Shown: in pieces, positions 1 to 64,000 of the stretch
Position numbering within the stretch: position 1 is the first letter of the stretch
Layout of the letters: each line of letters begins with the position of its first letter
NCBI GenBank assembly: GCA_011033025.1
Contig: WFMF01000007.1
Coordinates: 1,054,001-1,118,000 of the forward strand
Reading direction: 5' to 3'
Source: Beroe forskalii
Lineage: Eukaryota > Ctenophora > Nuda > Beroida > Beroidae
DNA: 64,000 nucleotides
Translations under genes and position numbers: made by a program
The notes under the pieces: generated by a model
Seen by the model: only the letters and a program-made list of their open reading frames with translations
What the model was told of the DNA's origin: nothing
The model's database searches: none

Positions 1-67
1 AAAAATGATTCGATTTTTGTCCATAGGGCCGGTTAATAAAAAGGCCGGCTAAATAAAGGCCAATAAG
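1..67. repeat. End of GGCCGGTTAAA-type dispersed repeat
   Basis: The first 67 bases match one end of a dispersed repeat seen whole at about 53.04-53.45 kb and 58.99-59.41 kb and inverted at 38.83-39.19 kb. The shared text includes AGGGCCGGTT, GGCCGGCTAAATAAAGGCC and AATAAGG. The rest of the copy lies outside the window. No coding capacity is seen. Confidence 0.75.
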
Positions 68-395
68 GGTCGTACGATTGAATTTCGACGACACACCTGC
101 GGCACACCTGCGACATACCTGCGACACAACTCAAACATAAGTTCTATTGTTATTATGATACAACCACGACACCTACGGCACACCTGCGACACAACTCGCA
201 GGTGTGTCGCAGTTGTGTCGTAGGCGTGTTGTGGATGTGTCGCAGGTGTGTCGTGGATGTGTCGCAGTTGTGTCGTGGATGTGTCGTAGGCGTGTTGTGG
301 ATGTGTCGCAGGTGTGTCGTAGGTGTGTCGTAGGTGTAACGCAGGTGTGCCGCAGGTGTGTCGCAGGTGTGTCGTCGAAATTCACTCGTACGACC
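68..395. mobile_element. Short foldback/MITE with 8-bp target duplication
   Basis: The ends form an inverted repeat starting GGTCGTACGA, followed on both sides by matching TTTCGACGACACACCTGC-like text. Flanking 8-bp copies CCAATAAG lie at 60-67 and 396-403, and an uninterrupted CCAATAAGG occurs in the related repeats near 53.45 and 59.40 kb, which act as empty sites. The interior is a tandem run of about 12-bp GTGTCGCAGGTG-like units. The short ORFs on both strands here (SQLCRRRVVD-like repeats) are products of the tandem repeat, not genes. The 8-bp duplication fits hAT-like elements, but the termini are not diagnostic. Confidence 0.8.
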
Positions 396-403
396 CCAAT
401 AAG

Positions 404-723
404 GTATGATATCTATATTTCTAAATTAATTGGGTACGTGACAGGCCATTTAATTATTAACTGTGGTTTTCCTGTAACAAGAAGGACCAAATTTTGTTCG
501 ATAATATGAATCACACCACACGTACATGATTGATATTAATGTCTGTTGTTTCGATCCGAAACTATCAAAATTTGTTTTGCAAATTGGGGGGGGGAGGTAT
601 GGTCGATGATGATATCAGCAAGGGGAAGGGGTCACCGGTCACCCAATGATGGCATGAGATGACAGACGGGGGAAGGTGGTTGAAAATGACCAAATAGAGC
701 TGACGTAATATGTGACGGCTCCC
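404..723. mobile_element. Truncated copy of the GGGAGCCGTCAC TIR element
   Basis: This stretch matches the inner and right part of the complete element at 3,010-3,503, including the phrase AATCACACCACACGTACAT and the terminal TGTGACGGCTCCC. The left end is missing, so it is a 5'-truncated copy abutting the preceding MITE. No ORF in it looks coding. Confidence 0.7.
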
Positions 724-916
724 ATAAAAGGACAATATCCAATTTTTCTTCAACTTCTGACTTATATTATTACAAGCTCATATCTCTTTTTTATCACCAA
801 CTCATATATTCAAGCGCCAACGGCCAAGCCTGAGATACAAATGGGGTTTCCATAAAAAGCACGGAATGTGGAGCCAAAGCCTCGTGAGTTCGGACTAAAA
901 TCTTGAAATGACATGA
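724..916. other. Low-copy segment also found inverted at 26.56-26.66 kb
   Basis: Bases about 770-895 recur in reverse at 26,560-26,660 (shared text includes CTCATATATTCAAGCG and AAATGGGGTTTC). In that copy the segment joins the 1.9-kb material directly, without the 925-1,854 element. No gene is seen. Confidence 0.6.
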
Positions 917-924
917 ATTACTTG

Positions 925-1854
925 GGGGTAGGGGGCAACGCCGAAAAACCCCATAAACCTCGAGAAATGAGTCCCCTATTTGGTTTTTTTCATATCCACT
1001 TTGGGGTTTTTGGGGGTTTAAATTTGCAGATACTCGGTACCATTTCAAAATAGGGCCAAAAATCAACAACTAAAATGGTACCATTTCAGAACAGGGTCGA
1101 AAATATTCAACAAAAATTGCAGCATTTGAAAAAAATACAGAAAATTCTCTTTAAAAAATGGTATCATTTCTGAATTAGTTCAAAATTCCTCAACAAAAAA
1201 TGGTACCATTTGAGAAGGAGGAAAATCCAAAGAGGAGCAAATATTCTCAACAAAAATACCAAACAGAAATGGTACCATTCCAGGAAAGGATTGAAAATCC
1301 CCAACTAAAATGGTCCCATTTCGGAAAGACGTAGAAAATCGTCAATTAATTGGTACCATTTCAGAAAGGGGTCAAAAATACCAAACAGAAATAGTACCAT
1401 TTCAGAAAAGGGTCGATTGTCCTCAACTTAGAATTAAATGGTAGGTACCATTTCAAAAGTGGGTCAAAAATCCTTAGCAAAAAATGGTATCATTTCAGAA
1501 AAGAATCGAAAATCCTCAAAGGGTCGAAATCCTCAATTGAAATAGTACCATTTCAGAAAAGATCGATTGACCTCAACTTAAATGGTACCATTTCAAAATT
1601 GGATCAAACATCCTCATGGAAATTGGTACCATTTCAAAAAAGGTCGAAAATCCTTACCTGAAACGGTACCATTTGAGGGGAGAGCCGAATATCCACAGTA
1701 CCATTTCGAATTTCGAAAGATAATCGAATTTTCCGACCGAAAAACGGTGATTTTTATCAGTTTAGCCTCCTTTAACCCCCATAAACCCCCGAAAGATTTA
1801 ACCCCCATTTGACAATTTTAATATCCACCTGGGGTTTTTCGAAGTTGCCCCCCC
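925..1854. mobile_element. Foldback element with GGTACC palindrome minisatellite, 8-bp TSD
   Basis: The two ends are inverted copies built on GGGGGCAAC...CGAAAAACCCC. The flanks carry ATTACTTG at 917-924 and 1,855-1,862, an 8-bp target duplication. The interior is an irregular tandem array of 30-50 bp units, each holding the 14-bp perfect palindrome AAATGGTACCATTT or a near copy, spaced by TCAGAAAAGGGTCGAAAATCC-like text. A second, left-truncated copy starts at 12,085. The inverted third copy of the surrounding segment near 26.5 kb lacks the element. Short ORFs such as the one at 1,582-1,812 follow the repeat and are not considered genes. Confidence 0.75.
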
Positions 1855-1862
1855 ATTACTTG

Positions 1863-2668
1863 TATAAGAAGGTAGGAAACTCTGACTTGAGTCATTTCGC
1901 TTTAAAAATAAAATATTATGAAAAGCAAACAAAGATGTCAGTCTTTGATATGTAATTATAGATGCCACACCACAGTTCAATAATTTGTTCTCGAGGCAAC
2001 GATATATTTCTAAACCATTGTCAGTCATTAGCACCATTCATACATTCATACTCAGCTGACGACAATAATCATATGATTTTCGAAAGCTTCTGATTTTTAA
2101 CTTTCTCGTACCATTCAAACGTTTTCAACTTGCTCCCGAATAAGTTCACGATGTGATTGTAGTCTCTCAATCTCTCATTATGGTAGCTGCTGAACTGAGT
2201 AGGACCACTTCGTGTACCTCTTCGTCGTGTGCTGTGCGTAACAGAGTGATATCTGGGTTGGTCGCTTCTGCCAGCTCCTGAAGGCATTATAATTTGATAA
2301 TTTCTATCATTCTTAATATATGATGATCACTAAGCTCCCAGAAGAAACTGATAACAATATAACGAGACTTATCACTTGCACAGTGAATCAAAGACGAAGT
2401 CCAATATGGTATAATCAATAGTCATATTCCAAGTAAATTGCATTAAATGTTAAAAATTGTGAGCGTGACAGGAGATTTCGTAAGTCAAATTACCTTCACA
2501 ACCATCGCTCTTCAGAAGCTCACAACAGAGTCCCTACCAGCTAAGGCCCCCTAGCTAAGGAAAAGGTTGAGGGTCCTCTGATTAGTTTGATGCAGGCATT
2601 GTTGCATCCATCCAATCTTCGCCACCTTGTCTTTCTGTAATTAATGGATGAAAATGTACTTCAGATGG
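1863..2668. repeat. Segmental duplication copy A, first part
   Basis: This sequence is nearly identical to 12,860-13,697 (copy B) and recurs, more diverged and inverted, at 25.8-26.53 kb (copy C). Copy A lacks a 34-base stretch that both B (near 13,369) and C (near 26,060) retain, so the lost segment in A is a deletion. It holds the small ORF at 2,069-2,287. Confidence 0.85.
2069..2287 (-). CDS. Short conserved ORF of unknown function (MPSGAGR), copy A
   Basis: The 72-aa ORF starts MPSGAGRSDQP and is rich in Arg, Ser and Tyr, with a basic centre (STRRRGTRSGP). I recognise no domain, signal peptide or membrane segment. The same peptide is encoded at 13,018-13,284 and, with a 4-residue in-frame deletion, at 26,162-26,365. 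The open frame is kept in the third copy while surrounding DNA has substitutions and indels, which is weak evidence for coding. It could equally be a chance ORF in a repeat. An ATGGTTGTGAAG followed by GTAATTTG lies upstream on the same strand and resembles a splice donor, but no exon structure can be proved. Confidence is low. Confidence 0.3.
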   Translation of the reverse strand: MPSGAGRSDQPRYHSVTHSTRRRGTRSGPTQFSSYHNERLRDYNHIVNLFGSKLKTFEWYEKVKNQKLSKII

Positions 2669-3009
2669 CGGACTCCGCCGGAGTCCGCCGGAGTTCGCCG
2701 CGGACTCTGGCGAATTCACCTGAATTCACCTGAATTCGCCGCGAATACACGCGTATTCGGTGTACTAGTTCGCCAATTTTCCAGTTCACCCAGGCGAACA
2801 AGTTCGCCGCGAATTCGCGGCGAACTGATGTCCGCCGCGAATTCGCGGCGAACTCAGGTGAACTTGGGCGAACTCAGGTGAACTCAGTTCGCGGCGAATT
2901 CACCTGAACTTTGAAGGAACTTTGTCACGTCTGGCACGCTTATGTGAGACTAAGATGCAATTCACAATGTCTACCATATGCGTGTCGTCATGGATCCAAA
3001 GAACCTTAG

Positions 3010-3503
3010 GGGAGCCGTCACATATTACGTCATCACTCGACGGGAGGGAGGGGGTTTTCAAATGCTGACAGGTGATGACAGGGGGAGGAGGGGTTTAAGG
3101 TTTGCCGACGTCAGCGAAAATATTGAATTTTTTAAATAGTAAATTCGAAAATACGATATCCAAACTTTTTCGTTCATAATATTTTGTTTTGATGTACCCA
3201 TTTCATTTCTTTGATATGATATCTATATTTCCAAACTAACTGGATGTTCGTCTATGACAATTAGAACCATTTTTTTAAACGAATTTAACGATATGAATCA
3301 CACCACACGTACATAGTTGATATTTCATGTCGGTTATGTTTTGATTCGAAATAGTCAAAATTTGTTTTGAAAAAGGAGGGGGGTTTGGTCAATGCTGACG
3401 TCATCATGGGGGAGGGGGTCAGCCAATGATGACAAGTGATGACAGACAGGGGGGGGGGTTGAAAATGGGCATAAAAGTGATGACATAATATGTGACGGCT
3501 CCC
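3010..3503. mobile_element. Nested TIR element (MITE), GGGAGCCGTCACATATTACG ends
   Basis: The left end GGGAGCCGTCACATATTACG is mirrored by TAATATGTGACGGCTCCC at the right. TTAG flanks both sides (3,006-3,009 and 3,504-3,507), compatible with a 3-4 bp duplication of the PIF/Harbinger type (TTA). Subterminal G-runs and the phrase GATGACAGG occur on both sides. It lies inside the larger foldback. A truncated relative is at 404-723. It is non-autonomous. Confidence 0.75.
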
Positions 3504-3599
3504 TTAGGGTTAGGGTTTTGATTAGGACACTAGAAAAAAATTGACATCAAGATCTGTGACGTCATTGTCAGGTGTTGCCTGACCCCCTGACGACTTAGG

Positions 3600-4000
3600 A
3601 CATCGCTGATTCGCTGAGGACAAAAACCAGTATCGGCGCATATAGGCGTAAATGGCTAAGTCCTTGTGGGTGAGGAGAATGCAGACCGTGGGGAGGCACC
3701 AGGATCTGTCTTCTGTGAGGGATGAGAGCTCCGCATGGATGACAAGGATCTGGGGTTAGGACTTGAAGGTTCCATCGAGGAACCAGCAGGAGCTTTCTGC
3801 TAGGATGGTGAGGTTGTCACTGGTAGCCCGGATGATCACCCGAAGCGTCGTCGTAGAGGAGCATATCAGCTTGTCTGAGGGTCCGGCAGTCTGCAGGGAG
3901 GGTTTCTGCAGAGTGGGTATGAGGTTCAGGACACTAGCAGCTGCCAGCTCCGCTTGATCCACCTCCAAGCTTGTCTCCCATCTGTCGTGTCAAGGGTTTG
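3600..4000 (-). pseudogene. MULE-type transposase remnant
   Basis: On the minus strand the open frame before the stop contains an R-V-I-I-R-A-T stretch, then NLTILAESSCWFLDGTFKS; after an in-frame stop the same frame continues QILVIHAEL, a gap, and CLPTVCILLTHKDLAIYAYM. This order (Fat-x-x-Nl, La-s-x-x-WF-DGTFK, q-l-x-iHa, P-x-x-x-L-L, then a K-x-x-x-Y helix) is the pattern around the first catalytic Asp of Mutator-like (MULE/FLYWCH-associated) transposases. The Asp of DGTFK is kept. The remnant lacks most of the protein, including the rest of the DDE triad, and has a stop just after DGTFKS near 3,758, so it is dead. It sits inside the 2.67-4.92 kb foldback and may record the autonomous parent of that element, or an unrelated insertion. 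Confidence 0.65.
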
Positions 4001-4587
4001 CAGACTTCATGAGACCTCGTTACCTAAGTGGGACGATATCCTGACGAATTAGCATGGGGTTGTGCTCGCATGAACGTCCCGTATCACGTATCCCCTCCGA
4101 TGACATGAGCCAACAAGCAGTATGGGATAGTGTAAATTGTGATGTGGCGGATCACATGCTGACACCGTGTATCGTGAGTCCCCCAGTGTCTCCACAATGA
4201 TACATCGGATCGAGCATTATTGTACCCTCCATACGGGCTCTGTTATCTGGATTAACCGAGATATTCTCGGTATAAATCGATCCAGGCTTTAGGTAGTTTA
4301 TATAAAGTGAAGAGGCTCCCGACCTAGAGTCCACCCTGTGGGGATCTCCCGACCCAGAGCCCACCCTGGTGTGCCACCGCCGACCCAGAGTCCCCCGACC
4401 TAGAGTCCCCCGACCTAGAATCCGTTCCCCATGTTGACTTTGCAATCGGGATATGGTAAGAGCAAAGCGCCGACCAAAACACCTGTATAAGAAGAGCCTT
4501 TGCAATTGCAATAACACAATTTTCCTTCATCGCCGATCGCTAATTTGTTAAATTCGTACTGATTCGGGCTTTTGGGCAAGTTTCCCT
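4001..4587. other. Interior of foldback; short GACCTAGAGTCCC tandem repeat
   Basis: This is the interior of the 2.67-4.92 kb foldback. About 4,316-4,430 carries a few irregular units of CCGACC(T/C)AGAGTCC. The overlapping minus-strand ORFs (Gly/Arg/Ser-rich, RGTLGRGTLG) follow the repeat and are not judged coding. Confidence 0.5.
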
Positions 4588-4918
4588 CCGGCGGACTCCG
4601 GCGGACTCCGGCGAACTCAGGCGGACTCCGGCATCTGAATTCAGGCGAACTAGTTCGCCGCGAATTCGCCGCGAACTGGCAGTTCACCTGGGTGAACTGG
4701 AAAATTGGCGAACTAGTACACCGAATACGCGTGTATTCGCGGCGAATTCAGGTGAATTCAGGTGAATTCGCCAGAGTCCGCGGCGGACTCCGGCGGACTC
4801 CGGCGGAGTCCGCCAAAAAAATTTTTTGGCGAACTCCGCCGCGAATTCACCTGAATTCACCTGAATTCGCGGCGAATTCGCAGCGAATTCAGGTGTACTT
4901 GCAAAAATCGTGGATTAT

Positions 4919-5560
4919 GCCTATTGGACAGTAAATGAGTAAATAGATAGAGACTTGGTAAACTTTATGTTTCAGTTTTTAACTATACTACAGTAGGTAT
5001 TACCACTGTTTTTGCAAATATGATTATCTATCCTATACTTAGTCCTTGATGGGAGGCCCTTTTAACAGATTTTAAATTTGACTTGGTGCCTACCCTCAGC
5101 ACATCCCAGATGCTTCATTATATAACCCAGAGAAAAATATATTTTACGTTTTGTGCTGTAAAAATTTATAATTGAATTGAATTGAATAAAGTAAAAATAT
5201 ATCAATAAGCATCGTACCTGATACTTAAATGCAAGCAAGCATCGTTTCTTCTTAACTGTATGACACGCAATTCACTGGCAACTGATACCGGAAAGAGTAA
5301 TTGTATGATTTATCAAATTGGCTCAACTGAGGCAAGAAACATAACTCAACAGTCAACAGTATGAAAACTGAATTTGATGAAGATGCTTGATTGCCTGATT
5401 GGATTAACATCAATTTTTGAGGTTTCACATCTACGGCCATTTGCAACTTGTTCCAAGGCATCCATAAGCAAGTAGTGCAATCATTTTAGAAAATGCAAAA
5501 TCCATGGTTTACCATGGGGATTTCTCACGTAAGTGGTCTTAGGAAATCATGAAAAAGATT
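4919..5560. repeat. Segmental duplication copy A, continued
   Basis: Matches 13,698-13,948 and 15,460-15,862 in copy B. At 5,151-5,190 lies AAATTTATAATTGAATTGAATTGAAT, the empty site for the B-specific foldback, followed by two to three ATTGA units; B has one extra unit. The short minus-strand ORF at 5,252-5,461 is also open in B with one or two changes; I see no family resemblance. Confidence 0.8.
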
Positions 5561-5563
5561 CTA

Positions 5564-5831
5564 GGAAAAGCCATCCATAAAGGACATCCACCAAATTTCG
5601 GACATTTAAGTCCCCTTCCTCACCTCTGCAATCCAAAACCCCATCTCCAGACATCTACATTTTTCTCAAAAATGACTAAATTCTTTGAAAAATCAACACA
5701 GAATCCATCAAAATTTCGGAAAATTACCGATGTCCACATTTGGCCATACTCCCCTCCCCCCTATGTCCACAAATATCCACATTGGTCAGAGTAACCCTCC
5801 CCCCATTGTGGACGTCCTTTATGGATAGTCC
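5564..5831. mobile_element. MITE, CCATCCATAAAGGAC ends, TSD CTA (copy A)
   Basis: Inverted ends GGAAAAGCCATCCATAAAGG and, reversed, GGACTATCCATAAAGGAC are flanked by CTA at 5,561-5,563 and 5,832-5,834. The subterminal parts hold GTCCACA and runs of C on one strand, the composition also found in the MITEs at 14,671 and 53,605. A 3-bp duplication fits PIF/Harbinger. Non-autonomous; the 81-aa ORF inside is Pro/His/Lys-rich and follows the low-complexity ends. Confidence 0.75.
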
Positions 5832-5834
5832 CTA

Positions 5835-7485
5835 GTTGGAATAAAGAATTATGCAACATACTTACCAGTTCATTGTTGTCATATCTGTGTAGGAAACATC
5901 ACTGCTATCATGAAAATGGCAACCATGCATCCTCCACACTCTAGCACATCATTTCTCCAAGCCTTACAAACACTTCAGCCTGATTATCCTGGCACTGGCT
6001 ACAGGATAGTTTTGGTATGAACAATAGATCACAATCATGAAAAACATACTCATCAATAATAATTATTTGGTTTTCCTAGTCCCATGTTAAGTGTCAGGCT
6101 ATTCATACAGCTAGATGCTCCAGGTGAGTAGACTAAGCTACAACAAGCTGAATAGCTATTCTTCCCTCTAAAAGCATTAAGCAACTAAAGATTGTGACAA
6201 ACAGCCTAGTGGCAGAACACAGTCAGCAACTTGCCAGTCTTGAATTTCAGAACCTATAAATCATGTCTCTATAATGGAGTACTATTTGCATTAGGGGCAT
6301 GATTTCAGATACATCTGCATGCTTGTCTCAGACTCTCAAAGTTAATACATGATAACACATCATGCCTGCATGCTCAGATCAGTGTTTTGGCACTCTTAGA
6401 GCAGATGTACATGAAGTTTAACCATTTAGATCAGTTATTGGAGCATTTTATTTTTGCCAAGAAGGTGCTTATCACAATTATGGAATTTTCTGAATCCTTT
6501 AAAACACATCAATCTGCATTTGACTTAATTTCCTCCAACTCTGGACTTGAACTTTGACATGATATCTAGAGAAATTCTATGTAAGAACAGCCAAATCCAA
6601 ATGAGTCACACCTAGATGAGTGGTGTGCAGGCATCATCAGGCCAATACCTACCTCAGCTTTCAGGGTGTTTAAATAGCGAGCTTTGAGAGAGTAAAAAAG
6701 CATGGCTTAATTAATTAATCAAGCAGAGCTTAAGTGAGTGAGTTAGAGTATTACGGATTACATTAGGAAGATTAGGAGGATCAGTCTGGATGAAAATCAT
6801 GCAAGGAAACTTATGCAAGAGTTTTAAACTTAACAACACTACTAATTACAATCAAATTTGAGAATGTTGTGTTACACTATGTGGAGATCCTGAAGAAGAA
6901 ATATTTAATTTCGAAACTGTCAGTCGATTAGTGGTATACATAGTGTGTGGGTTTGATATAATTTTTGAGATTTGTGTTTCACTGCATCAATGATCAATCA
7001 CTTCAAACATGCAAGGAAACTGTTTTTAAAAAGTGTGAGCTTCAGGACATCAAGAAGTCGATGATTTCTAGGAACATATGCATAAACCTTATATCATCAT
7101 AGTAATCAGTACTGTGTGAATTTGGTTGTTTTTTATGTTTGTTCCTTTTCCGTGAGATGAAAATTGTTAGCCTGACAGCCAAATAAAAAATAGGAAAATT
7201 ATTCCACAGAACAATTACATATTTCAACTGAAAATGACTTACACTGAGCAAAATAATTAAAAGCAATTGAAATAGGCAGAAGTTCCAATTATATTACTGA
7301 TCTACTGAATACTGAATAAACCTCACCATTTCTTAAGCATTTTAGCATGAGAAATAAATTAAAAGACCATAGCTAAAGTGAATATGTCCTCAAAACATTT
7401 AATGTTATAACATACTAACACATCGTGTGACATCTTGAATTTTACCTCGTGTTATACCACGAGGCAAAATATTATTTGTACATGT
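5835..7485. repeat. Segmental duplication copy A, last part
   Basis: Matches 16,139-16,655 and then 17,690-18,646 in copy B. Copy A has extra sequence at about 6,820-7,010 and B has an extra kilobase at 16,656-17,690. The phrase AGGAGGATCAGTCTGGATG near 6,775 also occurs, diverged, in the LINE fragment at 17.17-17.35 kb, so part of this duplicated unit is old LINE. Bases 7,445-7,464 hold a 20-bp hairpin with one mismatch. No intact gene is seen. Confidence 0.75.
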
Positions 7486-7671
7486 GACGGGAAAAATGAC
7501 GTCACCAGAACTTCTCTTATAGCCTATAACATTTTCCCATCTTAGATCAACAAAACCTGACCTCGATCATGGCTCTACCATATCCCGTTCTTGAGATCTC
7601 GGCTTTATAACTTTGCTCCTAATTATCATGATATTATATATTATATCTATATTATATCTTATATCACCCTG
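7486..7671. other. Short unique segment between copy A and the 4.4-kb foldback
   Basis: AT-rich sequence with a TATATTATATC run at 7,630-7,665. It has no counterpart after copy B. No feature is seen. Confidence 0.5.
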
Positions 7672-7694
7672 TTAGTCCAAGACGAAATGTCCAT

Positions 7695-8640
7695 CCGTCA
7701 GCAACCCGTGTTAAAAGCGATTTCTCGACGGTTATTAGGCCTTTAAACCATGCAGAATCGAACCAGCCCGGCCACGACATCCGATCTCGATGGCGACAAG
7801 TCGATATTGACCACGCCCTTTTTTGCGGTTACGCGCAGGCTTGATTTTTCATAACTTGGCTCAGGAAGGTCGTAGAGACTTCGTTTTGGGCGCAAACGAA
7901 GCGCAATGGCCATGTTTATATACAAATTGTTAATAAACATATGCCCTAAAATGATCAGAGAAAAAGTTATGACCGAAAAACAGTTTTTAAGCCATACGTG
8001 AAGCAAATTTTCGGTAATTTTCGAAAAACCGTTAGTAACCTGTGTTTGAAGCGATTTATCGACGGTTGCTAGGCCTTTAGACCATGTAGAATCGAATTAG
8101 CTCGGTCACGTTATCTGAACTAGATGGCGACAAGTCGATATTGACCACGCCCTTTTTCTAAAGGTTATGCGCAGGCTTGATATTTCATAATTTGGCTTAG
8201 GAAGGTCGTAGAGACTTCGTTTTGGGCGCAAACGAAGCGCAATGACCATATTTATATACGACTTGTTTATAAACATATGCCCTAAAATGATCAGAGAAAA
8301 AGTTATGACCGAAAAACAGTTTTTAAGCCATACATGAAGCAAATTTTCGGCGATTTTCGAAAATCCGTTAGCAACCTGTGTTTTAAGCGATTTATCGACG
8401 GTTACTTTAGACAATTGTTCATAAAGAAATGCCCTAAAATGCTCAGGAAGAGAGATGTGGGCGAAAAACTGATTTTTGGGCGCCCGTTGGACATAGCGGA
8501 GGCAATTTTTGTATCTTGGCCCAGAAACGTCAAAGAGAATTCGTCGTGAGTACAAACGAATAGCAATGACTATAAGATTAAGAAACTTACCGATAAACAT
8601 ATTCCCTTTGGACGAAAACTGATAATTTGGACACATGAGG
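7695..8640. repeat. Left-arm module array of the 4.4-kb foldback
   Basis: Three to four diverged modules in direct order. Because the repeat is open on the minus strand, it yields ORFs of 87 and 176 aa (7,743-8,006 and 8,106-8,636) whose peptides repeat the theme ALRLRPKRSLYDLPEPSYE. The same theme appears from the right arm and, altered, in the 29.67-32.65 kb foldback. Frame is not kept across modules and no domain is seen, so I treat these ORFs as repeat artefacts. Confidence 0.65.
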
Positions 8641-8799
8641 GGCGTAGTGGACTAGTGTAGACAATTTTGTAATTTTGGCCCAGGAAGGTCCCAGAGACTT
8701 CATTTTGAGTTTATAATATATGACTCAGAAGCATAGGTATGAGCGAAAAACTGTCAATTTCTGCGTACCTGTGATGCATAGCACCTGCCTCTTGTCTGC

Positions 8800-9770
8800 A
8801 TCTAATAGAAACCTAATTGGATCAACTGTTTAGTAGGCCCGTGATCCAATTCAGTGGGAAGGGTATTCCTAGGTCGTTTCACAAAATATAATGCCAGAAC
8901 TTCTAAATGTACATTACCAAATATAACTCTCTGTGCCTCGAGAGGGACATTATCTACCAAATCTCGTCAACCTTTCCCAGTAGTACTTCCAATAATGTAG
9001 TTTGCAAAATTAAGTTGAGTGGATTCCAGTATGTTGATGTCTTGGACTGTGTGAGGGTTCCAAACTGGAAACTTGGATTCAAGTTTCCAGTTTTGTACAG
9101 CGTAAGAAGGACTTATTTTGATCGGTATGAGAATACACTGAGCACCCACTTTAAGCCTTTTGACTTCCATTTTGGGCAGCAACCGTTTCCAGAAAGCCAG
9201 AAGAGACCACGTCATGTCTGGAATCTAGAAGAGTAGAAGGATGTGGAAACCAAGGTATTTGACACGATTATGTCTTGATGGGGTGCTGCACTGGAACAAC
9301 TAAGCAGTGAAAGAAAGATCTCAAGATATTATCAACACGAACAGTAAGAGAATCTTCCTGTATGAAGTCATGTAGGCGAGGTATTAAATTTGTTTTATGT
9401 AGCACCATGCTAATCAGAGTTGCCCAATTCACCACGGAATTGAGGTCGTCCTGGAGAACAGGGACATCAACACACTTTGCTGATAGTGATTCTGGCGCCG
9501 TCGGCAAAACTTCCAGAAGCCTGTGATATGCCGATATGGCATTGATGATCGTTTATGTGTGCGAGGAAGAGTATGAAACCAAGAGCCGACCCTTGAGGTA
9601 CTTCACTGAGGACGAGTGAGAGGAGAATGGAAGCCTTTCATGGTCACAAATCAATTCCTGTATTTAAGGATCCAAAGAAGACGTTTACCCTAAACCCCAC
9701 ATTGACCCAGCTCTTGGTCCATATTGTCGAATGCCTCAGCTTTGTCGGGTACCATCGTGGTTACTCCTGT
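8800..9770 (-). pseudogene. Degenerate LINE reverse transcriptase (CR1/Jockey-like)
   Basis: Reading the minus strand in shifting frames gives RT landmarks in the correct order: DKAEAFDNMDQELG (RT motif A region, normally KAFD), WILKY, then SEVPQGSALGFILFLAHIND (motif B, normally SGVPQGSxLGPLLF), then SFADGARI (motif C, normally FADDTxL, with one catalytic Asp changed to Gly), then LQDDLNSVVNWA (normally LQxDLxxLxxW). Near 9.0 kb PVWNPHTVQDINILESTQL matches the thumb-region text seen in CR1/Jockey-type elements, and about 8,870 gives RNTLPTEL, as in the usual C-terminal R-x-W-N-x-L-P. Stops and frameshifts separate the blocks. It is long dead and lies between the arms of the 4.4-kb foldback. 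Confidence 0.7.
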
Positions 9771-10355
9771 AAAGGATAATCTGAAAGATCTCATTTATGG
9801 GAGCAAACAATTGGGAGCTGTGTTGCATCTAATCTGCGTGGGAGCTCATTGAGGAAGCTGTGTAGGGAACTAATGAGAGCTTCGTGGGAGCTGTATGGCT
9901 AAAGATTAAGAAACCTTTGGTTGCTATTTGGGCTGGTGAATTGTACAATTCTATGGAGCTAGGGGGTTATTTCGCAAGTTTACAATAGATCAAATGAAGC
10001 CTCGTTTTATACACAACCTAACTTGATTTTCAATTTAAAAATGGTTTTACAATCGGGTGTTCACCCCCAGTTCTCATTGTGACATTGTAGCTATAAGCTA
10101 GCACCCCGCTCTTTATCGTTTAAGTACATAATATACTCATATAATATAATGCTTATCAAAAATAATTGTTGACACGCATAATATGCTCTAAAAATATCAT
10201 AAACAAAATTAAGGGTGAAAACAAACTTTTTCCGCAAAGGCGTTATTGACTTCTATCTGAGCCCAGGAAGATCGTAGCCACTTCTTATTATTGGTCTTAA
10301 AGTAAGGTATTGGTCAGAAAGAAGCCCAATAGCCATGCTTATCCTTAAATATACG
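9771..10355. other. Foldback interior, no gene seen
   Basis: Unique-looking AT-rich sequence. Around 9,800-9,920 it repeats the word GGGAGCT at irregular intervals. No coding or RNA feature is supported. Confidence 0.5.
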
Positions 10356-10359
10356 GATT

Positions 10360-10581
10360 TTGGAACAATTTATATACAAACAAACGTTTACACGCTGTTC
10401 ATTGGATTTCGATGTCCGATTGGGAATCCAAGACATCAAGAAACTGGAAATCACCCAACGTACTTTTACACGCTACGTTGCTACATCATTGGATTTCCTA
10501 CCAGGAAAAGTTGAAAAGACTTTGTCTTATGTCTCTCCAGAGGCACAGAAAGCGATATGCAATAATAGTCTAGAAACATGA
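10360..10581 (+). pseudogene. LINE thumb-region fragment, plus strand
   Basis: The 73-aa ORF contains VRLGIQDIKKLEITQRTFTRYV, which matches the family pattern (W-x-P-x-x-x-x-D-I-x-x-L-E-x-x-Q-R-x-F-T-R-x-I) found after the RT domain in CR1/Jockey-type LINEs. The same region is encoded in the opposite direction at about 9.0 kb, so this may be an inverted duplicate of the same LINE or a second insertion. Only this piece is recognisable, and it merges into the module array near 10,570. Confidence 0.5.
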
Positions 10582-12070
10582 CTATTGCGCTTCGTTTGCG
10601 CCCAAAACGAAGTCTCTACGACCTTCCCGAGCCAAGTTATGAAATATCAAGCCTGCGCATAACCTTGAGAAAAAGGGCGTGGTCAATATCGACTTGTCGC
10701 CATCGAGATCAGATGTCGTGACCGAGCTAATTCGATTCTACATGGTCCAAAGGCCTAGGAACCGTCGATAAATCGCTTCAAACACAGGTTACTAACGGAT
10801 TTTTGAAAATCACCGAAAATTTGCTTCGCGTATGGCTTAAAAACTGTTTTTCGGTCATAACTTTTTCTCTGATCATTTTAGGGCATATGTTTATTAACAA
10901 GTCGTATATAAACACGGCCATTGCGCTTCGTTTGCGCCGAAAACGAAGTCTCTACGACCTTCCTGAGCCAAGTTACGAAAAATCAAGCCTGCGCGTAACC
11001 TCAAAAAGGGCGTGGTCAATATCGACTTGTCGCCATCGAGATCAGATGTCGTGACCGAGCTAATTCGATTCTACATGGTCCAAAGGCCTAGTAACCGTCG
11101 AGAAATCGCTTTTAACACGGGTTGCTAACGGATGGCATTTTTTGGACATTTCGTCTTGGACTATGTGACACTCAAATCTCTAACTTATACCCCTGGCCAG
11201 TTTTCTTTTTACCGCGGGGGGTTACCGCCCTGGCCAGGGCGGGAATATCACCCTGTGACACTCGTTCGTCTAATATATACCCTGGCCAGTCTTTTTTATT
11301 ACCGCGGGGGGTTACCGCCCTGGCCAGGGCGGGAATATAAACATGACAATTGCACTTCATTAGCGCCCAAAACGAACTCTCTACGATGTTCCTGGGCCAA
11401 GATACAAAAATAGCCTCCACTATGTCCGCGGGTGCCCAAAAATCAGTTTTCGCCCACAACAATCTTCCTGAGCATTTTAGGGCATATCTTTATGAACAAT
11501 TGTCTAGAAACATGACCATTGCGCTTCGTTTGCGCCCGAAATGAAGTCTCTACGATCTTCCTGAGCCAAGTTATGAAATATCAAGCCTGCGCGTAACCTT
11601 AAAAAGGGCGTGGTCAATATCGACTTGGCGCCATCGAGATCAGATGTCGTGACCGAGCTAATTCGATTCTACATGGTCTAAAGGCCTAGTAACCGTCGAT
11701 AAATCGCTTTAAACACGGGTTGCTAACGGATTTTCGAAAATCACCAAAAATTTGCTTCGCATATGGCTTAAAAACTGTTTTTCGGTCATAACTTTTCTCT
11801 GATCATTTTGGTGCATAATTTCTTCAACAATTGTGTAAAAAACATGGCCATTGCGCTTCGTTTGCGCCCAAAACGAAGTTTCTACGACCTTCCTGAGCCA
11901 AGTTATGAAATATCAAGCCTCGCGTAACCTTAAAAAAGGGCGTGGTCAATATCGACTTGGCGCCATCGAGATCAGATGTCCTGACCGAGCTAGATCGATT
12001 CTACGTGGTCTAAAGGCCTAGTAACCGTCGAAAAATCGCTTTTAACACGGGTTGCTAACGGATGGACCTT
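10570..12070. repeat. Right-arm module array of the 4.4-kb foldback
   Basis: Four diverged modules inverted relative to the left arm, with GCGCTTCGTTTGCGCC, TTCCTGAGCCAAGTTATGAA and GGGCGTGGTCAATATCGACT recurring. Small ORFs (10,803-11,054 and others) are the plus-strand equivalents of the left-arm ORFs. Confidence 0.7.
11164..11340. repeat. Two-unit tandem repeat with GC-rich hairpin
   Basis: Two units of about 88 bp each contain TACCGCGGGGGGTTACCGCC followed by the perfect inverted CCCTGGCCAGGG and GCGGGAATAT. The block interrupts the right arm exactly after an internal copy of the element terminus. Confidence 0.7.
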
Positions 12071-12084
12071 ACGTCTTGGACTAA

Positions 12085-13948
12085 TTGCAGCATTTGAAAA
12101 AAATACATAGAAACAGAAAATTCTCTTTAAAAATGGTACCATTTCTGAATTAGTTCAAAATTCCTCAACAAAAAATGGTACCATTTGAGAAGGGGGAAAA
12201 TCCTCGACAAAAGTTATACCATTTCCAAAGAGGAGCAAATATTCTCAACAAAAATACCAAACAGAAATGGTACCATTCCAGGAAAGGGTTGAAAATCCCC
12301 AACTAAAATGGTCCCATTTCGGAAAGACGTAGAAAATCGTCAATTAATTGGTACCATTTCAGAAAGGGTCTAAAATACCAAACAGAAATGGTACCATTTC
12401 AGAAAAAGGGTCGATTGTCCTCAACTTAGAATTAAATGGTGGGTACCATTTCAAAAGTGGGTCAAAATCCTTAGCAAAAAATGGTATCATTTCAGAAAAG
12501 AATCGAAAATCCTCAAAGGGTCGAAATCCTCAATTGAAATAGTACCATTTCAGAAAAGATCGATTGACCTCAACTTAAATGGTACCATTTCAAAATTGGA
12601 TCAAACATCCTCATGGAAATTGGTACCATTTCAAAAAAAGGTCGAAAATCCTTACCTGAAACGGTACCATTTGAGGGAGAGCCGAATATCCACAGTACCA
12701 TTTCGAATTTCGAAAGATAATCGAATTTTCCGACCGAAAAACGGCGATTTTTATCAGTTTAGCCTCCCTTAACCCCCATAAACCCCGAAAGATTTAACCC
12801 CCATTTGACAATTTTAATATCCACCTGGGGTTTTTCGAAGTTGCCCCCCCATTACTTGTTTAAGAAGGTAGGAAACTCTGACTTGAGTCATTTCGCTTTT
12901 AAAAATAAAATATTATGAAAAGAAAACAAAGATGTCAGTCTTTGATATGTAATTATAGATGCCACACCACAGTTCAATAATTTGTTCTCGAGGCAACGAT
13001 ATATTTCTAAACCATTGTCAGTCATTAGCACCCCTCATACATTCATACTCAGCTGACGACAATAACCATATGATTTTCGAAAGCTTCTGATTTTTAACTT
13101 TCTCGTACCATTCAAACGTTTTCAACTTGCTCCCGAATAAGTTCACGATGTGATTGTAGTCTCTCAATCTCTCATTATGGTAGCTGCTGAACTGAGTAGG
13201 ACCACTTCGTGTACCTCTTCGTCGTGTGCTGTGCGTAACAGAGTGATATCTGGGTTGGTCGCTTCTGCCAGCTCCTGAAGGCATTATAATTTGATAATTT
13301 CTATCATTCTTAATATATGATGATCACTAAGCTCCCAGAAGAAACTGATAACAATATAACGAGACTTATTACGAAACAACTTCGGAATAATTCAAGTGAT
13401 CACTTGCACAGTGAATCAAAGACGAAGTCCAATATGGTATAATCAATAGTCATATCCCAAGTAAATTGCAAAAAATGTTAAAAATTGTGAGCGTGACAGG
13501 AGATTTCGTAAGTCAAATTACCTTCACAACCATCGCTCTTCAGAAGCTCACAACAGAGTCCCTACCAGCTAAGGCCCCCTAGCTAAGGAACAGGTTGAGG
13601 GTCCTCTGATTAGTTTGATGCAGGCATTGTTGCATCCATCCAATCTTCGCCACCTTGTCTTTCTGTAATTAATGGATGAAAATGTACTTCAGATGGCATA
13701 TTGGACAGTAAGTGAGTAAAATAGATAGAGACTTGGTAAACTTTATGTTTAAGTTTTTTAACTATACTACAGTAGGTATTACCACTGTTTTTGCAAATAT
13801 GATTATCTATCCTATACTTAGTCCTTGATGGGAGGCCCTTTTAACAGATTTTAAATTTGACTTGGTGCCTACCCTCAGCACATCCCAGATGCTTCATTAT
13901 ATAACCCAGAGAAAAATATATTTTACGTTTTGTGCTGTAAAAATTTAT
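12085..13948. repeat. Segmental duplication copy B, first part
   Basis: Near-identical to 1,113-2,668 plus 4,919-5,163 of copy A. The first 770 bases are the left-truncated GGTACC-palindrome element (right end near 12,850, flanked by ATTACTTG on that side only). Its left edge coincides with the right end of the 4.4-kb foldback, so the foldback end is the breakpoint of the duplication. B lacks the GAATTC foldback of A. Confidence 0.85.
13018..13284 (-). CDS. Short conserved ORF of unknown function (MPSGAGR), copy B
   Basis: An 88-aa ORF whose first 72 residues equal those of the copy A ORF; B then reads on for 16 codons because a stop present in A is changed (a C for T difference at the end of the shared part). 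No domain is recognised. The difference in C-terminus between two recent copies argues that the end of the protein is not constrained. Confidence 0.3.
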   Translation of the reverse strand: MPSGAGRSDQPRYHSVTHSTRRRGTRSGPTQFSSYHNERLRDYNHIVNLFGSKLKTFEWYEKVKNQKLSKIIWLLSSAEYECMRGAND

Positions 13949-14062
13949 GGCATAATAGGCCGCGAACTTTAGTTCGCCGCGAACCCGGGCGAACTCAGGC
14001 GAACCCGCGCGAACTCCGCGCGGGTTCGCCAGCGTTCGCCGACAGTTCGCCAATTTTTTTCC

Positions 14063-14350
14063 TTGGCGAACTCCGCTGAAGTTCGCCGAGAGTTCGCCAG
14101 ACGTTCGCCGAACTCCGGGCGAACTCGAGCGAACTCAGGCGAACCCGCGCGGAGTTCGCCGCAAACTGGCGAACTAGTTCGCCGCGAACTTGTTCGCAGC
14201 GAACTTAAAATTTTTGGTTGGCGAACGATTGTTCGCCGGCGAACAATCGTTCGCGGCGAACTAGTTCGTGGCGAACAAGTTCGCGGCGGACTAGTTCGCC
14301 GCGAACTAGTTCGCCAAGAACTAGTTTTTTCTAAGTTCGCAGCGAACTAG
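14063..14350 (+). other. Repeat-derived ORF in foldback arm (not a gene)
   Basis: The 95-aa frame (SGRTRANSGEPARSS, RRELVRSEL repeats) is open on plus here and on minus in the mirrored arm at 15,127-15,345. The open frame comes from the 6-bp GTTCGC period (two codons per unit) and not from selection. It is listed only to prevent miscalling. Confidence 0.6.
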
Positions 14351-14457
14351 TTCGCGGCGAACTTCATTATTCATTTTATGCTGCGAACTTGTTTGTCATC
14401 AATTATAACAATTCCGCTGCAAACTGCCAAACTAGTTCACCTCGAACGATTGTTAAT

Positions 14458-14670
14458 GTTTGCCAACCCAAACCCTAACCCGAATCCAAACGCGAACCCA
14501 AACCCGAACCCAACCCCTAACCCTAACCCTAACCCAAACCCTAACCCAAACCCTAACCCAAACCCTAAACCAAACCCTAACCCAAACCCTAACCCAAACC
14601 CTAACCCAAACCCTAACCCAAACCCTAACCCAAACCCAAAACCTAACCCAAACCCTAACCCAAACCCTAA
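14458..14670. repeat. Telomere-like CCCTAACCCAAA array
   Basis: A tandem run of AACCCTAACCCA, about 12 bp per unit, resembling degenerate (CCCTAA)n. It resumes at 14,997-15,027 after the nested MITE. The array gives Pro-Asn, Gln-Thr-Leu and Gly-Phe-Leu repeat ORFs in several frames, which are not genes. The minus strand is G-rich and could form quadruplexes. Confidence 0.9.
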
Positions 14671-14996
14671 GGGGCCATCTATAAACTTAAAGGACGTCCG
14701 CAATGAGGGGGGAGTCTGGCCAATGCGGACGTTTGCGGACATAGGGGGAGGGGGTGTTTGGTCAAATGCGGACGTCCGCAATTTTTGGAAGTTTTGGTCG
14801 ATTTGACGGTTATTTCACAAGAAAATCGTGAAATTTCGGACCCAGAATGATGACTCAAAAGATTTTTAAGAAAAGTGCGGACGTCCTGGGGGAAGGGAGG
14901 GGTTTCTGAAATGCGGACGTTTGCGGGCAAGGGGGAGGGAGAGGTCTAAAATGCTCGAAATTTTGCGGACGTCCTTTATAGTTTATGGATGGCCCC
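14671..14996. mobile_element. Nested MITE, GGGGCCAT ends, TSD TAA
   Basis: Ends GGGGCCATCTATAAACT and, reversed, GGGGCCATCCATAAACTATA, with AAAGGACGTCCGCA inside, are flanked by TAA at 14,668-14,670 and 14,997-14,999. It interrupts the telomere-like array, whose phase resumes after it. The 3-bp TWA target and GGG-start TIR fit PIF/Harbinger MITEs. Related copies: 53,605-53,924 and, more distant, 5,564 and 15,866. Confidence 0.85.
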
Positions 14997-15459
14997 TAAC
15001 CCAAACCCTAACCCAAACCCTAACCGAAGGCGAAGGGGTCAGACAACGTCGGACAAGAGTTCGCCGCGAACTAGTTCGCCGCGAACTTAGAAAAAAGTAG
15101 TTCGCGGCGAACTAGTCCGCGGCGAACTAGTTCGCTGCGAACAAGTTCGCCGCGAACGAGTCCGCCGCGAACTCCAAAAATCGTTCGCCAACCAAAATTT
15201 TAAGTTCGCTGCGAACAAGTTCGCGGCGAACTAGTTCGCCAGTTTGCGGCGAACTCCGCGCGGGTTCGCCTGAGTTCGCTCGAGTTCGCCCGGAGTTCGG
15301 CGAACGTCTGGCGAACTTTCGGCGAACTTCAGCGGAGTTCGCCAAGGAAAAAATTTGGCGAACTGTCGGCGAACGCTGGCGAACTCGCGCGGAGTTCGCG
15401 CGGGTTCGCCTGAGTTCGCCCGGGTTCGCGGCGAACTAAAGTTCGCGGCCTATTATGCC

Positions 15460-16655
15460 AAATTTATAATTGAATTGAATTGAATTGAATAAAGTAAAAA
15501 TATATCAATAAGCATCGTACCTGATACTTAAATGCAAGCAAGCATCGTTTCTTCTTAACTGTATGACACGCAATTCTCTGGCAACTGATACCGGAAAGAG
15601 TAATTGTATGATTTATCAAATTGGCTCAACTGAGGCAAGAAACATAACTCAACAGTCAACAGTATGAAAACTGAATTTGATGAAGATGCTTGATTGCCTG
15701 ATTGGATTAACATCAATTTTTGAGGTTTCACATCTACGACCATTTGCAACTTGTTCCAAGGCATCCATAAGCAAGTAGTGCAATCATTTTAGAAAATGCA
15801 AAATCCATGGTTTACCATGGGGATTTCTCACGTAAGTGGTCTTAGGAAGTCATGAAAAGATTCTAGGAAAAGCCATCCATAAAGGACATCCACCAAATTT
15901 CGGACATTTAAGTCCCCTTCCTCACCCTTGTCCGCAATCCAAAACCCCCATCTCCAGACATCTACATTTTTCTCAAAAACGACTAAATTCTTTGAAAATC
16001 AACACAGAATCCATCAAAATTTCGGAAAATTACTGACGTCCACATTTGGCCATACTCCCTCCCCCTATGTCCACAAACATCCACATTGGTCAGAGTAACC
16101 CTCCCCCCATTGTGGACGTCCTTTATGGATAGTCCCTAGTTGGAATAAAGAATTATGCAACATACTTACCAGTTCATTGTTGTCATATCTGTGTAGGAAA
16201 CATCACTGCTATCATGAGAATGGCAACCATGCATCCTCCACACTCTAGCACATCATTTCTCCAAGCCTATAAACACTTCAGCACTGGCTACACTTGGCAC
16301 TGGCTACAGGATAGTTTTGGTGTGAACAGGATAGTTTTGGTGTGAACAATCATGAAAAACATACTCATTAATAATAATTATTTGGTTTTCCCAGTCCCAT
16401 GTTAAGTGTCAGGCTATTCATACAGCTAGATGCTCCAGGTGAGTAGACTAAGCTACAACAAGCTGAAAAGCTATTCTTCCCTCTAAAAGCAACTAAAGAT
16501 TGTGACAAACAGCCTAGTGGCAGAACACAGTCAGCAACTTGCCAGTCTTGAATTTCAGAACCCATGAATCATGTCTCTATAATGGAGTACTATTTGCATT
16601 AGGGGCATGATTTCAGATACATCTGCATGCTTGTCTCAGACTCTCAAAGTTAATA
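15460..16655. repeat. Segmental duplication copy B, second part
   Basis: Matches 5,164-6,355 of copy A with small differences, such as a 16-bp class tandem duplication of GGATAGTTTTGGTGTGAACA at 16,310-16,345 that A lacks. No gene is seen; the small ORFs at 15,555 and 16,368 are not family members I recognise. Confidence 0.8.
15866..16135. mobile_element. MITE, CCATCCATAAAGGAC ends, TSD CTA (copy B)
   Basis: The same element as at 5,564-5,831, with CTA at 15,863-15,865 and 16,136-16,138. Its presence at the same place in both copies shows it inserted before the A/B duplication. Confidence 0.75.
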
Positions 16656-17690
16656 CATAATAATAATAATATTTGAAGTTTAAGAATTTATCTTTTAAGT
16701 ATGTTTGCTCAGCAGTGTTAAATATACAAAACAAAAGTTTAAAACTAAAAATTTAACATACATAGAGCGTCTTAAAAGCACTGTCTCATAAATTCAAGTG
16801 TGTAAAAATGTTTTGAAATAAGGTCTCACTTATATCACAGGAGCCAGTTCTGAAATAGGACATTCAGATGAATAAGAACCACCAGAGGGGTGGGTTTATT
16901 TTGTCATGATTCATCATGCCTGCATGCTCAGATCATGTTTTAGTTCAAAAGATGATTTTCAATAGTTTAACCATTTAGTCAAGTTATGAGCTTTTATTTT
17001 GCCAAGAAGGTTATTAAAAATCTTGAATTTTCTGAATCCTTTAAAACCAAACTTGTGCATGTTAATTTCTCCAACTCTGGACTTGAACTTTGATATGATA
17101 TCTAAACATGTCTATATATACAAAGGTGCTAAAATGAGTCACACCTAGATGAGTGGTGCTGCAGGCATCATACAATACCTACCTCAGACTTTTGGGCGTT
17201 TGAATTCGATTTGGTCTCTAAAAAATGATCATATTTGTATTTGCCAGTTACCAATTTAGCAGCAGAGTTTTGTACAATTTGCAACTGATTCAGAAGCTTT
17301 TCTGCAATACCATAAGGAGGATTGCAATAGTCTGGATGAAAATCATGCAAGGAAGTGTGAGCTTAAGGACATCAAGAAGTCAATGATTTCTAGAACATAT
17401 GCATAAACCTTATATTATCATAGTAATGGAATGAGTACTGTTTTGTGAGTGTGAATTTGGTTGTTTTTTTATGTTTGTTCCTTTTCCGTGAGATGAAAAA
17501 TTGTTACAGCCTGACTGCCAAATAAAATAGGAAAATTATTCCACAGAACAATTACATATTTCAACTGAAAAATGACTTACAGGGGGGAGTTTCACTGTCA
17601 TTTAGTTGAAGGTAAATTGTCCCTGTCCCAATTTACTTTTTTTGAGTTTGACTGGGGATTTGTTTTGGGACAACTTGTCGAAGATAACAC
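16656..17690. repeat. Extra kilobase in copy B, with internal diverged duplicate
   Basis: Copy A lacks this stretch. Bases about 16,905-17,580 are a diverged duplicate of the following 17,690-18,370 (both contain CATGCCTGCATGCTCAGATCA and TTTTGCCAAGAAGG), so B carries a local tandem duplication. It begins with an AATAATAAT run and includes the LINE fragment at 17,168-17,350. Confidence 0.65.
17168..17350 (-). pseudogene. LINE reverse transcriptase C-terminal fragment (CR1/Jockey-like)
   Basis: The 60-aa ORF contains PDYCNPPYGIAEKLLNQLQ then IVQNSAAKLVTGKYKYDH. This matches the LDYCNxLxYG...LQxVQNxAARLVTxxxxxDHI stretch that follows the RT domain in CR1/Jockey-group LINEs. Only this segment is left, and the sequence loses similarity beyond it. 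Neighbouring text in copy A (6.77-7.08 kb) and copy B (18.05-18.20 kb) shares pieces with it, so part of the duplicated unit derives from this LINE. Confidence 0.75.
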
Positions 17691-18646
17691 ATCATGCCTG
17701 CATGCTCAGATCAGTGTTTTGGCACTCTTAGAGCAGTTTAACCATTTAGATCAGTTATTGGAGCATTTTATTTTTGCCAAGAAGGTGCTTATCACAATTA
17801 TGGAATTTTCTGAATCCTTTAAAACACATCAATCTGCATGACTTAATTTCCTCCAACTCTGGACTTGAGAAATTCTATGTAAGACCAGCCAAATCCAAAT
17901 GAGTCACACCTAGATGAGTGGTGTGCAGGCATCATCAGGCCAATACCTACCTCAGCTTTCAGGGTGTTTAAATTGCGAGATTTGTCCCCAAAATAAAATA
18001 AAAAAGCATGGCTTAATTAATTAATCAAGCAGAGCTTCTGCGAGTGAGGTGCCAATTACGGACTACATTAGGAAGATTAGGAGGATCAGTCTGGATGAAA
18101 ATCAAGCAAGAAACTTGCAGATTGATGTCTTGAAGAAAGTTTTCTTTTTAATTCAAATATGCAAGGAAACTGTTTTTAAAAAGTGTGAGCTTAAGGACAT
18201 CAAGAAATCGATGATTTCTAGGAACATATGCATAAACCTTACATTATCATAGTAATCAGGAGAGTGTGTGTGAATTTGGTTGTTTTTTATGTTTGTTCCT
18301 TTTCCGTGAGATGAAAAATTGTTACAGCCTGACAGCCAAATAAAATAGGAAAATTATTCCACAGAACAATTACATATTTCAACTGAAAAATGACTTACAC
18401 TGAGCAAAATAATTAAAAGCAATTGAAATAGGCAGAAGTTCCAATTATATTACTGATCTACTGAATACTGAATAAACCTCACCATTTCTTAAGCATTTTA
18501 GCATGAGAAATGAATTAAAAGACCATAGCTAAAGTGAATATGTCCTCGAAACATTTAACGTTATAACATACTTACACATCATGGTGACATCTTGAATTTC
18601 ACCTCGTGTTATAACACGAGGCAAAATATTATTTGTACATGTGACG
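17690..18646. repeat. Segmental duplication copy B, last part
   Basis: Matches 6,345-7,485 of copy A, with an internal difference where A has about 170 bp more. The match ends at about GTACATGTGACGGG. No gene is seen. Confidence 0.8.
18602..18621. repeat. 20-bp perfect palindrome
   Basis: CCTCGTGTTATAACACGAGG is its own reverse complement. The corresponding sequence at 7,445-7,464 has one mismatch (C for A), so one copy has drifted. Function unknown; it could be a hairpin or the end of a decayed element. Confidence 0.7.
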
Positions 18647-19040
18647 GGCTTCAGGCCCTTTAGGTAGCTGAGGAAACTTATTTTGTGTGCGCTGCAGATC
18701 GCCAGATCATATTCAATATTCATCGTAGGTTTAACCTCTAACCAGAGGTGGCGTGCCGCGCACCCTGTGCGCAAAAACCGGGCCCTGGTTAAGGTTAATT
18801 ATTGGCCGTGCGCATCACCAACCAACAAACAGAGGCTCCCATTAAGTAAAATAAAAACGCTGAGTTGAGCGTGGCTTCGCCCTAACCAGGACCATGGTCT
18901 CGTGCGCAAAGTGCGCGGCGCCCCTGGTTAGGGGAAAGTTAAGCGTGGCTGTGGTGCGCGCGCAGCGCGCGTCGCGTGTACTCAAATATTTTCTCAAACA
19001 ATTTCCCTAACCAGGGGCGTCAAAACGCGCGCGCAAACAA
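18647..19040. repeat. GC-rich block with repeated CTAACCAGG words
   Basis: CTAACCAG(A/G)GG and its reverse CCCTGGTTAGGG occur at about 18,736, 18,783, 18,881, 18,928 and 19,006, with GCGCGC-rich text between. The same word recurs at 29,424 and at 33,223-33,276. The inverted arrangement suggests a dispersed repeat whose boundaries I cannot set. Confidence 0.55.
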
Positions 19041-19968
19041 TGACAATGACCAAGGTAGGTTTCAATTTCATAAAATGCCACAATACTTTAAGCTTAATGC
19101 TAAAATACTATAAGCTTTTACTTCATACTTTATTATTTTCTGACTCTCCTTTAATTTAAGATCTTCACCTTAATTAATAATTTGGAGATATTGTATATCA
19201 ACAATTAAAGAATCAATCATTTAAAACAAATCGATCTGCAAGACTTTTGCCATGCCCATGCTTTAATGAATTATTGGAATATATTTGAAAATTCGTCGGT
19301 CGAAAACAACTAAATATTGCTCATTTAAACACGATCCAAGTCAACAGGGAGCATTAAAACACATCATTCGTTCAAATGGAGTTGATCGATCGACCAATTC
19401 CATTCGATCGACTGACGAACGTTATGGGCGCCTGATATTCATTGCTAGAATTTTTTGCTTTTATCTGTAACACTTTATTTCAAGAAAGAAAGATTCCTTC
19501 ACTACATCAATCTGTAGCACAGTAACATTACTTAATACTTTTTCATTTTATATGTGTAGCTACTAGCTATGATGCAGTTAATCCACATATCTATTTCCCT
19601 TTTATCACTTTTAAATTAATACTTTAACTGAGTTGTTTATGCAAATTCAGTTTATTTATGAATGGTAACAATGAGTAATGGGCACCTGAGTTCAATGGTG
19701 CGTATTAGTGTTATCTATTGTTCTTGATAATCGTCTATGTGAAGAGTGATGGTTAAATACCATTATCCTTATGTTATGGTTCTTTGGTGCTAGTCAGTAA
19801 TTTTAGGCATGATGACCCCTTCATTTCAATTCAATTTGATTTATTTATCGTGCTGATATATAATTTATTTCCTAAATCTATTCAGGTCATTCAAATCATT
19901 ATTTACAGTTCAATTTCAGGTGGATGACTTGACACCATGGATTTTTAATTAGCTTATTACAATTTCCA
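19041..19968. other. AT-rich unique sequence, no gene seen
   Basis: No ORF over 61 aa and no recognisable RNA or repeat. The 61-aa ORF at 19,285-19,470 has no family resemblance. Confidence 0.55.
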
Positions 19969-19969
19969 C

Positions 19970-20063
19970 TCTTGAACTTTATTTTACTCTTGAACTACAC
20001 TCTTGAACTGCACTCTTGAACTACACTCTTGGACTACACTCTTGAACTACAATTTTCACTCTT
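19970..20063. repeat. 13-bp tandem repeat TTGAACTACACTC
   Basis: Five to six units with small changes immediately before the CCTCC foldback. Non-coding. Confidence 0.8.
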
Positions 20064-20064
20064 G

Positions 20065-21935
20065 AAATTAGCCTCCATTAGCCTCCATTAGCCTCCATGG
20101 AGGCTGAGTGGAGCCTGAGTGGAGGCTAAGTGGAGGCTAATTTCAAAAATTAGCCTCCACGGAGGCTAATGGAGGCATGAGGCTAATTTTTGAAAAATAG
20201 CCTCCACTATGGAGGCTATATTAGCCTCCACTAGCCTCCATTAGCCTCCACTAGCCTCCACTCAGCCTCCACTCAGCCTCCATGGAGGCTAAAATTTTGG
20301 TTTAGCCTCCACTAGCCTCCACTAGCCTCCACTAGCCTCCACTAGCCTCCACTCAAGAATTAGCCTCCATTAGCCTCCACAGAAATTTAAAAAGTCATTT
20401 TTGTGGAGGCTAAAGCCTCCATATGGAGGCTAATGGAGGCTAATGGAGGCTGAGTGGAGGCTAAGTGGAGGCTGAGTGGAGCCTAAATCAATAAGCCTAC
20501 AAAACACAAATTTCTTGCTGAAAATGGTGATTTATGTGTACTAATGTGAAAAACAATATATAGCTTCAAACTTTCAGACAGCTCCAACTGTCCTACACTC
20601 AGCCTCCACTAGGCTCCACTCAGCCTCCACTCAGCCTCCACTAGGCTCCACTCAGCCTCCACTAGGCTCCACTCAGCCTCCACTAGGCTCCACTCAGCCT
20701 CCACTAGGCTCCACTCAGCCTCCACTAGGCTCCACTCAGCCTCCACTAGGCTCCACTCAACCTACACTAGCCTCCACTCAGCCTCCACTAGGCTCCATTC
20801 AGCCTCCACTAGGCTCCACTCAGCCTCCACTAGCCTCCACTAGGATCCAATAGGCTCCACTAGCCTCCACTAGGCTCTACTCAGCCTCCACTAGCCTCCA
20901 CTAGGCTCCACTAGGCTCCACTAGCCTCCACTCAGCCTCCACTAGGCTCCATTCAGCCTCCACTAGGCTCCACTCAGCCTCCACTAGGCTCCACTCAACC
21001 TCCACTAGCCTCCACTAGGCTCCACTCAGCCTCCACTAGGCTCCATTCAGCCTCCACTAGGCTCCACTCAGCCTCCACTAGGCTCCACTCAGCCTCCACT
21101 AGCCTCCACTAGGATCCAATAGGCTCCACTGGCCTCCACTAGGCTCCACTCAGCCTCCACTAGCCTCCACTAGGCTCCACTAGCCTCCACTCAGCCTCCA
21201 CTAGGCTCCATTCATCCTCCACTCAGCCTCCACTAGGCTCCACTCAACCTCCACTAGGCTCCACTCAGCCTCCACTAGGCTCCATTCAGCCTCCACTATG
21301 CTCCACTCAGCCTCCACTAGGCTCCACTCAGCCTCCACTAGGCTCCACTTAGCTCCACTAGCCTAGTGGAGCCTAGTGGAGGCTAGTGGAGCCTGAGTGG
21401 AGCCTAGTGGAGGCTGAGTGGAGGCTAATGGAGGCTGAGTGGAGGCTGCGTGGAGGCTAGTGGAGGCTGAATGGAGCCTAGTGGAGGCTGAGTGGAGCCT
21501 AGTGGAGGCTGAGTAAGCCTAGTGGAGCCTAGTGAGCTGAGTGGATTCTAGTGGAGGCCGAGGTGCCTAATACTAGCTGGATTAGAAACTTTGGTCTATG
21601 TTACAAAATGTACTCTTTTTGTAAAAACATGACATGAATTTAATTTTGTGGAGGCTAGCATATTATCTGTGTTTTTTCATGATTTTAGCCTCCATTTGGA
21701 GGCTATAGCCTCCACTAGCACTGTCAAAATCGCTTCCATAGAATCCAAAAAATGACTTTTTAAATTTCCGTGGAGGCTAATGGAGGCTAATTCTTGAGTG
21801 GAGGCTAGTGGAGGCTAGTGGAGGCTAAACCAAAAATTTAGCCTCCATGGAGGCTGAGTGGAGGCTGAGTGGAGGCTGAGTGGAGGCTAGTGGAGGCTAA
21901 TGGAGGCTAGTGGAGGCTAATATAGCTAATTTTTG
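20065..21935. mobile_element. Foldback made of CCTCC satellite with CCATGG palindromes
   Basis: Left 20,065-20,470 and right 21,660-21,935 are inverted relative to each other (AATTAGCCTCC against GGAGGCTAATT), with matching interior text (CAAAAATTTAGCCTCCATGG type and TTTAAAAAGTCATTTTTG type). The centre, 20,590-21,360, is a tandem array of about 21 bp, CAGCCTCCACTAGGCTCCACT, and then the strand flips at 21,362-21,550 to AGTGGAGGCT. Junctions carry the palindrome AGCCTCCATGGAGGCT. Single-strand folding of the whole element is predicted. No target duplication is clear and no transposase is present. Confidence 0.8.
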
Positions 21936-24840
21936 TCGTGTTCCTGTGGTACCATTTTGCCGAACTTAATTTCCTTGATGAACTTGGAGCTTCTGAAACT
22001 AACACACTACTTCTTTTGGTTGGGGGAGCATTTGGGTGCCCATCAAATGCATTCAACCCCACAACACAGTCACAAGCCCATGTGTCACAGCGTTAGCTTT
22101 CATTACATCATATCATTTTTGGTGTCTCATGCTTAATTTGGATCTGGCTAGCTCTCTGATGAAGGCATTTCTTTAATGTTCTACAAAGAAGGCACTCTTG
22201 ATGATATAATTTATAATCTGACTTTGAAATTGTAATGATACTCCAGTATGGGATAATTGGGACAAAAGTGACTGAGACAACTGGGGCTCAAATGATTGTG
22301 TTTTTGAGCTGCAGTTTAGTGTTTTTTGTCTCACAGCATGTTACATAGTGGCACTTGCTGCGTTGCAACTGCACTTTCTTTTTCCTATTATTGGTTTTGG
22401 GATAGGTAATTGGGAACACTTAACCACTGCAAACTTTCATTTCAATGATAGAAAAACTTGGATCAATGTAAAATGATGAATGACTGATTTTTTCAACTTT
22501 TTGTTTGTCCCAAATGTCCCAGTTGTCCCAATTGTCCCAAATCAAAAAGAATAAATTAGAACAGGGAAAATTGGGACTGTGACACTCCCCCCATTATCTC
22601 AGTTTTTCTTCTTAGCTTCCCAGCATCTCTTGGAGCACTTCACTGACGACTCCTAAATTTTTTCAGCACTGTCTTAATCAGTGAGACCAAACGCTATAAT
22701 CACTTTTCTACTCTTCCTCTGTTACCAGCTTCATTACTGTCTTCGGAAATTCTTCTGCAAGAACAGTTCCAGGACCTCTCCCATTGAATAACAGTCTAAG
22801 CAGCATAACTGTGTGCAACAAAAATCAGTTTAGGACCAAAAGTGCTGCACACAAATTTTGACCATTTCACCATATAAAACCATGAAAACCATCTGTGAAT
22901 GTCCAATCGATACCTTAATTTGCATGGATACAGTTTGTGGCATGAGACAGCATCTGTGAAGATTGAAATGGGTGAAATGGTCAAGATTTACGTGCAGCAC
23001 TTTCAGTCTGAAACTGATCTATGTTGTGCACAGTCACTGTAAAATTTGATACTCTGAATAGTATCCTACTATCCTGTTTGCCTTCTCCATCATGCCCTCA
23101 AAATTACATAAATCTTATTATATGCCTTCTGAATACACAGATCTATGATCAGATTACCTATGCAATGAAGTCTCAAAATCAAGGCATTGGTTCAAAAACT
23201 ACATACATCTAGCAGCACCTTTCTCTCTTCTTACAGTTGCATCTCAATCAATAGCCTTTCATGTGCTATGTGCATGGGCTAGTGAGTTACTCATACTTTT
23301 GTTATTCAAAAACATTTCTTCTTTAATCTATTCATTAATTTTAAAAATAATATGGCTTCTATTTCTGTGCATCCTTACATTAAAATGAAAGTGATGTCCA
23401 AAAACTACCTATAGTTTAAATGATATCACCTTCTTGTCTCAATGGATTCCCCCGGACAAAACACCCCCCCCCCCTAGACAAAACACCCCAACAAAACCTT
23501 ACCCTAACCCTAACCATAACTGTAACCATACCACTGCCGACAGTGACGGTATCCTCGCTCACGTCGTTCCCCCATGCTAGCCGTCACTCTCCTTTGGCTC
23601 GCTCATGCTACACACAGAGGCGAGGAAGTTGTTAAGTCGGCCTTGTGTATGTTTTGGTGGAGTTTCGTCCAGGGGGAGAGGGGTGTTTTGTCTGCTCACC
23701 GCCTCAATGCTCTGGCTAGGTAACAGTATTTATAATTTATATTGATGAGTATATTATAGTATATTGTTAATATCTTACTACTTATAATTCTTCCTCATAT
23801 ATATGACCTTCCGATCCCTGCTCCACCCTATCACCCTTTGCCTGTTCTACCTCTTAGCTTCGCTCCCCTGCACCTTCCCTAATCCGTGACTTGCCTCCTT
23901 CCCTGTCCCCACTTCCCGTCAGCACACTGTTCAAATCACACTTTAGTATCATCACTCAGCTTCATCAGTTTCTCTGAGGTTGCCACACTTACTAGACCTC
24001 TCTCATCTGATCATCAACTCACCATTAGTTCATATTATCACCAACTCACCACATCACTGTATTTAACATACTGCTGAATTTTATGTGAGATTTGTATAAC
24101 AATGCTTTTGTTATAAATTATATTTAAAATTCTTGTTAAAAAAATCCTGTATATAAATTAATAAATAAATAAATATATATCTGTCTGTCCGGTTTATGAT
24201 TTCAGTCTGTCCGGTGGCTTATATATAGCCACAGATTTTTCTGACACCACTCAGTACCCAATCAAGCATGCCGATTGCCGATGATCGGAATGTTCATACA
24301 TTCACTTTATTAGTTAATTGGGTTATTGTACGTTTTTTATCTGAGTGTGACGTTGCCTTGTTAATTTAGAGTCTAGATGTTGTTTTTCACTTAAATTTTT
24401 GCGTCGTTATCATTTATTTTAAATTTGTTTCACTTTTACTCATTTACGTTTGTTTTAAATTGATCACCTTGATATAATTTTAACGTTTCTTTTATATAGG
24501 GATCAGACATTACGATTGTAATTTGATCATAATTTGTTTAATCCTGTTTAATCCTGTTTAATCCTGTTTACCAGAGTACCAGTGACGTTTGACACCACCT
24601 GACATATGGACATCACATAGAGGAGTAGGCACACCCGATTAAAATATGACCTCATCACTGATAAGAACTAAAGTACTGCATTATACTGTACGAATTGCTG
24701 AAGCGAAAAAATTGTGAACGATGGCCGGAGGCCATGGGTTCTGCTAGTACTATAGAATTTGGCGATATTTAATCAACATTTATTTCAGGAATATGTTCAA
24801 ATATATTATTTTTATTTCTGTAGTGGGTAACCTCGTTAAC
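21936..24840. other. Low-copy sequence with minor repeats, no gene identified
   Basis: Within it, 22,246-22,600 has GGGACAA words on one side and TTGTCCCA words on the other (TGTCCCAGTTGTCCCAATTG), probably a decayed foldback. 23,450-23,695 has an inverted GACAAAACACCCC pair around a short (CCCTAA)-like run at 23,500. 24,150-24,180 is an AATA microsatellite, and 24,535-24,565 repeats TTTAATCCTG three times. ORFs of 60-70 aa (21,933, 22,796, 23,021, 23,420, 23,886) show no domain. Confidence 0.5.
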
Positions 24841-24855
24841 AGTCTTTACGATTGA

Positions 24856-25236
24856 CTGAGTGTTCTCCCCCAGCACATTTTAGAAGCTACCTTTTATATA
24901 CTCGAAAAAAATATATTCAGTGACATCAAGAAGAAGGCATCCTCTACGGACCTCCCCACCAAGGACATCGTTGCTGACAGTGCAAGTTCCCTCGACTTCG
25001 AAGCCGGGTCCAAACTCAACTACCACATCTCTTCCCTCTCCAGGCTGAGCAGACAAGCACGACACTGCACCACCTCCCTGAACTTCCTTGGAGAACATCT
25101 TCACCCGCCCCCCTGCTTGACGAGCAACCAGGGAGAGAACATGCTACTTTGGGACTCGGGTTACACAGAAGAGAGGAGACGATCTTTTATGTGTGGTTAC
25201 CTAATAAATTTAATGGGGAGGGAGGAACAGCTATGA
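24856..25236 (+). CDS. Putative ORF or exon, unknown protein
   Basis: A 126-codon open frame runs from just after a TGA at 24,853 to a TGA at 25,234, with no Met near the start; the first ATG codon is late (25,141). It has a balanced composition unlike the repeats around it, with segments such as ILEKNIFSDIKKKASSTDLP and SLDFEAGSKLNYHISSLSRL. The stretch TTCTCCCCCAG at 24,862-24,872 resembles a splice acceptor, so this could be an internal or last exon, or a fragment of a transposon protein. I recognise no family. The opposite strand also has a 74-aa ORF over the same bases, so coding is not certain. Confidence 0.35.
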   Translation: MSVLPQHILEATFYILEKNIFSDIKKKASSTDLPTKDIVADSASSLDFEAGSKLNYHISSLSRLSRQARHCTTSLNFLGEHLHPPPCLTSNQGENMLLWDSGYTEERRRSFMCGYLINLMGREEQL

Positions 25237-25440
25237 TACAGATTTAGCTAAATAGTCCGAATCGAGGACTTTATAGCGAGACATTTAAACTGATAGGGGA
25301 AGAGGGACAGCTAAGAAGATTTAGCTAAATAGTCAGAACTGCAGACGGTATAGCTAAATCAACATTGAGCTATTTTGACCGGTTTAGCTATAAAGTCCGT
25401 TAGCTATATAAAAGTCCGCCTACCAATACGGTGTCTTCTA
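25237..25440. repeat. Repeated TTTAGCTAAATAGTC words
   Basis: TTTAGCTAAATAGTC and GACAGCTA recur in direct and inverted orientation (25,245; 25,318; 25,390 reversed), suggesting a small decayed inverted repeat. No gene. Confidence 0.5.
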
Positions 25441-25489
25441 CATTAGGTTTAGGGCACGGCAATGGTTGCGGGTTGACGGCTGTGTTGTT

Positions 25490-26660
25490 ATTACACTGCT
25501 TTGTATGGGGTAATTTTATAAAATTCAGTTTTCATACTGTTGAGTAATGTTTCTTGAGCCAATTTCTTAGAATTCCTCTTTCTTAGGAGTTTGATCCGAC
25601 ATCAGTTGCGACTGAAATGCGTGCATCGATGCTGTGTTATGCAGTTATTAAGAAGAATTGATGTTTGCTTGTGTCACTATCAGGTACGATGCTTATTGCT
25701 ATATATTCGTAGTTTTTTGTGGTGTGTTTGCCAAGTCCCTATCTATTTTATTCTTCTACTCTCTGTCCAATGTGCCATTCAAAGTGCATTTTCATCCATT
25801 ACAGAAAGATGACGAAGATTGGATCGATACAACGATGAAATTCTTACTATAACGATGCCTGTATCGTTAATCAGAGGACCTCAGCTGGTAGGGGCTCTGT
25901 TGTGAGCTTCTGAAGCGCGATGGTTGCAAAGGTAATTTGACTTATGAAATCTCCTGTCACGCACATAATTTTTAACATTTATTGCAATTTACTCGGAATA
26001 TGACTATTGATTAGTACCATATTGGACTTCGTCTTTGAATCACTGTGCAAGTGATCACTTGAATTATTCCGAAGTTGTTTCGTAATAAGTCTCGTTATAT
26101 TGTTATCAGTTTCTTCTGGGAGCTTAGTGATCATCATATATTAAGAATGATAGAAATTATAATGCCTTCAGGAGCTGGCAGAAGCGACCAACCCAGATAT
26201 CACTCTGTTACGCACAGCACACGACGAAGAGGTACACGAAGTGGTCCTACTCAGTTCAGCAGCTACCATAATGAGAGATTGAGAGACTACAATCACATCG
26301 TGAACTTGAAAACGTTTGAATGGTACGAGAAAGTTAAAAATCAGAAGCTTTCGAAAATCATCTGATTATTTTCGTCAGCTGAGTATGAATGTATGAAGGG
26401 TGCTAATAACGACTGACGATGAATTGAATGAACGATTGGTTTAGAAATATATTGTTGCCTAAAGCTTCGAGAACAAAGTATTGAACTGTTGTGTTTGACT
26501 GACGTTTGTTTGCGTTTCAAAATACTCAAGTCAAATTTGTCGCCATTTAGTCCGACCTTACGAGGCTTCGGCTACACTTTCGACGTATTTTATGAAACCC
26601 CATTTGTACTCAAGCTCGACGCTTGAATATATGAGCTAGTAATAAGAGATAAGAGTTTTA
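25490..26660. repeat. Third, inverted and diverged copy (C) of the A/B segment
   Basis: In reverse it follows copy A from about 5,390 to 5,330, then 2,640 to 1,900, then 895 to 770. It lacks both the GAATTC foldback and the GGTACC element, so it records a state without those insertions. Similarity is highest around the MPSGAGR ORF and lower in the flanks. Confidence 0.7.
26075..26365 (+). CDS. Short conserved ORF of unknown function (MPSGAGR), copy C
   Basis: A 96-aa frame; the part shared with copies A and B starts at the ATG at 26,162 (MPSGAGRSDQPRYHSVTHST). It is identical to them over some 50 residues, then has a 4-codon in-frame deletion (FGSK lost) and the same C-terminus (EWYEKVKNQKLSKII). 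The longer N-terminus here includes FRNKSRYIVISFFWE, absent as an ORF in A. Frame preservation despite an indel of exactly 12 bp is what one expects of coding sequence, but three copies are too few to prove it. No domain is recognised. Confidence 0.35.
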   Translation: MFRNKSRYIVISFFWELSDHHILRMIEIIMPSGAGRSDQPRYHSVTHSTRRRGTRSGPTQFSSYHNERLRDYNHIVNLKTFEWYEKVKNQKLSKII

Positions 26661-27011
26661 AATGATAGAATACTTGGAGGAAAATTGGATAGTGTTATGT
26701 GGACTGTGGGGATGAGTGTGATTTCAACTAGCTATTGAACTCTTGAAATGTGAAACATCGTGGTTAGCTTGTTACTTTTATTGTGCAGTCAGTTCCACGC
26801 TGCTATTAGTATTTCATTCATTGTTAAACATGTCTATCGAAATATTGGTTGTTCAAATTCAAATGTTAATTGAGATCTTTAAAAACTTTTCAAAGAAGTT
26901 AAGTTTATTACTTTATTATTATCTCAAATAATTTAATCATTTTTGGTCCTCATTTCTGCGAAAATTTATTATGAGAACAGTTCTAATAATTTATATGTCC
27001 TATTGCTTGGG
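26661..27011. other. AT-rich sequence, no feature seen
   Basis: No repeat, ORF with family resemblance or RNA gene found. Confidence 0.5.
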
Positions 27012-27019
27012 CAAGTGTG

Positions 27020-27197
27020 CAGGGGCGTAACCAAATTTTTAAAAAGGAGGCGGCAAGTTACATTCACAACCTGTGGAATGTTTTATTTTGCTTGACTCAA
27101 AGCTCTCATTTTAGCAAAATTAATAAAATTTTCATATTGTCTTTCCAACAAGGGGGAGGCAGCCGCCTGTGTCACCTTTCCCCTGGTTACGCTCCTG
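27020..27197. mobile_element. hAT-type MITE with 8-bp TSD
   Basis: The termini are CAGGGGCGTAACCA and, reversed, CAGGAGCGTAACCA, a classic hAT terminal sequence (CAGGGGCGTA). The perfect 8-bp target duplication CAAGTGTG lies at 27,012-27,019 and 27,198-27,205. At 178 bp it is non-autonomous. The overlapping ORF from 27,017 runs out of the element and is not a gene. Confidence 0.9.
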
Positions 27198-27205
27198 CAA
27201 GTGTG

Positions 27206-27645
27206 CCTAGAGCGGGGTTTTCCTTACCTGAGCTATCAATAAATTACCCCAGGTATAACTTCAACTATTACGGTCAGTGCTATCGATCAAGCAATAGCTC
27301 GAATCTGGTGATTAAATCAGAGGTATTACCCGGGCAATTGTTCGAGCAAGGGAAAGTAATAACGCTTTCCCGAGCTATTGTTCAAGCAATTGCTCCTTGA
27401 AATCCTGTTGAAAGCAGGCTTTGAAAATTCTGTGCAAAAAACGGTTTAAAAAGGGCGATCAAAAAGAAAATGAATCGGCTAGATTTAAATTTAATGGCCA
27501 TTTAGTTTTAAGATTTCGTGAATCTTCACCTTTCTTCATTCATCTATTTTCATTTACAATTTTCTTTTTATCCCAAATTTTCTATTTTTTTCTTTTCTTA
27601 TTTCTCCTTTTGTTCTTTTCTTATCCTTTCGTTTTAATTCGTCTT
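27206..27645. other. Low-copy sequence with short inverted repeats, no gene
   Basis: Contains a small inverted structure around 27,325-27,395 (GAGCAAGGGAAAGTAATAACG with CGTTATTACTTTCCC-like reverse, and AGCAATTGCT). The 90-aa ORF 27,421-27,693 is a T-rich low-complexity Phe/Leu run and is not judged real. Confidence 0.45.
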
Positions 27646-27715
27646 ATTAAATTTGTCTTATTTAATTTGTCTTATTTAATTTGTCTTATTTAATTTGTCT
27701 TATTTAATTTTTCAA
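27646..27715. repeat. 14-bp tandem repeat TTTAATTTGTCTTA
   Basis: Four to five near-identical units in AT-rich DNA. Confidence 0.85.
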
Positions 27716-28302
27716 ATTAATTATTTTTTGTTGAAATTTCAATTTTTTGCCAGCGCGGTAAATTAGCGAATATTTTATTTTTTATGGAATGCGCGAAAAA
27801 ATATTTATTGATGATGTTGCGCGCACGCGAAAACACGTTGGCGTACCTGGTACACGAAAAATTTTTAAAAACATGTTGGCGTACATGAAACAAGACGATC
27901 ACCGACCCACTGAGTTGCCTCTACACATACAGTCCAAACTCCCCGCATTAAGCTAACTTTACGCGAAACCCTTTTCTGGTCTATTCAACTTAGGTCTATT
28001 TTAAAAGCATATTTATTCAATTAGTCCACACAAGAAAACGAGGTCATGAGATGCTGTCAGAGACGTGGCCTTAGGCCTTTGATAAGGAGGTGAAAAATTA
28101 ACATGTAACATGTGACTACTACCATGTACAACTACCTAGGTTCTCATCAAATATCATTGTTTCCTACTGAAAGGTCTTACGCTGTTAGTGTAAAATAGTT
28201 TAAGGCATATTTGAATTAAACAGATAAAGTATAGACCTTGTGCAATTTACAATGACATTATGCGTCTTATTTTCACTAAGCGTCACTTTTCCCAATGTAG
28301 AC
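27716..28302. other. Unique sequence before the 84-bp array
   Basis: GCGCGC-containing AT-rich DNA, no gene seen. The last 60 bases contain decayed GTGCAATTTACA text related to the array unit. Confidence 0.5.
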
Positions 28303-29350
28303 GGTGCACAATTTACATCGAGCCTTGCAACCTTAACTAAATGCCACCTAACTGAGTATCAAAGCTTCCTTATCTAGTATGAACGGTGCACAATTTACAT
28401 TGAGCCTTTCACTTAACGGAAATGAAACCCTATCGAGTACATCCTAAAGTATCACTGCTAAATTACTGTGCACAATTTACATTGAGCCTTTCAACTTAAT
28501 GAAATGACAATTTATTTAGTTTAAAAGCTAGTTCGCTTAGACTAGTATGAACGGTGCACAATTTACATTGAGCCTTGCAATTAAATTAAAATACCAATTT
28601 ACTGGGCGTAAAAGCTTCACTAAGACTGGTATGAACGGTGCACAATTTACATTGAGCCTTGCAATTAAATTAAAATACCAATTTACTGGGCGTAAAAGCT
28701 TCACTAAGACTGGTATGAACGGTGCACAATTTACAATTTACATTGAGCCTTGCAATTAAATTAAAATACCAATTTACTGAGCGTAAAAGCTTCACTAAGA
28801 CTGGTATGAACGGTGCACAATTTACATTGAGCCTTGCAATTAAATTAAAATACCAATTTACTGAGCGTAAAAGCTTCACTAAGACTGGTATGAATGGTGC
28901 ACAATTTACATTGAGCCTTGCAATTAAATTAAAATACCAATTTACTGAGCGTAAAAGCTTCACTAAGACTGGTATGAACGGTGCACAATTTACATTTTAC
29001 ATTGAGCCTTGCAATTAAATTAAAATACCAATTTACTGAGCGTAAAAGCTTCACTAAGACTGGTATGAACGGTGCACAATTTACATTGAGCCTTGCAATT
29101 AAATTAAAATACCAATTTACTGAGCGTAAAAGCTTCACTAAGACTGGTATGAATGGTGCACAATTTACATTGAGCCTTGCAATTAAATTAAAATACCAAT
29201 TTACTGAGCGTAAAAGCTTCACTAAGACTGGTATGAACGGTGCACAATTTACATTGAGCCTTGCAATTAAATTAAAATACCAATTTACTGGGCGTAAAAG
29301 CTTCACTAAGACTGGTATGAACGGTGCACAATTTACATTGAGCCTTTTAA
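28303..29350. repeat. 84-bp satellite with 3-unit higher-order period
   Basis: Units begin at GGTGCACAATTTACA: about 28,303, 28,385, 28,468, 28,553, 28,637, 28,721, 28,812, 28,896, 28,980, 29,071, 29,155, 29,239 and 29,323. Spacing is 84 bp except two 91-bp units (28,721 and 28,980), which carry a 7-bp insertion (ATTTACA or TTTTACA). These recur every third unit, giving a 259-bp higher-order period. The first three units are diverged, the later ones almost identical. Because 84 is a multiple of three, both strands have long ORFs repeating a 28-aa peptide (NGAQFTLSLAIKLKYQFT...); the 7-bp insertions break frame, so these ORFs are repeat artefacts. Confidence 0.92.
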
Positions 29351-29665
29351 CTTTACAAAAATCACAATTTGCAGTCTAGGCATTTCTATTCCATTGCACA
29401 ACCACTTGGCTTATCCACCTGGCCCTAACCAGGGGTCACCCCAATGCAAGAGGTCAAACAGAAACAACTACCTAATGGATAACCAACATCTATCCTGATA
29501 AACCCCTAACCTAAATCCCTCTAAATTTTAAGACAGTGGGATCAGCCGATGTAATTCCCCATAAGACTAATAGTGCTCTTGTGCAGGGGTCACCAGACTC
29601 CGTCCTAGGGCTCTGATTGGTCAGCCACAAAATAAAACGGAGATTTAAGCGGGTACCCTGCACAG
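29351..29665. other. Unique segment with a CTAACCAGGGG word
   Basis: Contains CCCTAACCAGGGG at about 29,422, the word seen near 18.7-19.0 and 33.2 kb. No gene. Confidence 0.5.
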
Positions 29666-32650
29666 TTACTAGAGTAGCAGAGAGGTGTTGAGTATGCACT
29701 TCATTGTCCACGGAATTTCTCGATGGAGGGTCTTTTGTTATTCAATTCTGAGCAAGAATCATCTAGGTACGCAATTCAAAAACGTATTATGAACCCTGTG
29801 GGGCCATTTTTCTAATCGCCCTCAGGCGCATAGGCTGAAAATTCATATCTCGGTCCAGGAAGGTCGTAGAGACTCCATCTTGTGCTTAAACGAATCGCAA
29901 TTGCCATGTTTTTATACAATTGTTCATGAAGATATGCCTTAAAATGCACAGGAAAAAAGTTTTGGGCCAAAAACTGTTTTTCACCATTTAAAGCGAGCCA
30001 TTCATCAACAAAATTTTCATATCTTGGTCCACAAAAGTCGTAGAGACTTCATCTTGGGCTCAAAAGAATTGCAATGGCCACATTTCTATACAATTTTTCA
30101 TAAAGATATGTTCTAAAATGCTCATGAAAAAAGTTTTCGGCCAAAACTGATTTTTCCACCATACGTGAGCTATTTATGATCAAGGGAAGCTTCATATCTC
30201 GGTCCAGGAAAGTCGAAGAGACTTCGTCTGGGGCTCAAACGAATCTGAGTGACCACATTTTTATGCAGTTTTTCATGAACCTTTGTCCTTAAATGCACAG
30301 GAGGGGGTTTTTGGGCCAAAAACTGTTTTTTCGCCATATATGAGCCATTTATCACCAGTGGAAGTAAAATATATCGGTACAAGAAAGCCTCGGAAGCTTC
30401 ATCTAGGGCTTGAGCAAATTGCAATGGCCTGGCTATTTTAAAATATATAATAAGACTTATTAATAAATTACTCTCATCAATTTATACATCTGAATCCCTG
30501 TGAAGACTATAAGTATATATCCCTGTAAAAGTTATATATTGCTTCAATGACTGTACAAGGGTCTTGGTAAGGTATGATAAATACCAAGGTGCTCCAAATT
30601 TAAGGTCACTGGAATGGCTTGAATGTATTGAACCAATTATCAATTTTGCAACGTAACAATAGTACATAAATGTGAATTGTGGTGATACTCAAGATGATGT
30701 GGAGATGTGGCATTCTGAATGCTAAAGAGAGATCCTGTATTACTACTGTTATGCTCCTATTGAAGATCCTTCCTACTAAAGCAGTGAAATTATCATGAAA
30801 TAGATAAATGACTCATTGCATCCAGGACAATATTTTCTCTTGGAAATGTGTTTATTAATTAAAGTCTTGAATACCCTGAATCTTGAGCTCATTAACAAGC
30901 TACACTCTATGAAATGCGTTGTTGTCAGTAGTATTAGAATCGGAAAGGTGAACTGCCAAGGTTACCTTGGCTCGTTTACCGCTTTCATGAGTGAGGATTT
31001 GTCCAATCAGACTTGAACCCTGGATGTCGTGAATGACAGACCGCACAATTCTTATCCACTCAACCAAGCGCAGGATGAGGTTTTTTTGCAATAAGGTTCA
31101 TTTATTGAATGCCACTTCTGTGATGGGACTGACCTTAAATTCTTAAATTGGAGCACTTTTTGCATAAATCATACCATACCAATGTATGTAGTTAAATTGG
31201 AGCACTTTTGGCATTAATCATCCCATAACAATGTATGTACTTATGAACAGTCATTTTAGGCTTCAAATATTCCAGTCTTTTAGGGGCCCAGATATCCAGA
31301 TATGTAAAAATTGCCCTTAATACAACTTGTGTGAGGTGACAACAACAGTTTTTGGCCTATGTTTAGAGCGATTAGAGGCATAGGCTTATCAACAAGTAGT
31401 ATACATGATATTAAAATGGCCATTGGAAGTCACTTGAGTTCAAAATGAAGTTTTTACGACCATTCTTTTGGGGCATATGTTATAGACAATTGTATAATAA
31501 CAAGGCCATTACCTCATCACGAATCATTTGAGCCCAAGACGAAGTCCATGCGACTGTCCTGGACTAAGATATGAAACTACTGCTGATCATTAACAGCTCG
31601 TGTATGGTGAAAAACAGTTTTTGGCCCAAAGGCAAAACGTTTTTCCTGAGCCTTTTAGGGCATATAATGCTCATGAAGAACTGTATAAAAATATAAAAAT
31701 ATCACCATTGCAATTCGTTTGAGCCCAATATAAGGTCTACACGACCTTAAATTTGGAGCTCCTTGTTATTTATCATACCATAGCCTGAACTTTGTACAGT
31801 CATTGAAGCCAAATATAGCCTCTACAGGGATTCATTGATAAAAGCAATCAATCATTCAATCAATATGTCGTATACATATAAAAATGAATATTGCAATTCC
31901 CTCAAGCCCTAGATGAAGTCCCTAAGGCTTTCCAGTACCGAGATATGAAACTTCCACTGGTAATAAATGACTCATATATAATGGTGAAAAAACAGTTTTT
32001 GACCCAAAACTTTTTTCCTGTGCATTTTAGGACAAAGGTTCATGGAAAATTGCATAAAAATGTGGCCATTCTGATTCGTTTGAACCCCAGACGAAGTCTC
32101 TACGACTTTCCTGGACCGAGATATGAAGCTTCCCTTGATCATAAATAGCTCGCGTATGGTGGAAAAATCAGTTTTTGGCCGGAAACTTTTTTCATGAGCA
32201 TTTTAGAACATATCTTTATGAAAAGTTGTATGGAAATGTGGCCATTGCGATTCTTTTGAGCCCAAGATGAAGTCTCTACGACTTTTGTGGACCAAAATAT
32301 GAAAATTTTGCTGATGAATGGTTTCGCTTATGGCGAAAAACAGTTTTTGGCCCAAAACTTTTTCCTGTGCATTTTAGGGCATATCTTCATGAACAATTGT
32401 ATAAAAACATGGCAATTGCGATTCGTTTAAGCCCACGATGAAGTCTCTACGACCTTCCTGGACCGAGATATGAATTTTCAGCCTATGCGCCTGAGGGCAA
32501 TTAGAAAATAGGCCCCACAGGGTTCATAATACGTTTTTAAATTGCGTACCTAGATGATTCTTGCTCAGAATTGAATAACAAAAGACCCTCCATCGAGAAA
32601 TTCCGTGGACAACATAGTGCATACTCAACACCTCTCTGCTACTAGAGTAA
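29666..32650. mobile_element. 3-kb foldback built from the ACGAAG module
   Basis: The outer 190 bases are inverted copies: GCAGAGAGGTGTTGAGTATG on the left mirrors CATACTCAACACCTCTCTGC on the right, continuing through GGAATTTCTCGATGGAGGG and AACGTATTATGAACCCTG. Inside, each arm carries four to five modules of about 150-180 bp with TCGTAGAGACTTC, CAAACGAAT(C/T)GCAATGGCC, GATATGCC..AAAATGC and AAAACTGTTTTT. This is a diverged version of the module of the 7,672-12,084 element, so the two elements are related. The centre (about 30.45-31.4 kb) is unique and includes a tRNA-like sequence. Module ORFs at 30,170-30,424 (minus) and 31,891-32,148 (plus) are mirror copies of each other. No transposase and no clear target duplication. 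Confidence 0.75.
31005..31075 (-). ncRNA. tRNA-like sequence (tRNA-derived SINE head or tRNA pseudogene)
   Basis: On the minus strand TGGTTGAGTGG (31,056-31,066) fits the pol III A box, and GGGTTCAAGTC (31,010-31,020) fits the B box, about 46 bp apart as in tRNA genes. The T stem pairs at four of five positions, but the acceptor stem does not pair, so it is not a functional tRNA. It most resembles the head of a tRNA-derived SINE whose body would run to lower coordinates; I cannot define its tail. It lies in the unpaired centre of the 3-kb foldback. Confidence 0.55.
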
Positions 32651-33500
32651 GTAGCATCATTTCTGGTAATTTTTCCAATAACATGAATCCAGAATCAGGT
32701 CAGGAATTATGTCTCTTGTTATTTACTCACAACAAGTATAGTCCAGTCAATATCATCAGCTTGGCACTCTGTGCCATGCTGATGATACTCTTTCATCTGC
32801 CTATCTATCCTGAGTGAATGCAGTGCTTTTAGAATAACACCAAAGCTTCTGATGTTTGAATTTTAGGACATCTGGTGCCCTTAACTTTAGATTCCTGTTA
32901 AGTACCATACAAATCTCCCAACCTGATGGTACAGCCTTAATGACTCCTCCAAGTCACCCAATTACCATGAGGGGGACCCTAGGTCTCCCACAGCGCCGCG
33001 CACCGCTTCGCGGCTGCATCAGCGGGCCTGGTATCAAAAGGCAAATTCTTATCGAGACTGGCGTCAGCGGGTCATACATCGTACGACAAAACGTTGTCAA
33101 CTTCCTAAGCCCACATAGGTGTGTGTACGCGCCGCGCGACGATAACAGGGATATACGCGTTTAGCAAGTTGTCAACGGCCGACGCGAAAACGGCCAATGC
33201 AATTGGATTTGCCCTAACACCTAACCAGGGGCATTGGACTCCATAGTCCATGCGCGAAACCAAGGTCGTCCTGGTTAGAGTGAACACGGGACGACCATGA
33301 GTTTGCGCATAGAGTGTGCGGCGCGGCAAGTGTTATGTTTTAATTTTGCAATGCGATTCCTGGTTATGGCATGGTTAGGATTAATGAGCCGCTGATTTAT
33401 ATTCGTCATATGCTATAAGCGTCCTTGTCATGGTCAGGCGTTCGACGGACGTTGCCCGTCTATTTCCTCTGACATGGGGTTGATCAATAGACGGGGGAAA
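32651..33500. other. Unique sequence with CTAACCAGG words, no gene
   Basis: Contains AACCAGGGGCATTGG at 33,225 and GTCCTGGTTAGAG at 33,268, in inverted orientation, and GC-rich CGCCGCGC text at 32,990 and 33,130. ORFs at 32,605, 32,856 and 33,105 have no recognisable domain. Confidence 0.45.
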
Positions 33501-34035
33501 TACGACAATTAGGGTGCGCCCTTTTTTTGAAGTTTTTTGGGCACAATTCCTCACTGGTAGATCTCGACGAGCTGATCACGAATATATCAAGTTTTTTGAA
33601 ATTGGACAATGTCTTCCTTGTCCGCAGGGCGTTTTTGTGTTTCGTGACGTCATGTCACGTGTCATGTCACGTGACCCGTCTGCTAGTACTTTGTGCGCTG
33701 GTTGCTTCCGCGCGCGCGATTGTTATACTGTGCGCGTTCGCGGATCTGTGGTCTGCTGGCAGAGTAATTACAGACGATAGGCATATTTTTTGGTAGTGGG
33801 TACAAGGTACCACAATTCAGGCAACTTTGTATGCTATAAATACTTAAAAAATTCGAATTTGTTTCTTTGTTGCTTATTAAATAAGCGGATCCGCTTAGCT
33901 CAGCGATTTCTAGTCTGCTTACTTGGTCAAGTAATGATCAGCCAAGTACCAACTTTGATTGATTCGTCGATATGATCCTGATTACATCACGCCGATAGGT
34001 TTTTCGGTCTGATGGTGATATGACTATAAGTATAT

Positions 34036-34672
34036 GAGATCGCCGAGCTTAGCGGATCCGCTACGGCTAAGCTGAATCTCCGAGCTTAGCAGATCCGCTA
34101 AGCTGAATCTCAGAGCTTAGTGGATCCGCTAAGCTGAGTCTCCGAGCTCAGCGGATCCGCTAAGCTGAGTCTCCGAGCTCAGCGGATCCGCTAAGCTGAA
34201 TCTCCGAGCTTAGCGGATCCGCTAAGCTGAATCTCAGAGCTTACTCTTAGCGGATCCGCTACGCTGAATCTCAGAGCTTACTCTTAGCGGATCCGCTAAG
34301 CTGAATCTCAGTGCTTAGCGGATCCGCTAAGCTGAATCTCAGAGAGTCAGAGCTTAGCGGATCCGCTAAGCTGAATCTCCGAGCTTAGCGGATCCGCTAA
34401 GCTGAATCTCCGAGCTTAGCGGATCCGCTAAGCTGAATTTCCGAGCTTAGCGGATCCGCTAAGCTGAATCTCAGAGCTTAGCGGATCCGCTAAGCTGAAT
34501 CTCAGAGCTTAGCGGATCCGCTAAGCTGAATCTCCGAGCTTAGCGGATCCGCTAAGCTGAATCTCAGAGCTTAGCGGATCCGCTAAGCTGAATCTCCGGG
34601 CTCGGTGGATCCGCTAAGCTGAATCTCCGAGATTAGCGGATCCGCTTTGCTGAATCTCAGAGCTTAGCGGAT
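34036..34672. repeat. 31-bp satellite, left arm
   Basis: About 20 units, each a 22-bp perfect palindrome centred on GGATCC (AGCTTAGCGGA and its mirror) plus a 9-bp asymmetrical spacer GAATCTCAG or GAATCTCCG. The spacer is the only part that gives the array an orientation; it reads in reverse in the right arm. Confidence 0.92.
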
Positions 34673-35113
34673 TCGTCGATTCGATCATCGATTCGATTCG
34701 TCGATTCGATTCGTCGATTCGATTCGTCGATTCGATTCGTCGATTCGATTCGTCGATTCGATTCGTCGATTCGATTCGTCGATTCGATTCGTCGATTCGA
34801 TTCGTCGATTCGATTCGTCGATTCGATTCGTCGACTCGATTCGTCGATTCGATTCGTCGATTCGATTCGTCGATTCGATTCGATTCGTTGATTCGATTCG
34901 ATTCGTCGATTCGATTCATCGATTCGATTCATCGATTCGATTCGTCGATTCGATTCGTCGATTCGATTCGTCGATTCGATTCGTCGATTCGATTCGTCGA
35001 TTCGATTCGTCGATTCGATTCGTCGTTTCGATTCGTCGATTCGATTCGTCGATTCGATTCGTCGATTCGATTCGTCGATTCCAATCGTCGATTCGATTCG
35101 TCGATTCGATTCG
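34673..35113. repeat. 13-bp core array GATTCGATTCGTC
   Basis: About 34 units in one orientation across the symmetry centre of the foldback. A short stretch has CATC or TTG variants, including 34,880-34,935. The array is open in most frames because 13 bp is not a multiple of three and has no stop, giving Asn/Arg/Ile/Glu/Ser and Ser/Ile/Arg/Phe/Asp repeat ORFs that are not genes. Confidence 0.92.
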
Positions 35114-35925
35114 TCTTAGCGGATCCGCTTAGCTCTGAGATTCAGCTTAGCGGATCCGCTAAGCTCTGAGATTCAGCTTAGCGGATCCGCTAAGCTCGGA
35201 GATTCAGCTTAGCGGATCCGCTAAGCTCGGAGATTCAGCTTAGCGGATCCGCTAAGCTCTGAAATTCAGCTTAGCGGATCCGCTAAGCTCGGAGATTCAG
35301 CTTAGCGGATCCGCTAAGCTCTGAGATTCAGCTTAGCGGATCCGGCATCCGCTAAGCTCTGAGATTCAGCTTAGCGGGTCCACTAAGCTGAGATTCAGCT
35401 TAGCGGATCCGCTAAGCTCGGAGATTCAGCTTAGCGGATCCGCTAAGCTCGGAGATTCAGCTTAGCGGATCCGGCATCCGCTAAGCTCTGAGATTCAGCT
35501 TAGCGGGTCCACTAAGCTCGGAGATTCAGCTTAGCGGATCCGCTAAGCTCGGAGATTCAGCTTAGCGGATCCGCTAAGCTCTGAGATTCAGCTTAGCGGA
35601 TCCGGCATCCGCTAAGCTCTGAGATTCAGCTTAGCGGATCCGCTAAGCTCTGAAATTCAGCTTAGCGGATCCGCTAAGCTCGGAGATTCAGCTTAGCGGA
35701 TCCGCTAAGCTCGGAGATTCAGCTTAGCGGATCCGGCATCCGCTAAGCTCTGAGATTCAGCTTAGCGGATCCGCTAAGCTCTGAGATTCAGCTTAGCGGA
35801 TCCGCTAAGCTCTGAGATTCAGCTTAGCGGATCCGCTAAGCTCTGAGATTCAGCTTAGCGGATCCGCTAAGCTCGGAGATTGATCAGCTTAGCCGTAGCG
35901 GATCCGCTAAGCTCGGCGATCTCAT
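35114..35925. repeat. 31-bp satellite, right arm
   Basis: About 26 units of the same 22-bp GGATCC-centred palindrome with the spacer reversed (CTGAGATTC or CGGAGATTC). Several units carry a GGATCCGGCATCC variant that recurs at intervals (35,340; 35,470; 35,605; 35,730), so this arm expanded by multi-unit duplications after the arms separated. Confidence 0.9.
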
Positions 35926-36457
35926 ATAGTCATATCACCATCAGACCGAGAAACTTATCGGCGTGATGTATATGTAATCAGGATCAATCAAAGTTGGTAG
36001 TGGTACTTGGCTGATCATTACTTGACCAAGTAAGCAGACTAGAAATCGCTGAGCTAAGCGGATCCGCTTATTTAATAAGCAACAAAGAAACAAATTCGAA
36101 TTTTTTAAGTATTTATAGCATACAAAGTTGCCTGAATTGTGGTACCTTGTACCCACTACCAAAAGTTATGCCTATCGTCTGTAATTACTCTGCCAGCAGA
36201 CCACAGATCCGCGAACGCGCACAGTATAACAATCGCGCGCGCGGAAGCAACCAGCGCACAAAGTACTAGCAGACGGGTCACGTGAGATGACACGTGACAT
36301 GACGTCACGAAACACAAAAACGCCCTGCGGACAAGGAAGACATTGTCCAATTTCAAAAAACTTGATATATTCGTGATCAGCTCATGCTCATCGAGATCTA
36401 CCAGTGAGGAATTGTGCCCAAAAAACTTCAAAAAAAGGGCGCACCCTAACGACAATT

Positions 36458-37442
36458 CCCGCGCAAAATTTTTTTGCGCGTCATCGTACGTGTCAACATG
36501 GTACTTTGTCAGCGCATTTTTTATAGTTCAGCGTCGTACTGAACAATAGGTGATTCCGCGGATTGTAACCAATTGTCATTTTCCAATTTTGCGCGCTCAG
36601 CGCGAGTTTTATATTCGAGCGTTCCAAGATATAAGTTTCATCGTGTGAATCTAACGAGATGCGATTGTCTGTTGACAATGACCCAGGAAATAGATTCAAC
36701 CTACTCAATCAAAAATACACTTCACTATTTTTCATCGCGCGTTCCATTGCTTTTGCGCGTTCCCGGTGCTATGCGCTCCCAAACCAATTAATATACGCGC
36801 GCGCAATCGATTTTAAGTCATGTAAAATCTTGGTTACGCCGCGCGCTGTCTTTTGTGGAGAATTTCTACGTTGATAGCGATATTTAATTTCGCGTTGGAT
36901 AAAACGAAATTCATTTATAAATCGAATCGAATCACTGCCCAGATGCCGGGCATTTTCACTTGTTGTTTGTTGTATCGCGGTGCTTCTTATGAATGAACAT
37001 TGAATGCAGCATATTTTGGTGCCACAGTTGACAGGGAAACTCATTCCCTTCGACTTTATGTAACGTAACGTTTAATAGTTCGCATGACTCATCGTATTAT
37101 GATCATGATCAACCGTTTCGGGCAGCTTTCACGAAGTAGTAATTCGACCTGAAAGTGATTATATCTACATTCAAACAATTTGAACTGAACGAATGAGCGA
37201 TGCTGGGTCCTTGCATGTAAGAACGAACAAAATGTGAAGGACTGTCGTCAAATTAACTCTGGCTGTTTTCGAGTTCCTACGGCATGGTTGCTCAGTCTGA
37301 CTCAGTTGCATTTATTGAATCGAAAATATTGACCGAAGCGAACATTTTTATAGATCTATGGCACAATCCAACGGTATTATTCATCCTTTTTATCAGCAAT
37401 TACTTTGTTGACCCAGCCTTGTAGCGGTAAGCTGTGATCAGT
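36458..37442. other. Unique GCGCG-containing sequence, no gene identified
   Basis: Short overlapping ORFs (36,493-37,044) occur on both strands, none with a domain I recognise. No repeat copy of it is seen elsewhere in the window. Confidence 0.45.
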
Positions 37443-38832
37443 AAAGGCACCTGTTCAAGCCGGCGGTCGCATCCGCAGCGATATTTACGCGCCTGTGTAT
37501 AAATTTTCGCACCTGCATTAAAATTTTCGCGCTGCAACATGGCGTACGCATCCTGATCACGTTCTGCGAAAATAATCGTCACGCGCGCGTAAATAAAATT
37601 TAATTTTTTCGCCGTTTTAGTTCTGATTTTCGCGCGAGCCAAATGGCACACAAGGTACTAGCACGGTATTTTCGCAATGAATTCGAAAGGTTTCGCGTCG
37701 TCCTTTGCTGTTGCATTGCTGGGCCTGATTTTGGCAAGGAGGGAGAAGTGAGCCATGGGATATTAAGTGTACGCATCCTAGTTAATTTTTTCCGCATAAA
37801 CACTTGTTTTGAAAATAAACGCATCGAAACTGACAGCAATCGCAGAATTTCTATTCTTTTTCGCAAATTAAATTTCAGAACGTTATTAGTTGATGAGACT
37901 TAAATGAACTTGAAATCCTCCGTCAATTTCACTAATCAAGTAGTCTCGATCATTAAAAATAATTATGAATGCTGTGATGTGGTAGAAGAAAAAGATGAAG
38001 ATTCGGGTATTGTTTGAAACTAAAAGTTTATTCAATTTCAAGGCTTACGCTCATGAAACATGAAACTGAAAGATCTTGGCAATGGAACTGATGGTAAATG
38101 ATCATAAAGTTATCTGAACCCGGAATTATAAATGTACCATGACCAGAAACACCACGCGTCATTGCGATGTATCACACAGAGACAATGACGCCACTGAGTC
38201 TGGTTCCCACGAGAGTTGTACGAAACGAATCTGGCACGTGCGGGTCATTAAGGCGCGCGCGCATACCGCTTTCTCGGTTTGTTTCATTTCTCTTTAGTTT
38301 CGTTTGTGTTACGTATGGTACGACTGTATTAAGATTGTTTTCCATCTCAAGCTCTCGTCTCTCAAAATTAGATGATTTCTTTTAGCTCTGTTTCGTAAAT
38401 TGTGTATAGTACAACTGCATTCTACTGTCTTAAGAGAAAACTATTGTTTTAAAATGTAGATATATTACAGAAGGGATCGATCGTGGGAGACGGGTATGAA
38501 TGTAGATTGAAGATTCACGATCATTCATTCGTTTATGACGAATCGGTCATGGCCGATGTGATTTTTTATGGCGAGTGGTAGCAAAAACTTGCAAGAATAT
38601 CAAATTCACATTACAGACCACATTTTATCCCCACATGGCCTCTCTTTATCTCAACTTACCCAGGTCGTATAGACAATAGACATAGCCCAATCATGAGAAT
38701 TGAAATGGAACGAGAAAGTCATCATCAAGTGAAACACTAATTGCAATTTTTCAAGGACGAAGTTTTAAAATTACATTCACTCACACTGTTTTTCAGCCCT
38801 AGATCAAAGTATTTCGGCAGAAATTGTGAGAT

Positions 38833-39195
38833 ACCTTATTGGCCTTTATTTAGCCGGCCTTTTTTAAACGGCCCTTTTTTTAACCGGCCCTATGAACAAA
38901 AATCAAAATATCATTTTTGAACCGTTTGGCCGGCTCCTTGGACAAAAACTTTTTCTGGTCACCGCCAGATCAAGGATTTTATGGTCTATAATGGCCATTT
39001 TTGCTTATTAAATAGCACCAAAAGACCCAAATCCCGATCTGATATCATGACTTATTTTGTTCTATACCAACGTTCAAGAGAATTTAACACTGTATAGGGC
39101 AGATCATCATCAAAGTTTCATATGACAAATTTACTGGCCTTTAATTTGACCAGCCCCACTTTAACCAGCCTTTTGTAATCGGTAATATATGGTAA
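38833..39195. repeat. GGCCGGTTAAA-type element, inverted copy
   Basis: Matches 53,036-53,452 and 58,985-59,412 in reverse. The ends are related to each other in inverted orientation (ACCTTATTGGCCTTTATTTA against the mirrored ACCTTAATGGCCTTTATTTA). The interior has GATCTGATATCATGACTTA. MITE-like; flanks are the same in all arm copies, so no empty site is available. Confidence 0.65.
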
Positions 39196-39812
39196 GTCGG
39201 TATGTCGGCCTCTAAGTGACGTCACGGACCTAGACATCTCTTTCTTAGGACCCCAAACCAAATCTTAAGCTGATTTGCCTGCAACTCTTCACCTATTATA
39301 GATCTCTTCACCCTTTCATCGTTTGATAATTTTTCGAAATTCTCCACATGACCAAAAGTCTGTTTCTCACCGTTCGATCGAGTATTTCGTTGGCTTTCGT
39401 TGCACGATTGTTAGCTGTTCCTCAGTTGAGCAGTTTGTTGTGAGTTGTCTGAGTTGTTTGACAAACATCATAATTACGTCGCAATCTGTATGTTTGTACG
39501 CAATTCAACATTATCCCGCGCATCAATGCGCGAACAAACAAGTTCGCGTAATATTCTGTAAAGTGAATTTTGATGATGGGCATTCATATCTAATTAAATA
39601 TTATCTAATTAAAAAACTCCGAAACGTCTGCACTCAGTTGGAATAATAAGTTAGAAATAATAATGTAGTTAAGTTTGATATGTAGTTCACCTCCAAAAAT
39701 CAAATGTAGAATTGCTGTTCATCTCAACTAATTGATATAACTACATTTTAGCAGGACTCACACAACATGCATAAATCTGCATTATAAAAAAAAACAGATC
39801 GGGCATACGTAA

Positions 39813-40965
39813 GCTTCTCTCCCATCTGACTCGGGAACCCCCGTCCTACTCCTCTCCAATCTGACTCTGGAACCCCCGTCCTACTTCTCTCCCATCTGAC
39901 TCTGGAACCCCCGTCCTACTTCTCTCCCATCTGACTCTGGAACCCCCGTCCTACTTCTCTCCCATCTGACTCTGGAACCCCGTCCTACTTCTCTCCCATC
40001 TGACTCTGAAACCCCCGTCCTACTTCTCTCCCATCTTACTCTGGAACCCCCGTCCTACTTCTCTCCCATCTGACTCTGGAACCCCCGTCCTACTCCTCTC
40101 CCAATTGACTCTAGAACCCCCGTCCTATTCGGATTCCTCTCCCATATTACTCTGGAACCCCCGTCCTACTTCTCTCCTATGTGACTCTGGAACCCCCGTC
40201 CTACTTTTCTCCCGTCTGACTCTGGAACCCCTGTCCTACTTCTCTCCCATCCAACTCGGGAACCCCCGTCCTACTCCTCTCTAATTTGACTCTAGAACCC
40301 CCGTCCTTCTTCTCTCCCATAAGACTCTGGAACCCCCGTCCTTCTTCTCTCCCATCTGACTCGAGAACCCCCGTCCTACTCCTCTCCAATCTGACTCTGG
40401 AACCCCCGTCCTACTTCTTTCCCATCTGACTCTAAACCCCCGTCCTACTTCTCTCCAATCTGACTCTGGAACCCCCGTCCTACTTCTCTCCCATCTGACC
40501 CGGAACCCCCGTCCTACTCCTCTCCAATCTGACTCTGGAACCCCCGTCCTACTTCTTTCCCATCTGACTCTAAACCCCCGTCCTACTTCTCTCCAATCTG
40601 ACTCTGGAACCCCCGTTCTACTTCTCCCCCACCTGACTCTGGAACCCCGCCCTACTTCTCTCCTACGTGACTCTGGAACCCCCGTTCTGCTTCTCTCCCA
40701 TCTGACTCTGGAACCCCCGTCCTACTTCTCTCCCATCTTACTCTGGAACCCTCGTCCTACTTCTCTCCCATCTGACTCTGGAACCCCCGCCCTACTTCTC
40801 TCCTATCTGACTCTGGAACCCTCGTCCTACTTCTCTCCCACATGACTCTGGAACCCCCGTCCTACTCCTCTCCCATCTGACTCTGGATCCCCCGTCCTAC
40901 TTCTTTCCCATATGACTCTGGACCCCACCCCCCCGTCCTACTACTCTCCAATCTGACTCTGGAAA
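39813..40965. repeat. 35-bp minisatellite, left arm
   Basis: Units read CTGACTCTGGAACCCCCGTC then CTACTTCTCTCCCAT, 35 bp, some 32 copies with point changes and a few longer units carrying an ATTCGGATTC insertion. The reverse orientation forms the arrays at 49,620-51,222 and 56,065-58,330. ORFs here (40,201, 40,862) are Ser/Arg/Gly-rich repeat artefacts. Confidence 0.92.
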
Positions 40966-41540
40966 GCTGGTACCGCCGTCCACCAAGCGCCGTGCCATCG
41001 CCTCGCAAAGTTGACACCACCTTTCTACCTAGACTGTTGACACCACGTTCTAACATTGACACCGCCATACTAACTTGACACCAACATTCGGCTCCCTACT
41101 CTGACACCATCGTGCTACCTCACCTTGACACCACCTTACTACCGTCTCACTTAATTGACACCACCAACCACTGTCAGTGTCGTACCACCTAGCTCACCCC
41201 TACTGCTGTCATATCATCTAATTACCAATACCTCTGCACCGCATCACTACTTTGACACTGCTTTAAAAGCTTTATCATCTTACTACCATGACACTGCTCT
41301 GTTGTTTTACAAGCTTGACACCATTTTACTACTGTGACACAATCAAAAAACATGGCATCACCTCGCAAACTTGACACTGCTTGACACAAACCTTGTAAAC
41401 CTTGTAAACCAACCTTACTACTCTGACACCATCTTGAGGTAGTAAGTACTACCTTGACACAATCAACCGCAGTGACATCGCCTCAAAAATTTGACACCAC
41501 CTTACTACCTTGACACCAATGTAATACCATCCAACGAGTA
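40966..41540. repeat. TTGACACCA-rich irregular repeat
   Basis: TTGACACCAC or CTTGACACCA words every 15-40 bp, mirrored at 55,498-56,040. No unit length is constant. Confidence 0.7.
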
Positions 41541-42355
41541 GTGAGTACAACGGAGTATTGCCAGCTATCATCTGTCACATCAGATGACAGATATTATGAC
41601 CTGTCTTAGTGTCTTTTGTCTCAGGAATGATCCGGTGGACCTTATCATTGTACCTTCAATTTAGAGATTCCGTTATCATAATCAAGGTTTGCCGAAAGAT
41701 TCCCCCGACCTCGATTCTGTCATCGATTCCATCACCAATTCTGCTCATCCAGATAGCGCGAACCATTATCGAGCTTGCTCGCCCATACATGGGTAATGCA
41801 TTTAGAAATACATAGACACCCGCAGGTCGGGCCCATTTTTGGATAGCTTACTAGGGCGCAGCCCAAAGGGTCTATCCGAATGTGGCCCGAGCCCGAATCT
41901 ATGTATCATACTTATAGACACCCAAGACACCGATAAAAATCCAAAATTTCCACAGAGGTGCCTACAAAATACGTGTACATAGACACGCGCTTATCAGGTC
42001 CATTTTGGGATACTGCCCGAGGGCGTGAGCCCGATGGTGGTATCCGGTTTTGGCCCGAGCCTGTAGGGCCAGGGTGAGGGTCTAACCCAATATGAACCCG
42101 ATCAGGCAAGAGTATTATAGATCCGTATGAAAATTTAAAACTGCAGAGGGTTCTATAAATGCATAGATGATTAGATGAATCTGATGTGAGTGAATCAGAA
42201 TGTCGATCTAATGCTGACAACTCATATTATCATGACTTGATTGAAAATGAAATTAAGCAACGAAAACCAACAAAGTGCTCAATCGAACGGTGAGAACAGA
42301 ACGGTGAGAACAGAATGTATACTTTAAATGATCTTAGGTCGTGAAATTTCACGAA
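41541..42355. repeat. Inner end of left arm, two diverged direct repeats
   Basis: Mirrored at 54,690-55,497. Within it, about 41,812-41,900 and 41,980-42,075 are diverged direct repeats (AGACAC...GGTC(G/C)...CCATTTT(T)GG, then GGCCCGAGCC). The end carries CGTGAAATTTCACG, a 14-bp palindrome at 42,334-42,347. Confidence 0.6.
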
Positions 42356-43041
42356 AATATCAAGAATTGACGTTGATTGAAAGCAGCAGAAAAATGGGGA
42401 AGGGGCATTTCAACTCTTATTATTTCATCTCGGGACAGTGTCTGAAACAAGAGGACCGAATTTAGCATATAGCATGTGGACTCAGCATTTTAAAAGGTAA
42501 CATGAGTATAAGTATTCTGGAGACCTTGAATTTTGATTTGATATTGATTGAAAAGTTAAAGTTGTCGTATGGTGCCATGATAACATTGAGGGTTACTCTG
42601 TCATAGGATAAATTGGATATTTTTCCCGACAATTTCTGAAAATATTCTGAAAATCTTCGATACATAATTTCTACTTCATCAGATTGAGAAATTGCATTGA
42701 AATTCCCCTTAATGGGCTTAATTGGAAAACTTCTCAAATCTCAACTGTTGACTTACTAGTGCAGTGTTCCATGCCCGGAAAACCGATTCGAAAATCCGCG
42801 CGGAATTCCGCCTTTTGAAAACCCGGAAAAAGCTGGGGTTGTTCCATGCAACGAAATTCCGGATCAGCCAATTTGTCATTGAATGATTGTCATGCAAGAG
42901 TGTAAGTTTGTGTAATAATTAATATCCGTGTAGTTTGTGTAATGTGTAGACTGTAGGTGAGTCTGGGTGTAAGACACTGCAAGTCAGCGAGTCAGTGCAA
43001 CTTATTCACAGATTTACTTTTTGGGACAGCTTTCATTCTGA
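42356..43041. other. Unique spacer, no gene
   Basis: No ORF over 91 aa and no recognised repeat. 42,776-42,860 has paired CCGGAAAA and GTTCCATGC words. Confidence 0.45.
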
Positions 43042-43683
43042 GGCGACTGCATAGACTTAGGTTGATCGAAAATCAGGTTTAATGTAAAAACGCACACAAA
43101 TGTCGATACAAATAATACTTTGTCATCAATTGTTTTGCATCAGTTAGAAAACGAAATTGTTCAGAAACAAATGGAGCCAGATGTTTGGTTTAGGTCCCCA
43201 AAACTTTTTTAGCCCATTTGGGCCAAAAATTTGGCAAAATATGCGTAAAATGGGCTTAAAAATTTTTGGAGGTATCTCTCCCATATAAACGGCTCTGAGT
43301 GACGTCACAGATCTAAACGTCAATTTTTCTGTATCCTAAACCTAACCATAACCCTAACCAAAACCCTAACCTTAATCCTAACCCTAACCCTAACAAATCT
43401 TGACCCTAATCCTGACCCTTACCCTAGTCCTTAAAGCACTAGGTGCGCTTAATTATATTTTTCTGAGTGACGTCATTGTCATAGATAATGAAGGCTCCCG
43501 TTTATATGGGAGACCTACCTTTTTGGAGGTCAAAATCAAAAATCCAGCTCCATTTGTTTCTGAGGAATTTAGTTTTTTAACTGATGCATAAAGAATTACG
43601 AAGACAAAAATATTCAAAGCAACATTTGTGTGTGTTTTTACATTAAACCTGATTTTCAATCAACCTAAGTCTATGCAGTCGCC
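43042..43683. mobile_element. Foldback with internal CCCTAA repeats
   Basis: GGCGACTGCATAGACTTAGG at the left is mirrored by CCTAAGTCTATGCAGTCGCC at the right. Inversion continues through AAAATCAGGTTTAATG and GAAACAAATGGAGC, then diverges, with GTGACGTCA on both sides of the centre. The centre (43,335-43,440) is a degenerate (CCCTAA)n run. Flanks give no certain target duplication. Non-autonomous. Confidence 0.75.
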
Positions 43684-44130
43684 TAATTCATGAAACTATG
43701 AAAGAAAACTGTAAAAACCTTTCATATTTGGCATACCTAACATGAATATATGCTTTTATAGTTTTATCAGCTGTATCTAATCTTGGCATTGTGTTGAGAA
43801 ACACACTTTGGATGTACCAAAATTTGACAAAATAGTTGTTCGTACTAAACGGGACATCTCAGCTTCAGTTCCTGTTTAACATGCCGTTCAGCAAGGACAT
43901 CCACAACGATATCATTGCTACCCTTAATTGAGTCATCAATGAAGAAGATAGACAATTGTATTTAATCGAGTATTTGATACCTACTACCAATGTTAGATAC
44001 AACACACGAAGGAGATCACGTGATATGGATGTGGAAACTCGGAACAATCATTCTCAAGCCTGGTACCAGTGAATAGAATTCTACCTGAATTCTTACACAA
44101 TTACCTGAAGTCTAACAAAACAGTCACCTT
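43684..44130. other. Unique spacer, no gene
   Basis: No family-like ORF; the 60-aa minus ORF at 43,865 is not recognised. Confidence 0.45.
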
Positions 44131-45540
44131 CTGACTTTCTGATGTATCACTGACACCAGCCTGGCTTATCACTGACAACAGTCTGAAACACTGAAGCTGC
44201 GTATCACTGCCACCAGTCTAGGATATCTCTGGCACAAAAGTCAGACACGATTACGTTGCAGATAATAGACACCAGTCTGGCACATTGACGTTACGTAACA
44301 CTGACACCAGTCTGACACATCGGTGTTACGTATCACTGAGACCAGTCTGACACATTGACGCTACTTATCAATGACACCAGTCTGACACGTTGACGCTACA
44401 CATCACTGACACCAGTCTGACACATTGCCGCTACACATCACTGACACCAGTCTGGAACATTAACGCTACACATCACTGACACCAGTCTGACACATTGCCG
44501 CTACACATCACTGACACCAGTCTGGAACATTAACGCTACACATCACTGACACCAGTCTGACACATTGACGCTACACATCACTAACTGACACCAGTCTAAC
44601 ACATTGACGCTACACATCACTGACACCAGTCTGACACATTGATCCTACACATCACTGACACCAGTCTAATACATTGACGCTACGTATCACTGACACCAGT
44701 CTGACACATTGACGCTACACATCACTGACACCAGTCTGACACATTGACGCTACACATCACTGACACCAGTCTGACACATTGACGCTACACATCACTGACA
44801 CCAGTCTGACACATTGACGCGACACATCACTCCAGTCAGACACATTGACGCTACACATCACTGACACCAGTCTGAGTTCTGACACATTGACGCTACACAT
44901 CACTGACACCAGTCTGACATATTGACGCTACACATCACTGACACCAGTCTGACACATTGACGCTACACATCACTCTCACCAGTCTGACACATTGACGCTA
45001 CGTATCACTTACATCAGTCTGACACGTGTACGTTGACGCTACGTATCACTGACTGACATGACATCAGTCTAACACAATGGCGCTGACATCAGTCTTCAGA
45101 CACATTGACGCTGCGTATCACTGCCACCAGTCTAGGATATCTCTATTCTCTGGCACAAAAGTCAGACACGATTACGTTGCAGATAAATATAATAGACACC
45201 AGTCTGGCACATTGACGTTACGTAACACTGACACCAATCTGACACATTGAGTTACGTATCACTGACACCAGTCTGACACATTAGCACATTGACGCTACAC
45301 ATCACTGACACCAGTCTGAGTTCTGACACATTGACGCTACACATCACTGACACTAGTCACTGACACCATTGACGCTTCACATCACTGACACCAGTCTGAC
45401 ACATTGACGCTACACATAACTGACACCAGTCTGACACATTAACGCTACACATCACTGACACCAGTCTGACACATTGACCCTTACACATCACTGACACCAG
45501 GCTGACACATTGATGCTACACATCACTGACACCAGTCTCA
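44131..45540. repeat. 35-bp minisatellite CACTGACACCAGTCTGACAC
   Basis: Units of 35 bp read CACTGACACCAGTCTGACAC then ATTGACGCTACACAT, about 38 copies including truncated ones. A more diverged block with GATATCTCTGGCACAAAAG occurs twice, near 44,222 and near 45,127, so some 900 bp of array was duplicated. Unrelated in sequence to the 35-bp minisatellite of the arms despite equal length. Confidence 0.9.
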
Positions 45541-46380
45541 TATATTCAGGATATATCTTACGAGTTACGGGTAACGGACTTTTCATCTCACGACACTTCA
45601 TCTCAGGGTTAGGCTGTTAGGGTTGGGGTTAGGGTTAGGGACACGGAGATGAAGTGCCCTGAGATGAAATGTCGCCCACCCACGAGTTACGACCTGGTTA
45701 AGAGGTCTAAAACATTGCGCTTGGCAACAAGGCCTCAGTCTAGACTCTGGATAGGCCGGTTAAGAGATTTGTGAGATGATAGGCCGGGAGAATTGATTTC
45801 ATACGCTTCTTTGTTTTTCAGCTATCACTGTTTTTGATTATGGGACTGAAAAATGATAAAACCAAAAAGCAGGTGTATGTTTTAGAACTTACCACATGTT
45901 ACGTGTCCCTGTTTGTTCGCGCTTGCGCGCGCTTTTCGTAGAAAAGTCACAAACAGGGCCACGCAACAATGGTAAGATTCGCTCCTCAGCTCGGGGCGCA
46001 TATTTTACGCCCCTATTAAGCTAAGTGATTCAACCATATTTGGGCATTAATTGTTTGAGTGCGCGCGTCGTACGCCGCGCTCTAGGTTGAGAGTCACTCT
46101 AGCAGAGATGACCGTATTTTGAGATCCTCTAAATCGCGTTGGATAAAGTGATGACGTAGGTCAGGTTTAACAGGCGTTCCTTGAAATAAATGGCAGGTGA
46201 TACCCATATATGGAATAAACTATCTGCTGAGCACTAGAGTGAGGAATGTGTCCGGCTTTCCATAAACAGTTGATGCTTTTACGCAGTTCGTTGCTACTCA
46301 TTACTTCATTAAATTATTTGTTTTGTGTGGCCATCGGCTCTTTCTACTTTTCTAACCGTTTTGATTATGCTAATTGATAT
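45541..46380. other. Unique sequence with short TTAGGG run and hairpin
   Basis: 45,600-45,645 holds a few TTAGGG-like units. 45,908-45,958 forms an imperfect hairpin (CCCTGTTTGT against ACAAACAGGG). No gene. Confidence 0.5.
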
Positions 46381-47480
46381 TTGCTTGTGAGATGTGACTC
46401 TGTGGGCCCGCTATCTACTCCATTTTATTATATGCTTGCTGCAGGAGACTCTGTTGGCCCGGCTCTATCTACCCATTTGATTATGCTTGCTGCAGGAGAC
46501 TCTGTGAGCCCGGCTCTATTTACTCCATTTGATTATGCTTGCTGCAGGAGACTCTGTGTGCCCGGCTCTATCTGCTCCATTTGATTATGCTTGCTGCAGG
46601 TGACTCTGTGGGCCCGGCTCTATCTACCCCATTTGATTATGCTTGCTGCAAGTGACTCTGTGTGCCCGGCTCTATCTACTCCATTTGATTATGCTTGCTG
46701 TAGTTGACTCTGTGTGCCCGGCTCTATCTACTCCATTTGATAATGCTTGCTGTAGTTGAATCTGTGGGCCTGGCTCTATCTACCCCATTTGATAATGCTT
46801 GCTGCAGTTGACTCTGTGGGCCCGGCTCTGTCTACTCCATTTAATTATGCTTGCTGCAGGAGACTCTGTGGGCCCGGCTCTATCTACCCCATTTGATTAT
46901 GCTTGCTGCAGGAGACTCTGTGGGCCCGGCTCTATCTACCCCATTTTATTATGCTTGCTGCAGGAGACTCTGTGGGCCCGGCTCTATCTACTCCATTTGA
47001 TTATGCTTGCTGCAGGAGACTCTGTGGGCCAGCTCTATCTACCCCATTTGATTATGCTTGCTGCAGGAGACTCTGTGGGCCCGGCTCTATCTACTCCATT
47101 TGATTATGCTTGCTGCAGGAGACTCTGTGGGCCCGGCTCTATTTACTCCATTTGATTATGCTTGCTGCAGGAGAATCTGTGGGCCCGGCTCCTTCTCCAT
47201 TTGATTATGCTTGCTGCAGGACTCTGTGGGCCGACTCTATCTACCCCATTTGATTATGCTTGCTGCAAACTGACTCTGTGGACCCGGCTCTGTTTACTCC
47301 ATTTGATTATGCTTGCTGCAGGAGACTCTGTGGGCCCGGCTCTATCTACTCCATTTGATTATGCTTGCAGTGACTCTGTGGGCCGACTCTATCTACCCAT
47401 TTGATTATGCTTGCTGCCAGTGACTCTGTGGGCCCGGCTCTATCTACCCCATTTGATTATGCTTGCTGCTGAATCTGTGG
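46381..47480. repeat. 52-bp satellite (CTGTGGGCCCGGCTCTATCT)
   Basis: About 21 units of 52 bp: CTGTGGGCCCGGCTCTATCT, then ACCCCATTTGATTATGCTTG, then CTGCAGGAGACT. Units differ by a few substitutions and small deletions. Since 52 is not a multiple of three, a single frame cycles through all three frames in 156 bp and repeats a 52-aa peptide (MLAAGDSVGPALSTPFDYAC...). ORFs of 66-118 aa here are repeat artefacts. Confidence 0.92.
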
Positions 47481-49619
47481 GCCCTTTTTACAAATTAAAA
47501 TTTACCAAAATTCAAATTTCAAAAATTTTTGGTTTTTTTTTGATTTTTCTTTTAGAAGAAAAGGGAAATAAAAAAAATTTTTAAATTTTGGCCCCCAAAT
47601 ATTGCCTTAAAAAAATTCCCTTAAATTTTGGGGAAAAAAAAATTTTTTTTTAAAAGGTTAAATGTAAATAAATTGAATAAAAACCTTTTTAATCACAATT
47701 TTAAACCGAGAAACAAAAAACCGGTAAAAAAATTTTAAACAAATGGCTCAAATTTTGAAAAAAAAATCCCTTTTCCGGGTGATTCCAGTAAATCCCAAAA
47801 AATTTTATCAGTAAATTATCTTAAGGAAAAAAGGTTTCTTAAAATGATGTTAAGCTCCCTGTTACTCCTTAAAAAACCGGGGGTCTGATTAGGGAAGTGT
47901 AAACCTGGGTTTGTATTCGCAATGTTATCGTTTTTTTGGAAGGTTGTCTGTTTTTCCAAAAGAGTTTTATAGAAAAAAGTGAAAACCCCCACGCGGGTTT
48001 AAATTCTTGAAAAAAGGTTTTTGTCCGGGTGAATAAAAACCAATGTGCCGACGGGTTTCCGTGATGTGGTCAATTTGTCGATTTGGGTGTAAGTAAACCG
48101 GAACCCCTCAATGTCCAAAATGTTTTCGATTTTTGAAAAACGTAAATTGAAGACTGGGTCTGGTTACTTAAAGTAATTTGCTGTTTAAAACGGTTTCCCA
48201 ATGAGGGGTAGCGAAAATGTCAAGGGTTTTGGGGTGTCCAGTATTTAGCGTCAAGTGTCAAAATGATGTCAATATGCAGCGCCCACCCGTATTAGACTGG
48301 GGCATGTGAAGGTCAATGTCCGGGGACTGAGTAAAAAACCCCACAAGTAAAAACGGGCACTTGAGGGCGGAATGTAGCTGGTTCAGTTTTCATGTTGTTT
48401 TTCAGGTGTCAAAAGGGCAGGAAAACAAATTTTGGGAAGGGTTTTTACCCAATTGGTTTTTGGACTTTTAAATATCCTAAGAGGGGTGTCAGGTAATTTT
48501 AAGGGGTGAGCCGGTAGTGCGCCGGGGCGGGTGATGTCATGATTTAAATTCAAGTATTTGGTGTCGGTTTGTAAAAAACGGGGAGCAGAAAAAGCATTGG
48601 GGGAAGTTAAAAGGCTTTTAAAAAGGAAAATAAAAGTATATTGGGGTTTTGGAGGTTTTTAAGGGAAGGAAAGGGGGTTAAAATTTTTTAAGGTAAAACA
48701 CTGCATTTGGTTGGTGGTGCCAATTATGAGAAGGGTGGAAATGGTGGTGTAAAAGGCAGATGGTTTTCCCAAAATTGGGAGTTTTTGGGTTGTCAAGGAA
48801 AAGGGGTTTAGGAAACAAAGAACGGTGTAAAATTATTTAAAGGTAGAAAGTTTTGGGTGTCAAATTTGGAGGGGGAGGGGAGGGTTTAAAGTTTTGGGGA
48901 TTTTTTCCAGGGGGTCAGATTGGGTGGTAGCCCTGGGGGGGGTGTTCAGGGGGAGAAAGGGATTTTGGGGTTAAATTGGGGGCCCCCGGGGGCGGGTGGG
49001 GGCCGGGTTGGTTCCCAAGAGTAGGGGGGGGAATTTTAAAACTTAAGGCTCCCAGTCGGGTAAAAAGAAGAAAAGGGGCGGGGGTTTCCAGGGGAGTCAG
49101 TTTGGGGAAAAAAATTTGGGGGGGAAGGGTTCAGAACAGTTTGGGAGAGAAGCGGGAACCCCAGGGGGGTTTCAAGAAGTAGGATGGGTTTTCCCAAAAG
49201 AGTCAGGGGGAGAGAAGTGGGAAAAAGGTTGGAATGGAGAGAAGTAAAAGGGGGTTTCCCCAGAGTCAGTTTTGGGAAGAAGAAAAGGGGGTTCCGGGAA
49301 TCAGATGGAAAGAAGGGGGGGGGGGAAAATCAAAAGGGGAAGAATTTTTAGGGTTCCAGAGTCGTTTTGGGAAAAGAAAGGGGGGGTTCCAAAATCAAGG
49401 GAAGAATGGCGGGGTTCCCGAGCAAAAATTGGAGAGGGGAAAAGGAAAACGGGGTTAGAGTCAGATGGGAAGGAGAAAAAGGGGGTTCCAAAATCAGATG
49501 GAGAAAGTTGGTGGGGTTTTAGAGTCAGTTTGGGAGAGAAGTAAAGGGGGGTTCCAGAGCCAAAAAAGGGGGGGCCGGGAGAGAAGTAGGGAAAGGGCGG
49601 GGTTCCCGAGTTGGATGGA
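47481..49619. other. Homopolymer-rich, degraded-looking sequence
   Basis: Composed largely of runs such as AAAAAATTTTT, GGGGTTTT and CCCC, starting abruptly after the 52-bp array and grading into recognisable copies of the 35-bp minisatellite by about 49.5 kb. Words such as GGTGTCAA and GTTCCAGAGTCAG appear in corrupted form. It is probably a further reverse copy of the arm (the GTGTCAA and minisatellite blocks) that is either badly decayed or poorly called. ORFs here (48,976-49,722) are Gly/Lys/Arg-rich and not credible. Confidence 0.6.
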
Positions 49620-51222
49620 CAGGGGTTCCAGAGTCAGACGGGAGAAAAGTAGGACGGGGGTTCCAGAGTCAGATAGGAGAGAAGTAGGACGAGGGTTCCA
49701 GAGTCAGATGGGAGAGAAGTAGGACGGGGGTTCCAGAGTCAGATGGGAGAGAAGTAGAACGGGGGTTCCAGAGTCAGATTGGAGAGAAGTAGGACGGGGG
49801 TTCCAGAGTCAGATGGGAGAGAAGTAGGACGGGGGTTCCAGAGTCAGATAGGAGAGAAGTATGACGAGGGTTCCAGAGTCAGATTGGAGAGAAGTAGGAC
49901 GGGGGTTCCAGAGTCAGGTAGGAGAGAAGTAGGGCGGGGTTCCAGAGTAAGATGGGAGAGGAGTAGGACGGGGGTTTAGAGTCAGATGGGAGAGGAGTAG
50001 GACGGGGGTTCCCGAGTCAGATGGGAGAGAAGTAGGACGGGGTTCTAGAGTCAGATAGGAGAGAAGTAGGACGGGGGTTCCAGAGTCACATAGGAGAGAA
50101 GTAGGACGGGGGTTCCAGAGTAATATGGGAGAGGAATCCGAATAGGACGGGGGTTCTAGAGTCAATTGGGAGAGGAGTAGGACGGGGGTTCCAGAGTAAG
50201 ATGGGAGGAAGGTAGGACGGGGTTCCAGAGTCATGTGGGAGAGAAGTAGGACGGGGGTTCCAGTGTAAGGTTTCTCTTTGAAGATGGTGCAGACCCAACC
50301 TAGGATGCTGGATTTTACTTACTCCATCATTAGTTGAAAAAAGTCACCAGTTTTCGTCTTTTCAGACAAAACTGAGAGTCATGAAAAAATTTCAAAATTG
50401 CAGACCCGGATGCCAGCATATCCAGCGCCCCCAAAAGAAAAACCATATTCCAGATGGGAGAGAAGTAGAACGGGGGTTTCAGAGTCATATGGGAGAGGAA
50501 TCCGAATAGGACGGGGGTTCTAGAGTCAATTAGGAGAGGAGTAGGACGGGGTTCCAGAGTAAGATGGGAGGAAGGTAGGACGGGGTTCCAGAGTCGAGTA
50601 GGAGAGAAGTAGGACGGGGGTTCCGGAACCAGATGTGGGAGAAGTAGGCCAGGGGTTCCAGAGTCACATAGGAGAGAAGTAGGACGGGGGTTCCAGAGTA
50701 ATATGGGAGAGGAATCCGAATAGGACGGGGGTTCTAGAGTCAGATGGGAGAGAAGTAGGACGGGGGTTCCAGAGTCAGATGGGAGAAGAAGTAGGACGGG
50801 GGTTCCAGAGTCATATGGGAGAGGAATCCGAATAGGACGGGGGTTCCAGAGTCAGATGGGAGGGAAGTAGGACGGGGGTTCCAGGTAAGATGGGAGGAAG
50901 GTAGGACGGGGTTCCAGAGTCGAGTAGGAGAGAAGTAGGACGGGGGTTCCAGAACCAGATGTGGGAGAAGTAGGCCAGAGGTTCCAGAGTCAGATGGGAG
51001 AGAAGTAGGACGGGGGTTCCAGAGTCATATGGGAGAGGAATCCGAATAGGACGGGGGTTAATCTAGAGTCAGATGGGAGAGAAGTAGGACGGGGGTTCCA
51101 GGTCAGATGGGAGAGAAGTAGGACGGAGTTCCAGAGTCATGTGGGAGAGAAGTAGGACGGGGTTCCAGAGTCAGATTGGAGAGGAGTAGGACGGGGGTTC
51201 CCGAGTCAGATGGGAGAGAAGC
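49620..51222. repeat. 35-bp minisatellite, reverse copy 1
   Basis: Reverse complement of the array at 39.8-41.0 kb (GGTTCCAGAGTCAGATGGGA then GAGAAGTAGGACGGG). Larger periodic patterns with GAGGAATCCGAATAGGACG recur at about 50,130, 50,490, 50,711, 50,821 and 51,036, so multi-unit segments were duplicated. Confidence 0.9.
50262..50450. mobile_element. Short insertion in the minisatellite (possible MITE)
   Basis: About 190 bp of unrelated sequence breaks the array. Its ends are weakly inverted (GGTTTCTCTTTG against the mirror of CAAAAGAAAAACC), and inside GGATGCTGG mirrors CCAGCATAT. No secure target duplication. Confidence 0.5.
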
Positions 51223-51855
51223 TTACGTATGCCCGATCTGTTTTTTTTTAATACAAATTTATGCATTATGTTGTGTGATTTCTGCTAAAATGTAGTTATA
51301 TCAATAAGTTGAGATGAACAGCAATTCTACATTTGATTTTTGGAGGTGAACTACATATCAAACTTAACTACATTATTATTTCTAACTTATTATTCCAACT
51401 GAGTGCAGACGTTTCGGAGTTTTTTAATTAGATAATATTTAATTAGATATGAATGCCCATCATCAAAATTCACTTTACAGAACATTACGCGAACTTTTGT
51501 TCGCGCATTCATGCGCGGGATAATGTTGAATTGCGTACAAACATACAGATTGCGACGTAATTATGATGTTTGTCAAACAACTCAGACAACTCACAACAAA
51601 CTGCTCAACTGAGGAACAGCTAACAATCGTGCAACGAAAGCCAACGAAATACTCGATCGAACGGTGAGAAACAGACTTTTGGTCATGTGGAGAATTTCGA
51701 AAAATTATCAAATTATATAATAGGTGAAGAGTTGCAGGCAAATCAGCTTAAGATTTGGTTTGGGGTCCTAAGAAAGAGATGTCTAGGTCCGTGACGTCAC
51801 TTAGAGCCGTCTATATGCTTATATGCAGGAAGGCCGACATACCGACTTACCATAT

Positions 51856-53030
51856 GGGATCGTTCACATATTACGTAATCAATTTTTGGGCATTTTTTAC
51901 CCCCCTCCCCCCCCCCTCCGTAATCAAACGTAATCATGGCCAAACCCCCCCCCTCTTTTTCGGAAAATATTACGTAATCATTGCCCAACCCCCCTCCTTC
52001 AGTTTTTTTGACGTCACCAAAAAACTATATTAACTGACAAAAAAATTAGAGCTCAGTATCGTGTGTTTCAATTCAATCATCAACATCATCGACCTGAAGA
52101 TGACATTCAAAGCTTCTTTTAGTTTTTCCTACGGAAATCTCGCCTACGACAACTCCTCTGACAATGAGATGGACACCTGCTCCTCTTTCTCTTCCTCCAA
52201 CGCATCCTCATCTGCTCATCATCCTCCTTTACCTCCAACAGATCATCCACCTCCTCCTCTACACCTGAGGCCCCCAGTTCCACTAAAGAGCCAGCAATCA
52301 ACGTCTTGACTTTTGGTCCCACCTCAACCTCCTTCAAAACCGATGGAACCAAAGTTCAGTATCCATGTCCTGCTCATCTGCCACCAAAGCCGACAGAACC
52401 AAAGATCCAGATCAGCCCTAGCCCCTATTTGCCAGATCAGAGTCTGGCAACTTCACAGACAACTGCAGCTTCTTACACCTTCATCAAAAAGATTAATTCC
52501 TGGATAATGGAGCTGTGGATGTACGCAAAGACCTGCTCTGGCATCAACTCTAGAGCTCTAGGGAAAGGAAGGCCTCAGAACCTTATATACAGAGAGGCAC
52601 TAAAGTGGTTTGGAAGAGTTCAACGAATGGAGTACATCCCTCCTATATGGGCAGCACTATAGGAACTATACATTCTGAACCATATCGTGTTTCAATCATA
52701 ATTATGAAATTTTGACAATTTTTTTCTACAAATGGTTAATTTTTGGTAATAAAAATTCGGAAATCCTTTAAATTTTCATAAAAATTCTTAAACTTTTCAT
52801 AAAATTCTTGAAATTTTCATGAAAATTCTTGAAATTTTTACGAAAATTCTTGAAATTTTCATGAAAATTCGTGAAATTTTCATAAAAATCCTTGAAATTT
52901 TCATGAAAATTTAGATATTTTGATTACGTAATCATTGGCCAAACCCCCCTCCCCCCCCCTCGTAATCAAACGTAATCATTTGGAAACCCCCTCCCCCCCT
53001 CGGCTGATTACGTAATATGTGAACGATCCC
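51856..53030. mobile_element. 1.2-kb TIR element with TSD TAT and empty sites
   Basis: Ends GGGATCGTTCACATATTACG and its mirror CGTAATATGTGAACGATCCC are perfect for 25 bp, followed by inverted C-rich and CGTAATCAAACGTAATCAT text. TAT flanks it at 51,853-51,855 and 53,031-53,033. The sister copy at 58,975-58,985 reads through (TTACCATATATTACC), as does the left arm, so this is a recent insertion. A 3-bp target duplication fits PIF/Harbinger. The interior has a possible passenger ORF and AAATTTTCATGAAAATTC-like repeats at 52,790-52,920. Confidence 0.9.
52061..52662 (+). pseudogene. Passenger ORF of TIR element, one frameshift, unknown function
   Basis: Two plus-strand frames together read as one protein of about 195 residues. 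52,061-52,200 gives an acidic Ser-rich part (YDNSSDNEMDTCSSFSSSNA). After a shift in or near 52,190-52,230 another frame gives Ser/Thr/Pro-rich text (STPEAPSSTKEPAINVLTFG) and runs to 52,662, ending in a more ordered part (SWIMELWMYAKTCSG, LKWFGRVQRMEYIPPIWAAL). I recognise no transposase, Myb-like or nuclease motif. Its place inside a PIF/Harbinger-like element suggests a remnant of a transposon accessory protein, or a captured host fragment. The shift could be real or a sequence error. Confidence 0.4.
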
Positions 53031-53035
53031 TATAT

Positions 53036-53452
53036 TACCTTAATGGCCTTTATTTAACCGGCCCTTAAGGACAAAAATGACTTTGAAATTTTTGTCCAAA
53101 GGGCCGATTACAAAAGGCCGGTTAAAGTGGGGCTGGTCAAATTAAAGGCCAGTAAATTTGTCATATGAAAATTTGATGATGATCTGCCCTATACAGTGTT
53201 AAACTCTCTTGAACGTTGGTATAGAACAAAATAAGTCATGATATCAGATCGGGATTTGGGTCTTTTGGTGCAATTTATTAAGCAAAAATGGCCATTATAG
53301 ACCATAAAATCCTTGATCTGGCGGTGACCAGAAAAATTTTTTGTCCAAGGAGCCGGCCAAACGGTTCAAAAATGATATTTTGATTTTTTGTTCATAGGGC
53401 CGGTTAAAAAAGGGCCATTTAAAAAAGGCCGGCTAAATAAAGGCCAATAAGG
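53036..53452. repeat. GGCCGGTTAAA-type element, copy 2
   Basis: Ends ACCTTAATGGCCTTTATTTA and the mirror of TAAATAAAGGCCAATAAGGT are inverted; AAAGGCCGG words lie inside both ends. Same element as at 38.83-39.19 and 58.99-59.41 kb; its right end also starts this window. Confidence 0.7.
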
Positions 53453-53604
53453 TATCTCACAATTTCTGCCGAAATACTTTGATCTAGGGCTGAAAAACAG
53501 TGTGAGTGAATGTAATTTTAAAACTTCGTCCTTGAAAAATTGCAATTAGTGTTTCACTTGATGATGACTTTCTCGTTCCATTTCAATTCTCATGATTGGG
53601 CTTT

Positions 53605-53924
53605 GGGGCCATCCACAAAGGACGTCCACCATGAGGGGGGAGGGGGGAGTCTGGCCAATGCGGACGTTTGCGGACGTTTGGGGAGGGGGGTGTTTGGCCA
53701 AATGCGGACATCCGCAATTCATGGAAATTTTGGGCGATTTGACGGCTATTTTACTAGAAAATCATGAAATTTCGGGGCCTAAAATGATGACCCAAAAGAT
53801 TTTGAAGTAAAATGCGGACGTCCGGGGGGAGGAGGGGTTTCTGGATTGCGGACGTTTGCGGACAAGGGGGAGGGAGGGGTCTGAAATGGCAAAAATTTTG
53901 CGGACGTCCTTTATGGATGGCCCC
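53605..53924. mobile_element. MITE, GGGGCCATCC ends, TSD TTT and empty sites
   Basis: Ends GGGGCCATCCACAAAGGACG and, reversed, GGGGCCATCCATAAAGGACG are flanked by TTT at 53,602-53,604 and 53,925-53,927. The sister copy at about 59,547 (GGGCTATGTCTATTG) and the left arm near 38,690 lack it. Same family as 14,671-14,996. ORFs inside follow the GT-rich ends and are not genes. Confidence 0.88.
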
Positions 53925-56064
53925 TTTGTCTATTGTCTATACGACCTAGGTAAGTTGAGATAAAGAGAGGCCATGTGGGGATAAAATGTGGTCTGGAATG
54001 TGGATTTGATATTCTTGCAAGTTTTCGCTACCACTGGCCATAAAAAAATCACATCGGCCATGACCGATCGTGAATCTTCAATCTACATTCATACCCGTCT
54101 CCCACGATCGATCCCTTCTGTAATATATCTACATTTTAAAACAATAGTTTTCTCTTAAGACAGTAGAATGCAGTTGTACTATACACAATTTACGAAACAG
54201 AGCTAAAAGAAATCATCTTTTGAGAGACGAGAGCTTGAGATGGAAAACAATCTTAATACAGTCGTACCATACGTAACACAAACGAAACTAAAGAGAAATG
54301 AAACAAACCGAGAAAGCGGTATGCGCGCGCGCCTTAATGACTCGCACGTGCCAGATTCGCCCCGCACAACTCTCGCGGGAACCAGACTCAGTGGCGTCAT
54401 TGTCTCTGTGTGATACATCGCAATGACGCGTGGTGCCCCTGGTCATGGCACATTTATAATTCCGGGTTCAGACAACTTTATGATCATTTACCATCAGTTC
54501 CATTGCCAAGATCTTTCAGTTTCATGTTTCATGAGCGTAAGCCTTAAAATTAAATAAACTTTAGTTTCAAACAATCCCGAATCTTTATCTTTTTCTTTCA
54601 CCACATCACAGCTTTCATTATTATTTTTAATGATCGAGACAACTTGATTAGTGAAATTGACGGAGGATTTCAAGTTCATTTTTCGTGAAATTTCACGACC
54701 TAAGATCATTTAAAGTATACATTCTGTTTTCACCGTTCGATCGAGCACTTCGTTGGTTTTCGTTGCTTAATTTCATTTCCAATCAAGTCATGATAATATG
54801 AGTTGTCAGCATTAGATCGACATTCTGATTCACTCACATCAGATTCATCTAATCATCTATGCATTTATAGAACCCTCTGCAGTTTTCAATTTTCATACGG
54901 ATCTATAATACTAAGACTCTTGCCTGATCGGGTTCATATTGGGTTAGACCCTCACTACAGGCTCGGGCCAAAACCGGATACCACCATCGGGCTCACGCCC
55001 TCGGGCAGTATCCCAAAATGGACCTGATAAGCGCGTGTCTATGTACACGTATTTTGTAGGTACCTCTGTGGAAATTTTGGATTTTTATCGGTGTCTTGGT
55101 GTCAGGCATATAGATTCGGGCTCGGGCCATAATCGGATAGACCCTTTGGCTGCGCCCTAGTGCTAGGCTATCCAAAATGGTCCCGACCTGCGGGTGTCTG
55201 TATTTCTAAATGCATTACCCATGTATATGAGCAAGCTCGATAATGGTTCGCGCTATCTGGATGAGCAGAATTTTGGTGATGGGATCGATGACAGAATCGA
55301 GGTCGGGGAATCTTTCGGCAAACCTTGATTATGATAACGGAATCTCTAAATTGAAGGGTACAATGACAGATCCACGGATCATTGCTGAGACAAAGACTTA
55401 TAAGACAAGTCAAAATCTGGTATCTGATGTGACGGATGATAGCTGGCAATACTCCGTTGTGCTCACTACTCGTTGGATGGTTTATCGGTGTCAAAGGTAG
55501 TAAGGGTGGTGTCAAATTTTGAGGCGATGTCACTGCAGTTGATTGTGCTCAAGGTGGTACCTACACCTCAAGATGGTGTCAGGAGTAGTAAGGTGGTGTC
55601 AAGCAGTGTCAAGTTGCGAGGTGATGTCATGTTTTTTGATTGTGTCTGTGATAAAATGGTGTCAAGCTTGTAAAACAACAGAGCAGTGTCATGGTAGTAA
55701 GATGATAAAGCTTTTAAAGCAGTGTCAAAGTAGTGATGCGGTGCAGAGGTATTGGTAATTAGATGATACCAATAGCAATGAGTTAGTAGGGGTGAGCTAG
55801 GTGGTACGACACTGACAGTGGTTGGTGGTGTCAATTAAGTGAGACGGTAGTAAGGTGGTGTCAAGGTGAGGTAGCACGATGGTGTAAGGTGGTGTCAAGG
55901 TAGCACGATGGTGTCAGAGTAGGGAGCCGAATGTTGGTGTCAAGTTAGTATGGCGGTGTCAATGTTAGAACGTGGTGTCAACAGTCTAGGTAGAAAGGTG
56001 GTGTCAACTTTGCGAGGCGATGGCACGGCGCTTGGTGGATTTAAATGAAGCCTAGAAATGATCA

Positions 56065-58330
56065 GATGAGTAGTGGGACGGGGGTCCAGAGTCATATGGG
56101 AAAGAAGTAGGACGGGGGATCCAGATTCAGATGGGAGAGTGGTAGGACGGGGTTCTATACCCCATAGGAGTAGGACGGGTGTTCCAGAGTCATGTGGGAG
56201 AGAAGTAGGACGGGGGTTCCAGAGTAAGATGGGAGAGAAGTAGGACGAGGGTTCCAGAGTAAGATGGGAGAGAAGTAGGACGAGGGTTCCAGAGTCAGAT
56301 AGGAGAGAAGTAGGACGAGGGTTCCAGAGTCAGATGGGAGAGAAGTAGGACGGGGGTTCCAGAGTCAGATGGGAGAGAAGTAGGACGGGGGTTCCAGAGT
56401 CAGATTGGAGAGAAGTAGGACGGGGGTTCCAGATGGAGGAGATGACAGGGTTTCAGGAAATAGATAGGACGGGGGTTCCAGAGTCAGATGGGAGAGAAGT
56501 AGGACGGGGGTTCCAGAGTCAGATAGGAGAGAAGTAGGACGGGGGTTCCAGAGTCAGATGGGAGAGAAGTAGGGCGGGGGTTCCTGAGTCAGGTGGGGGA
56601 GAAGTAGGACGGGGGTTCCAGAGTCAGATAGGAGAGAAGTAGGACGGGGGTTCCAGAGTCAGATGGGAGAGATGGGAGAGAGTCAGATGGAGAGAGTAGA
56701 CAGGGTTTCAAGATGGGAGAGAAGTAGGACGGGGTTTAGGGAGTCAGATGGGAGAGAAGTAGGACGAGGGTTCCAGAGTCAGATGGGAGAAGAGAAACAG
56801 GGAGGACGGGGTTCCAGAGTCAGATGGGAGAGAAGAGACGAGGGTTCCAGAGTAAGATGAGAGGAAAGGGACGGGGTTCCAGAGTCAGATGGGAGAGAAG
56901 TAGGACGAGGGTTCCAGAGTCAGATAGGGAGAAGTAGGACGAGGTTCCAGAGTCAGATGGGAGAAGAAGGGTTCGGAGTCAGGGGGTTCAAGGACCAGGG
57001 GTTCAGATGGGGATGGGAGAGAAGTAGGACGGGGTTCCAGAGTCAGATGGGAGAGAAGTAGGACGGGGGTTCCAGAGTCAGATTGGAGAGAAGTAGGACG
57101 GGGTTTAGAGAAGTGGACGAGGGTTCCAGAGTAAGATAGGAGAGAAGTAGGACGAGGGTTCCAGAGTCAGATGGAGAGAAAGTAGAACAGGGGGTTAGGA
57201 GAGTCATTGGAGAGAAGTAGGACGAGGGTTCCAGAGTCAGAGAGAGATGGAGAGGTTCCAAGTGGAGGACGGGGGTTCCAGAGTCACGGAGAGGAGAGAA
57301 GTGGGGTTCAGAGTCAGATGGGAGAGAAAGTAGGACGGGGGTTCCAGAGTCAAGTGGAGAGAAGTAGGACGGGGTTCCAGAGTCAGATGGGAGAGAAGTA
57401 GGACGGGGGGTTCCAGAGTCAGATGGGAGAGAAGTAGGACGGGGGTTTAGAGTCAGATGGGAGAGGTAGGACAGGGTTCCAGAGTCAGATGGGGAGAAGA
57501 GAAATAGGACAGTTCCAGAGTCAGATGGGAGAGAAGTAGGACGAGGGTTCCAGAGTAAGATGGGAGAAAGTAGGACGGGGTTCCAGTCAGATGGGGAGAG
57601 AAGTAGGACGAGGGTTCCAGAGTCAGATAGGAGAGAAGTAGGACGGGGGTTCCAGAGTCAGATGGGAGAGAAGTAGGGCGGGGTTCCAGAGTCAGTGGGA
57701 CGGGGGTTCCAGAGTAAGATAGGAAAAGACGGGGGTTAGGACGGGAGAGGTTTAGAGTCAGATGGGAGAGAAGTAGGACGGGGGTTCCAGAGTCAGATTG
57801 GAGAGGAGTAGGACGGGGGTTCCAGAGTCAGATGGGAGGGAAGTAGGACGGTGTTCCAGAGTCATGTGGGAGAGAAGTAGGACGGGGGTTCCAGAGTCAG
57901 ATGGGAGAGAAGTAGGACGGGGGTTCCAGAGTCATGTGGGAGAGAAGTAGGACGGGGGTTTAGAGTCAGGTGGGAGAGGAGTAGGACGGGGGTTCCAGAG
58001 TCAGATGGGAGAGAAGCAGAACGGGGGTTCCAGAGTCAGATAAAGGGAGAAGTAGGAACGGGGGTTCCAGAGTCAGGTGGGGGAGAAGTAGAACGGGGGT
58101 TCCAGAGTCAGATTGGAGAGAAGTAGGACGGTGTTCCAGTGTCAGTTGGGAGAGAAGTAGGACGGGGGTTCCAGAGTCAGATGGGAGAGAAGTAGGACGG
58201 GGGTTTAGAGTCAGATGGGAGAGAAGTAGGACGGGGGTTCCAGAGTCAGATGGGAGAGAAGTAGGACGGGGGTTTAGAGTCAGATGGGAGAGAAGTAGGA
58301 CGAGGGTTCCAGAGTCAGATGGGAGAGAAG
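56065..58330. repeat. 35-bp minisatellite, reverse copy 2
   Basis: About 60 units of GGTTCCAGAGTCAGATGGGA then GAGAAGTAGGACGGG. Between 56,430 and 57,760 units are broken by many small indels (for example GATGGGAGAGATGGGAGAGA), unlike the clean arrays either side, which may be read error. ORFs of 64-72 aa are artefacts. Confidence 0.88.
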
Positions 58331-58984
58331 CTTACGTATGCCCGATCTGTTTTTTATAATACAGATTTATGCATTATGTTGTGTGAGTCCTGCTAAAATG
58401 TAGTTATATCAATTAGTTGAGATGGCCAGCAATTCTACATCTGATTTTTGGAGGTGAACTACATATCAAACTTAACTAAATTATTATTTCTAACTTATTG
58501 TTCCAACTGAGTGCAGACGTTTCGGAGTTTTTTAATTAGATAATATTTAATTAGATATGAATGCCCATCATCAAAATTCACTTTACAGAACATTACGCGA
58601 ACTTTTGTTCGCGCATTCAGGCGCGGGATAATGTTGAATTGCGTACAAACATACAGATCGCGACGTAATTATGATGTTTGTCAAACAACTCAGACAAATC
58701 ACAACAAACTGCTCAACTGAGGAACAGCTAACAATCGTACAACGAAAGCCAACGACATACTCGATCGAACGGTGAGAAACAGACTTTAAGTCATAATGGA
58801 GAATTTTGAAAAATTATCAAACGATGAAAGGGTGAAGAGATCTATAATAGGTGAAGAGTTGCAGGCAAATCAGCTTAAGATTTGGTTTGGGGTCCTAAGA
58901 AAGAGATGTCTAGGTCCGTGACGTCACTTAGAGCCGTCTATATGCTTATATGCAGGAAGGCCGACATACCGACTTACCATATAT

Positions 58985-59412
58985 TACCTTAATGGCCTTT
59001 ATTTAACCGGCCCTTAAGGACAAAAATGACTTTGAAATTTTTGTCCAAAGGGCCGATTACAAAAGGCCGGTTAAAGTGGGGCTGGTCAAATTAAAGGCCA
59101 GTAAATTTGTCATATGAAAATTTGATGATGATCTGCCCTATACAGTGTTAAACTCTCTTGAACGTTGGTATAGAACAAAATAAGTCATGACATCAGATCG
59201 GGATTTGGGTCTTTTGGTGCAATTTATTAAGCAAAAATGGCCATTATAGACCATAAAATCCTTGATCCGGCGGTGACCAGAAAAAGTTTTTGTCCAAGGA
59301 GCCGGCCAAACGGTTCAAAAATGATATTTTGATTTTTGTTCATAGGGCCAGTTAAAAAAAGGGCCGTTTAAAAAAGGCCGGCTAAATAAAGGCCAATAAG
59401 AGAATAAGGTAT
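58985..59412. repeat. GGCCGGTTAAA-type element, copy 3
   Basis: Same element as 53,036-53,452 with few differences, including an AATAAGAG duplication at its right end. Confidence 0.7.
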
Positions 59413-60085
59413 CTCACAATTTCTGCCGAAATACTTCGATCTAGGGCTGAAAAACAGTGAATGTAATTGTAAAACTTCGTCCTTGAAAAATTGCAATTAG
59501 TGTTTCACTTGATGATGACTTTCGTTCCATTTCAATTCTCATGATTGGGCTATGTCTATTGTCTACATGACCCGGGTAAGTTGAGATAAAGAGAGCCATG
59601 TGGGGATAAAATGTGGTCTGGAATGTGGATTTGATATTCTTGCAAGTTTTCGCTACCACTGGCCATGAAAAATCACATCGGCCATGACCGATTCGTCATA
59701 AACGAATAAATGATCGTGAATCTTCAATCTACATTCATATCCGTCTCCCTGATCGATCCTTCTATAATACATCTACATTTTAAAACAATAGTTTTCTCTT
59801 AAGACAGTAGAATGCAGTTGCATACACAATTTACTAAACAGAGCTAAAAGAAATCATCTTTTGAGAGGACGAGAGCTTGAGATGGAAAACAATCTTAATA
59901 CAGTCGTACCATACGTAACACAAACGAAACTAAAGAGAAATGAAACAAACCGAGAAAGCGGTATGCGCGCGCGCCTTAATGACTCGCACGTGCCAGATTC
60001 GCCTCGCACAACTCTCGTGGGAACCAGACTCAGTGGCGTCATTGTCTCTGTGTGATACATCGCAATGAAATAGAAATAGAAATAT

Positions 60086-60487
60086 CAAATACAGTCTTAT
60101 TACAAAACATACTTAACCGTATATTCCATGTAATGTCAGACCGCGGAAAGAGGCTCTTGACGAAACTCTTAACGAAACTAGAAAGCCAAAACGTAGTTCC
60201 CCAAAATTGAAGAGGCTAAGTGAAATAATGTTAAAATGAAACGCGTGCCAAAGTTGAAAAGCCAAAAAATTAATTTCTTAAAACTGTAAAGAGACCAAAA
60301 ATGAAAAGCCAAAGTTAAAAAGAACCCTATGGAATAGCCTGTTTTATATAAGGAAAAGTTCAATGCGGAATGATTTGCAAATTAAAAGAAAATGATTGTT
60401 ATCATGAGTTCAGCAGATCAGAGTGCAAAGCTGTTGAAGCAAAGCTGGTGGACGGATGATTTGTTGGATGATCTTGAGCCCAGATCC
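60086..60487 (-). other. LINE 3' untranslated region
   Basis: Non-coding tail of the LINE between the C-terminal domain and the TTTCTA tail. It repeats the words AAAGCCAAA and CCAAAATT irregularly. Confidence 0.6.
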
Positions 60488-61025
60488 TCATTCTTTCCTC
60501 TTCTTTATTGTAGATGTCTTCTTTCTTGACTCATCTGAATCGGTGTTGCTCAAATTCTGCTTCGGGAATCGAATGTTCATAATTCTGTGGACATATATGG
60601 AGAAGGACATCATTAAATCCTTTTGGAACAGTGCTGTCAATCGACCTGGCTCCCAGGATATCAGTGCTGACTTAACTTCTTCTTCCAGTGCTAAGCGCTG
60701 TGGATGATAGTTGGGACAGCTAACAAGGAAGTGCTGTTCGTCCTCGATGATAGGGTCGAAGAACGGTAGGTGGGAAAGTCCCTCTGCTGATGGGTCAGAG
60801 CAGATTTTGCAGCATTTTCTCCAGAATGTGGACTGTGAAAGGACGCTCTCAGCTATTGTACTCGGTGACCCAGCTCTAGGCTGTGACATATATCTCCCTG
60901 TCTCGCAGTTAAGGTTATGGTTACTGGCTCTGAGCTTAGTGAGATATCTTCGTTTGTTGTAATCCTCAATTGTGAGTTAGTCTTCAAAGCATAGTTCTTT
61001 TTTGACCATAGAGTAAAAGTTCAAT
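60488..61025 (-). pseudogene. LINE C-terminal domain (zinc knuckle), broken
   Basis: After the RT frame ends, another minus frame continues the protein: YLTKLRASNHNLNCETGRYM (K/F-R-x-S-x-H-x-L-x-x-E-x-G-R-Y pattern) and then CKIC, about 20 residues later H-F-L-V-S-C, i.e. a C-x2-C...H-x4-C zinc-binding motif, followed by PNYHPQR. This block follows the RT in many LINE ORF2 proteins. A frameshift near 61,025 separates it from the RT, and an in-frame TAA lies just upstream of the LTIEDYNKRRY part at about 60,977. The 133-aa ORF 60,488-60,889 is the intact remainder. Confidence 0.8.
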
Positions 61026-62898
61026 TTACTGTAAAGAGGCATTGTGACTCCCAGGTACTGAGAAACTGATTTTGTAGTGTCATTCTTCCTTCTAACGGGG
61101 TGATGGTGCCAGACATGTTTAATGCTGTCTTGAGGTCGTTGAGGCTGTTGAACCAGCTTAGAGAGAGGTTCTGCTGTTCAATATAGGCATTTCCTGCAAG
61201 CGTTTCAGTGCTACTTGCTGAAAGAGTCTGGAGCCTTTTGACATAGTCGAGAACCTGATTGGAGACTTTAATTGCCAGGGGGAATCTGCCTGTGTCACCC
61301 CAGCAAACTAGGTTGGTGGCTTTAGAGGACAGTCCAAGGGTCCATTTCAGGAGTTTGAGATGGATGTTCTCGAGAGGGTCATTCGAAAGTCTTGTAATAG
61401 CTTTTCTTGGGTCCACAAGCCAGGCATGGTTTTTCACAGTTTTGAAGAGGTTTGTGTCAAGCAGCCAGATTTGACATCCATAGGTGACAATTGGTAGAAT
61501 AAGGGAGTCAAATAAACGGAATAGTGAAGCTACTGTGAGGCATCTGGTGTCTACCATGCGCTTAAGGGAGAAGTAGGCCCTGAGACCTTTAGTTTTTAGC
61601 TCCTTTTGGGCTCTGCTGAAGCTACCACTGAGTGTGTAGATGATGCCTAAGTAACAGTATTCTCTAGCTGACTGCACTTTCACGTTTCCATAACGGAGCC
61701 CAAAACTGGTCTTGAGTTGCTTTCCCGATTTGTTGAAGACGAGAGTGGCTGTCTTTGACATGTTAACTGTTAAGCCCCATGTGGAACAAAAGTCATGGAC
61801 AGTGTTCAGGAGACTCTGCAGAGAATCTTTGTTTAATGCTAGGAGAACTAGGTCGTCAGCCCAGAGGAGGTGAGTAACTCTTCGTGAATTCAGGAGTGGT
61901 GCATCGACATTCGATTTGCTGTCTAGGAGTTGTGAGAGTTCACGAAGGTAAATTTTAAAAAGTTCTGGGCTCATTGGGTGACCCTGCTCTGTACCTACAT
62001 GGACATCAATTGCATCAGAGACTTTGTGGATCAGTTTTATTTTGGCCTTTGAATTTGTGTACATGTGACGGAGGCAGTTGAAGAACTTTCCGTTAACTCC
62101 AAGATTGGTAAGTTTGTAGAGGAGTGCCTCTCTGCACACGGTGTCAAAGGCTTTCTTGAAGTCTATGAAGCAACTAAACAAATACTCCCCATTTTGAAGC
62201 TGTTTTTGGATGCATGTGTTTAACACAAAGCTATGGTCACTAGTCTGTGCATTCTTGCAGAACCCAAGTTGGTTGATTGGGTCTGGGCAGAATAGGTTTC
62301 TGAAGCAGATCAGTCTTTCTAGCAGGATATTAGCAAATAGTTTGCCGAGGTTACTACCAACAGCAATAGCACGGTAATTATCTGGATTGTATTTATCCCC
62401 CTTTTTGTGCAGCGGGGTGACAAGGGCTACGTTCCACGGATAGATTCCATTGTCCAAACATGCATTGAAGACCCTACCAATGCATTTAAGGAGAAGAGGA
62501 CTGCTGTTCTTCAGAAATTCGTTGGTCAAGCAGTCTTCAGATGAGGCTTTGCCAACCTTAAGCTTCTTGATATTGCTAGATAGTTCTTCTTCAGTGATGC
62601 TCTTATTGAGAGTTTCGTCGAGGCTTTTTAAGTTTTCCTGAGCCGTTGTGTAGGCCTCAGCCAAATCTGCAGTGACATTATCTGGCAATGCTTTCTGAGC
62701 ATAGAGATCTTTGAAGAACTCGTAGAAGGTGACCAGGTCTTGGAGGTCCATTGTTTGTGGTTCGTTTCTGAAGGACTTGAGCTTCTTGAATTCAGACCAG
62801 TTAATGGTCCTATCTCCATTTATTCTGCGGTTTAACTTCATAAAGAACGACCCTTTCTTTCTCTTCAGAATTTTTCTGTATTCCTTTTTTTTGCTCAT
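61021..62898 (-). CDS. LINE reverse transcriptase ORF (625 aa)
   Basis: The frame encodes a full RT domain. Seen in order: KASSEDCLTNEFLK (residues 117-130), LVTPLHKKGDKYNPDNYRAI (159-178), FIDFKKAFDTV with catalytic Asp 246 (motif A), GTEQGHPMSPELF (302-314, motif B, usually QGxPxSP), LLWADDLVLLA with the catalytic Asp pair at 348-349 (motif C), then GLTVNMSKT. Downstream, the thumb region runs to the stop after CLFTVN. All three catalytic Asp are kept. It copies LINE RNA at nicked target DNA. The Met at residue 1 is not the natural start: a one-base shift in an A-run at about 62,885 separates it from the upstream linker, whose frame continues the same protein. Clade cannot be fixed by eye; WADD in place of F/YADD is a useful marker. 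Confidence 0.93.
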   Translation of the reverse strand: MSKKKEYRKILKRKKGSFFMKLNRRINGDRTINWSEFKKLKSFRNEPQTMDLQDLVTFYEFFKDLYAQKALPDNVTADLAEAYTTAQENLKSLDETLNKSITEEELSSNIKKLKVGKASSEDCLTNEFLKNSSPLLLKCIGRVFNACLDNGIYPWNVALVTPLHKKGDKYNPDNYRAIAVGSNLGKLFANILLERLICFRNLFCPDPINQLGFCKNAQTSDHSFVLNTCIQKQLQNGEYLFSCFIDFKKAFDTVCREALLYKLTNLGVNGKFFNCLRHMYTNSKAKIKLIHKVSDAIDVHVGTEQGHPMSPELFKIYLRELSQLLDSKSNVDAPLLNSRRVTHLLWADDLVLLALNKDSLQSLLNTVHDFCSTWGLTVNMSKTATLVFNKSGKQLKTSFGLRYGNVKVQSAREYCYLGIIYTLSGSFSRAQKELKTKGLRAYFSLKRMVDTRCLTVASLFRLFDSLILPIVTYGCQIWLLDTNLFKTVKNHAWLVDPRKAITRLSNDPLENIHLKLLKWTLGLSSKATNLVCWGDTGRFPLAIKVSNQVLDYVKRLQTLSASSTETLAGNAYIEQQNLSLSWFNSLNDLKTALNMSGTITPLEGRMTLQNQFLSTWESQCLFTVN

Positions 62899-63493
62899 AG
62901 TAACCTTCTCGGTTTTCCTTGGTGGGGGTTTTGCTGGCCCGTTTTGCTGACTTGTTAGTTTTACGCTTGGCCTTCCGACATTCTATGTCGAACCAACAAG
63001 CTTTATTGTGATGGTTGCTTTTAGGCAAAACTTTTTTCCTTTCTAGTGTCTTGTCAGCCACCTCCTGAATAATATTGATGAGCTTGGCATTGTCAGAGTA
63101 GACTTCTTTGGGGGTCTCAGGAGCTTTGGAGCATAGAAGGTTCATCTTAGCAATGATACTTGGATTACTTTGACCCTTGATAAACTGTTTTGCTGATTCG
63201 TTGCCCTCAGCCTTCCATTTGTAACCCAAAGGAACGTCAGCATAGTCAGATTCTTTCAGCCCTATGCGTAGAGTTGAGATACTGGGGGCTGCAAGTTGGC
63301 AGATGAGAGGTTTGTGGTCAGAGATGTTGGTCAAGTCTTGAATCTTCAGTGATGAGATTGTGTTTAGTAACCCATGTGAAGCAAGGATATAGTCAACAAC
63401 ACTTTGGCCTCTGTAGTTGATACAGGTGAAGTCACCAAGAACATCTCCTATGACTGTCCCGTTGATGATTTTAGCATTGTGCAGTGTCGCCAG
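62810..63493 (-). pseudogene. LINE endonuclease C-terminus and linker, frameshifted
   Basis: The minus-strand frame from 63,493 reads LATLHNAKIINGTVIGDVLG, DFTCINYRGQSVVDYILAS and then NISDHKPLICQL. These are the last motifs of an APE-type endonuclease (G-x-x-x-G-D...T, S-V-x-D-Y-x-L-x-S, and the catalytic SDH). The N-terminal half with the catalytic Asn/Glu is missing through 5' truncation. A 140-residue Lys-rich linker follows (CWFDIECRKAKRKTNK), then the A-run frameshift at about 62,885 into the RT frame. The first Met (63,334) is internal to the domain, so the annotated start is the truncation point. Confidence 0.85.
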
Positions 63494-63943
63494 TTCTAAC
63501 TTATAACGTTCTGAAGTTTAATTTGCGAAAAAGAATCGAAATTCTGCGATTGCTGTCAGTTTCGATGCGTTCACTTTCAAAACAAGTGTTTATGCGGAAA
63601 AAATTAACTAGGATGCGTACACTTAATATCTTATGGTTCACTTCTCCCTCCTTGCGAAAATCAGGCCCAGCAATACAACAGCAAATGGCGACGCGAAAAC
63701 TTTCGAATTCATTGCGAAAATACCGTGCTAGTACCTTGTGTGCCATTTGGCTCGCGCGAAAATCAGAACTAAAACGGCGAAAAAATTAAATTTTATTTAC
63801 GCGCGCGTGACGATTATTTTCGCAGAACGTGACCAGGATGCGTACGCCATGTTGCAGCGCGAAAATTTTAATGCAGGTGCGAAAATTTATACACAGGCGC
63901 GTAAATATCGCTGCGGATGCGACCGCCGGCTTGAACAGGTGCC
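63494..63943. repeat. GCGC-rich outer end of right arm
   Basis: Reverse complement of 37,443-37,893. Open frames occur on both strands here and in the left copy (for example MAHKVLARYFRNEFE on minus), with few substitutions. The peptide shows no domain and equal openness of both strands argues against coding. Confidence 0.7.
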
Positions 63944-64000
63944 TCTACGGGAGTACCCCGGGATTGCCACGGGAGTACCCCGGGCGAGGGTCATAACCAA
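63944..64000. repeat. Direct repeat CACGGGAGTACCCCGGG
   Basis: ACGGGAGTACCCCGGG occurs twice, 25 bp apart, just outside the arm end; GGGAGTACCCC is nearly palindromic. The window ends here, so extent is unknown. Confidence 0.55.

Follow-up and report, generated by a model that had tools for sequence, protein, structure and literature searches.

The FB elements of Drosophila are flanked by 9-bp target site duplications, and their long arms consist of short sequences repeated in tandem, some of them 31 bp long; these repeats are not known to form palindromes. The family described here resembles FB, by description, in its duplications and in its long arms of short units. Target duplications of 8-11 bp are given for the Mutator (MULE) superfamily (PMC6446971), and three further systems invite comparison. 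Tm1, a Mutator/Foldback family of root-knot nematodes, has inverted repeats that are composite, vary in length and contain tandem units of 13-15 bp; its duplications are mostly of 9 bp (8-10), and its non-autonomous groups share their ends with a copy encoding a FLYWCH-plus-MULE (Phantom) transposase (PMC3169594). Tetris, a foldback transposon from Drosophila virilis that its describers placed in Mutator, has arms with a terminal domain and tandem repeats, a non-coding middle that varies, and duplications of 8-10 bp (PMC4079207). Rehavkus elements have 9-bp duplications and satellite DNA in their inverted ends, and live in animal hosts (PMC10218199, PMC6446971).

The ctenophore Beroe forskalii harbours a family that shares the repeat-filled arms and the duplications of these systems and looks like a new member of this known kind, the foldback Mutator elements. 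Its representative in the 64,000-nucleotide stretch analysed here (the window) is very probably a non-autonomous foldback element of the MULE superfamily, mobilised by the MULE transposase of other copies. The original prediction could match its structure to no described element, a statement that is not supported, since Tetris and Tm1 share the composite-arm plan. The differences lie in detail. The termini of Tm1 are different (asymmetric, 7-bp), its units measure 14 bp, and a palindromic 31-bp unit is not reported in the accessible part of its description, the sequence comparison being limited to motif C (PMC3169594). The 220-bp units of Tetris share a stretch with its terminal domain (PMC4079207), whereas those of the ctenophore family share nothing beyond chance with theirs. 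Rehavkus is set apart, by description, by its PHD-finger transposase lineage and by the 164-bp unit found in a beetle (PMC10218199, PMC6446971). No published description of the family was found in a search outside of which lay Repbase and most subscription journals, and the papers containing the letters of the ends or of the 13-mer were unrelated by title among the matches listed. The family overturns nothing known. It provides useful material for comparing how the arms of transposons give rise to satellite DNA and disperse it, with related ends joined to two unrelated kinds of repeat-filled arms within one family. The element of the window is organised as follows:

33510..36448, no strand: whole element, 2,939 bp, starting with TAGGGTGCGCCC and finishing with GGGCGCACCCTA
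33502..33509, no strand: left target site duplication ACGACAAT, 8 bp
36449..36456, no strand: right target site duplication ACGACAAT
33510..33779, plus strand: left terminal part common to the family, about 260 bp
33510..34046, plus strand: left outer arm, outside the 31-bp array, with a lone palindrome near 33884
34047..34672, plus strand: left array, made of 31-bp units that join a 22-bp GGATCC-centred palindrome to a 9-bp spacer
34670..35115, plus strand: central 13-bp array, unit GATTCGATTCGTC, in a single orientation
35116..35916, minus strand: right array, made of 31-bp units with the spacer in the opposite direction and showing a higher-order period of 131 bp
35917..36448, minus strand: right outer arm
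36179..36448, minus strand: right terminal part common to the family

The original prediction had set the bounds by duplications at 33502-36457 and had read these as 9 bp long with arms of 520 bp. The duplication is 8 bp, the ninth letter, a T, belonging to the element itself, which begins with T and ends with A as do all 29 complete copies of the family, where duplications are of 8 or 9 bp. The outer arms ahead of the arrays measure about 535 bp each and, read off the sequence, are near mirror images; a self-BLAST paired the inverted arms from 33509 with those ending at 36449, and a 383-bp block (33569-33951 versus 36001-36383) is 99% complementary. The predicted inverted-repeat element with flipping arrays of a 31-bp palindrome and spacer was borne out by BLAST, Tandem Repeats Finder (TRF) and exact word counts. 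TRF delimited 18.9 copies of the 31-bp unit on the left (34066-34672), 24.1 on the right (35108-35881) and 34.6 copies of the 13-bp unit between them (34670-35115). Exact 22-bp palindromes number 9 on the left and 17 on the right. The spacers GAATCTCCG and GAATCTCAG occupy the left array and their reverse complements the right one, so that polarity flips, while the core contains the 13-mer 25 times forward and never in reverse. The right array includes units broken up by GGCATCC. Since TRF gave the right array its 131-bp period and assigned none to the left, the 31-bp palindrome and spacer may have been amplified separately and array growth may have been independent in each arm. In single-strand folding, two segments from the 31-bp arrays did far better than shuffled sequences (z -10.1 and -10.6) and one from an outer arm slightly better (z -2.4); the 13-bp core did no better (z +1.9).

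The end pattern, with up to two mismatches, occurs at 207 places in the 216-Mb genome, and a reversed-pattern control at none; the exact pattern with a leading T was counted at 69 and 113 places. Copies were drawn from matches to the ends, 100 of the 207 places among them. All facing pairs of ends less than 10 kb apart among these matches, chosen without regard to duplications, gave 29 complete copies including that of the window; ten one-ended loci, L019 (one end truncated), half of a 21-kb pair (L048) and 11 further facing pairs with exact T-preceded ends lie outside this set. The further copies with duplications that the original prediction called for are thus present: target duplications are exact in every complete copy, 16 of them 8 bp and 13 of them 9 bp long. 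All 29 start with TAGGG and finish with CCCTA, and all have inverted ends, from 184 to over 2,000 bp by BLAST with satellites included. Duplications within 8-11 bp and long terminal inverted repeats agree with the MULE superfamily, and long inverted tandem-repeat arms around a variable middle agree with a foldback element. The family is large, and the exactness of all 29 duplications makes it look young. A terminal arm has its partner as closest relative in six copies out of 29; the ends of one copy thus do not appear to be homogenised, a point against the MULE foldback reading.

Two kinds of arm are found behind these ends. Fourteen of the 29 copies contain the palindrome core GCGGATCCGC (window, L009-L017, L034, L035, L038 and L041), and the other 15 lack it. 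In 13 of these 14 it is accompanied by one or more 13-bp units (one in L034, three in L041); L017 has none. In L012 and L016 the 13-bp units run in reverse through the left half and forward through the right; the non-flipping 13-bp centre noticed at first therefore holds for the window copy and fails as a family rule. Ten palindrome-less copies were run through TRF (L030-L033, L036, L037, L039, L042, L044, L047), and nine have a 20-bp unit, forward then reversed, L044 showing a short 15-bp relative only. The other five (L029, L040, L043, L045, L046) were judged, from those of their repetitive reading frames that were listed, to be likewise of the 20-bp kind. The 20-bp array is unrelated to the palindromic units. 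The locus L061 has an outer arm of the 20-bp kind, whose first ~240 bp are 78-84% identical to the palindromic kind.

An exact 18-bp palindrome core occurs at 34 sites in the genome: 28 in the window copy, five in other complete copies and one on C769, just inside a further family end. That the palindrome was captured from a satellite elsewhere in the genome is not supported, the 18-bp core sites being confined to the family. Only the window copy was seen to have a long array of it; since a related 32-bp unit is repeated 3.7 times in L017, it is the long array and not the unit that makes the window copy special. The other satellites are not confined to the family: the 13-bp unit has 1,064 exact matches, the first of which, as listed, include arrays on C1, C24 and C176 that are distant from any listed end, and the 20-bp unit has 65, of which 28 on C225. 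Arrays away from ends may be independent of the family or belong to copies whose ends have decayed. It is conceivable, if rather doubtful, that one type of end is associated with interchangeable satellite arms (palindromic units of 18 to 32 bp with a 13-bp array, or polar 20-bp units), the family repeatedly making or capturing, amplifying and spreading short repeats, with palindromes as hairpin-forming or protein-binding modules.

Alternatively, the arm units could be additional sites for transposase binding, favoured by selection for mobility; this has been proposed for Galileo and Tetris, but for the present family we give it little credence. Both kinds of copy do have repeat-filled arms, and the 31-bp unit and motif C of Tm1 share GATTCAG and a second 6-bp word (shuffle P 0.0035), a weak, post hoc likeness that was the best of four units, the others giving P 0.53-0.80. 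Against this, the units are unrelated between the two kinds of copy, and the words shared by the 31-, 13- and 20-bp units with the terminal repeat are no longer than with shuffled ends (P 0.33, 0.22 and 0.86). Derivation of the satellite units as copies of the end sequence was rejected on the same comparison.

The assignment to the MULE superfamily draws on coding remnants. A Pfam search yielded 46 MULE matches in the genome. One of them, on C367 (stretch L061), is situated 1.5 kb inward of a family end; at 27.7 bits, its open piece just exceeds the Pfam cut-off of 27.6, and it is broken by a stop, after which the domain continues weakly (E 0.04). The DNA of L061 outside this piece is that of the family, with 1,131 bp 93% identical to L045 and 1,129 bp 95% identical to L036, then a repetitive stretch 72-83% like the inner parts of L010, L013, L014, L015, L034 and L035; in the longest alignments, this likeness stops 10-16 bp before the MULE piece. 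The piece has 24 matches in the genome, of which one is placed by coordinates inside a facing pair (C658:396567-405095) and another 1.0 kb inside an end on C225. The MULE sharing family ends that was sought from the outset may thus be represented by pieces on C367, C658 and C225, the three MULE loci found by eye inside a family end within 10 kb, using the exact T-preceded ends (for one of the two sets, 100 of the 113). Nearness to copies alone is weak evidence, because one MULE relative, on C325, lies 5.5 kb outside a copy.

A FLYWCH match stands beside MULE in the relatives of the C367 piece on C390, C153 and C458, an arrangement known from Phantom transposases, and another lies 1.35 kb inside an end on C183. 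The closest relative, a 331-aa frame on C99 that is 66% identical to the C367 piece, has no FLYWCH among the matches listed. The transposase acting on the family is probably of the Phantom type. No intact transposase was found inside a complete copy among the sequences read, and Pfam gave nothing above cut-off for five frames of L016 and L017. A 244-aa frame is also present inside a family end (L018 5036-5767, minus strand), with parts in L017 (2027-2647, minus strand) and 31 matches in the genome; no Pfam family exceeded the cut-off (Ac81, E 0.08), and an accessory protein or a captured host gene are candidate readings.

Mobilisation by another superfamily (P, like Galileo; hAT; or Merlin), with MULE pieces captured or nested, is unlikely. 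Target duplications are 8 bp long for hAT and P, the latter including Galileo with its P/THAP transposase, and 8-9 bp for Merlin. The 8/9-bp length by itself thus also fits other superfamilies: the TAGGG start with 8-bp duplications suits hAT or P, 8-9 bp suits Merlin, and the MULE evidence is fragmentary. However, 13 of the 29 copies have 9-bp duplications, against 8 for hAT and P, and MULE pieces at three same-type ends are joined by the FLYWCH match inside the C183 end. The presence of MULE pieces within such ends and of further copies with duplications supports the original classification as a MULE-like foldback. For such a MULE foldback, a transposase from other copies would act in trans on the conserved ends, and the element would be inserted at cuts staggered by 8-9 bp. 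Its coding sequence would have been lost from a MULE-bearing ancestor whose outer parts became the arms, and these may have grown by amplification of short repeats through slippage or unequal exchange, perhaps aided by hairpins.

Movement left traces in two paralogous empty sites, for L010 and L035, in each of which the duplicated sequence stands once. Put together, the two flanks of L010 match L060 twice across the junction, at 92% and 84%, the latter match being gapless at the junction with a single CTGAAACTT. Those of L035, joined likewise, are 87% identical to a flank of L044 in which CAGGATAT stands once, mismatches following immediately. Candidates for L009 consisted of two alignments, both poor at the junction. 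In total, 44 of 709 matches spanned a junction, many of them inside tandem arrays (L042, L043) and thus uninformative. The family inserted precisely, with duplication of 8-9 bp. A chance inverted duplication with local satellite growth and no transposon, for which the restriction of the long palindrome array to the window copy might speak, is ruled out for practical purposes by the 207 ends, the exact duplications in 29 of 29 copies and the empty sites.

Other repeats share the window. At 20193-21924, an inverted repeat with flipping 10- to 21-bp arrays of the CCTCCACTAG type is bounded on the outside by a direct repeat of 11 bp, GCTAATTTTTG; elsewhere in the genome, L042 of the foldback family sits in a similar array. 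The inverted repeat at 13938-15468 has arms of ~426 bp, 92% alike, composed of GTTCGCGGCGAAC-type units around telomere-like AACCCTAACCCA arrays. That at 29666-32650 has 947-bp arms, 86% alike, with 175-bp units, and a quick test found no target duplication there. Arms of 451 bp, 97% alike and 26.5 kb apart at 37441-63948, enclose nested inverted pairs with 35-bp arrays. Judged by eye, retroelement frames of the window have an animal-like character, and two long frames on the minus strand at 61021-63517 resemble the reverse transcriptase and endonuclease of LINE-type elements.
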